Shown here: positions 1 to 64,000 of the stretch, one piece after another
How the letters are laid out: each line of letters begins with the position of its first letter
Numbering within the stretch: the first letter of the stretch is position 1
Assembly (NCBI GenBank): GCA_026874595.1
Contig: CM049308.1
Location: 94,851,624-94,915,623 of the forward strand
DNA: 64,000 bases
Direction: 5' to 3'
DNA from: Sipunculus nudus
Taxonomy: Eukaryota; Annelida; Sipuncula; Golfingiida; Sipunculidae
Position numbers and translations under genes: made by a program
The notes under the pieces: generated by a model
Databases searched by the model: none
Told to the model about the DNA's origin: nothing
What the model saw: only the letters and a program-made list of their open reading frames with translations

Positions 1-3000
1 ATTGGATAACAATGTTATAACGTTTCACGTGAGCTGCATCTATACAATTTGTTTCGTGTGTTACCCGGCCGAGTCTTTTTCAGAACGATCGTTTGTCCGG
101 TCAACAATATGGCGGCACGCATGCATTACGGTCAATCGTGTGTTGACGTATTCAATATATTTTTTAATGAAGACACTTAAATCAATACAATGAAATAACA
201 AACACCATACAGGTATATATTTTATTTACTTAAAATGCCACATACGTAACGGGAACCCGCATCGTTTTGTGTCATGACGGATCTGGTTCAACACGGCTGA
301 GTTAGCCATACATTCAAGCCGTTTGAATATAATCACTGATAATGATGGAAATTGGGGTTTCCAGATGTTATCAAAGGAAAAAATCATTAGTATCAGTAAA
401 TATTATACCCGTAAATTCAATTATGTTTGAGTTACATTAACTGACCGGTCAATAAAGCGTTCATTATCCCCTTGTTGACTAACATATTTCCGTGATTTCA
501 CTAATACCGTGCACGTGCCGCTCCTTGATGGTAAGTTGTAACAATTAATTCAAGGGTTACTAAATTCAGTTTTAGAGCCCATTTAAGAAATTAGGTGAAT
601 AAATTCAAACTAAATTATTCTTTCTATCCTTCAGTTGTCTTTAGTCAGTTAAAATCATGCCCAATGCGACGGATTGGGACTCGTCACGCGTGCGCAAACT
701 AATCATAGTCTAATGAATTGACCCTCGTTTGACGATCTTTAACAGTGTAAAGAGTTGCTCGATTGTTATAATAATTTTCCTCAGACATTTTTAGTTTATT
801 AATTCAGTCATTTAACAAGGAATGATACTTAAAATCCATAAGTATCAGGTGGTTGGGACGCCTCTGAAGTCTGGGTGTGACCTATATTATGGACTTTTCC
901 TGAAACTAAACTTGGACAGCTACTCCCCTGGGGGATCCTAAAAGTCAGGGTGCGACTTGTAATAAGGATGCGACTTCTGCAACGACTTTTACGGTATCAC
1001 CCTCTTACAGAAAAATCAATATTAAACTCTCACTAACATAATGGACCAAGTATTTGGTTTTCAATCCCACATTTTTTGGCTGTGGGTGGTTTTGTTTTCC
1101 TGAGGAGATTCCACCAGGTTTTACTGGTCAGGGATCATAATACTTTTAAGGTTTCATCTTTCCAATAGAAAGGCATTAATTCAGGTTTGCCTATCCCCAG
1201 AAAAAAAATTTGCGTTTCTGCTACAGATGCATCCTACCACCAAATCAAAATTATATCGGAAACAGGAAAATGTAGGAGATAAGGGACTAAATCCCAGAAA
1301 GCATAAGAAATTATAGACCATTTTTATAGCAATATATATATGAAATATGGGGAATCGATTGTAGACTATCTGTAAAATATTTTGTTTTGTGTCATGTTTA
1401 TTGTTACTTATCAGCTGCTAATGTGGTAAAAACATCAAGGTATTCACCTTTCCAGTGGATAGGTACAAAATAAGAAATGCCTTTCCGTTCACGTGTTTGC
1501 GTTAAGTCATTATTACTGCCCCTGCTGATAGTAAACTTGATGTGTAACATGAACTGACAGAGCCTCTGTTTTTCATCCTGGTTTGTGTGACTTGTGTTGT
1601 GCATTTATTTTAAACATTATGATGCTTAGACTGGGTCATTTTATATGATAAACTTTCTCCTGAGTTTTAGGTGATAATTGGCAATTAAGAATGTTTACTC
1701 TCAAATTTAAGAGCGTACATGACGCATTACATCGTCTTTTGGACAAGGTGTGTGTTAGTTGCTACAGACATGGCATAACGTAACTATTGACTTCAAAATA
1801 TGGTACTGTCAGGTGGATTTACTGGAGGTTGGCCGTGGGGAGAGGTTCTACTGAGGTTCAGTAAACTCAGTGTTCATCATTAGGAAGTACACAGTGTGTT
1901 GTAGCATCTGTAATCAAGATCACATGTTAAAGATCTATCTGTATCAAGTTTGTTTGATTTCAGCGTGTCAAATTTCTAAGGCAAATGCAGGTATTGGGTT
2001 GAGCCCATCCACTTTTGTAGCTTCAGTCAGTAGCTTGATAAATGATGATGTCTGTCTTCTTGCATGCATGATTGTCTGCCAATGCTTTGCCACATGATAT
2101 AATGATGTGCATGTTGCCTTGGAAACAGCTTACAGTTATAACAATGAAGTATATATAAAATGATAACTCCACAAACAGGGGTGGATTCATGCTGAGTTTT
2201 ACGTTGTATCCTTTGTCTGCTGGCAAATATTAAAGTTTGCCTTGTGATATAAAACTCTTTTGTCCTCTTCATGATCTGCCCCTGTGACTGGTTCACGTTC
2301 AAATATTGCAGCTTACTTTGGAACTAATCCACTGAACCATTTATATACTAAACCTTGTGAACTGAGGACTTTGTGATGAGAGTTGATGGTTATACACACC
2401 AAGAATCATTTCAGTTGATTGTGGCGGCTTTATTAACCAGCACCTCTTAACCAGCACCTCTTAACTACACTGTTAAATACACAATCAGATAATTACAGTA
2501 TGGTCTCATCAGTGTTAATAACAAACTTACACGTTTCACAAATCTCATATGTAACACAATAAAATTAACAAAATAATGCATTAAATATTAGTAATCACCC
2601 AAAGAACTTTTTGATGTTGTGGATAATTATTTGTGGATAATAATTATATAATCAAATTTGATGAATATTTGAGTGAAATAGATCTCTAACTTCATTCCAT
2701 ACTGTGTTAATATTGAGATTTAAGTATGGTTAACTCTGTTAATTTACAGATCTTTTAATCAATTAATGTATGATTAACTGTTAGGTTATAGGATGAATAA
2801 CAAGTCAGTACTGGGAAATATGTACTTGTACTATTTTTAGTATGTACATGTATTTACATGACTTAGTATTGATGATATATTACAATTGAATCAATGAATT
2901 TGCACCCGACTTAATTAAACAAATCAATGAATTATGTCACAAAATTCCCTCTCCATGCTCTTTTCATCCAGTGTACAGTGTATCTGTCATTTACAAGTCT

Positions 3001-3473
3001 CATTGACCTGATTGCCTCTCACTCGAGAATAATAATTTCACTGACTGATCCCTCAGCTTGTGTTTCTGTACTTGTAGCTGGTAAATCGAAGCTCAGGTCA
3101 CTGATTAAGTTCTGTATCATTCACAACAGAATCAGCATACTAGGAAATCAGTACTGCATTTGTCTGGTTTCTATAAAAATTCTAACATGCTTAATATAAA
3201 GTTATTCCTTTGCTACTAAAACATTTTATTCATTCACATATTATTAAACATTTTTATTTGAAATGTTTCTTAATATGAATTCAATTTATTGTTAACAAAA
3301 GTAGTAACTATTATGTTTGAAATATGATATAAATACAAATAAAACGAGTAATTCTTTTATATTCTTTTTTATAAGAATATTTAAAACATTGCAAATTTAG
3401 ATATTAATCTTTTCAATAGAAAAAACTGTTTGCTTGCTGTGTGTGTATTTGAGGCATGACCTTGGTTTTTCAG
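1..3473. other. AT-rich non-coding sequence before first visible exon
   Basis: No exon with homology or coding character was recognised here. If the TTLL5 catalytic exons lie upstream, this is intron. Positions 60-140 are less AT-rich and contain ATGGCGGC, and a donor-like GATG/gtaagt lies near 528-535, so a 5' non-coding exon of another transcript cannot be excluded. Confidence 0.5.
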
Positions 3474-3515
3474 TACAAGAACGGCACCTTCTCTGTCTAC
3501 TATGAGAATGGAGAG
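3474..3515 (+). CDS. TTLL5: TTLL5-like exon a (14 codons)
   Basis: A 42-nt exon with acceptor tttttcag and donor gagag/gtact. It reads YKNGTFSVYYENGE in phase 0 and joins the next exon in frame (…ENGE/VDECMANALQ…). The small size and the lack of a strong family motif make it less certain than the later exons. It is supported by both splice sites and frame continuity. Confidence 0.6.
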
Positions 3516-4622
3516 GTACTCACCTTTAATATATTAATATATATTTATATGTATTTACTTAAACAGTAATACGTTTGTGATGTGTGGAGGTAAACCTGCA
3601 GTGTTAAATATGGATGTTCCCAGATAATCTTATGAACACATAAATCATCTCCAGACAGGGCAGAGCTACTGTTCCTTTCTTGCAGTTGCTGTAACAGGTT
3701 GTGGTGTCAGGCTCTTTAATGCTATTATCTTGTCATTCAGTTCATTCATATTCATTCGTTGAACTAAAAAGGTTAGGAAAACTGCAGTGACAGCAAATAT
3801 ATACATTGGGGTTGGCCAGACTGTCATATGCAAACTATAACAACAAACTTTATTTTGATCCAAACAGAACCCAGTTTGCCAAAGTTGGTTCATGACGGAA
3901 GAAGATTTTTCAGAATTGTGCATTTGATCAGTTGTTTGTGTGACGCCAGTGTCCAACTGAAATTTTTGTTAAATGATAGGTTGGATATATAGCAAGAATC
4001 ATTTCTTAATAATATATTTGGAATATATTTTTGCCTTTTTCCAAACCAACACTGCAACTGTATTAAAGGAATCCTACCTTAATGCCTGTGGGATCTCACA
4101 CAATTAGGCAGAGTTAAAACTTAATCACTCAGAAGTAAACAGGTGGTGTTTGATGAGAATTCTTCTACTGATGCTACCTGTATCACTAACGAGTAGACAT
4201 ATCACATCCAAGGCTTGAGGACAGTTCAGGCCAGTAAAATCATTTGGATCGATGTGACACATAGGTTTATGTTTTGTGGTTCTGTAATTATCTTGGATCA
4301 GACTGTTCCCAGTGTATTCTGTGGTCCTTGTTATTCTGGTCTGTAATGTATACAGGGTAAGTAATTTTGGTGCATGATAGTCTTCTCACTAACTTCAGTG
4401 GTTCTTGTAATTAGCTCCAGTACAACTCTACATGTATGAGGTATGAAGAAGCTGTTCATGTGGTCTGCATGGCTGCCGTTTATTACTGTGGTGTATCATT
4501 GGCTGAATTGTATGTAGCATGGGGGCAATCATTATGATGGTGTGCTTCTTTTGATGTACTGTAAACAGGTCATTTTTACTGTGTTCATTTTCCACAAATG
4601 AACCTGGCCAGACCATTTTTTA
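3516..4622. other. Intron sequence, nothing recognised
   Basis: AT-rich intron between the first visible exon and a dispersed repeat. No ORF, RNA gene or repeat structure stands out. Confidence 0.5.
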
Positions 4623-6525
4623 GCATTTTTAGCTCAGCTGACTACAAGTCATCTGAGCTATAGTCATGGTCCATTGTCCATCGTCCGTCTGTCTGTCTGT
4701 CCATCTGTAGATGTGGCACGTTTTGAAAGCATAAGACCTAGAAATTCAAAATTCAGCATAATGTTAGATGTCCACAAGATCTCCTAGCAAGCCGAAAACT
4801 GGGTCTTTGCGACATCGTTCCTTTGAGAAATTAAGGAAAAACCTCAATTTTTTATTAAAAACCTATTTTCACACATAAGGACTGCCTGATATCAACACCA
4901 CTCATCTGTTTTTCCTCATATTTACCATAAATATTCCTCTATATAGTTCCTATGTACATGCCAGAAATTAAGTCTGTTTAGTATAATTTCTTTAAGTTAT
5001 GGGCCTGAACATAATGGACATTGTAAAAAATCAGGAAAAATATTTACTCACTTAACATGAAAAATTTTGAAACTAGAGTCTATTATCCCAAGTATATAAC
5101 TATGTTTAATTTAGATTCAATTGTTTACCCAAAATTAGATCTGAATTTTGTAAATATTTTAAGTTATTAGCATTAAAATAAAATCAGTACCTTCAATTTT
5201 GCCTAAGATTGACCATGACACGTTTTTTTTCCTGTAAGTACCATTGATTTAATTTTCACAGTATGTAAACATAGGTATTTAATTTGTTTAAATCTGAAAT
5301 TTGAAAATAAAAGCTTGAAAATTAGGCTAGTTATTGATTTTTTTCTTGAGGCTCTATTATAGTCATTTGCTTTGATTAAAGATTACAGATGCAGGGTCCC
5401 ACTCCAGGTCACTGGAAGTCAGCTATGCCAGGGTTTCTGATTTGTCACAGTCACCAGGTGAGATCCCCTGCTGTGACAGATGTACAGTTATTCTCATATC
5501 ACCAACCAAACCCCCCCCCCCACCCCACCCAACCCATCAAGTGTTATGCAGTAATTGTTATTGTTCTCACTGTATCTCCTTAATTGTAATGCTGTTTCCA
5601 GTCCAATATACAAAAAATTTCCTTGAAAAAGTAATTCAAGGTGTAATCCAGAAGATGCCATGTTGTGTTAATGTAGCATTTTTAAAGAAATCAGTTTTCT
5701 TTTAAATGATTTTAACAATTTAATAAAACCCATCAGTATGCTTAAATTTAAAAAAATATGAAGCATATTATGGATAAATAAAGACACAAATTAAAATTGT
5801 GAAATCTAAATCAAGTATTATTTTTATATATTTATTGGTTAGCAGATTTAAAAGATATATTTTTGGGGTAAAACATAAATGAATTTGTATGCATGATGTG
5901 GTGTTATCTGAGAAGATTGAGATTTATGATGATGCAATTGAGAATTAAGAATCAACTTAAATATTCAGATATATATGTTATATTGGAAATTTAAAGAAAT
6001 ATAAACTTATAAAAAAAAATTATCTGATAAAAAAATGAGGATCTAAGACAAACGTTTGTTCATTATTTTCCTGCCTCAGCAGAATTGGAGATCAGGCTTT
6101 GTTTGCCCTGTATGTATGTTGTTAATTAGTTATATTTCAACTGTATACATTTCATAAAATAAAAAAAATACATATATATTTAATAATATATATTATACCA
6201 AAAAAAATAGATTCAATTGAACAAATGTGTAAACTACTGAAATGTCAACAGTTAATCAAAAAGCTAACTAATGATCATGGTAATAGTACAGATCATTTGT
6301 TCACAAACTGCTCACATGCTTCAGTTTCAACATTAGGAAACACATGGTCAGGTCACAAAATATTATTTGCAACAATTTCTTGCTCAGCAAACCAATCATA
6401 TAAACCATGGCCTTTATTACCTCTTCCTCTTACTCTTACACTTTATCTCCATTCAGTATTATTTTAGATTTTTACCTTCAAGGTCAACTTCAGCTGAGCA
6501 CAGTGACCCATGGGTCCCTTGTTTT
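4623..6525 (+). repeat. Dispersed element, family A, full-length copy
   Basis: About 1.9 kb. It opens with a hairpin (TAGCTCAG…CTGAGCTA, 4630-4660) and ends in CAGCTGAGC plus the palindrome GACCCATGGGTC and CCTTGTTT (about 6490-6525). Much of its body matches 31512-32950, and its last ~300 bp match 47020-47356, so the boundaries are supported by three copies. It has no ORF, so it is a non-autonomous element. The class is unknown; the hairpin at the 3' end is reminiscent of Helitrons, but the CTRR terminus is not evident. A poly-C tract lies near 5511-5521. Confidence 0.7.
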
Positions 6526-7007
6526 AATAATTTTCACATTTTGCTAATGTCTGATTGATCAGGATGTAAGTGTTAAACATAAACTGAAATTTATGGTATT
6601 TTAAGTAAGATCTGCTTTACAAACTGATTTCTGGCAGTGTTACTGTTTGCTTGATGGTTGTATGGGAGGCAGGGGTGGTTATACTGGGAAGGCATGATAT
6701 AGATGTGGATTAGATTAATTCATTTTCAAGTACTTCTTTTAAATAAACTTCATTTAAAATATACAAAACTATTTCTCTCTGTTAAGGGATGTTTCACAAT
6801 AAATAAGTCAAAATTATCTGACTTACACAATCTTTATATTTATGAGTAACAAAATTGAAAGCCTGTATTTAACAATACAACACATCAGAATCAGACACAT
6901 ATCCAGGATCCCCAGTGATGATCAGGTGAAGGTCTGTCCCATCACACAGGATCACATTCTGTTAACAGCTGCCTTCAGTTTTGTTTAAGTAACAGGTTCT
7001 TGCTAAC
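6526..7007. other. Intron sequence, nothing recognised
   Basis: Short AT-rich spacer between the family A element and the 41-bp array. Confidence 0.5.
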
Positions 7008-9975
7008 AGATCTCTAAACCTACATCTCTTGTGATAAGTCACCATACCAGATCTCTAGACCTACATCTTTTGTGATACATCATCATACCAGATCTCTAGA
7101 CCTTCATTTCTTGTGATAAATCATCATACCAGGTCTCTAAATCTACATCTCTTGTAAGAAGTCATCAAACCAGATCTCTAGACCTACATCTGTTGTGATA
7201 AGTCATCATACAAGATCTCTAGACCTTCATCTTTTGTGATAAGTCATCATACCAGATCTCTGGACTTTCATCTCTTGTGATAAGTCATCATACAAGATCT
7301 CTAGACCTACATCTGTTGTGATAAGTCATCAAACCAGATCTCTAATCCTATACCTCTTGTGATAAGTCATCATACCAGATCTTTAAACCTGCATCTGTTG
7401 TGATAAGTCATAATACCAGATCTCTAGACCTACATCTTTTGTGGTAAGTCATCATACCAGATCTTTAGACCTTCATCTGTTGTGATAAGTCATCAAACTA
7501 GATCTCTAGACCTTCATCTTTTGTAATAAGTCATCATATAAGATCTCTAAACCTACATCTGTTGTGATAAGTTATCATACAAGATCTCTAGACCTACATC
7601 TTTTGTGATAAGTCATACCAGATCTCTAGACCTTCATCCCTTGTGATAAGTCATCATACAAGATCTCTAGACCTACATCTGTCGTGATAAGTCATCAAAC
7701 CAGATCTCTAGACCTTCACCTTTTGTGATAAGTCATCATACCAGATCTCTAGACCTACATCTGTTGTGATAAGTCATCAAACCAGATATCTATACCTTCA
7801 TCTTTTGTTATAAGTCATCATACAAGATCTCTAGCCCTACATCTGTTGTAATAAGTCATTATACAAGATCTCTAGCCCTACATCTGTTGTAATAAGTCAT
7901 TATACAAGATCTCTAGACCTACATCTTTTCTGATAAGTCATCATACAAGATCTCTAGACTTATGTCTGTTGTGATAAGTCATCAAACCAGATCTCTAGAC
8001 CTCCATCTCATGTGATAAGTCATGATACAAAAGTTCTCTAGACCTACATCTGTTGAGATAAGTCATCAAACCAGATCTCTAGGCCTTCATCTTTTGTGAT
8101 AAGTCATCATACCAGATCTCTAGACCTTCATCTCTTATTATTAGTCATCAAACCAGATCTCTAGACCTTCATCTTTTGTGATAAGTCATCATACAAGATC
8201 TCTAGACCTACATCTGATGAGATAAGTCATCAAACCAGATCTCTAGGTCTTCATCTTTTGTGATACGTCATCATACCAGATCTCTAGACCTTCATCTCTT
8301 GTGATAAGTCATCAAACCAGATCTCTAGACCTTTATCTTTTGTGATAAATCATCATACCAAATCTCTTGACCTACATCTGTTGTAATAAGTCATAATACC
8401 AGATCTCTAAGCCTTCATCTTTTGTGAAAAGTTATCATACCAGATCTCTAGACCTACATCTGTTGTGATAAGTCATCAAACCAGATCTCTAGACCATCAT
8501 CTTTTGTGATAAGTCATCATACCAGATCTCTAGACCATCTGTTGTGATAAATCATCATACCAGGTCTATAGATCTACATCTCTTGTAAGAAGTCATCATA
8601 CAGGATCTCTAGACCTACATCTGTTGTGATAAGTCATCATACAGGATCTCTAGACCTACATCTTTTGTGATAAGTCATCATACCAGATCTCTAATCCTAT
8701 ATCTCTTGTGATAAGTCATCATATCAGATCTTTAAACCTACATCTGTTGTGATAAGTCATCATACAAGATCTCTAGACCTACATCTTTTGTGATAAGTCA
8801 TCATACCAGATCTCTAGACCTACTTCTGTTGTGATAAGTCATCATACAAGATCTCTAGACCTTCATCTGTTGTGATAAGTCATCAAACCAGATCTCTTAT
8901 CCTATATCTCTTGTGATAAGTCAAAATACCAGATCTCTAGACCTACATCTTTTGTGGTAAGTCATCATACCAGATCTTTAGACCTACATCTGTTGTGATA
9001 AGTCATCAAACTAGATCTCTAGACCTTCATCTTTTGTAATAAGTCATCATATAAGATCTCTAAACCTACATCTGTTGTGATAAGTCATCATACAAGATCT
9101 CTAGACCTACATCTTTTGTGATAAGTCATACCAGATCTCTAGACCTTCATCTCTTGTGATAAGTCATCATACAAGATCTCTAGACCTACATCTGTCATGA
9201 CAAGTCATCAAACCAGATCTCTAGACCTTCACCTTTTGTGATAAGTCATCATACCAGATCTCTAGACCTACATCTGTTGTGATAAGTCATCAAACCAGAT
9301 CTCTATACCTTTATCTTTTGTTATAAGTAATCATACAAGATCTCTAGCCCTACATCTGTTGTGATAAGTCATTATACAAGATCTCTAGACCTACATCTTT
9401 TCTGATAAGTCATCATACAAGATCTCTAGACTTACGTCTGTTGAGATAAGTCATCAAACCAGATCTCTAGACCTTCATCTCATGTGATAAGTCATGATAC
9501 AAAAGTTCTCTAGACCTACATCTGTTGAGATAAGTCATCAAACCAGATCTCTAGGCCTTCATCTTTTGTGATAAGTCATCATACCAGATCTCTAGACCTT
9601 CATCTCTTATTATTAGTCATCAAACCAGATCTCTAGACCTTCATCTTTTGTGATAAGTCATCATACCAGATCTCTAGACCTACATCTGTTGTAGTAAGTC
9701 ATAATACCAGATCTCTAAGCCTTCATCTTTTGTGAAAAGTCATCATACCAGATCTCTAGACCTACATCTGTTGTAATAAGTCATAATACCAGATCTCTAA
9801 GCCTTCATCTTTTGTGAAAAGTCATCATTCCAGATCTCTAGACCTTCATCTTTTGTGATAAGTCATCATACCAGATCTCTAGACCTTCATCTTTTGTGAT
9901 AAGTCATCATACCAGATCTCTAGACCTTCATCTTTTGTGATAAGTCAAACCAGATCTCTAGACCTACATATTTTG
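7008..9975. repeat. 41-bp minisatellite, about 72 copies
   Basis: Tandem units of 41 bp, each containing AGATCTCTAGACC, a CATCT-YTTGTGATAAG segment and TCATCAT/AAAC. It lies in the TTLL5 intron between exons a and b. Rare variants recur in the same order about 1.5 kb apart (for example gtggtaag at 7441 and 8954; aagttctcta at 8031 and 9503), showing a segmental duplication inside the array. The unit is not a multiple of three and carries no ORF. Units directly abut, so it is not a CRISPR-like array. Confidence 0.95.
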
Positions 9976-10188
9976 CACTCAGGACATATATGTTTCCGGA
10001 CTCAGTCTGTTACTAGGAGAACCATCAAATCAGCTCACACATCATCCATGGACAGAGGGCAGGGACTATACACAGATTTAAAAATTAACAACCTTGTATT
10101 TAGTCATTTGCTTATATAGTTGTGAGTAACCTCGACCTTGTGTGTAGGTCAAGCAGTGCTGTGACCTTAACCTCATTTGACCTCTTAG

Positions 10189-10321
10189 GTTGATGAATGC
10201 ATGGCTAATGCTCTCCAGAGGACGCTGCAGTACGAGCGGAAGCTGAGCAGCCTTGGTCATTCTCAGCGACGACGTCAGAAACAGCGGAAGAAGCTGACGG
10301 CAGGATGCCCTGCCCCTGCAG
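10189..10321 (+). CDS. TTLL5: TTLL5-like exon b (133 nt)
   Basis: Acceptor cctcttag, donor GCAG/gtatgt. The product is helical and basic, with ALQRTLQYERKLSSL followed by RRRQKQRKKL (a possible nuclear-localisation or microtubule-binding basic patch). It enters in phase 0 and leaves in phase 1. Confidence 0.8.
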
Positions 10322-10832
10322 GTATGTGCACTCTGTTTGATATCCATCATGTCATCTCTGTTGGATAAACTGAATTCTTATTTTATGTAGTTTATTTTTA
10401 AAAAAAATTGGCACAAATACAAAGAAGTAGTACAATGACCATAGATCATTCTGCTACATTACAGTACTAGTAAGTGTTAAAGGTTTTATATCATTTGGTT
10501 ATGACAAGAAAACCTCAGTTACCTGTCACCTGAGGACCCCCCAGGTAATGTGACCACATGGGTGTGACACTTACTGATGTTTTATTTCTTCTCAGGCTTT
10601 CTGACATATCATTAATATTCAGCCAAGTCACCCCAGTAACACAGCCATCTTGTAGTTTATGTTCAGCTCACCTAGTGACACAGCCATCTTGATGTTTATG
10701 TTCCTGTTAGAAGGGAAAGAAAGTGGTGTATGGGGATGGGAAATGCTCAAACACATTAAAATGTTGCTTTTAATTGTAATCTTTTCTGACCAGTTAGAAA
10801 TACTTTGAAGTAAATGTGATGGTTCTGTACAG
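10322..10832. other. Intron, nothing recognised
   Basis: A 511-bp intron with ordinary GT-AG ends. No repeat or ORF of note. Confidence 0.6.
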
Positions 10833-11160
10833 CTAAATCAGGTGAGATCAGAGGAGCATTGGTACAGGGCATACCAGACAACAGCGACTCCACACAGACA
10901 ACAAGCGTCAAGAGAGATACAAGTAAAGAATCAACTCCAAATCCAGAGAAAACTTCACAGTCCAACCAACCCAAGCCCAAGTCAGAATCCTCTCCTGACA
11001 AAGAGGCAAAAAAAACCACAGTAATACCTGTCAATCATGAAGCACCAGCCACAGAGAAGGCCCCGCCCACTCCACAACCAGTCAAACCCAGGGAAGCCAC
11101 AGTACCCCCGATGCCCAAATATGACGTGGTGGAGTTACTACAGAAGGGTCGCACAATGAG
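10833..11160 (+). CDS. TTLL5: TTLL5-like exon c (328 nt)
   Basis: Acceptor ctgtacag, donor ATGAG/gtcagt. It encodes a low-complexity, proline/serine/threonine/lysine-rich linker (DNSDSTQTTS…, PKPKSESSPDKEAKK, APPTPQPVKP) and then the ordered tail KYDVVELLQKGRTM. The linker is probably disordered. An alternative acceptor nine bases downstream (10842) would remove three codons in frame (NAGNAG-like choice). Confidence 0.8.
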
Positions 11161-11681
11161 GTCAGTCCGGTCATTATATGTGCTCTTGAATGGAGGGGGG
11201 GGGGGGAAGGGGGGGGGGGGGGGGGTGCTGAGGCATGTATGGTACCAAGGCTGTCAAATCTGATATTTTTGTCTCACACTGACTGTATGGTGTAAGTTTA
11301 TTCTTTCATTTTTATTATTTTGACAAAATAAGTAAAAAGTTAAAAAAAGTAAAAAATGTAACAGCTTGTTTAGAATGGTGTTAATACCTACTGAAACTTT
11401 TTATTTAAATGATCATTGTTTACCATGGCTGGTTTGTGTTAGTCTCAATACTATGATGCCATCAACTGACATAATTTAATCTATGCAAATGGCGGGAGTT
11501 TGTTAATAACTAAACCTTTAACCACATTATTTTAATTAACTTAATATTTATGGTCATGCTGACAGTTTCTAGTATATGATTAATCTGTACTGGTGCAGTA
11601 ACTGACAGTGTTTAAGAGATCTAATGTCTTTCATTATGACAGCATTTTATCACAAATCAGATGCTGACAGCTTTCTGAATA
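11161..11681. other. Intron with two adjacent poly-G runs
   Basis: Directly after the donor lie G runs of about 12 (11195-11206) and 17 (11209-11225), capable of forming a G-quadruplex. The rest is AT-rich and featureless. Confidence 0.7.
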
Positions 11682-12768
11682 CCGTATTTATTCCAGTTTG
11701 GCGATCCCTCTTATTTCTCGACCCCAAAAAATATTTTGAAAGCATAATTTCTAAAATAACTCTAATTTCTCGACTGCCGACGATGTTTTCTGTCGACGAT
11801 GTTAAGGTGAAATGCCTCCGTCTCTCACGGGCACCGCAGTTTTTATCTGACTAGATTCTTATTACACTGAGCATCCACATCAAACTTGCTTCCAATAAAA
11901 TTTATGAAGATACAAAGATGCGTTTTTCATAATATATAAACATGATAAAGCGTTCAAGAACCAAATGGGTGTCCGTGACGAAGCAAACTCGTGTACCATT
12001 CCTGGTACGCACGTGGCGCGTGTGCAATTCACGTGGGATCTTCAGCAATAATATTTACAAGATACTGCGAAGCACGCGTGGTGGAACAACTGTGTTACAG
12101 GTGGAACTGTCATCTTAGTTAAGTTTAAACGACCCCGGTTAGTTTTTGGATGGGTGACCGCTCGTACCAAACGGGGCCCGATCGAGGGCACGCGAGCTAG
12201 GACCATTTCCAGTCGTATGTATTTTAACGCGCCTTTACTTTCCTATATTTATTACATATTATGCAAATAAAAGTTATCTGATAATAGGCAGTTATTTTGT
12301 ATAAAGTCTTCTTCCAACTTGATGCAGGTGCTTGTCCCTTTTCGGCCCGCCGATATCGCCGCCTGGCAGGTTAACTTGAAACAACTGGTGGTTACATATG
12401 TTGCCGTCTATGTCAAGTGATCGTATCTATACGCGAAGTAGTGATCATTTTGTAAAGTGATTGAGCTCAGTTTGATTAATCATTTGCGGACTGCGTATAA
12501 TTCATGTGACGGCTGGAAGCCCGTTTGTAGAAAATACTGTTAAGCTAACAAAACAAACTTATATACGACCAAATTATCACTCTATTCATATGACCGCTCG
12601 AGTGTCAGAGCGGCTCTGCGTCTCTACGGAAGGTTATCAAACCGCATGCCTCTAATATCTCGACCACCGCAAATTCTGCATAAAGATAATTTTCAAATAT
12701 CCTCCATTATCTCGACCTCTGAGAAAATTAATTATTTTTAAGTGGTCGCCAAATTAGAATAAATACGG
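11682..12768. mobile_element. Tc1/mariner-like non-autonomous element
   Basis: The ends are CCGTATTTATTC and its exact reverse complement GAATAAATACGG, with similarity extending about 25 bp inward (TTTGGCGA/TCGCCAAA). Each end abuts a TA dinucleotide (11680-11681 and 12769-12770), the target duplication typical of Tc1/mariner elements. Subterminal TCTCGAC motifs occur twice near each end. No transposase ORF is present in the ~1.09 kb, so it is non-autonomous. It lies in the TTLL5 intron between exons c and d and contains a 5S-rRNA-like stretch. Confidence 0.8.
12112..12170 (+). pseudogene. 5S-rRNA-like fragment (5S pseudogene or SINE head)
   Basis: The stretch CCCGGTTAGTTTTTGGATGG (from 12134) followed by GTGACCGC matches the intermediate-element/C-box part of metazoan 5S rRNA, where the usual text is GGTTAGTACTTGGATGGGTG then ACCGC. 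Upstream, TTAGTTAAG followed by CGACCCCGG resembles the A-box side (AGCTAAGCAGGGTCGGGCC). The first ~45 bases and the 3' stem of 5S are not recognisable, so this is a fragment or the head of a 5S-derived SINE, not a working 5S gene. Confidence 0.65.
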
Positions 12769-12834
12769 TACATATAAAATCAACTTTATAATGTCTTCAG
12801 TGTGTGCTGCACTCACGCTGTATTGTTTTTACAG

Positions 12835-12949
12835 TAAGGTACAGGCCCGGTTTGCCTTCGCCACATACTTGACGCGGGTTCAGCATCGTCTGATGTCAGA
12901 GACAGGATGCCATGAACAGGAGGACATTGATGCGGCCAATGAACAAATG
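12835..12949 (+). CDS. TTLL5: TTLL5-like exon d (115 nt)
   Basis: Acceptor tttttacag, donor AAATG/gtacat. It encodes SKVQARFAFATYLTRVQHRL then MSETGCHEQEDIDAANEQM, a conserved helical segment of the TTLL5 C-terminal part. It enters in phase 2 (AG/T gives Ser) and ends in phase 0. Confidence 0.9.
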
Positions 12950-13566
12950 GTACATGCTTTATCAATACATCCTGTTATAGCTAATAACTGTATGTTTAAA
13001 CCATCCTGTCTCATCCTTGAAACCACTCTATTTTTCAGGTAAAACACACCATCATTAACTTAAAACACACTGTTGCACAAGCAGAAACCCATCTATCTTC
13101 CTTTTGTCCAGACAAAATCAACATTTATCCTGAGTCCTCTAAATAAACACTTGTCCAACCATCTTTTGTCCCTACAAAACACTACCTGTTGTCCAAGCAA
13201 AACACATCCAGGGAAAAAAATAATTTTGTCCATACAAAGCACAATTTGTTGTCGTGACTAAATAACTTTTGTTTTTACACAACTATATCTGTTGTCCCAG
13301 CAAATTGTTTTCCAGGTAAAATATTATGTTTTCTAAGTAAACAAATCAGCTGTACTGCCAACTGCCATTCATTTTGATGTCCACCTAACCACTTTCTCTG
13401 AAATGGTTCAGCCTGGAAGAGTATTGTATTAGACAGTGATACATATCATTTACAATTTGCTTAGATGTGTACTTTATCATAGAGATGTAAAGTTGTGTCA
13501 ACAAGTTTGACTTATTAACTCATTTGATTCAGGTATTCATTGATATTTGAATTTTCTTTGTTTTAG
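12950..13566. other. Intron with degenerate short repeats
   Basis: About 13040-13320 contains a weak, roughly 45-bp repetition built on TTTTGTCCNNACAAA and AACACAC/TTGTTGTCC motifs. Nothing else was recognised. Confidence 0.5.
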
Positions 13567-13713
13567 GATCTGGTGCTACGGTTCTTAAAACGAGCAGCCG
13601 GTAACCTTCAGCAACCCTTCAAGGTCATTGTCCCTAGTCGCAAGCTGCCAATCAATGACCGACGTCGTATTCTGGCCAAGCAGCTTGGAGATTTTGTCCA
13701 TATTTATAACAAG
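13567..13713 (+). CDS. TTLL5: TTLL5-like exon e (49 codons)
   Basis: Acceptor gttttag, donor AACAAG/gtcagc; phase 0 at both ends. It contains the most diagnostic segment, [11 protein letters not shown], then [19 protein letters not shown] and GDFVHIYNK. Vertebrate TTLL5 has a near-identical block in the region described as a cofactor-interaction domain. Confidence 0.95.
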
Positions 13714-14161
13714 GTCAGCCTCTGATGATATAATCATTACAATAATACCTGTGCCTTCTGCTGTTCCTGCTGTAACCACAATCCTACATTTGTTCTGTTC
13801 AAATAACAATGTACCACTGCTCAACTTTGGAAAGTTAAGATTTGTCAAATACGCAGTGCATAAGATTGTTAGTCAGTGAACATTTAAGAAGATTAAGTAT
13901 TAACAAGCTATGGCTGTACAGAGAGTACAGAAAACTGATTATGATATGTTCAGTTTGTTCTGGTAAAGTTTAAACTTGTTTCCATATTAATTGAAATTCA
14001 GGTAGACCTATAATAATAACTGTTACACACCTGTCTAATAGTGCTGGTTCACCAGCTTGTAAGAATATTATCAAATAATTGAAATGATAGGGTACCAGGG
14101 CTCTGTTGTGCTGTCTGAAATGTAGTGTAATGACTTATGCTGCCCCCTGGTGGTATTTAAG
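13714..14161. other. Intron, nothing recognised
   Basis: A 448-bp intron with a weak acceptor (atttaag). Confidence 0.5.
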
Positions 14162-14283
14162 GAAACTGATCAGTTGAGACAGAGGAACAAGATTGAGAAG
14201 GATCATCTGAGGAGACCGCCGAGCTTCAGCAAAAATGACGGACTCGATGAAGACAAGTTCAACCTTTTTGTTCTCAGTGCAAA
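14162..14283 (+). CDS. TTLL5: TTLL5-like exon f (122 nt)
   Basis: Acceptor gtatttaag, donor GCAAA/gtaagc. It encodes ETDQLRQRNKIEKDHLRRPP then SFSKNDGLDEDKFNLFVLSA, charged and helical. In vertebrate TTLL5 an equivalent charged segment links the two conserved blocks. It ends in phase 2. Confidence 0.85.
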
Positions 14284-14924
14284 GTAAGCTCTGCTGGCTT
14301 GAAGTTGGCATATTGAAGCACAGTGGAGTAAATACCAGTGTGTACCAGTAGGCTTTGCTGTGACACATTGGTTATCCTAAATAGGGAAATCTTTATTATA
14401 ATTCAACATTTGTTAACCTATGTACTCATGTAAAATATTGTTATACTATATGCAATTTGAATTAGTTAAGTGTGAAGGGGCCCAATCAGCTATCTGACTG
14501 TTATAAACTAAAGGTAATCTCTTGGAGCTTTCATAAAAAGAGTCCAGAAAACGTGGTATCACCACACACAGGCTGTTTGTTTTGTATTAACGTGTTTATA
14601 ATATGTGGGGGGCCCACCAAAATAAAACAAATTCAAAAAAGGCATATGGCAGCAAGTCAGATAAGCCAGAGCTTGACAAATGTCATTTTGAAACAAGTGA
14701 CCTTTCTACCTCCCCATATATACAACCTACCACCTTATGTTACATGTTTTCCCTGTTTGTCAACATTGCTGTGTTTACACACATGTTGTTGATAAATAAG
14801 TTCACACATCCTTCATGAAGGCCTTATAAGAACTAAAATTACCCTTAGATCATTAATTTATACACAGAGGAAGCCAGAAAAAAAGTTCTTTTTCAAAAGG
14901 TAGGTGATTGGGCACCTTTAAATA

Positions 14925-15460
14925 TTGGTGACCTTGTCCCATTTTTAAGGTCACACAGCTATTAATAAAAATGTGTCCTCTTTTCTCAAGAACCACTTGA
15001 AGGATTGTTATAAAATATGGTTGGCCTTTTGGCCTTGGTGATCTGTGGCCTGCTGGCTGTGACTGATGCACCAGACAGCTGGGCACCACCCACAGCATCC
15101 TACAGCAATACAAATTTTTTATCACCATTCTCAAGTTTTGCCTTGTGAGCAGGATATCTCAAAGAGAATTCAACATAGGTATTTTTTCATTTCTTCATGG
15201 CAGATGTATATCCCAATCAGATTTAAGTATGGGTCACCTTGACCTACTTTTCAAGGTCACACAGCCATTTTACAAAAAAAACTTATGCAAATTTCTCAGG
15301 AGATTCACCAGATGGGCGGGTATGGAACATGGAGGTGTATTTATGGTCCTTTGTGATCTATAACTCCTGCACCAGGCTTATGGCGCCACCTGCAGTATCT
15401 GAATTTTTACGAATTTTTATTACCTTAATCAATGTTTGCCTTGTGAGCAAATATCAAATA
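14925..15460. repeat. Two ~300-bp tandem units of a dispersed repeat
   Basis: Two divergent head-to-tail units share GTGACCTTG/TTGACCT…AAGGTCACACAGC, a ggcgccacc-like stretch and TTTGCCTTGTGAGCA. This vocabulary recurs in the elements at 21.4-22.6 and 33-42 kb, so it is part of the same wider dispersed family. It sits inside a TTLL5 intron. Confidence 0.55.
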
Positions 15461-15798
15461 AAGAATGGAACACTGGTACTGCTTTTGTCAGGGAAGATGT
15501 GTAGCAACTTAATCTCAGTCAAGTTCAAAGACAGGAGCGTTGTACCCTCAAGTGTTGCTGAAGACATCCGGTTTTACCAGTATACTCTACAAGTGTTTAT
15601 CATCATACAGATCTATATCACTTCTGTTACAACACCGTCAAAGGTACTAGATTGCTCTGTCATTCAAATTTACAACTTGAAATATAGACATTTGTTCAGA
15701 TAAACATCAGTGTGAGAATAAATATTTTGTGCTGTTAATTATACTACTGGACATTGTGGTGTCATTAAAATAATCTGACACTGTATGATTGTTTTCAG

Positions 15799-16019
15799 TG
15801 AGAGTGAGTTGGAAGAGGTGCTCACCACATATACTAAGCTCAACAAATCTGCCAGCATCTTTCTTGGCAGCAACTCTAAGTCTACTTATGAACACAAAGC
15901 TCCACCCCCTCAGTCAGCATCCAGCATTTCTAGCGATACTGGTCTGGCTCGGAGGAAAGACGTACCCATCGACAGACTCGAGGAACCACCTAAAATCACC
16001 AGCCATCCTGACGGTCACG
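15799..16019 (+). CDS. TTLL5: TTLL5-like exon g (221 nt)
   Basis: Acceptor gttttcag, donor GGTCACG/gtaaac. It begins NESELEEVLTTYTKLNKSAS and continues IFLGSNSKSTYEHK, strongly TTLL5-like, then a Ser/Pro-rich stretch and RKDVPIDRLEEPPKITSHPD. It ends in phase 1. Confidence 0.95.
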
Positions 16020-16082
16020 GTAAACACATGCTCATTTCTCTCAGTACACCACCATTTTAGACCATTCTTGCTCAGTCTATTT

Positions 16083-16172
16083 AGATATAGGCTTTTCTCC
16101 TGTATAGTCCAGTTATAGATCAGTTCTAGATATAGGCTTTTCTCCTATATAGTCCAGTTATACATCAGTTCT
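16083..16172. repeat. 45-bp tandem duplication
   Basis: A segment beginning AGATATAGGCTTTTCTCC is duplicated once in tandem (16083 and 16128) with two or three differences. Intron. Confidence 0.8.
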
Positions 16173-16591
16173 GTTATTTTTAGTCACTGCACATGTTTAC
16201 TGTCAACACACTTGCTTATTTTCCCCTGAACCAGGTACAGTAGATGATCTTTTCAAGTGGACATGATCAAATATAAGTCTCAAATACTGAACAATTCCAG
16301 ACCTGATATAACTGTGAATATAAACCACAGTCAGCCGTTGTTCAATCCTCACCATTTCAGCTCCAAAGCTGTGAACTTTTCAGAAGTGATTGGAAGAATA
16401 ATATATCAGTTTAAGTGATTAATGCTCATAGTTAAATGTATTGCTATTAGTAATACAGTTATACAATAAGACATTTAATACATATTGAAACAAGAATGAT
16501 ACAGAGAGAGTAGGATGATGTATGGGGAAATCAGTGTTTAACTCTTAATTTACAATGGCTTATGTAAGAATGATATCTGTAAAAAAAAATC

Positions 16592-18826
16592 TCAGTGCCT
16601 GTGTCACCCTCTGTGTACATCTCAGTGTTGACGGCTGTTTACTGTGTCTTCAGTGCCTGTGATCTCTCTGTACCTCTCCATGTTGACAGCTGTTTACTGT
16701 GTCTTCAGTGCCTGTGTGACAGTGTCCTCTCTGTGTACCTCTCCATGTTGACAGCTGTTTACTGTGTCTTCAGTGCCTATGTCACACTCTGTGTACTGCT
16801 TCATGTTGACATGTTTACTGTGTCCTCAATGCCTGTGATCTCTCTGTACCTCTCTGTGTTGACAGCTGTTAACTGTGTCTTCAGTGCCTGTGTGACAGTG
16901 TCCTCTCTGTGTACCTCTCCATGTTGACAGCTGGTTACTGTGTCTTCAGTGCCTATGTCAACCTCTGTGTACCTCTCCATGTTGACAGCTGGTTACTGTG
17001 TCTTCAGTGCCTATGTCAACCTCTGTGTACCTCTCCATGTTGATGGCTGTTTACTGTGTCTTCAGTGCCTGTGTTCTCTCTGTACCTCTCTATGTTGACA
17101 GCTGTTTACTGTGTCTTTAGTGCCTGTGTCCTCTCTGTGTACCTCTTCATGTTGACAGCTGTTGAATTTGTCTTCAGTGCCTGTATCATCCTCTGTGTAC
17201 AATTCCATGTTGATGGCTGTTGTCTTCAGTGCTTGTGTCACCCTCTGTGTACCCCTCCATGTTGACAGCTGTTTACTGTGTCTTCAATGCCTGTGTGAAA
17301 GTGTCCTCTCTGTGTACCTCTCCATGTTGACAGCTGTTTACTGTGTCTTCAGTGTCTGTGTCCTCTGTGTACCTCTCGATGTTGACAGCTGTTTACTGTG
17401 TCTTCAGTGCCTGTGTTCTCTCTGTACCTCTCCATGTTGACAGCTGGTTACTGTGTCTTCAGTATCTGTGTCCTCTGTGTACCTCTCCATGTTGACAGCT
17501 GTTTACTGTGTCTTCAGTGCCTGTGTTCTCTCTGTACCTCTCCATGTTGACAGCTGTTTACTGTGTCTTCAGTGCCTATGTCACCCTCTGTGTACCTCTC
17601 CATGTTGACATCCGTTTACTGTGTCTTCAGTGCCTGTGTTCTCTCTGTACCTCTCTATGTTGACAGCTGTTAACAGTGTCTTCAGTGCCTCTGTGACAGT
17701 GTCCTCTCTGTGTACCTCTCCATGTGTTGACAGCTGGTTACTGTGTCTTCAGTGCCTGTGTCCTCTGTGTACCTCTCCATGTTGACAGCTGTTTACTGTG
17801 TCTTCAGTGCCTGTGTTCTCTGTGTACCTCTCCATGTTGAAAGCTGTTTACTGTGTCTTCAGTGCCTGTGTCACCCTCTGTGTACCTCTCCATGTTGACA
17901 GCTGTTTACTGTGTCATAGTTGCCTGTGGCCCCTCTGTTCACCTCTCCATGTTGATGGCTGTTTACTGTGTTGTCATTGTCTGTGTACCTCTCCATGTGT
18001 TGACAGCTGGTTACTGTGTCATCATTGCCTGTGTCCCCTCTGTTTACCTCTCCATGTTGATGGATGTTTACTGTGTCTTCATTGCCTGTGTTCCCATCTG
18101 TGTACCGCTCCATGTTGACAGCTGTTTACTGTGTCTTCAGTGCCTTGGTCCCCCTCTATTTACCTCTCCATGTTGACAACTGTATACTGTGTCATAGTTG
18201 CCTGTGGCCCCTCTGTTCACCTCTCCATGTTGAGGGCTGTTTACTGTGTTGTCATTGTCTGTGTACCTCTCCATGTGTTGACAGCTGGTTACTGTGTCTT
18301 CAGTGCCTGTGTCACCCTCTGTGTCCCTCTCCATGTTGACAGCTGTTTACTGTGTCATCATTGCCTGTGTCCCCTCTGTTTACCTCTCCATGTTGATGGA
18401 TGTTTACTGTGTCTTCAGTGCCTGTGTCACCCTCTGTGTCCCTCTCCATGTTGACAGCTGTTTACTGTGTCTTCAGAGCCTTGGTCCCCCTCTGTGTACC
18501 TCTCCATGTTGACAGCTGTATACTGTGTCGTCATTGCCTGTGTTCCCATCTGTGTACCTCTCCGTGTTGAAAGCTGTTTACTATGTCTTCAAAGCCTGTG
18601 TCACCCTCTGTGTACCTCTCCATGTTGACGGCTGTTTACTGTGTCTTCATTGCCTGTGTTTTCTCTGTACCTCTCCATGTTGACGGCTGTATACTGTGAT
18701 TTCAGTGCCTGTGTCACCCTCTGTGTACCTCTCCATGTTGACGGCTGTTTACTGTGTCTTCATTGCCTGTTTTCTCTGTACCTCTCCATGTTGACGGCTG
18801 TTTACTGTGTCTTCAGTGCCTGCAGC
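16592..18826 (+). repeat. ~55-bp minisatellite carrying splice-acceptor copies, about 40 units
   Basis: Units vary from about 48 to 61 bp and contain TGTGTCTTCAGTGCCTGTG, a CTCTGTGTACCTCTCCATG segment and TTGACAGCTGTTTAC. The last unit runs without a break into the acceptor of TTLL5 exon h (tgtgtcttcag/TGCCTGCAG). The array therefore consists of repeated copies of an intron 3' end. Variants replace CTTCAG with CATCATTG, CATAGTTG or GTCATTG in the 17.9-18.6 kb part, and the group of variants itself recurs (17.9-18.1 and 18.2-18.4 kb), suggesting block duplication. Confidence 0.95.
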
Positions 18827-19047
18827 AAAGAATAACTTCCATTCAGAGCCAAATCAGGACTTAGTATTGGATCAAGCATCATCTCACATGGATGGGCGCC
18901 ACCTGGGGATGCCAGGCGGAACCATGGCACCCTCTAACAGCTACCAAAGTAACAACATGTCCTCTTATGCCCGTGCTGTCGCCATCTATAGTGCTAAGCC
19001 TAACATGCTTCAAGCTAGACCTCGTTCTGCCAGTCAAAAAGCTTCAG
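18817..19047 (+). CDS. TTLL5: TTLL5-like exon h (231 nt)
   Basis: The acceptor lies in the last minisatellite unit (tgtgtcttcag at 18816); a second AG at 18825 would drop three codons in frame. Donor GCTTCAG/gtaacc. It encodes VPAAKNNFHSEPNQDLVLDQ, then SYARAVAIYSAKPNMLQARP and RSASQKAS. Phase 1 in and out. The product looks disordered apart from the ARAVAIYSAK helix. Confidence 0.85.
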
Positions 19048-21420
19048 GTAACCTGCCCTCACTATCATCTTTTGTCATTATTGTGCAGTGATTTGTGTGC
19101 GATGATCATTGTAGGGTGATTATTGTTTGGCGATTACTGTATTGTTAATATTGTATGGTAATTAGTAATATTGAATTGTATGATGATTATCACAATGACC
19201 TTCTTTTGATTATTGTTGAAATGGAGATTTATTTCTGAGGAAAATAAAGGATTACAAACATCTCTTCAAATGTACATTACATACATTATCTTAGCATTAT
19301 TGTTGACAAACATTTACCCTGTTGAACTTGAATAAAATATTTTCATTAAAATGGAAAAAAAGATAGCTCGATTTAAAGTCAACAGGAATGTACAATTTTG
19401 TTTTTAAGTTTCCACTTTGTAACTCACCTTTTAAAAGAAAATGACCTTGCAACCCAGTTATGGACTAGTTGCATCTGTTGTGTAACATAACTTTACATAT
19501 CTGGACATTTCTCCCTGGCAAGGACAGGAAAAGATATCTAAGTGTTTTGGTGTCTGTGATGGAACTCCATGAAATACTTAAATAAATTCAAATTTGAAGC
19601 CAAAATGTTATTTTTTTTATAATTGTCTTTTTAATATATCTATGCAATATATTATTATCATATGACATAAAATTCAGTGAGTGTTTTTGTTAGAGGCAGT
19701 TCACTGGCACACATGGCAGCCATTTTCTGGCAGCCATGACAATTCTCCTGTTGCACAAACTGCTATAAAAATTAGCACTTAAAATTATTTTTTGGTATTT
19801 TATAGTTTTGCAAAACTATGCCACAGGACTGCATTTATATAATCAACATATGATAATTTATCAATCTGTGTCCGTTTTTGGCTTAAAATTTTGGCATTAA
19901 GTGGATGTTTCATGATGTTTAGTTACTTGTACCCAAAAACTGGTGTTTAAGGTCTTTTGGGGGACCCTTAGATGTAGGCAGGTGGTCTTAGGATATTTAA
20001 TGACAAGAGCACAAAACAGCATTAAAATGTGTTTGATCAAAAACACTTACTGGTGTAATCTGTGAATAAAACAATCTGAAGAACAGCTGTTCCTGTTAAT
20101 CCCCTCTAACCAATGGTTACTCTAAGGATAAGCATAACTAAGATATCACCAGACTAAAATATCTGATATGTCGAAATTTATTTGTTGCAGGACACTTGCA
20201 CTTACTGAAATCTAGAAATACAAACAATATATAAAATCATTCATAACTAAAATAAACTGGACCCTGCTCAAGAAAACTGGTCTGTATCAATCACATTGAT
20301 TCAGTTAGAATGTGATAAAAAGCTTAAATTGATACAACCTGTGCATTTTTGCACATAACTTTATTTCAGGTAAAACAAAAGTAGATTCCTCCATTCAAGC
20401 TTATAGAATTTGTTTGTTTTTTTATCAGATTTTAGATTATTCCAAACAATTATTGACAAACAGCTGAACATTTCTCTTCCCATGCTCTTCCCTACGTGCC
20501 CTTACCTAGCTGCTCAGACTACTTACATCATATGTTTCTGTTTTGTTTTAGCATTTATCCTAATGACTTTCACATAACCTTGTCCTTTTACTTAAGTGCA
20601 GCCCCTGACCATGATGTGACCTTGACCTTTCATGTGCTCTGCCTTCCACCTCTCTTTGCAAGTAGCCATGGTGACCATTTTCCACTTGTGTTTCAGTTAC
20701 CAATAAAAGAAAAAGTAAGAAGAGCTTGGTATGATTTCTGTTTAATCTTGTAGTTTGACAGTTGGTTTGTATTCAGGGTTTGCTGTGATGGTTTGAGAAG
20801 GAACAGAAAAGCGGTCATGTTAAATACTGTCATGTTACATGATTTAACCTGACATCACACTCAGTGGATCATCCTCCTTATTGAAATGATCTTCCGGCAG
20901 AAATCATGGATATTTCAGTCATAATTTTACATTTTACACCAATTATAACTTTATCGAAATTGTGAGGGCCATGTATATACTAACACAAAATGACCTCAAA
21001 CATGTTAGTTGGAGACCATACTGTATCTTATTTATTTTGACACATTCATTAATGGTTTATGTTTGCATTTGATTGATTTTATTCTAACTTGTAGTAAAAT
21101 ATATAAAATTTTACTAAAATCTGTATCCCTCAATTATGATCCGCTGCCTCATCATTGGAATTAGGTCATGCCTCCTTTATATTTTTTTACTCAGGGGCAT
21201 GACTCAGTAATTGAGTATGACAAGGTTTTGTTTGAAATATGTCATGGGGCATTAGAAATGAGACTAATTGTGTCCACCAAAATGAAGTTTTGCGGATACT
21301 ATGTTTTTGACAGGGTTCTGCTGTCGCCAACATCGCATTCCTTAACAGAGAACTCCTCTGAGACCCTTGGATCAATCTTTCTGCAACCGGGGATAGTTAT
21401 TTACTTACTTATGTAGTTTT
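19048..21420. other. Intron, nothing recognised
   Basis: AT-rich intron. Short ORFs exist but have neither splice-compatible borders nor recognisable products. Confidence 0.5.
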
Positions 21421-22660
21421 GTATAACAAAGACTAGTGGTGCTACCTGCAGTCCTTATAGTGCAATATGAATCTTGGTGTCTTTTTGATAACAGCCCTTA
21501 TCCTAGGAGTGGTTTAATGTATTGAGCTGAAATTTTGCATATCCAAAGATTGTGGATCTCTCCCTCTCATACTCTAGACTGGTGGTGCAACCTAAAATGA
21601 TTTTGGTGTTGCGTCCATCCATGTGTCTGTCATTTGTTCGTCTAAGTGATTAATTCAATGTATTGGGCTGATATTGTTCATGTCCCTAGACCTTGGATAC
21701 CTCCATCCCATATTTAAGACTGGTGGGACCATCTGCAATAGTTTTTGTGTGGCATCCATCCATACATTTCCTTCAAGTGAAAATTGCTCATATCTCGGGA
21801 GTTGTTCAATGTATGGGCCTGAAATGTGGCATGTACATCCATTTAGGAGAGATATTTCGAAGACCAGACAGGTAGCGCCAATTACTATTCCGTTTTCATA
21901 GTATAAATTTATGCTGTTTTCTCAGGAGTGATTTGCCATATTGGCCTAAAATTGTGCATGTCCATAGATCTTGGAAATCTCCATCTCGTGGCATCTGGTG
22001 GCACCATCTGCAATCATTTTTGTGTGGAATCCATCTGTATGTTTGCTTCAGGTGAAAATTGCTTATATCTCTGGAGTGGTTCAATGTTTTGGTCTGAAAT
22101 TTGGCATGTCCATTTATCTTTGACAGTTTTCTAATAGACCAGACAGGTGGTGCCACCTTCCTGTTTTCATAGAATACATGAATACCTTCTTCTCAGGAGT
22201 GATTTTCCCTATTAGCCAGATATTGTGCATGTCAATAGATCTGTGATACCTCCATCTTGTATTCAAGACTGGTGGCACCATCTGCAATTGTTTTTTGCAT
22301 GCTGTTTATCTGTCTGTTTGCTTTGGTTAAAATCCCTACTATCTGAGGAGTGGATGGCTGTATCAGCCTGAAATTCTGGCATGTTCATGCCACCTGCTGT
22401 TGTTTTTATTATATAATACATTGATGCACTTTTTCTCAGTAGTTCATTGGCATCCTGGCCTGAACTCTTGCGTGGTGTTTCCATCTGTAGATTTGTTCTT
22501 GGTGAAAATTGCACATATATGAGGAGTTAATTGACATCATTGATGCCACAAATTTGGAATCATGTCATGTCAGGAACATTCCATGCCTTACTTTACCCAT
22601 GCCTCTGTGATATGGCGGATACACGTAGTCGCTTGTCGACTACCAGTATTCTAGTTAAAA
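21421..22660. repeat. Dispersed repeat with ~273-bp internal tandem units
   Basis: CTGGTGGNACCATCTGCAAT recurs at about 21718, 21991 and 22266 with matching surroundings (ATCCATC…GAAAATTGC…GGAGTGGTTCAATG). The element closes with a small hairpin GTAGTCG/CGACTAC (22625-22643) and CCAGTATTCTAGTT. No coding capacity. Confidence 0.65.
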
Positions 22661-23177
22661 CATTGGAGATGACTGTGTCATGAAATCACCATAAGAAAGT
22701 TTATCTGCAGAATGAATACAGAATTTTATCAGTTGTATGTATGAGGTAAATTACAGTATATTCCTCCATGACTAAAACATCAAAGCCCAAATTATGTAAT
22801 ATCTGTTACGTCGATGACAAACTTTAAAAAAAAATATGCCATATCAGTTGATAGATGTCCTTAAGTGCAAGGATGGTCAACAGGAACTAGTTGAACAGAA
22901 ACAAGATTACCATAAACCTACACTCAACACAAAGGAGAAGCTTATTTGATCAAGTCTAAAGCATTCCATGTTTCAGCTGATGAAGTTTCCCATTGAAGAG
23001 GAATATCATTGTGTCTATGGGGGTTGTTCTTAATCACATGGAAAGGAAAAAATGTTGCTGCAAATGTGACTTCTTGTTAATTGTAAAATTAAGAATTAAA
23101 CTGCCCCACAATATTGCCAGTGTATTATGATAATTATACATTATTAACAGTTTTGTTGTTTGGTGTTTTGACCATAG

Positions 23178-23207
23178 GTGGCAGCACTAAGAGGAAAGTG
23201 AGCCGAG
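23178..23207 (+). CDS. TTLL5: Candidate 30-nt TTLL5-like microexon (optional)
   Basis: Flanked by acceptor tgaccatag and donor CCGAG/gtgatc, phase 1 on both sides, so it can be included or skipped without breaking the frame. It would add GGSTKRKVSR between KAS and ASTGRTRP. If the donor is not used, the frame stops at the TAG at 23223-23225, giving a short alternative C-terminus. The donor is weak, and no homology supports it directly. Confidence 0.4.
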
Positions 23208-23942
23208 GTGATCTGCACTCGTAGTTCTTGTTATCAGATTCACTGTTTAATTTATGCACAGTTAGGTTGGAAACTCTGACTCACAGCCAGGCCCACAATT
23301 CCAAACTTGTACAGATGGCACCACCAGTCTTTGTAGCTCTTCAGTTTTAGAGGCAGTAACAGCTCTTTCTCTGCTCCGTCCATGTGCAGCTTTTATTCCC
23401 AGTCTCTGTTAGTTATAACTTCATATGTCAGTATAACATGATTTCACTTCAGCCTAACTACAATATATTTTTCACTTATAATTCACTCTCAGCCTTATCT
23501 TTCTCCTGTGGGGTGTTTTCAGTGTTATCTACATGGCTGCCATGAGTGGTATAACACAAAAACACCAGAGCTCTCTCATGGCCAGCTCTAGACTACTGGT
23601 ATCATACTTTTGATGTGTGTATATAATTTAAACTCGGGTGGTTTTGAGCTTCCTGCCTGACTGTGCTGACCAGTTGTTACTTTGACCTTGACTTGGTGGT
23701 TTTCTAGCTTGGGTTACTACTTCTAACAGTTGTAAGATGCCCCTGGATGATTATTAACAATGAGAAAAAATACATGAATACCATGATATAAAAAAATAAT
23801 ACTGTTCATTTCCTATGAAAACATTTAATTTGTGAATGATTTAAATTTTTAAGACTTTATCCAGATATATACTCATCATCATTATTTCATTAAATTCCTG
23901 TCGCCATGACAACAATTTGATTCTTCAATATTATTGCAACAG

Positions 23943-24050
23943 CTTCCACAGGTCGTACCCGGCCGATGTCTGCAACCACTGTACCCCCTGCCATCAATCA
24001 ACCACGCCGACCAATGACAGCATCACAACGAGAGAAGCCAGATGGGGCAG
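23943..24050 (+). CDS. TTLL5: TTLL5-like exon i (108 nt)
   Basis: Acceptor ttgcaacag, donor GGCAG/gtgagt, phase 1 in and out. It encodes the basic, proline-rich segment ASTGRTRPMSATTVPPAINQ then PRRPMTASQREKPDGA, probably disordered. Confidence 0.85.
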
Positions 24051-24372
24051 GTGAGTGGACTTGTAATATACTACAGATCAGGTACAAATGAAGTACTTGT
24101 AAGCAGGGTATGCAAGCTCCCAAAAGCCACGATGAGATTTAAATGAAATATTTTGGAGAGAAGTATGATTTATTTAAATTTCCAGAGCCAGAGTTATATA
24201 AAGGATAAATAGATCATCTTTTATGAACAACTATATGATCAGAAGCTGGTGCTACCATCCAGCAGGAATATTTAGTACTATAAAGAGGCACAGACAAAGC
24301 ATTCATATCATTTAAGAGTTGAACTATGCTCTTTAAATAAACATACTGTTTGCATTACAGGGTTATGGGCTG

Positions 24373-24455
24373 TTTTAGTTATGACGGCAGTGGTTTTGGT
24401 GTTTGTCAGTGCTTTCCAGCTTTAGTTATGACGGCAGTGGTTTTGGTGTTTGTCT
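24373..24455. repeat. Short direct duplication just before exon j
   Basis: TTTAGTTATGACGGCAGTGG and the following TTTTGGTGTTTGTC occur twice, about 47 bp apart, immediately upstream of the acceptor of exon j. Confidence 0.8.
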
Positions 24456-24474
24456 AGCTTTATTTATTTTCCAG

Positions 24475-25267
24475 AAGCCAGCACTATGACGGAGGTACAG
24501 GAGGAGGTGGTGATGAACGCGGCTCTCCAGAGGATCGCCAGCAGACAGCAGCAGAGGCAGTATGCAGCTAAAGCTTCAGGACTGTTACAGTCAGAGCAGT
24601 CTGCTGGTGACCCTGTGGACCATCATCAGCCCAGTCGTTCCTGGGCTGGACTTCATGACTCACAAAGTACCGCCCTGAGCAGCATCCCACCCCCGTCTGA
24701 GGCCTTCACCATGTATAATTCTCAGGAGAGTAAGACCCCACATCAAAACCTTTATAACAGTCAAATGTTTGTCAACAGCCGTCACTCCCACCCAGCAGAG
24801 AGCCGTGATTCACATGGCACCATATTGGTGGATGCCAGTGGTGGGCTGAGTCACGTCAGTAACGGCACAAACAACAGTAATAAAAAACCAGTCACCAGTG
24901 CCAGTGAGACGTTTGAGAACTTCGTTGCTGACACAGCTCCATTTTATGATCATACAGCTGTGCATTCTTACAGCACAGCATCAGGTGCAGCACCTTCTGG
25001 CAGCACGTACAGCCCAAGTAAAGGCAGCACTGATTACCTGCTGGCTCAGCAGCAGCAGTTCATCAGACACCAGAACCTGATGGAGCAGAGCCGGGCTCTG
25101 TTACAGCAGAGCAAGGCCAAGCACCAGGCCATGGTAGCACAAGCCCACGCAGCTCAGAAGGTCACACCAGAGACAGAGCCAGCCACAGCAATGCAAAAAT
25201 ACTTACCAAAACCACCACCGAAACCCTCGTCAGCCAAGAAACCTGTTGGAGGACACAGACTCGTCAG
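24475..25267 (+). CDS. TTLL5: TTLL5-like exon j (793 nt, large Q/S-rich exon)
   Basis: Acceptor tattttccag, donor GTCAG/gtaaag. It opens with EASTMTEVQEEVVMNAALQR and IASRQQQRQYAAKASGLL (helical, glutamine-rich). A long Ser/His/Asn-rich disordered middle follows, then a second coiled, Q-rich helix (LLAQQQQFIRHQNLMEQSRA, LLQQSKAKHQAMVAQAHAAQ) and the tail PKPPPKPSSAKKPVGGHRLV. The paired helices look like a protein-interaction module. Phase 1 in, phase 2 out. Confidence 0.9.
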
Positions 25268-25856
25268 GTAAAGCTCTCAGGGCTGTGTGATACAGTATAT
25301 GTGTGTAAAAGTGTCTGATACAGTACAGTGATAGTTATATAATGTTAATCTGTGAGATATTCATGTTATTGTCATGTTAATTTTTTTCAAGTTAAATTGC
25401 AGTGTTAATCATTTGGATGTTAATTATTCGAAGTTAACCATTGATCTGTTAATCATTATCCCAGCAAGTAATACTAGTTATAGTCCCAGCATAAGAGGAC
25501 ACTATGCTGTTTATTGTTTATTCAGAAAGGAACATGTTCAAGAACCTGTGTATCATAAGCTCCTCCGGCAAAGAGCATGGTGACAGTGGATGTCGCATGT
25601 TACAAATTTTGAGCTGGATGCACAATGTGATACCACACTCTCATTGGTCTGATTACAAGTCTTTGCTCTGTGCCCCCCCTGGTGGTGGAACCCAGAGAAT
25701 TTTGCTATACAAAGCAGCGGTTAAAGCCAAGGAGATCGGGACAACTACAGTGTAAAGCCGCTATGTGAGCAGTGTCAGTGTATCTTCACTGAATTGATTT
25801 GTTATTTTCTATAAATTATATATTTTTGTCTTTATACTACATTTATTTTTCTGCAG

Positions 25857-25956
25857 GACAACTGTTGGAGAAGACGGTTTCTCTGGTGGTCAAGTTTACG
25901 ACAGTCTCAGATATGACAGCAGTACAGGCCTGACTCGCTCTCTGTTCAGTACATGA
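25857..25956 (+). CDS. TTLL5: TTLL5-like terminal coding exon k, with stop
   Basis: Acceptor tttctgcag. It completes the frame with RTTVGEDGFSGGQVYDSLRY and DSSTGLTRSLFST, then TGA at 25954-25956. The exon continues 11 nt to a strong donor (CTCAG/gtaaga at 25967/25968), so the last intron lies in the 3' UTR. That is too close to the stop to trigger nonsense-mediated decay by the usual 50-nt rule. Confidence 0.9.
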
Positions 25957-27079
25957 CATTTGCTCAGGTAAGAATTTGCTTCTGTCATACAGCGCAATCT
26001 CAGGTTTTATTCCTAACCACTAGCCTGTACTGGTCAGCTTTATCTCAAACCTGAAATGTAATACCACTAGCCTGCCACGCAGTCACTGACGGCTGTTTAT
26101 ATCATTTTTCATCATTGGTCAAAAACTTTCTCTTGCCTTTTACAGAGACTTTATTTTTATAATTTTGTCATGAAACTTGTTAAAACTGAGTTCAAAAGCT
26201 TTCAGCGCAGATGTTCTAATATTAACTGATGGCTTGTGTTTAACAGCAGGAGGCTGAGTTTAAATATCATTGATATATGTGTTCCAGATTAAGTGAGAGA
26301 TTAAGTTGTTAACCAAAGATCTGACACCTGACCACCACTGCTGTCTGCTGCCAGCCTGGAGAGATGCTGCTGCTGCTGAGCTGTGATGTGACGGACTGTG
26401 ATACTCTCCTCCTGCTCATCTCACTCAATACACAACCAACGTCGTCATCTTATAATCACAGCCCCAGGTCATCCCCCGGGGGGGGGGGGGGGGATGTAAG
26501 GTGCCAGTGTAAATATTAGCTGCTGATTATTTATAAAACCCAGTCATGCTGACCTAATTCATCAATAATTACACTTACTATTATATTTTACATTTTAGAC
26601 CAAAGCACATCCACCATTCCTGCTGCTAACTTCAGGGTTTCTCTCTACAAAGGTTTCACAGTTTTACTATATTCATTATGGCAAGTTTTTTATTACACAC
26701 TTTTATCTGGTCAGCAGTTGGTGCATGATGATTTCTAAAACTAAATATTAAAACATGCTCAAGCAGATGGCTGTAATGATTGACCAAGGACTGTAAGGTC
26801 ATGATGTCTGTTGCAGCATTTGGCTTCCTTCACTTCATAACATCTCCCTGTGTTAGTCTGTTACATGTGACAGTGGCTTCTATCACACACCAATTTTTCA
26901 TGTGACCCTGAAAGCTGTGACACACGGCTGGCCTGCATTTGTGACTCTTGAGAGCAGTGACACATGGCTGGCCTGCATATGAAGTCAATGGACCAGTACC
27001 TTGGTCAGTCAAACTGTTAAATGACAGATCCTTGTTTTAGTGTAGCATTAAAGGTTTCAGATAATCATTTATTGGACAG

Positions 27080-27303
27080 CTTTGCCCTCTCTTGGTACAA
27101 GTTTCCAAGGGGGGGGGGGGTTCCAGGGGGTCTGGACCCCCCCTCCCTTTTTTAATCCACCACCATCTTTTTTTAAGGGTTTCAGACAAAATGTTGCGGC
27201 CTGGACCCCCTTTTCCGGGCCTGGGGACTTTTTTTTCAGGTTTTTCAGTAGTCCTCCTGGGTAGAACCCCCTCCTTTTTCCTAAATTCTGGATCCGCCCC
27301 TGG
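27080..27303 (-). mobile_element. Small GC-rich insertion with GGCGGATCCAG terminus
   Basis: An island of poly-G/poly-C blocks (12 G at 27109-27120, several CCCCC and TTTTTT blocks) ends in CTGGATCCGCCCCTG. The same GGCGGATCCAG followed by a poly-G run occurs at 56106-56147. The motif resembles the ends of short DNA transposons seen in many invertebrates; no target duplication was identified. Confidence 0.4.
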
Positions 27304-28980
27304 CCTTGATTACCAAGGTTCTTGCTGTTTTTGAGATTTATACATTGCTTGTGATAGTGAACTTGCAAAACCTTCATCATTTCTCTGTTTTGTTATCTTG
27401 TTCAGTATCAGTCTGATTGTGGTTTATATCATGTCATATTTTAAACATTGCACCCTGTTTCTGATACCTGTTTTTAGCTGAGAAAGACAGTTGTAGGAGT
27501 ACCCTCACCACTTGTTTATTGACTTTATCCAGCTTTTAAAGTTTACATTTACTAAAATGTCTGAAGGTTATTCCATTTATCAGCATCTTTACATGACCAA
27601 GGACCAGTCAGTGATGTTTTACATTCCCCTGACTTTGAATTCCACCTTTTTTTGGATAGATTATTTTGGAGGCAAGTAAAGCTGATGTTAACGCAGAACA
27701 GACTAGATACATTTACATTTAAGTCCTTATTTTACATGTAATATCATCCAGCTGTGATGATGTCAGCCACATTGTCATGTGATCATGCACCTGGTTGACA
27801 TGTCTATGTTAAAGGTGCTTCAAGTGTTCATATGTCTCATTTTGTACATGCTGTATTGTTTTAAATGACCAAAGGCTAGCAAACAGGCCACAGATATTGT
27901 GTTTGTTTCAAGTGAGAAAAAAAATCACATGTTTATGTCCTGTGTATGATAATCTGAAGAACCTTAATGATTGGTTGAATTTGTGACCAGTTATGTTGCA
28001 TATAGTGATTAACCTCGGGACTGTGATATGTTAATTCTCTGCTGTTATATTTTACATAGTTTTTTGCTATAGTATGTATGTTATCTTGTTCAGGGCTCCT
28101 TACCAAAGCTAAATGTCACTTAACTGAAGTGGGAGAGATTACATTTTATCCTTTGAATTATTCTACTGCAAAACCCTTCACTGTTAGACTGATATTGAGG
28201 ATAAGATGATGCTGAGTAATGCAGTGATATTTGAGCAGCAACCTTTCTGTTAAAAGTTCCTTAAACATCACTCTTTGCATGTATAATATTTCATAATACT
28301 TTGGACTTTTTACTTATACTGTTATAAAAACATGATAGTATCTTATTAGGAAGGCACTACCTTGAGGTACTGATTTACTTTTCATCTTTAAGCTCATCAG
28401 AATCAAACAGTTGGAGGTGTTCAATTCAGAGGCTCCTGTAGAGTTACAGACAGTAGATTTGATGTTTTTCTACACAAACTGGAACATATAGCATATTCTT
28501 GCAAGTAATGTATTATAATTGACATTTTATCTTGAACTTTTTATCAAATTATTATTGCTCAGAGAACTTCAATTTACTTTTCTTACATTCATGATTGACC
28601 AGTCTTATTGTACACTTGTTCAGTAATTAATATTTATCAGCCAATATTCCACTTTTAAGTGAATCTCTCTTTAAACTCTCATATTTTTGGTGATTTCATA
28701 ACGATGTTGAAATACAACATTTCTTTTCTTGCTTTATAATACCTGTACCCCATCATTTTTTTAGCCGTGAGTGGGACATTTTAAATTTTACAGGCTCTTT
28801 GAAATGCAGCTCTGTGTCATTATGGACCATTTTAACTGGTGCAGCAGGGTGCAATCCTCTCACATTCCAACCTTGATGTCACCAAATCCACCATAATCAG
28901 GTCTCATTGGAACTGCTAGTTTTATTATTGTACAGATTTTAATATTGTAAATCCAGTGAGCAGAAAATATACATGTTCTT

Positions 28981-28986
28981 ATTAAA
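28981..28986 (+). terminator. TTLL5: Polyadenylation signal ATTAAA
   Basis: ATTAAA followed by a T/G-containing stretch (tgacttgacttgttcttc) about 20-40 bp downstream. It is the best candidate for the end of the TTLL5-like transcript. Confidence 0.5.
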
Positions 28987-29334
28987 CTATTGAATTATTC
29001 ATTATGACTTGACTTGTTCTTCATGTCCATCACATGCATGTCACATGGTACAGACGTTGTAGCAGGATCCCTGATCTGAGTTATTAAACTCCCCCCGACT
29101 TAATACAAGATAATACAGGTTCCCAAATATATGACAACAGTATTAACATTGTCACACCTGCAAATTTTTTATTCGGGGAGTCCAGGAAGCATGTGGGGAC
29201 AAAAGTGCGTATTTATGCCTTGAAATATTTGACCTTGTGTCAGGAAAATCTGTGAGCAGAATGAAAAGAACATACATGTAAGAACAAAACTATACAACAT
29301 TACTCCATTGACTACAGCTTGCACTTGTCTCTTA

Positions 29335-31400
29335 CACTCTAAAACACAGAATGGACTCGTGTCTTCTATTCTACAACAGAATGTACTTGTCTCTTCTATT
29401 CCACAACAGAATGTACTCGTCTCTTCTATTCCACAATAAAATGAGCTTGTCTCTTCCACTCTACATTAGAACATACTTGTTTCATCCACTTCACAACAGA
29501 TCTTCAACAATGTACTGGTCTCTTCCACTCAACAAGACTTACTTGTCCACTCCACAAGAGAATGTATATGTGACATGTCTCATCCATTCCACAAAGGGAT
29601 TTGCTTGTCTCTTCTTCCCCATAAGATAATGTATGTCTCTTCCACTCCACAACAGAAGGAATCTGTCTCGTCCACTCTACAATGGAAAGTAACTTCTAAT
29701 TCACTGGAAACAAACTTGTCTCATCTATTTCATAACAGAATGTACTTGTCTTTTCCACAACAGAATGTATTTGTCTTCCTCTCCACAACAGAATGTACTT
29801 GTCTCATCCACTCCAAAAGAGAATGTACTTGTCTCTTCAACTCCACAACAGAATGTGCTTGGCTTATCCACTCCACAACAAATATACATGTCTAATCCGT
29901 TCCACAACAGAGTGTACTTGTCTTATCCACTCCACAACAGAATGTACTTGTCTCATCCACTCCACAACAGATTGTCCTTGTCTCATCCACCCCACAACAG
30001 AATGTATTTGTCTCGTTCACCCGACAACAGAATAAACTTGTCTCTTCCACTCCAAAACAGAATGTACTTGTCTCTTCAACTCCACAAAAGAATGTGCTTT
30101 GCTCATCCACTCCACAACAAATGTACATCTCTGATCCATTCCACAACAGAGTGTACATGTCTCTTTCAGTCCCACATCAGAATGTACTTGTCTCTTCAAC
30201 TCCACAACAGAATGTGCTTGGCTCATCTACTCCACAACAAATGTTCATGTCTGATCATTTCCACAACAGAGTGTACTTGTCTCTTTCAGTCCCACAACAG
30301 AATGTGCTTGTCTCTTCAACCTGACAACAGAATGTGCTTGGCTCATACACTCCACAACAAATGTACATGTCTGATCATTTCCACAACAGAGTGTACTTGT
30401 CTCTTTCAGTCCCAAAACAGAATGTGCTTGTCTCTTCAACTCCACAACAGAATGTGCTTGGCTCATCCACTCCACAACAAATGTACATGTCTGATCCATT
30501 CCACAACAGAATGTACTTGTCTCTTCAACTCCACAACAGATTGTGCTTGTCTTATCCACTCCACAACAAATATACATGTCTGATCCATTCCACAACAGAG
30601 TGTACTTGTCTCTTCAACTCCACAACAGAATGTGTTTGTCTCATCCACTCCACAACAAATATGCATGTCTGATCCATTCCACAACAGAGTGTACTTGTCT
30701 CTTTCAGTCCCACAACAGACTGTGCTTGTCTCTTTCACTCCCACAACAGAATGTGCTTGTCTCTTTCACCCCCACAACAGAATTTGCTTGTCTCTTTCAC
30801 TCCCACAACAGGATGTGCTTGTCTTTTTCAGTCCCACAACAGAATGTACTTGTCTCATCCACTCCACAACAGATTGTACTTGTCTCTTCAACTCCACAAC
30901 AGAATGTGCTTGGCTCATCCACTCCACAACAAATGTACATGTCTGATCCATTCCACAACAGAGTGTACTTGTCTCTTTCAGTCCCACAACAGAATGTGCT
31001 TGTCTCTTTCACTCCCACAACAGAATGTGCTTGTCTCTTTCACTCCCACAACAGAATGTGCTTTTCTTTTTCAGTCCCACAACAGAATGTACTTGTCTCA
31101 TCCACTCCACAACAGATTGTACTTGTCTCATCCACCCCACAACAGAATGTATTTGTCTCGTTCACCCGACAACAAAATAAACTTGTCTCTTCCTCTCAAA
31201 AACAGAATGTACTTGTCTCTTCAACTCCACAACAGAATGTGCTTGGCTCATCTATTCCTCAACAGAATGTGGTTGTCTCTTCAACTCCACAAGAGATTGT
31301 ACTTGTCTTTTTTGCCCTACAAAAGAATATGTGTCTATTCAACTACAACAACACAATGTACTGTTCTCTTTCATTCCACTTATTGTTTCTTGTACCTACA
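29335..31400. repeat. 30-bp minisatellite, about 68 copies
   Basis: The unit is close to CCACAACAGAATGTACTTGT plus CTCTTCCACT. Because 30 is divisible by three, long open frames run in several frames on both strands (up to 297 codons). Their products are simple 10-residue repeats (LSHPLHNRMY-type; CCGVEETSTF-type on the - strand), so they are repeat artefacts. A 120-bp higher-order unit is visible where ATGTACATGTCTGATC variants recur at about 30120, 30240, 30360 and 30480. Confidence 0.95.
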
Positions 31401-31511
31401 AGTACTTTGTCGAGTTGGCTATTTGTCGAACCTTGATGATATATATATTCTGTAGTACTTATACGTTGGTCGAATAATTGTAAAACTTACCTGTTATTGC
31501 CCATGGATTTT

Positions 31512-32950
31512 TAGCTCAGCTGACTATAAGTCATGTGAGCTATAGTTTTGGTCTGTTGTCTGTCTGTTAGCCTGGCACATTAGACCTAACAATAAAAAAT
31601 TTGGCATATTGTCAGATGTCCCCAAGATCTACCAAACTGAGTCACTGTGACTTTGTTCATTCGAGAAATTAAGGGAAAACCTCAATTATCCATTAAAAAC
31701 CTATTATCACACCTCAGGACTGCCTAATATCAAAACCACTCATCTGTTTTTTGGTTTTTTTTTCATATTTACCATAAATGTTTCCCTATATAGTTCTTAT
31801 GTACATGCCAGAAATTAGGTCAGTATTACGTAATTTATAAAAGTTATGGGCCCAAACATAATGCATGTGCACTGTGTAAAAAATCAGGAAAGATATTTAC
31901 TTACTGGAAATGATAATTGTTGGAGCTAGAGGCTTTTTATTTATTTAAGATTTAATTGCATACCCAAAATCAGATCTGAATTTTGTAAATTTTTTAAGTT
32001 ATTAGCATAAATATAAAATCAGTACCTTAAATTTTCCTGAACTGTAACCAAGGCATGTTTTTTACCTGTAGGTACATTTGATTCAATTTTCACAGCAGGT
32101 ACACATAAGGATTTATATTGTTAAATTTTAAAATTTGAAAATAAAAGCTATAACATGAGACTTATTATTGAAGTTTATTTCAGAGGCTCTATTCTATTCA
32201 TTTGCATTGTCAAGCTCCAGGCCACCTCCCTCTGGTCACTACAGCTCTGCCTGGGTAACCTTATTTGTGATGCAACTCTGGTCAAGCACCCCTGCTGTCA
32301 CAGGTGTGCAGTTATTCTCATATCACCTCCCCCACCACCCTACCACCCACCACCACCAACACCACCATGTGTATTACAATAATTGTTAATGTTTGAATGT
32401 ATTGCAATAATTGTTAATGTTTGAACTGTATTTTTATAATTTTAAAGCTGTTTCAACTCCTATGTACAAAACTTTTTGTGAAATAGTAATTCAAGGGGTA
32501 ATAAAGAATCTGCCTTGTTTTGGTAATGTAGAATTTTTAAAGAAATTAATTTTTCTTTTAAATAATTTAAGCTAATTAAAATATAATAAAACTCATCAGT
32601 CGGCATAATTTGATAATATATGAACCAAATCATGGATAAATAAAGGTGCAATTTAGAATTGTGAATTCTGAATCGTGTGTTATTTTCAAATATAAATTGT
32701 TTTGGAAATTAAAAAAATTTATATATTTGAAAAAAATACATCTGTGTGCATTATGTGATGTTACCTGACCACATTAGGTATAAATGTTGATGCATTTTAT
32801 AATTGTAAATCAACTTAAATATACAGATATATGTTATACTGTAAATGTATAAAAAATGTATAAACTTAAAAAAAAAAATTTAATAAAATAATGAGGATCT
32901 AATGCAAACAATTGTTCATTATTTTACTGTCTCAACAGAATGGGAATTAA
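31512..32950 (+). repeat. Dispersed element, family A, second copy (3' end missing)
   Basis: It starts with the same hairpin (31512-31542) and follows the 4.6-6.2 kb copy closely, including TATGTACATGCCAGAAATTA, ATCAGGAAAR-TATTTAC and the GCAGTTATTCTCATATCAC block followed by a C-rich tract. Similarity stops at about 32950 where a different repeat begins. Confidence 0.75.
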
Positions 32951-32989
32951 AGTGATTTGCTTTGTCCTTCCATCTCTCTACCAGATTTT

Positions 32990-34325
32990 AGCGAACCTGT
33001 GAGCTTATGCGGTGGTGTGACGTTGTCCGACGTCTGTCGTCTGTTGTCTGTACGTTAACCCATACTATCTTGAAGACGGCAAGAGCTTATGCGATGGTGT
33101 GGCGTCGTCCTGTAGGATTTTTCCCACAGATAATAGAAAACAACACAGAATTTTAGGTTTAAATTACCGAGTAGCCGAAATATCTGTCCCTTATATTATA
33201 CTGCCAGTCTGATATTTACATGTGATAAACAGGGAGCTAGAAGGGTCACGGCAGACTACTGAACTCTGCCTTATGTCGATTATCCTTTAGCCCCTTAACA
33301 CGTCTAAATGACTAAACCTAGTGCTGACCAGATGTGGGCCAGTGGCCCACGTCTGCATCATTCAATTGCACGCAGAAGAGTGAGGAGGCCGGGACATTCC
33401 TGGCTGTAGGCCAGCCTACTTTACAATAGGGGTGGCATTAATGGGCGAGTCCAAATACTGATAGCTGACGGGTAGTAGGCCTGATGTCTTACAGTCCGTC
33501 GTCCGTTGTCTGTACGTTAACCCATACTATCTTGAAAATGGCAAGAGTTAGCATCAAGAAATTTTATGCAAAAAATTAGTCCTATAAAAAACTCTTATCG
33601 GATTTTGCTTATTTTTTGGCTAACTGCATTTTCTTATAGGGGGAAAAGCTCAAAAAGCTTTAAAAATCTTCTCCAAAACTGTTCAGCGAAATTGTCCAAT
33701 ATTTCACAGAAATGATTCCTGGAACAATCTCTCTGAAGTTTGTTCGAATGGTTTAAGTTCGGTGACTTTTGGCCGAGTTACAGGAAGTTGAACTTAGTCA
33801 TCTGTCAAAAAAGCATACTAAAATGACAATCTCAGAAACGGCTGGAGCTATCATCACAAAATTTTATGCCAATGTTGGTCACATGAGTCATATCTGAATT
33901 TGAGGTATTGGTGGCGCCACCTGCCTCGGCCTTTTTTTGTACGGGGGTATCGTAATGACGGCTACAAAAAACTTCTTCTCTGAAACCATATGGCCAAATT
34001 GTTTAATATCGCACAGTAATGATCCTAGGGTAGTGCTTTCTGAAGTTTGTTCAAATGGTCTCAGTTCAGTATTTTTTGGCTGAGTTATGGGAAGCTGAAT
34101 TTAGTCATATGCCATAACAGCCCATTTTAGCTTATAGTGGCTCCAAAGATCTTCTCCTCAAAAACCACTGGGCCAAATTCTTAAATCTCACACATTAATT
34201 ATCCTTATATGTTGATAATTCAAGTTTGTTCAAATGGATTTGCTTCAGTGATTTTTTGCCGAGTTATGGGAAGCTTAATTTAGCCATTTGCTGTATTTTC
34301 CCATATGAGTTATAAACCTGCAAAA
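32990..34325 (+). repeat. Dispersed repeat, family D, first copy (interrupted)
   Basis: It starts at GCGAACCTGTGAGCTTATGC and contains TGTACGTTAACCCATACTAT, GGCCGAGTTACAGGAAGTTG and GGTGGCGCCACCTG. The second copy is at 36745-42740. Around 33107-33495 the pattern is interrupted by ~390 bp of unrelated sequence, and GTACGTTAACCCATACTATC is present on both sides, so a nested insertion or local duplication is likely. Confidence 0.6.
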
Positions 34326-34330
34326 CGTTT

Positions 34331-36269
34331 TTTAGCTCAGCTGACTGTTAGTCATCTGAGCTATAGCGATCACTCTTTGTCTGTCGTCCGTCTACCCGTC
34401 CGTCTGTCCGTCCGTACGTCTGTCCGTTAACCTGGCACAAATCGTAACCGCTGGACCTAGAATCTTGTAACTTTACATTCTGAGAGGTCCATGAAAAATC
34501 TCCTTGGAAACCAGAAATTAGGTCTCTGTTACCCATATCCTTTGAGCTATGGGGCCTCAAAGTACCCCCAGAATATTCAAAAATTTCATACAAAAACTTC
34601 AATATCTCATTAACTACATCACTGATGGTCATAATTTTTTGCATACATATTGACCATGAGAAGTTTCATCACTTCCTGCAAGACTGGTGGCGCCACCTGT
34701 ATTTTTCGATTTTTTACGAATTTTTTTCTCTATTTTTGAGACCTTTAAAAATGTGAACAGCTATTAACAGGGCACAAATCATAAAGACTGGACCTAGAAT
34801 CTTAATTCTTGACACACTGAGAGACCTATGAAAAGTCTCCTTGGAAACCAGAAATTAGGTCTCTGTTACCCACATCTTTCACGCTATGGGGCCCCAAAGT
34901 ACCCCCCAGAATAGTAAAAAAATTTCATACAAAAACTTCAATATCTCATTAACTACGTCAACTTCAATATCTCATTAACTACGTCACTGATGGTCATGAT
35001 TTTTTTGCATACATATTGATCATGAGATGTTTCATCAGTGTCTGCAGACTGTTGGCGCTACCTGTATTTTTCGAATTTTTACGAATTTTTTTCTCTATTT
35101 TTGAGACCTTTAAAAATGTGAACATCTGTTAACAGGGCACAAATTGTAAAGACTGGACCTAGAATCTTCATTTCTGACACAGTGAGAGACCTATGAAAAG
35201 TCTCCATGGAAACCTGAAATAAAGTCTCTGTTACCCATATCCTTTTGAGCTGTGGAGCTCCCAATTACCCCCCAGAATAATGGAAAATTTGATAAAAACA
35301 AACTTAAACATCTCAATAACTACAAAACTGATGGTCATGATTTTTGGCATACATATTAATCAAGAGGTGTTCCATCAGTTCCTGCAGACTGGTGATGCCA
35401 TTTGTATTTTTTCAAATTTTTACAATTTTTTTCTCTATTTGTGAGACCTTTAAGGATGTAGTTATCTGTCAACAGGGTACAAATCGTAACGACTGGACCT
35501 AGAATCTTCATTCTTGATACACAGGGAGACCCATGAAAAGTCTACATGGAAACCTGAAATAAGGTCTCTGTTACCCATATCCTTTGAGCTATGGCACTCC
35601 AAAGTACAGCTCAGAATAATGGAAAAATTGATACAAAAGCTGAAGTATCTGAACAACTAATGCAGCGATCACCAAAATTGTTTGTATCGATATTGATCAT
35701 GGAGTGTTTCATCAGTTTCTGCAGACTGGTGGCACCACCTGTATTTGTTCGTTTTTTTTACGATTTTTTTTCTCTATTTTTGATACCTTTAAAGATATGA
35801 ACATCTGTTAACAGGGCACAAATCATAAAACTGGACCTAGAATCTTCATTCTTGACACACTGGGAGACCCATGAAAAGTCTCCATGGAAACTTGAAATTA
35901 GGTCTCTGTTACCCATATCCTTCAAGCTATAGGACTCTGAAGTATCCCTCAGAATAATAGAAAATTTGATACAAAAGCTGAAGTTTCTGAACAATTAATG
36001 CCGAGATCACCATGATTCTTTGCATGGTTTTTGATTATTGAGTGTTTCATCAGTTTCTGTAGACTGGTGGAACCACCTATATTTTTTTAAAAGTTATGCA
36101 TTTTTTCTCTATTTTTGAGATATATAAATACAGTCACTATCTTGGCCTGTTGGTTAATCTGTTTGATGCTTCAGTTGAATGGGTATATACTACCAATTAG
36201 ATGATAAAATTTCCTTTGGCAAATCTCTTCCCAGTCAGCTGAGCGTCATGACCCATGGGTCACTTGTTG
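34331..36269 (+). repeat. Dispersed element, family C, with five ~345-bp internal units
   Basis: Complete from the hairpin head (34333-34363, followed by repeated CCGTC/GTCTGTCC) to the tail CAGCTGAGCGTCATGACCCA TGGGTCACTTGTT (about 36234-36268). Inside, a unit with TGGACCTAGAATCTT, GAGACCYATGAAAAGTCTCC and GGTCTCTGTTACCCATATCC repeats at about 34437, 34785, 35139, 35480 and 35818. The - strand ORFs here are repeat shadows. Confidence 0.75.
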
Positions 36270-37527
36270 ACTGTCGCCACTGAGGCCAATTTGTTTAATA
36301 TTTTACAAGAATAATCCCCTGAATAATTCTTATTATAATTGTCTTTTATGGTTCCAACGAATGAATTTTGGCAGAATTATAAAGATTGAATTTAGTCATT
36401 TTACCATATATGTTAGTTGTGTGATGCGGATAAATCTAGCCTGGCACCAGTTTTTCAGCATCCGTTACATCATGCCTTTAGACATTTAGATTTCAGGTTA
36501 TCTATGGTTAATATTGACAAGAATGATTTTTAAAAGCTTTTAAAAAATGTAGATTTATTATTTTAGATATTCCTCATGCCAGTCAGTGTTTACTATCACA
36601 GGTATACAGCTCTCTACGGGGATATAAAGACGGCTGTACATGGTTATAAATAATTGGTATCCATACTCAACTTAATTCAAGATTTTACCATCAATAAAAT
36701 GTTTCTGTATTATAATTTTGCATTTAATATGCATCTGTAGTAATTGTTAGCGAACCTTTGAGTTAATGCGATGGTAGCGGCGTCCGTCGTCTGTCATCTG
36801 TACGTTAACCCATACTATCTCGAAAACGAGTGGAGCTAGCATCATGAAATTTAATGCAAAAAATAAGCCATCTGAAAAACTCTGCCTTTTCTTAGATTTT
36901 ATGGAGAAAAGGCTAAAAAAAACTAAAAAATTCTTTACCTTCGAACTGGTCAAGCGAAATTGTTCAATATTTCACAGAAATAATCTTTTATAACATTCCT
37001 CTCAAATTTCTTCGAATGGTTCAAGTTCGGTGAAATTTGGCCGAGTTACAGGAAGTTGAACTTAGTCATCTGTCCAAAAAAGCATACTAAATGACAATCT
37101 CAGAAACGGCCGGAGTTACCATCACTAAATTTTATGCCAGTGTTGGTCACATGAGTCATTTATGAAATTCAGGTATTGGTGGCGCCACCTGCTTTGACCT
37201 TTTTTGTACGGGGGTCATTGGTCATCTGTACATTAACCCATAATTTCTCAGGAATAGCAGGAGCTACCATCCCCAGATTTTATGCAATAATCTGTCACAT
37301 ATCAAATGTTGTGGGATTCAGCTTATTTATTTATTTATTTTTTTTTTGCTATCTGCATTTACTTAGATTTTATAGGGAAAAGCTGAAAAACCTTTAAAAG
37401 TCTTCTTATTGTAAACGGTCCAGCCAAATTGTTCAATATTTTACAGAAATGCGCCCAGAGGCAAGCCCTCTCAAGTTTCTTCAAATGGTTTGCATTTGAT
37501 GAATATTAGCGGAGTTACACGAATTTG

Positions 37528-37532
<5 letters not shown>

Positions 37533-37558
<26 letters not shown>

Positions 37559-40531
37559 ATTTTTTTTTTTTATTCAGACAAAACATATACAATACAAATA
37601 CATATACTCAGAAAACATTACAAAGTCAAAGCATTACAAATTTAAATACATGTATCTTGGAAAAAGAGCAGCATTATATATATCTGACAAAATGCAACAA
37701 TGACAAAATATAAAAAAAGAAGAGGGGGAAATAAAAAGGAAAAAAAAAAGCACAAAAAGCACATCAAAGGAAGAAAAAAAAAAAAAAAAAAAAAACTTAA
37801 AAAAATAAAGGATGCATATTCCTATATACATGGATACACACATATATTCTACATATACACATACATATTATATGCTTAGATATCCAAATATAAACCGAAT
37901 TAGAATTTAAAGATACCCCATTTTTCATTAAGTACCTCCAGTTCGTCTTTTTTTTCTGCAATATGTTTTTCAATTTCATAAATCTTCTTTGCATAATTGA
38001 TACCATCCAATGCTCTTGGTTTCACTTCTTTGCATCTACATGTATACAAGTATTTTTTAAAGATAAGCAATATGAGATTCAATATATCATATTCCTTGAC
38101 ACCCAATATCACTAGCTTTAAGTCCAATATTATTGTTTGATCTCTCATTTTCTTGTTAAACCAACAGGCTAATTCGGACCAATATCCTTGAGTAATAGGG
38201 CATTCCCAAAACAAATGTGTCAATGATTCTCTTCCTTCTTCACAAAAAGAACAATTTTCCGTATCTTTGAAACCAATTTTGAATAAAAATGTATTTGTTG
38301 TTAATATTCTATGTATCAAATTAAACTGAAATATCCTTAGGGTTGTAGACTGAGTAAGCTTCACTATATGCAAAAAGGAATTAAGGATATATTTTTTGGA
38401 GTCATATTCAATATTTAGGTCCCTTGTCCATTTTCTTAATATTCTTTCGGGTTCTACGTATAGAGGTCTGACCAGTTCATTGTATGCAGTTTTTGTCACA
38501 TTTTTCACCTTAAATAATAGGGAAAATTTACTTATATAATTGTCATCTTCATTTGTATGCAATAAAATTTCTTTCCACTCTCTCGGAATCGAATCCAATA
38601 ATCCTCTATATTCAAGAATATTAACTTTTTTAACCCTCAGGCTGATTTCTTCATATGTAAGAAATCTCTTAATATCATCTCCTGTTAATAAATCAGTTAA
38701 GCAGTAAATTCCTGCATTTATCCAGTTTTTATAAAATACTGGTTTATTATCCACCCGAATATGTGAGTTCAACCAGATATTTTGATTACCAATTTCTGTT
38801 ACTCCTTTGACTTGGTCTTTATAATTGTATGCACACCATGATTGTAGAACATCTTTCCAGAATGTATTTGTGTTTACATAACTATACCATACATCCTCTT
38901 TGGCCAAATTACACTTAAAAAAATAATCACCTCCTCTGATCATACTAAGTATGTCTTGTTTATATTCTTCGGTGTCCTTCTTTAATAGTAGTCTTCTGAC
39001 CCAAGCGACTTTCAAAGATGTTATATAAGTTCTAGGATGGACCATATTAAGGCCTCCATTGTCATAAGATGAAATTAAAGATTTCCTTTTAATTTTATCT
39101 GGCTTGTTGGACCATATGAATCTAAACAGTCTCTGTTCAACCATATTTATAAAATCATCATCAGGTGTAGGTAATACTGAAAATAAATATGAAAGCTGTG
39201 ATAACCCAAAAGTTTTAAGAATTGTAATTTTTCCAAGTAATGTAAGATTTCGATATGACCAAACATTAAGCACACTGTTTAATTTTTCCATGGCAGGGAG
39301 AAAATTCAGGTTTTTCAAATTATTTGCCTCTGGGGTTACCTTTATTCCCAGTACATCAACTGGGCCATATGACCATTTCAGATTCAAATTTTCAATTTCC
39401 TCTTTCACTGATCTATCGTAAGTCATGAGCAATGGCATCACTGTTGTCTTATTTAAATTTATCACAAGACCTGAAATTTTGGAGAAATTCATAAAAACTT
39501 TTAGTGCTTCTTTAACTGATGACACATCTTTCAAGGTAAGAACAGTGTCATCTGCATATTGTGTAAGTTTTCCTCCAGGCATGTAACTGTTAATTAGATT
39601 ATTGTTCCTGATAGTTAATGCTAAACATTCTGCACATAAAATAAACAGGTATGGGGAGAGAGGACACCCTTGTCTAACTCCTCTTGAAATACTAAAGTAA
39701 GCAGACATCCACCCATTGTTTATGATACAACTGCTAATGTCATTATACAAAATACTGCACCATTTTTGTATAACAGAGCTTATGTTGAAATATTTCAAAG
39801 TTTGCTCAAGAAAATTCCATTCCAATTTATCATAAGCTTTTTCAAAGTCTATTGTCATAAGTAGCCCATTTAATTTTGTTCTCTTTGCATGATAAATATT
39901 ATTTAAAACTTTATTTATGTTTTCTCCAATATACCTGTTTTTAAGAAATCCTGTTTGGTTGTGGTGTATTATGTGTGGCAAAATCTTTTTCATCCTTGAA
40001 GCTATTACCCCAGCAATAATTTTATAGTCAACATTCATCAAAGAAATTGGTCGCCAATTTTTTATTTCTGTATTATCTTTACCTTTTTTAGGGATCAAAC
40101 TTATGACACCTTGTTTTTGGGATACTGAAAGTTCACCACCATCATAAATATACCTTACTGCTTGCAGGAAATATTGTTTTAGTTGAGTCCAAAATTTTTT
40201 GTAGAATTCGGCAGGTATACCATCGTTCCCAGGTGTTTTGTTATTTTTTTGAGACAACAACACATCTGTTATTTCTTTTTCACTGATTAATGTATTCATT
40301 AACATGTTTTGTTCTTTTGAAACTTTTTGAATTGGCTGTACCTGTGCTAGGAATTCTGTGATACTGTGTGCATTTCCTTTTGAAAAGTTTGATTCATATA
40401 AGTCCTTATAAAATTCTTTAGCTGTTTTTATTATTTCCTTTTGATTGTCTGACAAAGACCCATCTGCAAGCCTTAATTTGTGTATCTTTTTTGCATTGTA
40501 GTTTCTTTTTTCCAAATTGAGAAAATATTTT
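37533..40531 (-). mobile_element. 5'-truncated L1/Tx1-type LINE, recent insertion
   Basis: About 3.0 kb on the - strand. A long T run on the + strand (37531-37573) is its poly-A tail. Both sides carry the same 14-bp direct repeat ACGAATTTGAACTT (37519-37532 and 40532-40545), a target site duplication. The 5' half (ORF1 and endonuclease) is missing, as usual for incomplete target-primed reverse transcription. The remaining reverse-transcriptase frame has no stop or frameshift, which suggests a young copy. Confidence 0.92.
37900..40530 (-). CDS. LINE ORF2 fragment: reverse transcriptase with C-terminal zinc knuckle
   Basis: About 876 codons, from KYFLNLEKRNY at the truncation point to the stop at 37900. 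The open frame continues 27 codons into flanking DNA, but that part is not LINE. It contains NDGIPAEFYKKFW, then the RT core with NWRPISLMNVDYKI, motif A DFEKAYD (catalytic Asp, near 39850), SRGVRQGCPLSPYLF and the YADD active site (near 39548-39559). An L1-type zinc knuckle CSFCEEGRESLTHLFWEC (C-x2-C-x7-H-x4-C) is near 38200-38255. It would copy its RNA at nicked target DNA, but this copy lacks the endonuclease and promoter, so it cannot move on its own. The clade (L1/Tx1) is inferred from the RT motifs and knuckle. Confidence 0.92.
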   Translation of the reverse strand, partial: KYFLNLEKRNYNAKKIHKLRLADGSLSDNQKEIIKTAKEFYKDLYESNFSKGNAHSITEFLAQVQPIQKVSKEQNMLMNTLISEKEITDVLLSQKNNKTPGNDGIPAEFYKKFWTQLKQYFLQAVRYIYDGGELSVSQKQGVISLIPKKGKDNTEIKNWRPISLMNVDYKIIAGVIASRMKKILPHIIHHNQTGFLKNRYIGENINKVLNNIYHAKRTKLNGLLMTIDFEKAYDKLEWNFLEQTLKYFNISSVIQKWCSILYNDISSCIINNGWMSAYFSISRGVRQGCPLSPYLFILCAECLALTIRNNNLINSYMPGGKLTQYADDTVLTLKDVSSVKEALKVFMNFSKISGLVINLNKTTVMPLLMTYDRSVKEEIENLNLKWSYGPVDVLGIKVTPEANNLKNLNFLPAMEKLNSVLNVWSYRNLTLLGKITILKTFGLSQLSYLFSVLPTPDDDFINMVEQRLFRFIWSNKPDKIKRKSLISSYDNGGLNMVHPRTYITSLKVAWVRRLLLKKDTEEYKQDILSMIRGGDYFFKCNLAKEDVWYSYVNTNTFWKDVLQSWCAYNYKDQVKGVTEIGNQNIWLNSHIRVDNKPVFYKNWINAGIYCLTDLLTGDDIKRFLTYEEISLRVKKVNILEYRGLLDSIPREWKEILLHTNEDDNYISKFSLLFKVKNVTKTAYNELVRPLYVEPERILRKWTRDLNIEYDSKKYILNSFLHIVKLTQSTTLRIFQFNLIHRILTTNTFLFKIGFKDTENCSFCEEGRESLTHLFWECPITQGYWSELACWFNKKMRDQTIILDLKLVILGVKEYDILNLILLIFKKYLYTCRCKEVKPRALDGINYAKKIYEIEKHIAEKKDELEVLNEKWGIFKF

Positions 40532-41091
40532 ACGAATTTGAACTTAGTCATTTGGCCAAGTAAGCATACTGACTTAGTAATCTCAGAAATGACAGAAGCT
40601 AGCATAACCAAGTATTGTGCAAATGATGGTCACATGACTCATATCTGAAGTTGCAGATTTCGTGGTGCCACCTACATTGACCTGTTATTTTCGGCAAAAA
40701 CCTCACAAATTTAGACCCTTTTAGCTTAAAATGTTTATGATGAAACTGTCAAGTTGAATCGTTCAATTTTTCAAAAGAACTATCCTAGGACATGGTTCTT
40801 TTAATCATATCAGAATAGACTGAGTTTGTTTGACTTTTGGTTGAGTCATGAAAAGCTTAAGTTGGTCTTATGGCCATTATTATGTCTATTTCAAATTGAG
40901 AACTGCAATAGTGTTCTTCTACAGAATTATTGTTTCAGTTATAACTTCTGTAACATTGCACAAAAATTATTCTTGGGTGGCCTTTGTTTAAGTTTACTTG
41001 AATGCTTTTTGGCAGAATCATTGGACCTTTAACAATGAAAGGACTGCAACTTTTATTATTCTAGATATTTTGATAAAAAAGTTTAAGATTA

Positions 41092-41860
41092 TGTCAGCTT
41101 AAAAAAAGCATTTTAGCCAAAGTCTTTCAGTATATGTAAACAGATTTACCAACAGGCTAAAATTGTGTCTGTATCTTTAAATAGTTTGAGAAACTGCCAA
41201 CTGTTTCAGATTTAGCAACAGATCAAGAATTCATTCAGTGCAGCCAGATATAGGTCAAGAGTTCAATCAGTGCAGCCAAGCACAAGGCATGTGATCATCT
41301 CATGGGTGACATGAGATCACCTCATGAGTATTATGTGATCACCTCATGTGTGTCATGCCCCTCAAGGCTGCATGTGGAGCCAATCTGTGAGCTTATGCAA
41401 TGGTATGGCTACTTTTTCAGATTTGGCAACAGGCCAAAGGTCAGTCTGGATCTATTTATAGCTTTGGCACACTGCCAACTGTATCATATTAGACAACAGG
41501 CCAAGAGTTCACTCAGTGCAGCCAGGTATAGGGCAGGAGTTCAGTAGCTGCATTCTATTTATAGCAATGGCAGACTGTCCACTGCATCAGATTTGGCACC
41601 AAATTTCAGCCTGGATCTATTTATATGTGTATTTATGAATATGTCAGCTTAAAAAAGCTTTTAAGCCAAAGTCTTTCAGTATATGTAAACAGATTTACCA
41701 ACAGGCCAAGATTGTGTCTGTATCTTTAAATAGGTTAAGAAACTGCCAACTGTGTCAGATTATGCAACAAGTCAAAAGTTCACTCAGTGCAGCCAGGTAC
41801 AGGTCAAAAGTTCACTCAGTCTAGCCAGGTGCAGGTCATGAGTTCACTTTCTCACCTAAG
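41092..41860. repeat. Direct repeat of ~180 bp, two copies
   Basis: ATGTCAGCTTAAAAAA… to …TCAGTGCAGCCAGRTA occurs at about 41092-41275 and again at about 41638-41815 with ~10% differences. Shorter fragments (AACTGC, TCAGTGCAGCCAGG) lie between. Part of the family D body. Confidence 0.7.
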
Positions 41861-41904
41861 CCTGGTCAGCCACATGCATCAGACTCAAGGTAAGTTTGAT
41901 GTAT

Positions 41905-42240
41905 TGGGCCCAAAAAAAATAAAAGGTATGGTTCTCAGGCCCTGCCCGCATCAATTTTAAACCCCCGCATCAAAAATTTTTATTTTGATTTTCAATGGAA
42001 ACATGCCAATTTTGAGCTGCAGCCGATCGGACATTTCTTTCAAGAAGATAAAATCATACAATTTCCTTTGTCATTTAGTGCTTTTACTTGTTTAGCCAAA
42101 AAAATTTGTTATTATCATGCTTTTCCCTTATTATTTGACATTTTCATCGAAACATACCAAAAAATTAAGAATAAAAAAACCGCCCGCCTGCATTGATTTC
42201 TGAAAAAGTGCCTGAGAACCATACTTTTTTTTATTTTGGC
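41905..42240. mobile_element. MITE-like element with ~30-bp inverted ends
   Basis: The left end reads CCCAAAAAAAATAAAAGGTA then TGGTTCTCAGGC; the right end, reverse-complemented, gives CCAAAATAAAAAAAAGTATG then GTTCTCAGGC. About 335 bp, without an ORF. No target duplication could be fixed because the flanks are G/C runs of the end itself (GGGCC/GGCC). Confidence 0.6.
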
Positions 42241-43376
42241 CTTGGCCTGATATTTTGACCTGTCTTTGTGTCTTTGTTGGCCTTCTCGTTCACAAGACAG
42301 GTGTCGGCACCTACAACAGTGTATGTGCCTGCTTATTTCTACAGAGGAATTTGATATATCAGCCTGAAAATGGGCATATTTATACATATCGAATAGCTTT
42401 GTCGTAGACAAGACTGGTGGTGCCACCTACAATAATTTTTGCACAGTGTGTGTCCCTGCTTATTTCTCAGGAGGGGTTTGATATATCAGTCTGAAATTGG
42501 GCATATGTATATATCTCTGATAGCTTCGTTGTATACAAGACTTGTGGTGCAAACTACAATCATTTTTGTGTTGTGTGCACCCATGCCAGAATTTCAGCAG
42601 TGATGTTTGTGTAATTGTTTCTTATTTAAAATGTTTAGTACTTGCACTGTTAATATACATGAAAGTAATGGTCCAGCATTGAAGCATTATACCTGGTGTA
42701 TTTCCCAATGCACAGGTTCCCATTAGGCCTGTAGGCCTTGTTTATTTAACAATTCTTTATTGCATTTATACATATCACAACAATAACAACACTTTTACAT
42801 TAAATAACAAACAACGTACAACAATCACGTACAATTTCAAATACACAATAGCATGAGGAAATATATGTAGATATCTAATATACCAGATTCTATCTGCTTT
42901 GAATTTCCTCGTAACAACATGAAACAGGATAAGTAAAGACATACACAAATGTCAATCATGACAGGAAACCTTTCAATGCATACACATTTAACTGATATTT
43001 ATTGAAATCGGAGATTGTTTATAGTAGAAAAAAAATTAATATCCTTTGTTTCGTTATTCTGATTACCTTATCTGAGACTTTCCCATTCTTTTCCTTTATA
43101 TATAGTGATTTGATACAATATAATAATAGTGTTTACCATAATATTGCTGTCAGTTACAGGCAATACTCCAAATATGATGGCATTTTTATGTGAATTCTGG
43201 CGTATATATTTCAACTTGTTTCAGCAAATCACATATTTTAAAATATAAATTCTTTGTAATTATACATTGACAAAATAGGTGGAATAATGTTTCCTTGTAT
43301 AAAAAACAATAATCACATCTGTCACTTCCTATCAGTTTCCATTTAAACAGCTGGCCATTGACTGGTAAATAATTAT

Positions 43377-44910
43377 TTAAGATTTTATACTGGAATTCCC
43401 TAAAGAAGAGAGTTTGTTATAAAATACAGATTTGTTACCAATTTTCAACAATTTATTATTCCATAATGGCTGAGATATAATTTCAGCTGTGTACTCAGGA
43501 GCACATTTTAACACATCAGCCCATGACATCAAACAGGTTTTATAAAACGTGGGTATCAACTTTGGAATTATATTGACATCAAAATTCGTTCTTATGAAGT
43601 CAACACCCCCGATTTTGTCCAGATGTTTTGTTACCAATTTAGTCCATGGGTTTTCTTGTTCAAGCCTTTTTAACCATAAAACCTGCTGAGTTTATATCAT
43701 TAATTTAACATTTAGTATATTCAAACCTCCTGTACTATATGGACTAACTGCAGTGTTATACTTCACCTTTGCTTTTTTACCATCCCATACAAATTTATTT
43801 ACTGCTTTTGTATATATTCAATAAAATCTTTGGGTGGTTTACACATGTTTGTTACGTATAAAAAATGTTTGATATAATAAGAGACCGAACCACTTCAATT
43901 TTACCGTAAACTGTCAATGAGCGTTGTTGCCACAAATTTAGAATTTGATTTATTTTTTTTTTTAGTAGCGTGAAATTTTTTTCCATCACCATGTCAGAGT
44001 CATAAGAAAAGTATATACCTAAAATTCGAATGACGTTTGCATGTAAATTAACCCATTTACATTTTATTGAATTGTTCCCATGATATTTATACCTGCCAAG
44101 CCATGCCGCTTCTGATTTTTCATAGTTTACCTCAAGAGAAATAAAATGTGAAAAACACTTTATAACTATCACTAACTCTTTTAAAAGAATTTACATCTTG
44201 AAGGAAGAAAGTTGAAAAGTCGGCAAGCATACACATTTTATGTTCTATGGATGACAGTAATTCCTCTAATATTACTGTTGGTACGAATTTCTTGTGCTAA
44301 AACTTCCAGTACAAACATGAACAGATAACAAGCCATGGGATCACTTTGGCGAGTGCCCCTTTCTATTGAAAAATAACGACTGGTCTCTCCATTATTAATA
44401 ATTGCACTCTCTAAATTAGTATACATAGTCTTTATCCATGATATAAAACAATCACCAAATCCAATTTTCCTCAGTACACAATACATAAATGTGTGATCAA
44501 TTGAGTCAAAAGCTGCAGCAAAATCTGCAGCAAACATGATACCAGATACATCTTTCTGTTTACAATAATACATATAACATCATTGATTAGCCTGATTGGG
44601 TCACAAATAAATCTCCTTTTGATAAAAGCACTTTGTTCAGTAGATATAATCTTAGGTAATATTTTCTTCACTCTCTCTACAAGTGCTTTACTAAGTATTT
44701 TATAACCAACATTAATGTATCTTTTCCTGATTTCTCCAGTAAAGTAATTATTGCTTGTCGCTGATTAGGTGTTAACTGACCAACTTTGTAGCTGTAGTTT
44801 ATAAAGACAGAGTGTCCGTCTCTGTAATACAGAGACGGAGAGCACTGCATGCATTCTTGTGGTGCCCTGTCTGATATTACTAAATGTCCCTCCTTAGACC
44901 AAATTACCAA
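43377..44910 (-). pseudogene. Broken reverse-transcriptase domain of the decayed LINE
   Basis: Open pieces on the - strand at 44677-44910 (VGQLTPNQRQAIITLLEKSG), 44238-44671 (TEQSAFIKRRFICDPIRLIN; FAADFAAAFDSIDH as motif A; IERGTRQSDPMACYLFMF), 43852-44172 (NILNLWQQRSLTVYGKIE-type post-RT segment) and 43377-43637. The YADD active-site box falls in the break between 44238 and 44172 and is not in an open piece. In TRQSDPMACYLF the usual GCP is altered. Not functional. Confidence 0.8.
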
Positions 44911-45411
44911 ACATAATATAGCTTAAATACCCTTAACTACGCCTTCTCACTTGTTTTCTTTCTCAAATAGGAAAATGAAACTTATAGTTCAGGTGCAAAG
45001 TTAAGAAGCGATACTCGTAGGTTTGTAACCAAACATGACATGTTGTCCTAGGTTCAAGGACACAGGGAGAAGCCAGTTTTCAAAGTCCTTCCTTTGATTT
45101 GCTGTTAGGTTTCTGGCTCATTCATCATGAAAATCCAGCTTAATTACAAGCATAAGATTTACTGCCTGGTTCCTAATATAGTGCCATCTAGTGAATAAAA
45201 CAGAAAGTGCAAGCAAAACAATGGTTCCAAGCGAGGCTAGTAACCACCTGCAAATTTTCTTGTTTTCACTTATTAGAAATGGTTCACACACCCAGTAAAG
45301 ACCCACGTTTGTTAAGCTTATTATCTGATTTATCTAAATATCTGTGTCCTCGCTGGCACACCAATATTTTCAATAGAGTGCTCGTAAGCCTCACTGGGAG
45401 GCTAACTAAGT
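44808..45411. other. Unidentified ~600-bp insert inside the decayed LINE
   Basis: LINE coding similarity stops at about 45412 and resumes at about 44806, with TATAGTTTATA-like sequence on both sides (about 45413-45424 and 44797-44806), possibly a short target duplication. The insert has no LINE motifs. A 62-codon - strand ORF in it (45118-45306) is hydrophobic but unrecognised. It could be a SINE or small DNA element. Confidence 0.4.
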
Positions 45412-46055
45412 AGGCTATAGTTTATAGAGTCTACTAAATCTATCCCTAAGACTGGAAAAAAATATTCATAAAATTCTTTGGTCAAACCATCATTACCAGG
45501 TGTTTTATTTGATGGCATTAATTTTACAATATTATAAGCTTCTGGAAAAGACAACAGCCCATCACATAAGGAAGACTATTCACTTGATATTTTTTTGGAT
45601 TTAAGATCTTTTGAAAATTGTTCACAGTCCGTATAACTTACATTTATAGATCTTTTAAATTTCTTAGTGTAAAATGCTGTTAATTCCTGAAGTATATAAT
45701 TTTGCATTGTTATTTCCTTTTCGCCAATTAATAGTTTTCTGACATATGATTTCCTTTTGCTTCTTTTTTCTAAATTAAAAAAAAATAAGTGCTATTTCTC
45801 TCCCTTTCTTCTCTCCACTGTGCTCTAAAGGGAATTATTATTCCTTCAGTAATATAATTGTAATATTCCTCCAGAGGTTATTTTGTTTCTTGATAATCCT
45901 TCACAGATGATGAATTTTCCTGTTGACCCAACTTATATTCTAATTCTTTCAGTTTTCATTCAAAATTTCAAGATCATTTTTCCTTATACTTAATTTTATT
46001 TTTGAATATTTAATTGTAAATTCTCTTATTTTGTATTTTATAAATTCCCATCTTT

Positions 46056-46800
46056 TTAAAGGATCACAATTTTAATTTCTAATTTCCATTCTGTCATACT
46101 TTTCTTTAATTCTTCTGTATAATGTTTATCTTTCAGTAGTGAATTATTAAATTTCCAGTAACCGTTGCCAGTCTTACTTATTTCATGAAGTATAAGCTTC
46201 ATAACAATAGCAGAATGATCAGTGTCAACCGACACTACAATATTTGTATTCTTTACATAAGGCTGCATATCATTAGTTACTAGAAAATAATCTAAATGCC
46301 TCTGTGTCAGAGGTTAAAATCTTCTCCATGTAAACTTTTTTTATATTTGGATTTCTAACTCTCCATATGTCAATAAGATCGTGTTCATGGATAATTAAAT
46401 TGATTTTAGAGACAACTCTCTTTTTTAATACAGCTTGACCTCCATTAGTATCAATGTGATTTAAACAAACATTAAAATCTTCACCTATGACTACCTTTAA
46501 ATCATCATCATGGCAGTTTTCTCTGATAACAGTATTAAAATTTTCATAAAATTGCACTTGCTCTGTCTCTGTGTTTGGCGCATATATGTTACATAAGAGG
46601 AACAGACATTCTTGAATGATGCATTTCAATATTATATATCTACCATTGCCTACAATCACATCTTTAAACTTAAGTTTTCACCAACAATTATCATAACTCC
46701 TTTACTGGAAGTTGTTCCATGAGAAAAAATACGTATGACCTCTCCATTGCTTGGACCAGCTATTTATAACTTCTGTTTTTCTATGCGACTCTTGAATAAA
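46056..46800 (-). pseudogene. Broken APE-type endonuclease of the decayed LINE
   Basis: The - strand piece 46273-46659 contains LLCNIYAPNTETEQVQFYEN and VVIGEDFNVCLNHIDTNGG, the L1 endonuclease NIYAPN and GDFN boxes; the second is changed to GEDFN. Further upstream (46680-46800) the frame gives GVGFIQESHRKTEV and WRGHTYFSHGTTSSKGV in another frame. The continuation 46056-46268 has VDTDHSAIVMKL (SDH box region). Frameshifts make it inactive. Confidence 0.8.
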
Positions 46801-47019
46801 ACCCACCCCTTGTTTAAATATTAAATAATTATATTCCTGTAAGCACTGTTGGATTAAATGTCATATCCTGTATGTATATGCATAAAATTGATTAAATAAA
46901 GAAAATATATACAGAGGTATACAGAGTTGTTGTAACTCCCATCATTATCCCCCATCACACACACAACCACCATCAAGTCCTTCCACCTGTGGAATGGGAA
47001 CTTTTGTCAACTGCCTACA

Positions 47020-47356
47020 TTTTATATAATAAAAAAAATTAGTTTAATAAAAAATAGGATATAATTGGAAAAATGAGTAAATTGCTGAAATTTCAATAGC
47101 TTATCAAAAAACAAACAAATGATCATAATAGAACAGATCTTAATATTCACAAACTGCTTACATGCTTCAGTTTCAACATTAGGAAACACATGGTCAGATG
47201 AAAAAAATATTATTTGCAACAACTTCTTCAATCATTTAACCATGGCCCATTACCCCTTTTTCGCAGACTTCTCCATTTCTCCATTTGATGTTATTTTAGA
47301 TTTTTACCTTCAAGGTCAACTTCAGCTGAGCACAGTGACCCATGGGTCCCTTGTTT
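47020..47356 (+). repeat. Dispersed element, family A, 3' end only
   Basis: It matches 6225-6525: CATGCTTCAGTTTCAACATT then AGGAAACACATGGTCAG, ending with CAAGGTCAACTTCAGCTGAG and GACCCATGGGTCCCTTGTTT. This fixes the family's 3' terminus. Confidence 0.75.
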
Positions 47357-47427
47357 AGGAGGCAGAACCCAGGGGCCTACGTTAATTTTCCAGATTCTCT
47401 GATATTATACCGATACAAAGAGTTTTA

Positions 47428-47560
47428 TTAGCTCAACTGACTTTCAGTCATGCTGTGCTATAGCGATTGGTCTTAGTCCGTCGTCCTTCCGTCTGTCCGT
47501 ATTGGCTTGTATTGAATAAAAATTAATACAAAAGCACCCGTTTCACAATAATTCTTGCAT
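47428..47560 (+). repeat. Dispersed-element head (hairpin plus CCGTC repeats), fragment
   Basis: TAGCTCAACTGACTTTCAGT then CATGCTGTGCTATAGCGATT, followed by GTCCGTCGTCC…GTCTGTCCG, as at the start of the 34.3-kb element. The rest of the element is absent. Confidence 0.6.
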
Positions 47561-47699
47561 GGATTTCCTTATTATAATCTTTCAGGGATCTCTTAAAATG
47601 AGAGAGAGCATTGACTTGCATTACCAGTTATTACATTACAATGAAAATTTCATTCCCCGATCAGCTTGAATCATAAATCATGTGATAAACTGGATGACG

Positions 47700-47965
47700 T
47701 CAGACACATCATCAGAGACCGGTCAGTGAGTGTATATAAACATCCTCCTCTCTCAGTGCTCTGACCGACTGTCTTCGTAGTCAGTGTCCTTATTTCCCAT
47801 CAATTACCAGCCTGTCATTTTCCGACTGTTCCGCCCGTCCCCGCCTCCCTTCCCAGACAGACTGAATTGTTCTGTAAACTGACCTACAGTTACGGCCACT
47901 GCCTTGACTCCAGCGTGCTCTCCCGATCAGTTACACAGCCGGGTGTTGCATGTCGGGGTGCTTTA
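47700..47965 (+). promoter_or_regulatory. Candidate TATA promoter without an identified gene
   Basis: TATATAAA (47733-47740) is followed about 30 bp later by a pyrimidine-rich, GC-richer stretch (CTCTGACCGACTG, CCGCCCGTCCCCGCCTCCC) that differs from its AT-rich surroundings. No coding exon follows within reach, so if real it would drive a transcript with a non-coding first exon, possibly the stum-like gene 10 kb downstream. Speculative. Confidence 0.3.
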
Positions 47966-48017
47966 ATTTACTGACACCAGCCATTTTTTAAGTGATGCCC
48001 GGAACTTGGGGACGTTA

Positions 48018-48175
48018 TTTCACGTTTGTTGTACTGCTTGCACATAATGACTGACATATGTACACATATTGTCTAATGTAACTGTGATTCATGTTTCACG
48101 TTTTTTGTACTGCTTGCACATAATGACTGACATATGTACACATAGTGTCTAATGTAACTGTGATTCATGTTTCAA
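48018..48175. repeat. 76-bp tandem duplication
   Basis: A segment containing GTACTGCTTGCACATAATGA and TGTACACATA is present twice in tandem (starts at about 48021 and 48097), nearly identical. Confidence 0.85.
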
Positions 48176-48428
48176 ATGTTATATTCATAACATGCGTCAT
48201 CATGTTACTTGTATAATCCAGGGAGTTAAGGTACGGGTATTTTGGTAGTCAGATTATTTATGAAATCAATTAAATAGTTGCTGAAAGTAAATTTGGAATT
48301 TGTATAACAGTAGTCAAAGGTACCGGCCCTGACAATCTACATTGATATTGGCATAAAGAAAAAATTAAATTGTTCCTGAAGCTCATCAAATGATCTTTTT
48401 GTTTTTGATAAAGAATAGACCCAGTTGT

Positions 48429-48560
<132 letters not shown>

Positions 48561-49267
48561 TACAGTTACATTAGGTATTAGATAACGAAAAGTTGGCTAT
48601 AGTGGACTGGTAAGCCTACTTGACACGTGAAAAGTTATAAAAGGAAATGCACAACAACGGCCATCCATCTTGCTGCATCAATATCGTGGTAAACAGCCGG
48701 CAATCTTTACTAATATTAGGATCAACAAAAACGAACACATGTGAACTCACAAACCGAAGTGTAAATCCAGCTCTATGGTAACAAGACATTTCCTGTGCAA
48801 GACATGTACACCTTGAATTCATGCGGTCAAAAATTCGACAAGCATGCATTGGCATTTACCATTATGCTGAGTTTCAACTGATTTTCTTTTTCATATGGTA
48901 GGTCTTGTTATAAAGTACACAAACATATCTAACGACTGGTCGATTTATTTTATGCGAGAGCGTATACCTGCAAGCCATGAGGCGTAAAATGACGAAATAT
49001 ATTTGCAACCTTGACGAGACTTGCAGTGCGGCTCTCGTCATTACTCTCTCTCTGACGTTTCCATGGTCGAACTGATGAGGTGTACTGAAAATAAATGTGG
49101 TGCCTTTCTTCGAAAATTATTAAAGTAAATAATTATTAACAGAGACTGAAGAATAAGCATTATCTATAAGCAACAGATTATTTTTGTAACGTATATCTCG
49201 ACGGATCCTTATACTGTAGCCCGGTGTAAATTTTTCAGGATTATGTATCTATAAAGAGACATTAAGG
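48561..49267. other. Non-coding, nothing recognised
   Basis: Unique-looking AT-rich sequence. No ORF with recognisable product. Confidence 0.5.
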
Positions 49268-49803
49268 GTACCTTTCCATACATGCGGGTCCAGCACGTGT
49301 AAAATCGAACAACTATATTACCCCCGTATGTGCGGATCTCCGCGTGGTACCGCATGCCGAATTTGGAGTCCATCAGTGTTGGATTTCCGCGGAGGCCGCA
49401 TGCGGACGCCACCTGCGGTATAAAAGTTTCTGGCACTTGCCCTTGTATTTGGAAAAGTTAAAAGAGCTGACAGTGCTTTAGGGCTGAATAAAAGTTTTTA
49501 TAGAGATACGGCCGGAAACCAACCCCATAGGTAACGTGTGACAGGAGATGGCCGTGCATTAGCTAAGCCTGGCTGGTAAGATACCCGCCCAAGCTTTGCC
49601 TTGCTAGTATAATATAATATGTTTAATCTGGATATTGGATAAAAATATTACACTTAACATAAAGAAATTATGATTATTTAGTGCATGCATTTACCACAAT
49701 AAGTGGGTCATCTGCATGCGGGGACCCGCACATATGAAAAGGCTCTCTCCACATGCTGGGACCCGCGCGGGTTCCGCCCGGAAAAATACCCGCATGTATG
49801 GGA
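49268..49803. mobile_element. MITE-like element with inverted ends
   Basis: CCATACATGCGGGT near the left end (49277-49290) faces ACCCGCATGTATGG near the right (49788-49801). ATTAAGG lies directly outside both ends (49261-49267 and 49804-49810) and may be the target duplication. Inside are several CGCATGCGG/ACCCGC palindromes. The two inverted segments sit at slightly different distances from the proposed ends, so the exact boundaries are unsure. Confidence 0.5.
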
Positions 49804-49810
49804 ATTAAGG

Positions 49811-50904
49811 CAGCATAAAAGTAGAAATTAAAAAAATCATAATTATTAAACTGACATAAAAAGAATAACTTGAAAATTACTAGACCTGCAACAGGTCGAG
49901 GAATAATTTTTTTTTTCATTTTTTTTGTATCACCTTTATTAATGTTCAGTGATCATTTTATAATTCATGTATTGGCCCCTTCTGTGGGGTGCAAATAGTT
50001 TACTTTCTTTCTCCAGGGGGCCCCACTATCACTAAGGGATAAGGACTACATGAGAATCCTCGACCTGTAAAGTCTGCAGGGTTTCCACTGATATGAATAT
50101 GCATAAGCTGGCAGCACGTGTGCTGTCAGCCTTAATAGCCCTACATCTGTTTGCCCCAGGGAGCAATTAATAAGACATTCCACTGACCTTCTCACAAGGC
50201 TGTGACAACCCACTTACATTCGCACCCTGCCAGCTTGAACTGGCTACCCTGGTCTCAGTCATACACTTGTACACAGTCACATTTTGTATGGTAGTCCATT
50301 TTCACAAAATATCAGGCTTTCTGACAAAAAGCTAATACCGCTTAAAGCTAAAGTGCATGTTCTATATATCAACAACAGAAAGCTAAGAATATGCCCTTTC
50401 TAATGCTGCTATTTGCAAGTTGCAAAATCAGAGTCAGCAGGAGGCCCCAAAATTACTTGTTGATGTTGTTTCTGAATGTGCCCTGTGACATGCTGATCAG
50501 CTACAAACCTACATAAACCTTTATCAGCACACAAATGCTGCAGTAACCACCTAATACCATATTATTTGTTGGACTACATGTATTGGCTATGTTTTAAAGC
50601 TATATCTGCTGAACTCTTAGTCATTAAAAGAAAAAGCTTCTACCCAAAAAGCCTACACGGTACTAATGCTGCCCCCTTTCATTTTCGAAAATAACATGAA
50701 CTTTTCAAAGTCTTGCTAGAGGGCTCAAAAGTCAGAATATTGCTTAGAATGTTTCATTACACAATTCTCAAAAGTTGCTCTTTGAGGAAAAGTAAACATT
50801 AAATACTGTAGCTCATTGCTTGTTTTAAACCATCAGTCTCAATTTTGGTGAATACTTTGAAACGCAACCGATTTTTGATAAAATTGAAGAGAGGTTCGCA
50901 GTTA
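49811..50904. other. Non-coding, nothing recognised
   Basis: No long ORF or clear repeat. About 49970-50060 has a G/C-rich stretch with CCAGGGGGCCCCAC. Confidence 0.45.
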
Positions 50905-52210
50905 CTGTTGCTGCGATGACCAGTTCCAGTAATTCACAATTGTAATTACAGGTGGCGTCTGTGTAGGGACCTGTAAAATCTGTACTGCTGCCACCTAGCA
51001 CCGACTGGATTTCCAGTCGGTAACCCTGATGGGGCTACACTGACCACAGGTCTTGTGTCCTGTGATTAATGACTATACGGTGACACCCTGCTGGGCACCC
51101 CTGATGCAGAACAGATGTCCAGCCCCTTCACAACCATGTGGTCTGTGAGGTCTAGTGTAAACACTGCACCAGTAGGTGACAGTATCAGTCACATATGAAC
51201 AACTTAGCAGTTCACTATATAGCTGCAGCTTTATTGATATGTGGATATAAGAAATGAAGGAACGTCAGCTTGAAATTTTGCAGTACTTTACATCAAAGTA
51301 AAGACTGTATCCTGTGTGCTTCTACTGGGTCTAGAAAATCCCTTGTATAGGAGTTGATGTCATATTTGTTTGAAAACTTACACAAGGAAGAGCATTCAAC
51401 ACAGCCAGGACATTGTATTGTTATTGTCGTAATATGAGATTAACTAAATACTAAATTTCAAAACCTGAAGTGACTTTGCACCAGTATATGGACAATAATA
51501 ATTTATTGATATTATTATGAATCAACGTTGCATAATTTTGACACAAAGAATTGGAAGAACATTACAATATTATAATTACTGTTTTGCTCAAAGGAAATAA
51601 TATATAATATTTCTGAGGCCTAAAACTAAAAGGACACTAAAAGAGGCCTGTATGCCTAAGTCTTAATTACTTACAACACAAGTTTTCACTTAATTGCATG
51701 AATAGTTTATCATAGAAGTAAAAGTTGATATGTTCAACCTCCGCCTTAGTACTATTGAAAAAAGTAATGTCAAAGGTTAAAACCCATTAATTAATCAAAT
51801 ATGGCATAAAAACCATATTTAAATGCTATATCTTATCTAATACTTATAAAAGGATTTCAGTCCACCTGTATTCGCAATGTTTTCTGAAACCGCGTTGCAT
51901 ATGATACTGTGCTATACCTCATTTTAAAGGTTATTGTCCCCTCAGTGACATGGCCGATATATGAATAAATAATTTTTAATTTACACATCCTTTTGAGTGA
52001 TTTTTGCGTGTTTTCTGATATAAGCGAACTGCCTTTGGCAAATACCGGATTTTCTTTGCGGTCACCTCAAGCCAAGAATTAAGCCGATTTAAGGGTTTCC
52101 GTGCATATGAATAACCTTGCTTTCAAAGACGGATTTATGCATGTTTGAGCACACAGACGCCACCTGTAGTTACAATCGTGAATTACTGGAACTGGTCATC
52201 GCAGCAACAG
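50905..52210. repeat. Pair of 60-bp inverted arms, 1186 bp apart
   Basis: The left arm 50905-50964 (starts CTGTTGCTGCGATGACCAGT, ends GGTGGCGTCTGTGT) is the reverse complement of the right arm 52151-52210 with 58 of 60 positions matching. Similarity stops at both arm edges. The 1186-bp interior has no ORF of note. It could be a foldback or MITE-like DNA element or two opposed copies of one short element. A short perfect hairpin, ACCGACTGGA/TCCAGTCGGT (51000-51021), lies just inside the left arm. Confidence 0.85.
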
Positions 52211-53056
52211 GGCAGCTGGACATAGGGTCAACAGAGTAACAGAATAGGGGTTACTTTTACTTGGGGTATATTTATGTAAAATCAGAAACAGACAAAATTA
52301 TAGGGACCTACGCAGGTCTAGAAAATTACTTGCCTTGTGCAATTTTATACGATTTCCTAAATATTTAGTTAAGCATATAATATAAAAATTCTATCATATA
52401 AATTTTTCTGTTTTTCATGACTGTATTTCAGTATAAAGTATTTTGGCAAAATTAATAAATCCAAGATATAGGCCTATATGCAAATTGTTCTGCTGAACTG
52501 AAATGATTCTGACCTTACGCTAAATCCCTGTCCCCTGTACTACATTTGACGCTGTAGACTGGGCTGATTATGATCGAAAAAATCACTGGCACTCAGTATC
52601 ATTATCATTAGATTGATCAGTTAACGCCTTTTGAGAAGCTAATATTACAAGTTATTGTTAAGGTCAAACTAATTTCCTCTACCGATCATTCACGATTGGC
52701 TGACTGCACTTGGACCGGAACTGAGCTGACTAAATACACCCGGTCTGTGGTTCAGTAATAATTATGGAAATGTATTAATTTTGCAAGTGAATCAATTGTT
52801 CGCTAAAATTCAGTGTCGGGTGGTTAAGTAGAATTATGAATGAATCAAATTATACCAAGCATTCTGAGTGGTTCCGTCAGAAGTTTTATTGTTATGGACG
52901 AGTGAGACTGTAATGTGTCAACATTTATACTTCATTATTCCAGGCAGGGGCCTCAGGACGTAAGAGTTTACAACTCATCACTAGCTGAATACTGATCAAT
53001 GTCCACCTCGGGTTAGTTTCCTGGAGTAGCCAGGAGTACATGCCGTCACACAGCAG
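52211..53056. other. Non-coding, nothing recognised
   Basis: AT-rich spacer before the 57-bp array. No coding or repeat signal. Confidence 0.45.
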
Positions 53057-53084
53057 TTAATCAATAAAACGAAAGCACGTCACT

Positions 53085-54718
53085 GTAAACAGGGTGATCA
53101 GGCACTGAAACAATACCATAAAACGCCAGCAAGTCACAGTGACCCAGGAGGGATCAGACACTGACAACAGGATCATAAAATGACAGTACGTCACACTGTC
53201 CAAGGAAGGATCAGGCACATGTAGCAGGATCATAAAACGACAGTACGTCACAGTGACCCAGGAGGGATCAGTAACATGTAGCAGGATCATAAAACGACAG
53301 CACGTCACAGTGACCAAGGAGGGATCAGGCACATGTAGCAGGATCATAAAACGACAGTACGTCACAGTGACCCAGGAGGGATCAGGAACATGTAGCAGGA
53401 TCATAAAATGCCGCAGTGACCCGGGAGGGATCAGGAACATGTAGCAGGATCATAAAACGACAGTACGTCACAGTGACCCGGGAGGGATCAGGAACATGTA
53501 GCAGGATCATAAAACGACAGTACGTCACAGTGACCTAGGAGGGATCAGTAACATGTAGCAGGATCAGAAAACGACAGTACGCCACTGTGACCCGGGAGGG
53601 ATCAGGAACATGTAGCAGGATCAGAAAACGACAGTACGTCACAGTGACCCAGGAGGGATCAGGAACATGTAGCAGGATCATAAAACGACAGTACGTCACA
53701 GAGACCCAGGAGGGATCAGGCACATGTAGCAGGATCATAAAACGACAGTACATCACAGTGACCCAGGAGGGATCAGGCACATGTAGCAGGATCATAAAAC
53801 GACAGTACGTCACAGTGACCTAGGAGGGATCAGTAACATGTAGCAGGATCAGAAAACGACAGTACGCCACTGTGACCCGGGAGGGATCAGGAACATGTAG
53901 CAGGATCAGAAAACGACAGTACGTCACAGTGACCAAGAAGAGAACTGAGACATGTAGCAGGATCATAAAACGACAGTACGTCACAGTGACCCAGGAGGGA
54001 TCAGGAACATGAAGCAGGATCATACTGCGACAGTAGTCACAGTGACCAAGGAGGGATCAGGCACATGTAGCAGGATAAAAAAACGACAACACGTCACAGT
54101 GACCAGGAAGAGAACTGAGACATGTAGCAGGATCATAAAACGACAGTACGTCACAGTGACCCAGGAGGGATCAGGAACATGTAGCAGGATCATAAAACGA
54201 CAGTACGTCACAGTGACCCAGGAGAGATCAGGCACATGTAGCAGGATCATAAAACGACAGTACGTCACAGTGACCAAGAAGAGAACTGAGACATGTAGCA
54301 GGATCATAAAACGACAGTACGTCACAGTGACCCAGGAGGGATCAGGAATATGTAGCAGGATCATTAAACGACAGTATGGATCAGGCACATACAACAGGAT
54401 CATAAAATGACAGTTCGTCACAATGACCCAGGAGGGATCAAGCACATGTAGCAGAATCATACTGCGACAGTAGTCACAGTGACCCAGGAGGGATCAGGCA
54501 CATGTAGCAGGATCATAAAACGACAACACGTCACAGTGACCAAGAAGAAAACTGAGACATGTAGCAGGATCATAAAACGACAGTACGTCACAGTGACCCA
54601 GGAGGGATCAGGAATATGTAGCAGGATCATAAAACGACAGTACGTCACAGTAACCCAGGAGGGATCAGTAACATGTAGCAGGATTATAAAACGACAGTGC
54701 GTCACAGTAACCCTTGAG
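53085..54718. repeat. 57-bp minisatellite, about 28 copies
   Basis: The unit contains CATGTAGCAGGATCATAAAA, CGACAGTACGTCACAGTGAC and CCAGGAGGGATCAGGA. Since 57 is divisible by three, frames stay open on both strands, giving 19-residue peptide repeats that are artefacts. A second unit type (CAAGAAGAGAACTGAGACATG) occurs at about 53931, 54101, 54271 and 54537, spaced mostly 170-171 bp (three units). A shortened unit (ATACTGCGACAGTAGTCACA) occurs at 54022 and 54460. Confidence 0.95.
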
Positions 54719-55590
54719 GGATTTACACTGTTCTACGTCTTTGTCCATCGTCGCCCCGTTCTACGTCTTTGTTCATCGTCCGCCTTGTTGTACGTCTTTG
54801 TCGATCGTCCGCCCGGTCGTACGTCTTTATCCATCGTCCGCCTAGTAGTATGTCTTTGTCCATCGTCCGCCCTACCGTACGTCTTTGTCCATCGTCCGCC
54901 TGGTTGTACGTTTTGTCCATCGTCCGCCTAGTCGTACGTCTTTTTCCATCGTCCGCCTAGTTGTACGTCTTTGTCCATCGTCCGCCTATTTGTACGTCTT
55001 TGTCCATCGTTCGCCCAATCGTATAAATATACGTCTTTGTCCATCATCCGCCCCGTCGTACGTCTTTGTTCATCGTCCGCCCCATCGTATATATATACGT
55101 CTTTGCCCATCGTCCGTCCGGTCGTACGTCTTTATCCATCGTCCGCCTAGTAGTATGTCTTTGTCCATCGTCCGCCCCATCGTACGTCTTTGTCCATCGG
55201 CCGCCCCATCGTATATATATACGTCTTTGTCCATCGTCCGCCCCGTCGCACGTCTTTGTCCATCGTCCGCCTAGTCGTACGTCTTTATCCATCGTCCGCC
55301 CCGTCGTACGTCTTTGTCCATCGTCCGCCTAGTCGTACGTCATTTTTCATCGTCCGCCTAGTTGTACGTCTTTGTCCATCGTCCACCCCGTCGTACATAT
55401 ATACATCTTTGTCAATCGTCCGCCCCGTCGTATATATACAAGTCTTTGTCCATCGTCCGCCTAGTCGTACGTCTTTTTCCATCGTCCGTCTAGTTGTACG
55501 TCTTTGTCCATCGTCGCCCCGTCGTACGTGTTGTCCATCGTCCGCCCCAATGTACCTCTATGTCCATTGTCCGCCAAGTCGTACGTTAAC
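54719..55590. repeat. 29-bp minisatellite, about 30 copies
   Basis: The unit is close to TACGTCTTTGTCCATCGTCC plus GCCYMGTCG. It starts within ~20 bp of the end of the 57-bp array. Some units carry an extra TATATA (TCGTATATATATACGTC) at about 55020, 55090, 55210 and 55430. It is GC-rich and CpG-rich compared with its surroundings. The open frames are repeat artefacts. Confidence 0.95.
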
Positions 55591-55601
55591 AGTGCACCGG
55601 T

Positions 55602-56040
55602 AATGTAGGACTCGAGTCCACTTTTTTAAGGACTCGGACTTGGACTCGAGGGTCCTGGTCTCTGACTTGCACTCGGACTGGGAGATAAGGGCTCGAGAAA
55701 TCAGGTCGAGTCCATCTCGAGTCCAGTAGAAAAGGAAACTCTGTCACAAATCATATAAAGTCTATACAAACCAAGTTTAAACTCTGCATCAGGGAACCCC
55801 TGTAAACTAACATTAAGTGTGCGTGATTATGGCAAATATCCTTTTTAATATGAAAAGTTGTATTGGACTCAGATTCGGACTTGGACTCTCAGTTCCAAAT
55901 GGCTCGGACTCGAAGAAAGTGGACTTGAACTCGAACCTCAGTGACTCGGCCCTGTACGCGTACTCGAGTGGTCTGGGCTCCCAAGTGCACTCAGACATTG
56001 ATGGCTTGGACTGGACTACATCACTGCAGTGCATAAATCC
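55602..56040. repeat. Region dense in GGACTCG / ACTCGAGTCC motifs
   Basis: Two clusters (55602-55735 and 55866-56015) of degenerate 6-12-bp repeats GGACTCGGACTTGGACTCGA, including the palindrome GGACTCGAGTCC at about 55608. They are separated by ~130 bp of plain AT-rich sequence. The pattern looks like the two ends of one element. Confidence 0.55.
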
Positions 56041-56094
56041 AAACCGTTATAGCTTTGGACTTTACTAAGTTTGTTAAGCGCAAAAACTATTACC

Positions 56095-56200
56095 ATGGGA
56101 GCAGTGGCGGATCCAGAACAAACTGAAGGGGGGGGGGGGGGGGGGGGCGACGGCTCATATTTTAGCTTGCATGGTGGTCGAGGGGGGAGGGTGTGGGAAA
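56095..56200 (+). mobile_element. Fragment with GTGGCGGATCCAG end and 20-G run
   Basis: GCAGTGGCGGATCCAGAAC is followed by 20 consecutive G (56128-56147). It matches the terminus of the 27.1-27.3 kb insertion in inverse orientation. Confidence 0.4.
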
Positions 56201-56269
56201 CTTTTGAAGATGTGATGATTAAGGAATCAAATTTTAGCATTTTCGGGCACTTCTGTTTGTCATATTGAG

Positions 56270-57411
56270 GGTGTTATTTTAAACTTAAAAATAATGATTT
56301 CTGTTATAGTTACTAGGCATATTCAGCTGACCGCCGTAACCGATGGTCTAACCCAAGTTATTAAAAATCAGTTTTAAACAAGAAAAAGCCTGGTTGATGA
56401 GAAAACATAAATATATCTTGGATTATCGTTATTTAGTCTCAAATTCCCTGTAATGGAATTCAACCTTGCTGGGTGCTTAGAATTATAAGAATAACAATTA
56501 AATATTATTTGAATAGCCTATAAATATCATACAAATAATCAAGTGTTTTATCAATGCATATACCATAAAAAAAACACTGTCCCCCTTTAACTTGTTCTAT
56601 ACATTTTATTGTCTAATTTGAATATAAAATAACTTTCAGTTGATTTTTTATTTCCCGGGATGCAACAAACAGGTCGTGTGTTTCCTTTTGAGATTAAAAA
56701 GAGCCAACTTCAAGTGAGACACTTCGATTGGTAGAGTAAGCCAAGCAAGGACCCCCAGGGTGTATACATTTTATTACAGCAGTCATGAAAATGAACAAAC
56801 AAACACCATTCATCATTCTTACGTCACCGACCGCTCAGTGTTTTTGTACTGGAAAACCTCACACTCCGAGCTTTAAACAGGTTTCTTTTTTACATCTCCA
56901 CTATATTACCCCCTACACTTTGTCCTCTCATAATCAACAGTATCCTGATAATGTCTCTTTTTGTTCATTGAACTTGAAGGAGGACGGAAAAGTCGATGCT
57001 CCCTCAAACAAGTTGAGAGTTCTTGACAACGCTTTGGTGTACACGGTACACACTTGAACGAAATACAAACAGATCAAAACGGATCAGGAAAGCCCTCTGG
57101 CTGAGGCAGACAAAGTATGAAACAAAAAGTATTACTCCGGTACCATATGAAATATAAATATGATTTCCTGCTTCAAAGCTGACAGCGGATGACTGGCTAT
57201 AATAGAGCAGCGGAGGGCGTGCGGGATTGATTCTGCGTGGCTGTGCTGTTCTGCTGGATTGATCGGCTGTCAAACTGAGTGTACCTGGGCTGTGTAAGCC
57301 CTGCCTGTAGCGTGCTGGCTGAGATGACAGCCAAACAACACTAAGCTGGCGTGGTCGCCACTAAATCATCCTTGTATTGTGGAAAGTTTCGCGCGGGTAC
57401 CGGATTTGGTC
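56270..57411 (+). other. stum: 5' flank and probable 5' UTR of the stum-like gene
   Basis: AT-rich to about 57160, then distinctly less so. CTATAATAG (57198-57206) could act as a TATA-like element. An upstream ATG at 57324 opens a 6-codon uORF ending at TAA (57342-57344), before the main start. No upstream coding exon is needed. Confidence 0.4.
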
Positions 57412-58090
57412 ATGTCAGTCTCCGGAAAAAAAGGTGAAAGGTCAACCTCTAGGGACCAACCAGGCGCTACGTCCGTTGATCAGACCACAAGGTCGGTTGA
57501 GGAAGTCCAAGAAGGTGTACCGCACAAGAAACAGGAGTTCAAGAAGACATCAGCGGCAGAGAGTCCGTGCGGTGGGCGGGTGGTTATCACCTACGACAGT
57601 CCGTCAGATGATGGCAAATCACTAACTAGTCACAGAGCGCGTGACCGCTGGAACACCATCAGAGCCAACCTCTTGCCGCTTGCCCACATGGCTCAGCCTT
57701 CAGATGCCGTCATCAGCCGGGCTGGTCAGTCCACCGGCTCGCCATTCCAGAAAGACGTTTTACGCGTCCCCGGCACGGTAACACACAGCGACTCGGAGGA
57801 TTCAGGGAGGGACACCCCACTACCACGATCTAACACTGTCCTGGACACCGGACGGAAAAACAGCAAAACGTCCGTAACGTCCAGAACGTCCGAATTAGAT
57901 CCTCTACAGAACAGTCACGGACGGACACAGCGGGAGGCGCAGGAGGAGGGTCACGACCAGGACTCGCCCTCACCCGGACCCTCTCAAGGACCCTCCACCG
58001 GAGAGTCCTTCCTCAGCACAGCCATACCGTTCCTTCCCGTGGGGACAGCAGCATTCTGCCTTTTCATCAACATCTTCCTGCCCGGTATAG
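57412..58090 (+). CDS. stum: Stum/Spec3-family membrane protein, first coding exon
   Basis: 226 codons plus one base, from ATG 57412 (G at -3, first ATG in this frame) to donor GTATAG/gttcgt. Residues 1 to ~198 are hydrophilic and Ser/Thr/Gly/Gln-rich (SKTSVTSRTSELD, SPSPGPSQGPSTGES), probably a disordered cytoplasmic N-tail. Residues ~201-226 read AIPFLPVGTAAFCLFINIF then LPGIG, the start of the stum/Spec3 domain, in which a helix of the form IP-x-P-x5-C-x2-N-x2-PG-x-G is conserved. Drosophila stum is needed for mechanical sensing in proprioceptive neurons; sea-urchin Spec3 is a ciliary ectoderm protein. The long N-tail resembles Drosophila stum more than the short vertebrate STUM. The following exons (rest of TM1, TM2) are not in the window, so the gene is partial. 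Confidence 0.8.
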
Positions 58091-58560
58091 GTTCGTATCA
58101 TCAACATTTTCCTGTCCGGTACAGTTTAGGACATTTTGTACCGTATTGTCACCATCTTAATTCCTTCCAGGTATGAGTTCGTATCATCAACATTTTCCTG
58201 TCCGGTGCAGTTTAGGACATTTTGTACAGTATTGTCACCATCTTAATTCCTTCCAGGTATAGGTTCGTATCATCAACATTTTCCTGTCCGGTACAGTTTA
58301 GGACATTTTGTACCGTATTGTCACCATCTTAATTCCTTCCAGGTATAGGTTCGTATCATCAACATCTTCCTGTCCGGTACAGTTTAGGACATTTTGTACC
58401 GTATTGTCACCATCTTAATTCCTTCCAGGTATAGGTTCGTATCATCAACATCTTCCTGTCCGGTACAGTTTAGGACATTTTGTACCGTATTGTCACCATC
58501 TTAATTCCTTCCAGGTATAGGTTCGTATCATCAATATCTTCCTGCTAGTATAGGTTCGTA
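58091..58560 (+). repeat. 86-bp tandem array starting at the stum-exon splice donor
   Basis: GTTCGTATCATCAA recurs at 58091, 58177, 58263, 58349, 58435 and 58521, exactly every 86 bp, with a shorter seventh start near 58553. Each unit contains a near copy of the last 25 exon bases (ATCAACATCTTCCTG…GGTATAG) and the acceptor-like tract TTAATTCCTTCCAG followed by GTATAG. Units are almost identical, so the expansion is recent. Confidence 0.95.
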
Positions 58561-60628
58561 TCATCCTTCCATAATGTACCTATTTACTCAAGTAGTCATG
58601 TCACAAGCCTTAATATCTCTCCCTTTGTATCTTCCTTCCAAATTTAGAATTACATGTATATATTACTTTTACCGGGTAATATGATTTATTTTACTGGACT
58701 TAGCCTCTGTGTTTTAGGTACCGGTTCGTATATTGTCCTCAGAAAAATATATAATTTAAATTTAGCCATATATCTTCCACTTTATTAGTATTCCGTTTTT
58801 TTTTTCATAGAATTTAAACTTAATAAATATTAAGACCGTTGGCTTTGTGTTTAAACAACCTTATACTCATACACTTATAAAAATTCGTTTCATTTATAAT
58901 TTATATGTTTACATACCTCCATAGTCCGATTACAGACTATATTGATTGATCAGTTAATAGAAGTAGAGATTATAGCAGAGATGCTTTAATTTGAGATCAA
59001 ATAAAGAATAAGACTTCACATTCTTGACATTATGTTTTTAGATTCATTGGTTTCCTGTACAGTTAATCTAACAATGTTTGGCATCTTGTCTGAAGTAGAT
59101 TTATTGGTGTATGGTGACATAATCATATATACCATACCTGGCTTCGCAAACCAATTAAAACACATGGAAATAGTGAGGTTTAAAGTCTATAATAACTCTA
59201 AAAAGTTCCAGCTTTCTGCAATAAAGAAAAGAAACGGTTCCATGTTTTTTTTTTCTATGGTGGAAAGGTCAAAATCAATTCCAGACACCAAGTGATTTTA
59301 TTTTCAATTGTTGTTATAAATTCGATACATTGGCGTGATTTGACTTTGGTCCCAACAGTGAGGGTTTCTGTCCATTGATAGCTGGACACTATTTTAAAAT
59401 GATAGTATTACTGTCAACGCTATTCTCCATTTTATTGCATGAGGATGCTTTTTTGAAATTTAAATGTTTATCTCACTTGAAAGGAAACAGAACGGTCGCG
59501 ACTAATCAAACTTGATTTGGAGAATTCTTAAAAAACCGCAATGAAACATTTAACCATCTGTATGCAGCCATCTAAATGTCTTCCTGGCAAAATAAAGCTT
59601 AAACTTAGATAGAAATTACCGCTAAATTACTGTTTAACATTACTAAGGGATTCACCTGTCAATTGTAATAACAGCCATGCAGTGAAGAAGAGAAACATGT
59701 CATCCAATTCAAATTTCATAAAACACCCCGAGTTGAGTAACACAAATATAAACGTTATCATCGTGACAACACTGATACCAACCGAAAGTCAACTAGGTAC
59801 TTCCGGTGGGACTTCTGTATCCATCTGTAAATTATATGTTTATTATTTAAAATTCTTGCTCCGCTACATAATAACATAAATCACTTTAAAACTGCAAATG
59901 TCATTCTTAACTGCAAATTAAAGAAAATACCTGTATCGTATGCACACTATATTCACTATTTTTTGCAGTCTTGAACCTTTATCTAATGTCATCATATACA
60001 TTTTGAATGGTCATTTGGAAGTTTTTAGCGTTCACATTTAAACCGATTCTAACCTCTTTCCCTTGAAAGGCGCTGGGTTCATCATATTTTTTCCCATGCT
60101 CTCTACCGGCAGCTCCTGATATTTTCACGGCCACCACGTCGTTCCGAAGGTCATGGTTCTTGGGTCCGCATTCTGTATTGCTCAATAGGTACTTTGTCTA
60201 GATAAGTTATCTTTCAGGTGGCATCTCCCTCATGACCGTAGCTCTGTGGAGCTAAAAATACAAAAAAATACAAAACACTTAATAATGGATGCGTATTGCC
60301 GTCCATTCAATATACAAGCTGCTGAATGTTTAATCATGCCTACAAAAGAAAATGGTTGTTCTACACGATGACGAGGCTAAAATCCGTCTGTGTTAGCTTC
60401 TGAGTCGTTCTCTGCACGTCCTTCGAGTATCAGTCCCGCGACAACAAAATGCCTAGGTTGATCGGTTTCTTCATAACAACATTGAGACTTGCCCGCGGCT
60501 CACGACTGTTCCATCATAATAAAGGTGTTTTCCTTCAGAGTAATTTCAAAGCTTCAGCACGCGATCTCATCCGTCATAGCTGTAGCTACATGCACGTATA
60601 TGTAAAAATCACTGATATGATTTTATGG
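58561..60628. other. Probable stum intron; no exon recognised
   Basis: AT-rich. I searched for a continuation of the stum domain (a second hydrophobic segment opening in phase 1) and found none. One - strand open stretch (about 59979-60185) is listed separately. Confidence 0.45.
59979..60197 (-). CDS. Possible exon or gene fragment, unrecognised
   Basis: An open - strand stretch of ~70 codons ending in TAG, without an ATG start, less AT-rich than its surroundings. It reads DVVAVKISGAAGREHGKK, then PSAFQGKEVRIGLNVNAK and FQMTIQNVYDDIR. The composition is coding-like (balanced, few Leu/Phe/Ile runs), but no family is recognised. An upstream acceptor is unclear, so it may be a decayed gene piece or chance. 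Confidence 0.25.
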   Translation of the reverse strand, partial: TKYLLSNTECGPKNHDLRNDVVAVKISGAAGREHGKKYDEPSAFQGKEVRIGLNVNAKNFQMTIQNVYDDIR

Positions 60629-61111
60629 TGACACATACCAGCGTTTAACGCATTGCGTGTATCGCACCCGTTTTATTACACGCGATGAATGGACCGTAGC
60701 TATGAGACAACACATGACACAAGCGTCAAACAGCTAACGGTACCTCCATTTATCCTTTCAGATGTATGCTGAGTGCTTTAGACATGGGGTGCTTCTTTAG
60801 GGTAATACACCATCAATGAGCTCCCCAAGTCATCTTTCGAAGGGTTTATGAGCGCACATGGCATGGTGGAATTGAAGGGTTTCCTAATTTTACGTGACAA
60901 AGTGGAATCCTTTGTGCGTTTACCGGATGCGTTCATTGCAAAAAATCGAGCAGTGTCCAATATCTGCGATCAACGATTCTATTGAATGCAGCCGATAATC
61001 GTTGCCAGAGGTACGTGTCATGTTCAACTGAAATTATAGTGTCCAATATTGTTTAGACGGATGCGATGACCGGATGCGTTAATCGGATGTAATAAACGCT
61101 GGTATGTGTCA
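60629..61111. mobile_element. MITE-like element, 483 bp
   Basis: The left end TGACACATACCAGCGTTTA (60629-60647) is the exact reverse complement of the right end TAAACGCTGGTATGTGTCA (61093-61111). Further in, both sides share scattered blocks such as CATCGC/GCGATG and CCGTTT-like words. No ORF codes for a transposase. No clear target duplication is seen. Confidence 0.75.
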
Positions 61112-62700
61112 ACAACTTAAATGGGATGTTTCTATGCGTCCGTCAGCGTTATATCTGCGTGAATTCCGGGATTCACGTCAACATCGTTTGTAGGGATGAC
61201 CTGCTGGATCCAGTATATACGTCTACCAGTCCAAGCATATATACCGCACATCCAGATATATATACATGTATATAAATATACCTCACAGCTACATATATAT
61301 ACCTCACTTTCATTTGTCTCAGGTCTTGACGCTTTGTATAAAGTTTGAAGTTTAATAAATTCAATATATTTCTTAAATTTAGTTGTGGAAAATTACCATT
61401 TGTTATTTGCCGAAATTACAGACCTAAGTACATAACGCGAAACATATACATCCATGTGTAATCAGCAACAAGCAGATTGATTGTGTAATAGCCACTGACG
61501 CTACAGGTATAGACTGATACTCTGACCTCAGCTGATATAAGCAGTCAAAAGAAAAATGCATTTCAGTTTAATACCTAAACACCTAACAGGATAATGTATG
61601 TTTTACATAATCATTTGTCAGATTTCACTGTGTATCATGACTGGTCTCTACAAATAGATTATATTCATAATTTCGAAACAACCTCCAAAGCATTAATATT
61701 AACGATTCAATATGATTATATTTTACATGATTAACAGTAAAACAAAGACACTATATTCAATAATGTTAGAAATGCACATTCCATCGACTTTGATGGATTC
61801 CGAAAAATAACCATGTTGTCTCATTTTTCATTGATTATTCATTAACGATTAATTAACGTGCATGTCATCATATTTGTTCAGGGGCTTTTGCATTGTAGGC
61901 CTACAAGCGGTTTCAATAATTTAATAATGTTGTTGTTGTCAGGGTTCAGAAGGACCACCTTAGCCCCCCCCCCCCCCAGTCCACGACAGATACTAATTTA
62001 TTCTAGCCTTATTAGTTTGAGATCTTCTCATGTCCATAGGTCAGGATTCGGATAGTTGATGCAGCTCATGTTGTAACTAATTCATGTAGGAATTAAAAAA
62101 AAAAGGGGGGGGGGGGGCGCTAATACTGCAAGGCTCCAATATTTCTTTTCCCTATATAATATTTTAGATCGGATTGAGGACGCAACCCCGCTACTGGTTT
62201 CCTGATCCACCTGAATTCTCATACAAGAAACTACCCGTGTGTCTGTTTAACAAGTTTGTTTACCATAAGGATCAGGGCGGCAATATAGGGGGGATGGGGG
62301 TATATTACCCCCCCCCCCACTTTTTGTCAAGGGGGGATGGTCAATGTAATTATCCCCCCCCCTATTCAGAGAATAATATTTATATATTACGAATTAAAAA
62401 TATTAATAAATAGAACTAGCTGCTCCCGTGGAAAATCCACGGTTCGATCGGATGCATATTTATTAAATGAGCTGATAGGAAGTAAACGACGCATATTTTA
62501 ATCCTAGGCTTTTTGCTGGAACTTTTGTCATGTGTCTCACTCATATGATATAAAAATTACTTCTGCTAGAATTCTCCAGGAACTCCCTCGCCCAAAATGT
62601 CAACATAGAAAGAAAAATTATTCTATTCCAGAAAGCATTTAGCAAAGAAACCTCTTATGCCTTGGTTCGTTGAATTGTCTTTCAGCAAATTATGCAAATT
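61112..62700. other. Non-coding with poly-C/poly-G islands
   Basis: Includes TATATA-rich 61210-61310, a 14-C run (61964-61977), a 13-G run (62105-62117), and G/C blocks at 62288-62358 where poly-G and poly-C alternate and could pair into a hairpin. No gene recognised. Confidence 0.5.
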
Positions 62701-62719
62701 GTAATAAAAAAATTTTGCT

Positions 62720-63445
62720 GAAAATTTGTAGAGGGGTAGAGTAAAAAAGCATCCGTATTATATATAAATCCATTTCATTTTTGGAGGTATCGGAATCACC
62801 ATAATATATTATTTTCTTAAGTGCCATAATCACAGTTCCACAAAGGAATAATTATAAGAGGCTATACCTTTGTAGAAGCGGCCCATTCGTATGTAGTTGT
62901 GCTGCCACTTGCCTGGTGAACCCGTGTTTCTGAACCATGACATTGTTTTACATGAAACGTGCACGTGTGAACGAACGACTTGTTAGTAGATTCTGGCGGG
63001 GGTTTCAAAGTCCCCAATAGATTGAGGACCCTTAGAAGTGTGTACAATCCCCCCCCCCCCCCCCCGGGCTTTCTTTTGAAAAAAAAAACTTTTTTCAAAC
63101 AACCAATAAAGTAAAATTCCTTAACAGGTGATATAATGGAAATAGGGTTCAGTGGGGATTACAGGTCGCCTCCTGAAAAAGCGTGACAGGCGAAACAAGT
63201 TTTGCTGAACATTTGTAGAGGGTTAGGGTAAAGACATATAAATTGTCCATTTCATTTTGGAGGTAATAAGAATCAATATATATTTTCTTATAAACCATTA
63301 TGACAAAGGACCATTCCTTTGTTCCTGTGTGGAAGCTACCCATTCGTATTTATTTGTTCTGCCACGCGCTAGGTGAACTCGGGTTACTGAAGCATGGCAG
63401 TGTTCACACATGAAACGCATACACGTGAACACATGACTAATATTA
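62720..63445. repeat. Direct repeat of ~250 bp, two copies ~470 bp apart
   Basis: TTTTGCTGAAAATTTGTAGA…GTCCATTTCATTTTTGGAGG and CCCATTCGTAT…ACATGAAACGTGCACGTGTG (about 62725-62970) recur at about 63199-63440 with ~15-20% differences. A 17-C run (63049-63065) lies between. Probably two copies of one unclassified element. Confidence 0.7.
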
Positions 63446-64000
63446 AAGGAGATTCTGTTTGGGGTCTGTACGCCCTGACTACAGATTCTAGTTTGTTATC
63501 CATTTAAAGATGTAATGGTGATATTTTTATGTTTCATCTACAGACAACGGATCTTAAAAAAAATATATGTGACCCCCCCCCCCCAAGACCCCACCCCCGA
63601 CCAACCCGAATGATAATTAAGTTGTGGGGCTTCTTTAAAAAAAAACTTCATTAAACACATCTTGGCCGAACTTTTGAAACCATGGTTATCATTTAAAGAT
63701 TTTTGAATGTATAAAAATCAACATACCTGTAACCCATAAAAAATTGTCAAACGGTGGTCACATCACTGGACTCAGTGTCCAATGTTGACAAAACTGAAAA
63801 GCCCTCGCATTGAAAGCGGAGTCATGTGGTCTTTGGATTAAAAACCTTTGCTTCCTTTTGAGAGAGAAAAAATCCTTTAGAGGCGTTACATTGGATGTTG
63901 GGGATCAATGGGGAAATAGTGGACCCGGGAGACCATGTACTGCACGAAAATGCCTTTTGGACAGGACATGCGCTCTGGCCACGGTCTTAACAGCCCAGTG
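63446..64000. other. Non-coding, nothing recognised
   Basis: Contains a 12-C run (63573-63584) followed by CCCC blocks. No coding signal. Confidence 0.45.

Follow-up and report, generated by a model that had tools for sequence, protein, structure and literature searches.

How is the true 3' splice site of an exon found when the intron before it ends in many near-copies of that site, and how does such an intron arise? Both questions are raised by a minisatellite in the window (the whole stretch of 64,000 nt of Sipunculus nudus DNA analyzed here), which lies in an intron of a gene assigned below to TTLL5. The likely splice site of the exon after this intron is the last of the many near-copies. 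We consider it probable that the minisatellite is a tandem array including a splice boundary, in which an acceptor-bearing segment of ~58 bp was duplicated intronwards and the real acceptor is the copy at the 3' edge.

A minisatellite array ends at a TTLL5 exon

Hand-joined exons from the window match PDB 9phh chain A, a fusion of TTLL5 with RPGR, in two stretches with an E value of 2.9e-12, which supports TTLL5 as the predicted identity of the gene holding the array. The exon that immediately precedes the array-bearing intron (ESELEEVLTTYTKLNKSASIFLG) falls within one of the two stretches. A shorter query made of upstream exons gave an E value of only 0.066 against the same chain, and Pfam gave no match for exons 15799-16019, 18817-19047 and 24475-25267 joined together. 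Besides these three, exons at 10833-11160, 12835-12949 and 13567-13713 were recognized as parts of TTLL5. Exon 15799-16019 (+, 221 nt), located upstream of the array, leaves phase 1. Exon 18817-19047 (+, 231 nt, 77 residues), located after it, has phase 1 at both ends; with an alternative start at 18826 it is 222 nt long. The next recognized exon is 24475-25267 (+), and the phases of the three exons join. The phases between 13713 and 15799 do not close directly, and at least one exon is absent from the gene model there.

Two other repeats were noticed along the same gene. A 34-nt exact direct repeat with 47-nt spacing (24374-24454) ends 20 nt before the acceptor of TTLL5 exon 24475 and amounts to a two-copy duplication. 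A 41-bp minisatellite of ~72 copies (7007-9975) is found upstream of TTLL5 exon 10833 and touches none of the known borders.

The array in question occupies 16592-18822 on the + strand (~2.2 kb) and consists of 39 units and one short partial, with a unit of ~58 bp and a higher-order period of ~278 bp. Tandem Repeats Finder reported a period of 278 with 7.8 copies over 16592-18822 and a period of 58 with 37.0 copies over 16722-18822. Wraparound alignment to one consensus unit gave 40 rows, i.e., the 39 units, of which the last is truncated at the exon, and a partial of 17 nt. A search with the 27-nt unit core returned 33 matches at three or fewer mismatches within the 64-kb window, all in the array, and 0 in 100 shuffles. 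These three analyses bear out a tandem array ending at the start of a TTLL5 exon, as stated in the preliminary description, which had placed the array end at 18826; the array stops at 18822. A dispersed element is disfavored as the source of the unit, the 27-nt core having no match outside the array within the 64-kb window.

The last unit (18772-18822, +) carries the likely splice acceptor of the TTLL5 exon and a candidate branch-point motif, TTGAC (18791-18795, +), in which the A at 18794 is 22 nt before the last base of the intron. The core TGTTGA is mismatch-free in 39/39 units and its TTGA usually reads TTGAC; the permutation fraction for this invariant run, 0.054, is not convincing. Most units carry a further AG two bases 3' of the candidate branch point.

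The true acceptor and its copies

The TTTACTGTGTCTTCAG/TGCCTG of the last unit abuts the open exon, and the phase of this exon fits the flanking exons on both sides. There are two possible acceptors in one frame, TTCAG/TGCC at 18816 and TGCAG/CAAA at 18825 (9 nt downstream). All splice-site scores given here come from an approximate matrix, on which 18825 scores 7.74 vs 6.31 for 18816; the acceptor of TTLL5 exon 15799 scores 4.12. The 18816 site is of middling strength, since 6.4% of the 3389 AGs in the window score 6.31 or more. According to the available part of one study (PMC1431707), AGs less than ~12 nt apart compete, so both 18816 and 18825 may be used, giving the join VPAAK or AK. With 18816 as the acceptor the array reaches 6 nt into the exon, the largest overlap possible; with 18825 there is no overlap, the whole array is intronic and the unit contains no exon sequence. 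The last unit had been described as the acceptor of the TTLL5 exon. Its contact with a phase-fitting exon agrees with this assignment, but 18825 is equally possible and scores higher.

The preliminary description had also counted ~40 copies of the acceptor and placed many near-identical decoys upstream of the true one. An AG at the acceptor column is kept in 29 of the 40 aligned rows (two of the 29 only as a shifted CATAG) and is absent in 11, so that the figure of ~40 holds for the rows and not for the intact acceptors. Among the 63 AGs of the array, 25 (true site included) match the true site over 16 nt with no more than 5 mismatches. Identity to the true site over 22 nt (16 + 6 nt) is found in 10 of 40 units, the true one included. 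With so many near and identical copies, the true site is not distinguishable by local sequence. The decoys are indeed numerous: 21 array AGs reach a score of 6.31 or more on the approximate matrix (true site included, 18825 left out), and many copies equal the true acceptor locally. Joining the upstream exon to the remaining 62 array AGs one by one introduced a stop codon in 62/62 cases; for the 27 acceptor-like upstream AGs listed, the stop falls inside the array.

An AG-poor stretch before the true acceptor

Introns with a distant branch point and an AG exclusion zone are described, in the available part of PMC1431707, as having an AG-free stretch, with choice of the first AG and with AGs that lie very close to the branch point being passed over. 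In the TTLL5 intron an AG-free stretch (18706-18814, +) lies between the array AG at 18704-18705 and the acceptor AG at 18815-18816. The preceding AG lies 111 nt from the true site, vs 9 to 76 nt in 23 of 24 other acceptor-like copies; the decoy at 18705 likewise has 111 nt. A value of 19 nt accounts for most short distances and corresponds to the AG two bases past the candidate branch point. The contrast between 111 and 9 to 76 nt is therefore overstated, because most short distances end at an AG that the bypass rule would ignore. The largest AG gap in the array (115 nt, 18005-18120) is not at the true acceptor.

The final 277 nt contain 3 AGs, vs 8.4 per 277 nt in the remainder of the array; the next gap upstream likewise measures 111 nt. 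No other 222-nt stretch of the array is poorer in AG than the one preceding the true AG; 20 of 2001 overlapping windows are equally poor, in one block just before 18795-18814, with the length of 222 nt picked after the gaps were seen. Unit columns were then counted, with the 17-nt partial unit left out and columns 50-57 excluded from the core. In the last 17 units mismatches occupy 16/66 cells of the four AG columns vs 42/770 cells of the remaining core columns; the corresponding counts for the first 22 units are 6/87 and 42/1005. A column-pair permutation gave 0.015 for the last 17 units and 0.29 for the first 22, values to be read with a 17/22 split and a test chosen post hoc and with units related by descent.

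A simple purge of AGs near the exon was rejected, or at least weakened, as a reading of these counts: the ACGG form, which lacks the other AG of the unit, is carried by the first full unit and by the final four. Since it is found at both array edges, ACGG may be an older state kept there and not a loss. The G of the acceptor AG shows 5 parsimony changes, tied for the most among 58 columns on a weak tree of 39 short units, and the CAG-to-CAT change looks derived. It was concluded that the AG-poverty before the true site fits AG exclusion or AG scanning, but with few mutational events behind it.

Proposed origin of the array and choice of the edge copy

We propose that a segment of ~58 bp, made of the branch-point-like TTGAC, a pyrimidine-containing stretch and the acceptor AG, was tandemly duplicated toward the intron side, probably via replication slippage or unequal exchange. 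The edge copy would most likely be chosen as the sole copy adjoining the real exon with its real donor. Under first-AG scanning, branch points in the last two units would meet no other AG before the true acceptor. The upstream copies would be mostly silent, and their occasional use would give a message with a premature stop. Growth of the array by duplication of the exon border, as earlier suggested, is unproven for TTLL5 because the unit holds at most 6 exon nt (none if the acceptor is 18825). Border copying is much clearer in a second boundary-spanning array of the window.

This second array (58066-58565, +) is located ~39 kb downstream of the TTLL5 array. It begins within the last coding bases of a Spec3-like exon, whose protein presumably resembles the Stum protein. 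Its ~86-bp units reproduce the final 25 coding nt of that exon along with its donor, and these 25 nt recur 5 more times with 2 to 4 substitutions each. The exon protein matched Pfam Spec3 (PF15795) with an E value of 0.00036 and 21.4 bits, below the curated cut-off of 27, over profile positions 2-25 of 85. Five CTTCCAG/GT sites in the array have a good acceptor score of 9.94 and a moderate to good donor score (5.70 at four sites and 8.70 at one); the CCAG/GT sites resemble recursive splice sites. The occurrence of boundary arrays in two genes within a single window suggests that such structures may be common in the genome, and a genome-wide count would be worthwhile.

The best-surviving alternative, which we regard as possible but clearly less probable, is that an ordinary intronic minisatellite came to lie beside the exon by coincidence. 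Its spread would have been halted at the exon by selection, the acceptor would be TGCAG/CA (18825), the TTCAG copies would be incidental and the array would have no effect on splicing. This explanation partly overlaps with the proposed boundary duplication. It is favored by the 18825 AG, which is in frame and scores higher on the rough matrix (7.74 vs 6.31), and by the density of arrays. Long arrays (9 after merging) cover ~20% of the 64-kb window, and with about one fifth of the window in arrays, contact between an array and a border is by itself only modestly surprising. On the other side, first-AG scanning from the branch point of the last unit would meet 18816 first under the rule in the available part of PMC1431707, though AGs so close compete. 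Two array ends also lie near borders, a modest excess over random placement (P 0.02). With ten long arrays and 13 known borders, 0.085 end-border coincidences are expected within 10 nt (P of at least one = 0.08) and 0.207 within 25 nt (P of at least two = 0.019); arrays below 150 bp were left out, and the array and border lists were drawn up after the finding.

Other repeats of the window include a 30/60-bp minisatellite at 29323-31379. Both of its strands have long frames free of stops, reaching 313 codons on the + strand, and it is probably a non-coding repeat. On the minus strand, 37900-40629 contains a LINE-type ORF, a 909-codon stop-to-stop frame with matches to RVT_1 (E 1.3e-38) and zf-RVT.

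Possible effects on splicing

Skipping of exon 18817-19047 keeps an open frame because the exon is symmetric (231 nt, or 222 nt with the second acceptor). Under the proposed boundary duplication, any effect of the array on splicing is a prediction, and the most likely effect of its length, by analogy with ABCA7, would be more skipping of this exon from longer alleles. Such length tuning has a measured human precedent in ABCA7 (PMC5954066).

A functional rheostat goes further. Copy number would determine what share of the TTLL5 transcripts lacks the 231-nt exon or contains a premature stop, and the isoform ratio would differ by allele. The in-frame skipping and the stops after 62/62 upstream AGs are consistent with this proposal, and the length of the ABCA7 VNTR is correlated with the skipping of exon 19 and with reduced expression (PMC5954066). 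In the same study, however, the isoform retaining a single unit is unchanged with length, and the lancelet arrays called mirages are reported not to disturb splicing (available parts of PMC3087553 and PMC3902484). We consider a rheostat unlikely. More doubtful still is a splicing device shaped by selection, in which exclusion of AGs from the final ~220 nt lets the edge copy win, the copies upstream serve as a sink that depends on array length, each decoy giving a premature stop, longer arrays lead to in-frame skipping of the 77-residue exon, and copy number sets the isoform ratio between individuals.

Pseudo-exons or recursive splicing inside the array are very improbable, in spite of the many complete acceptor-like sites: among 325 array GTs the highest donor score is 2.91, whereas five TTLL5 donors score 5.82, 7.83, 8.05, 8.65 and 8.66, and AGGT (AG directly followed by GT, as needed by recursive sites) occurs 0 times in the TTLL5 array, for which recursive splicing was rejected. 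Since the array has no donor as good as the scored TTLL5 donors, the internal pseudo-exons suggested in the preliminary description find little support, with the proviso that 14.5% of the 4024 window GTs score above 2.91 and that the margin is smaller to the real Spec3-like donor, which scores just 3.82.

The TTLL5 array can be viewed as a natural experiment in splice-site choice. One intron carries 10 acceptors identical over 22 nt and 15 close copies, and only the last of them adjoins the exon. This one locus would let branch-point scanning, exon definition and nonsense decay be separated.

Comparison with known boundary arrays

In the Creative Commons PMC literature, no such array in TTLL5 is described among the matches listed, as judged by title and start of abstract. 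Internal tandem repeats at exon-intron borders alter gene structure in human paralogues (PMC2812944); unlike the TTLL5 array, those are variable repeats that may form novel introns. The AG-free stretch before the true TTLL5 acceptor recalls the AG exclusion zones of introns with distant branch points. Those introns, in the available part of PMC1431707, have normal AG frequency beyond the zone, whereas in TTLL5 the AG-free stretch consists of repeat units and is matched in length by the next AG gap upstream.

The closest counterparts are found in lancelets. The excerpts available of PMC3087553 and PMC3902484 describe mirages as minisatellite-like duplications of intron-exon borders with unstable length, which reportedly leave splicing undisturbed. 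The genes concerned are the lancelet globins BflGb6 and BflGb9 and Adh3 (PMC3087553, same excerpt), and lancelet PGBD5 was likened to mirages, as was TnC, which is cited there along with Adh (PMC3902484, same excerpt). According to both excerpts, many but not all units keep AG/GT, the edges of a cluster escape homogenization and the units range from 10 to ~160 bp. The TTLL5 array is likewise in direct contact with an exon border (array end 18822, border 18816 or 18825) and keeps the splice dinucleotide in many but not all units (AG in 29/40 rows). A mirage unit includes exon sequence; the TTLL5 unit has 6 nt (acceptor 18816) or none (18825), and the Spec3-like array has 25 coding nt. The TTLL5 array differs from mirages in holding at most 6 exon nt per unit, in the gene concerned and in a copy number above the 3 and 6 units reported for BflGb6 in the excerpted text.

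In human ABCA7, the intron 18 VNTR has a 25-bp unit that starts with the donor GT; the true site is the edge copy, and retention of one unit leads to a frameshift (PMC5954066, available text). The position of the true splice site as the edge copy of a tandem array is shared with TTLL5. The ABCA7 repeat, as described there, is on the donor side with a length effect measured in human, whereas the TTLL5 array is on the acceptor side and its length effect is a prediction. Splice-site minisatellites of this kind are thus already known from lancelet genes and human ABCA7, and the TTLL5 array is a further example, located on the acceptor side and present in many copies.
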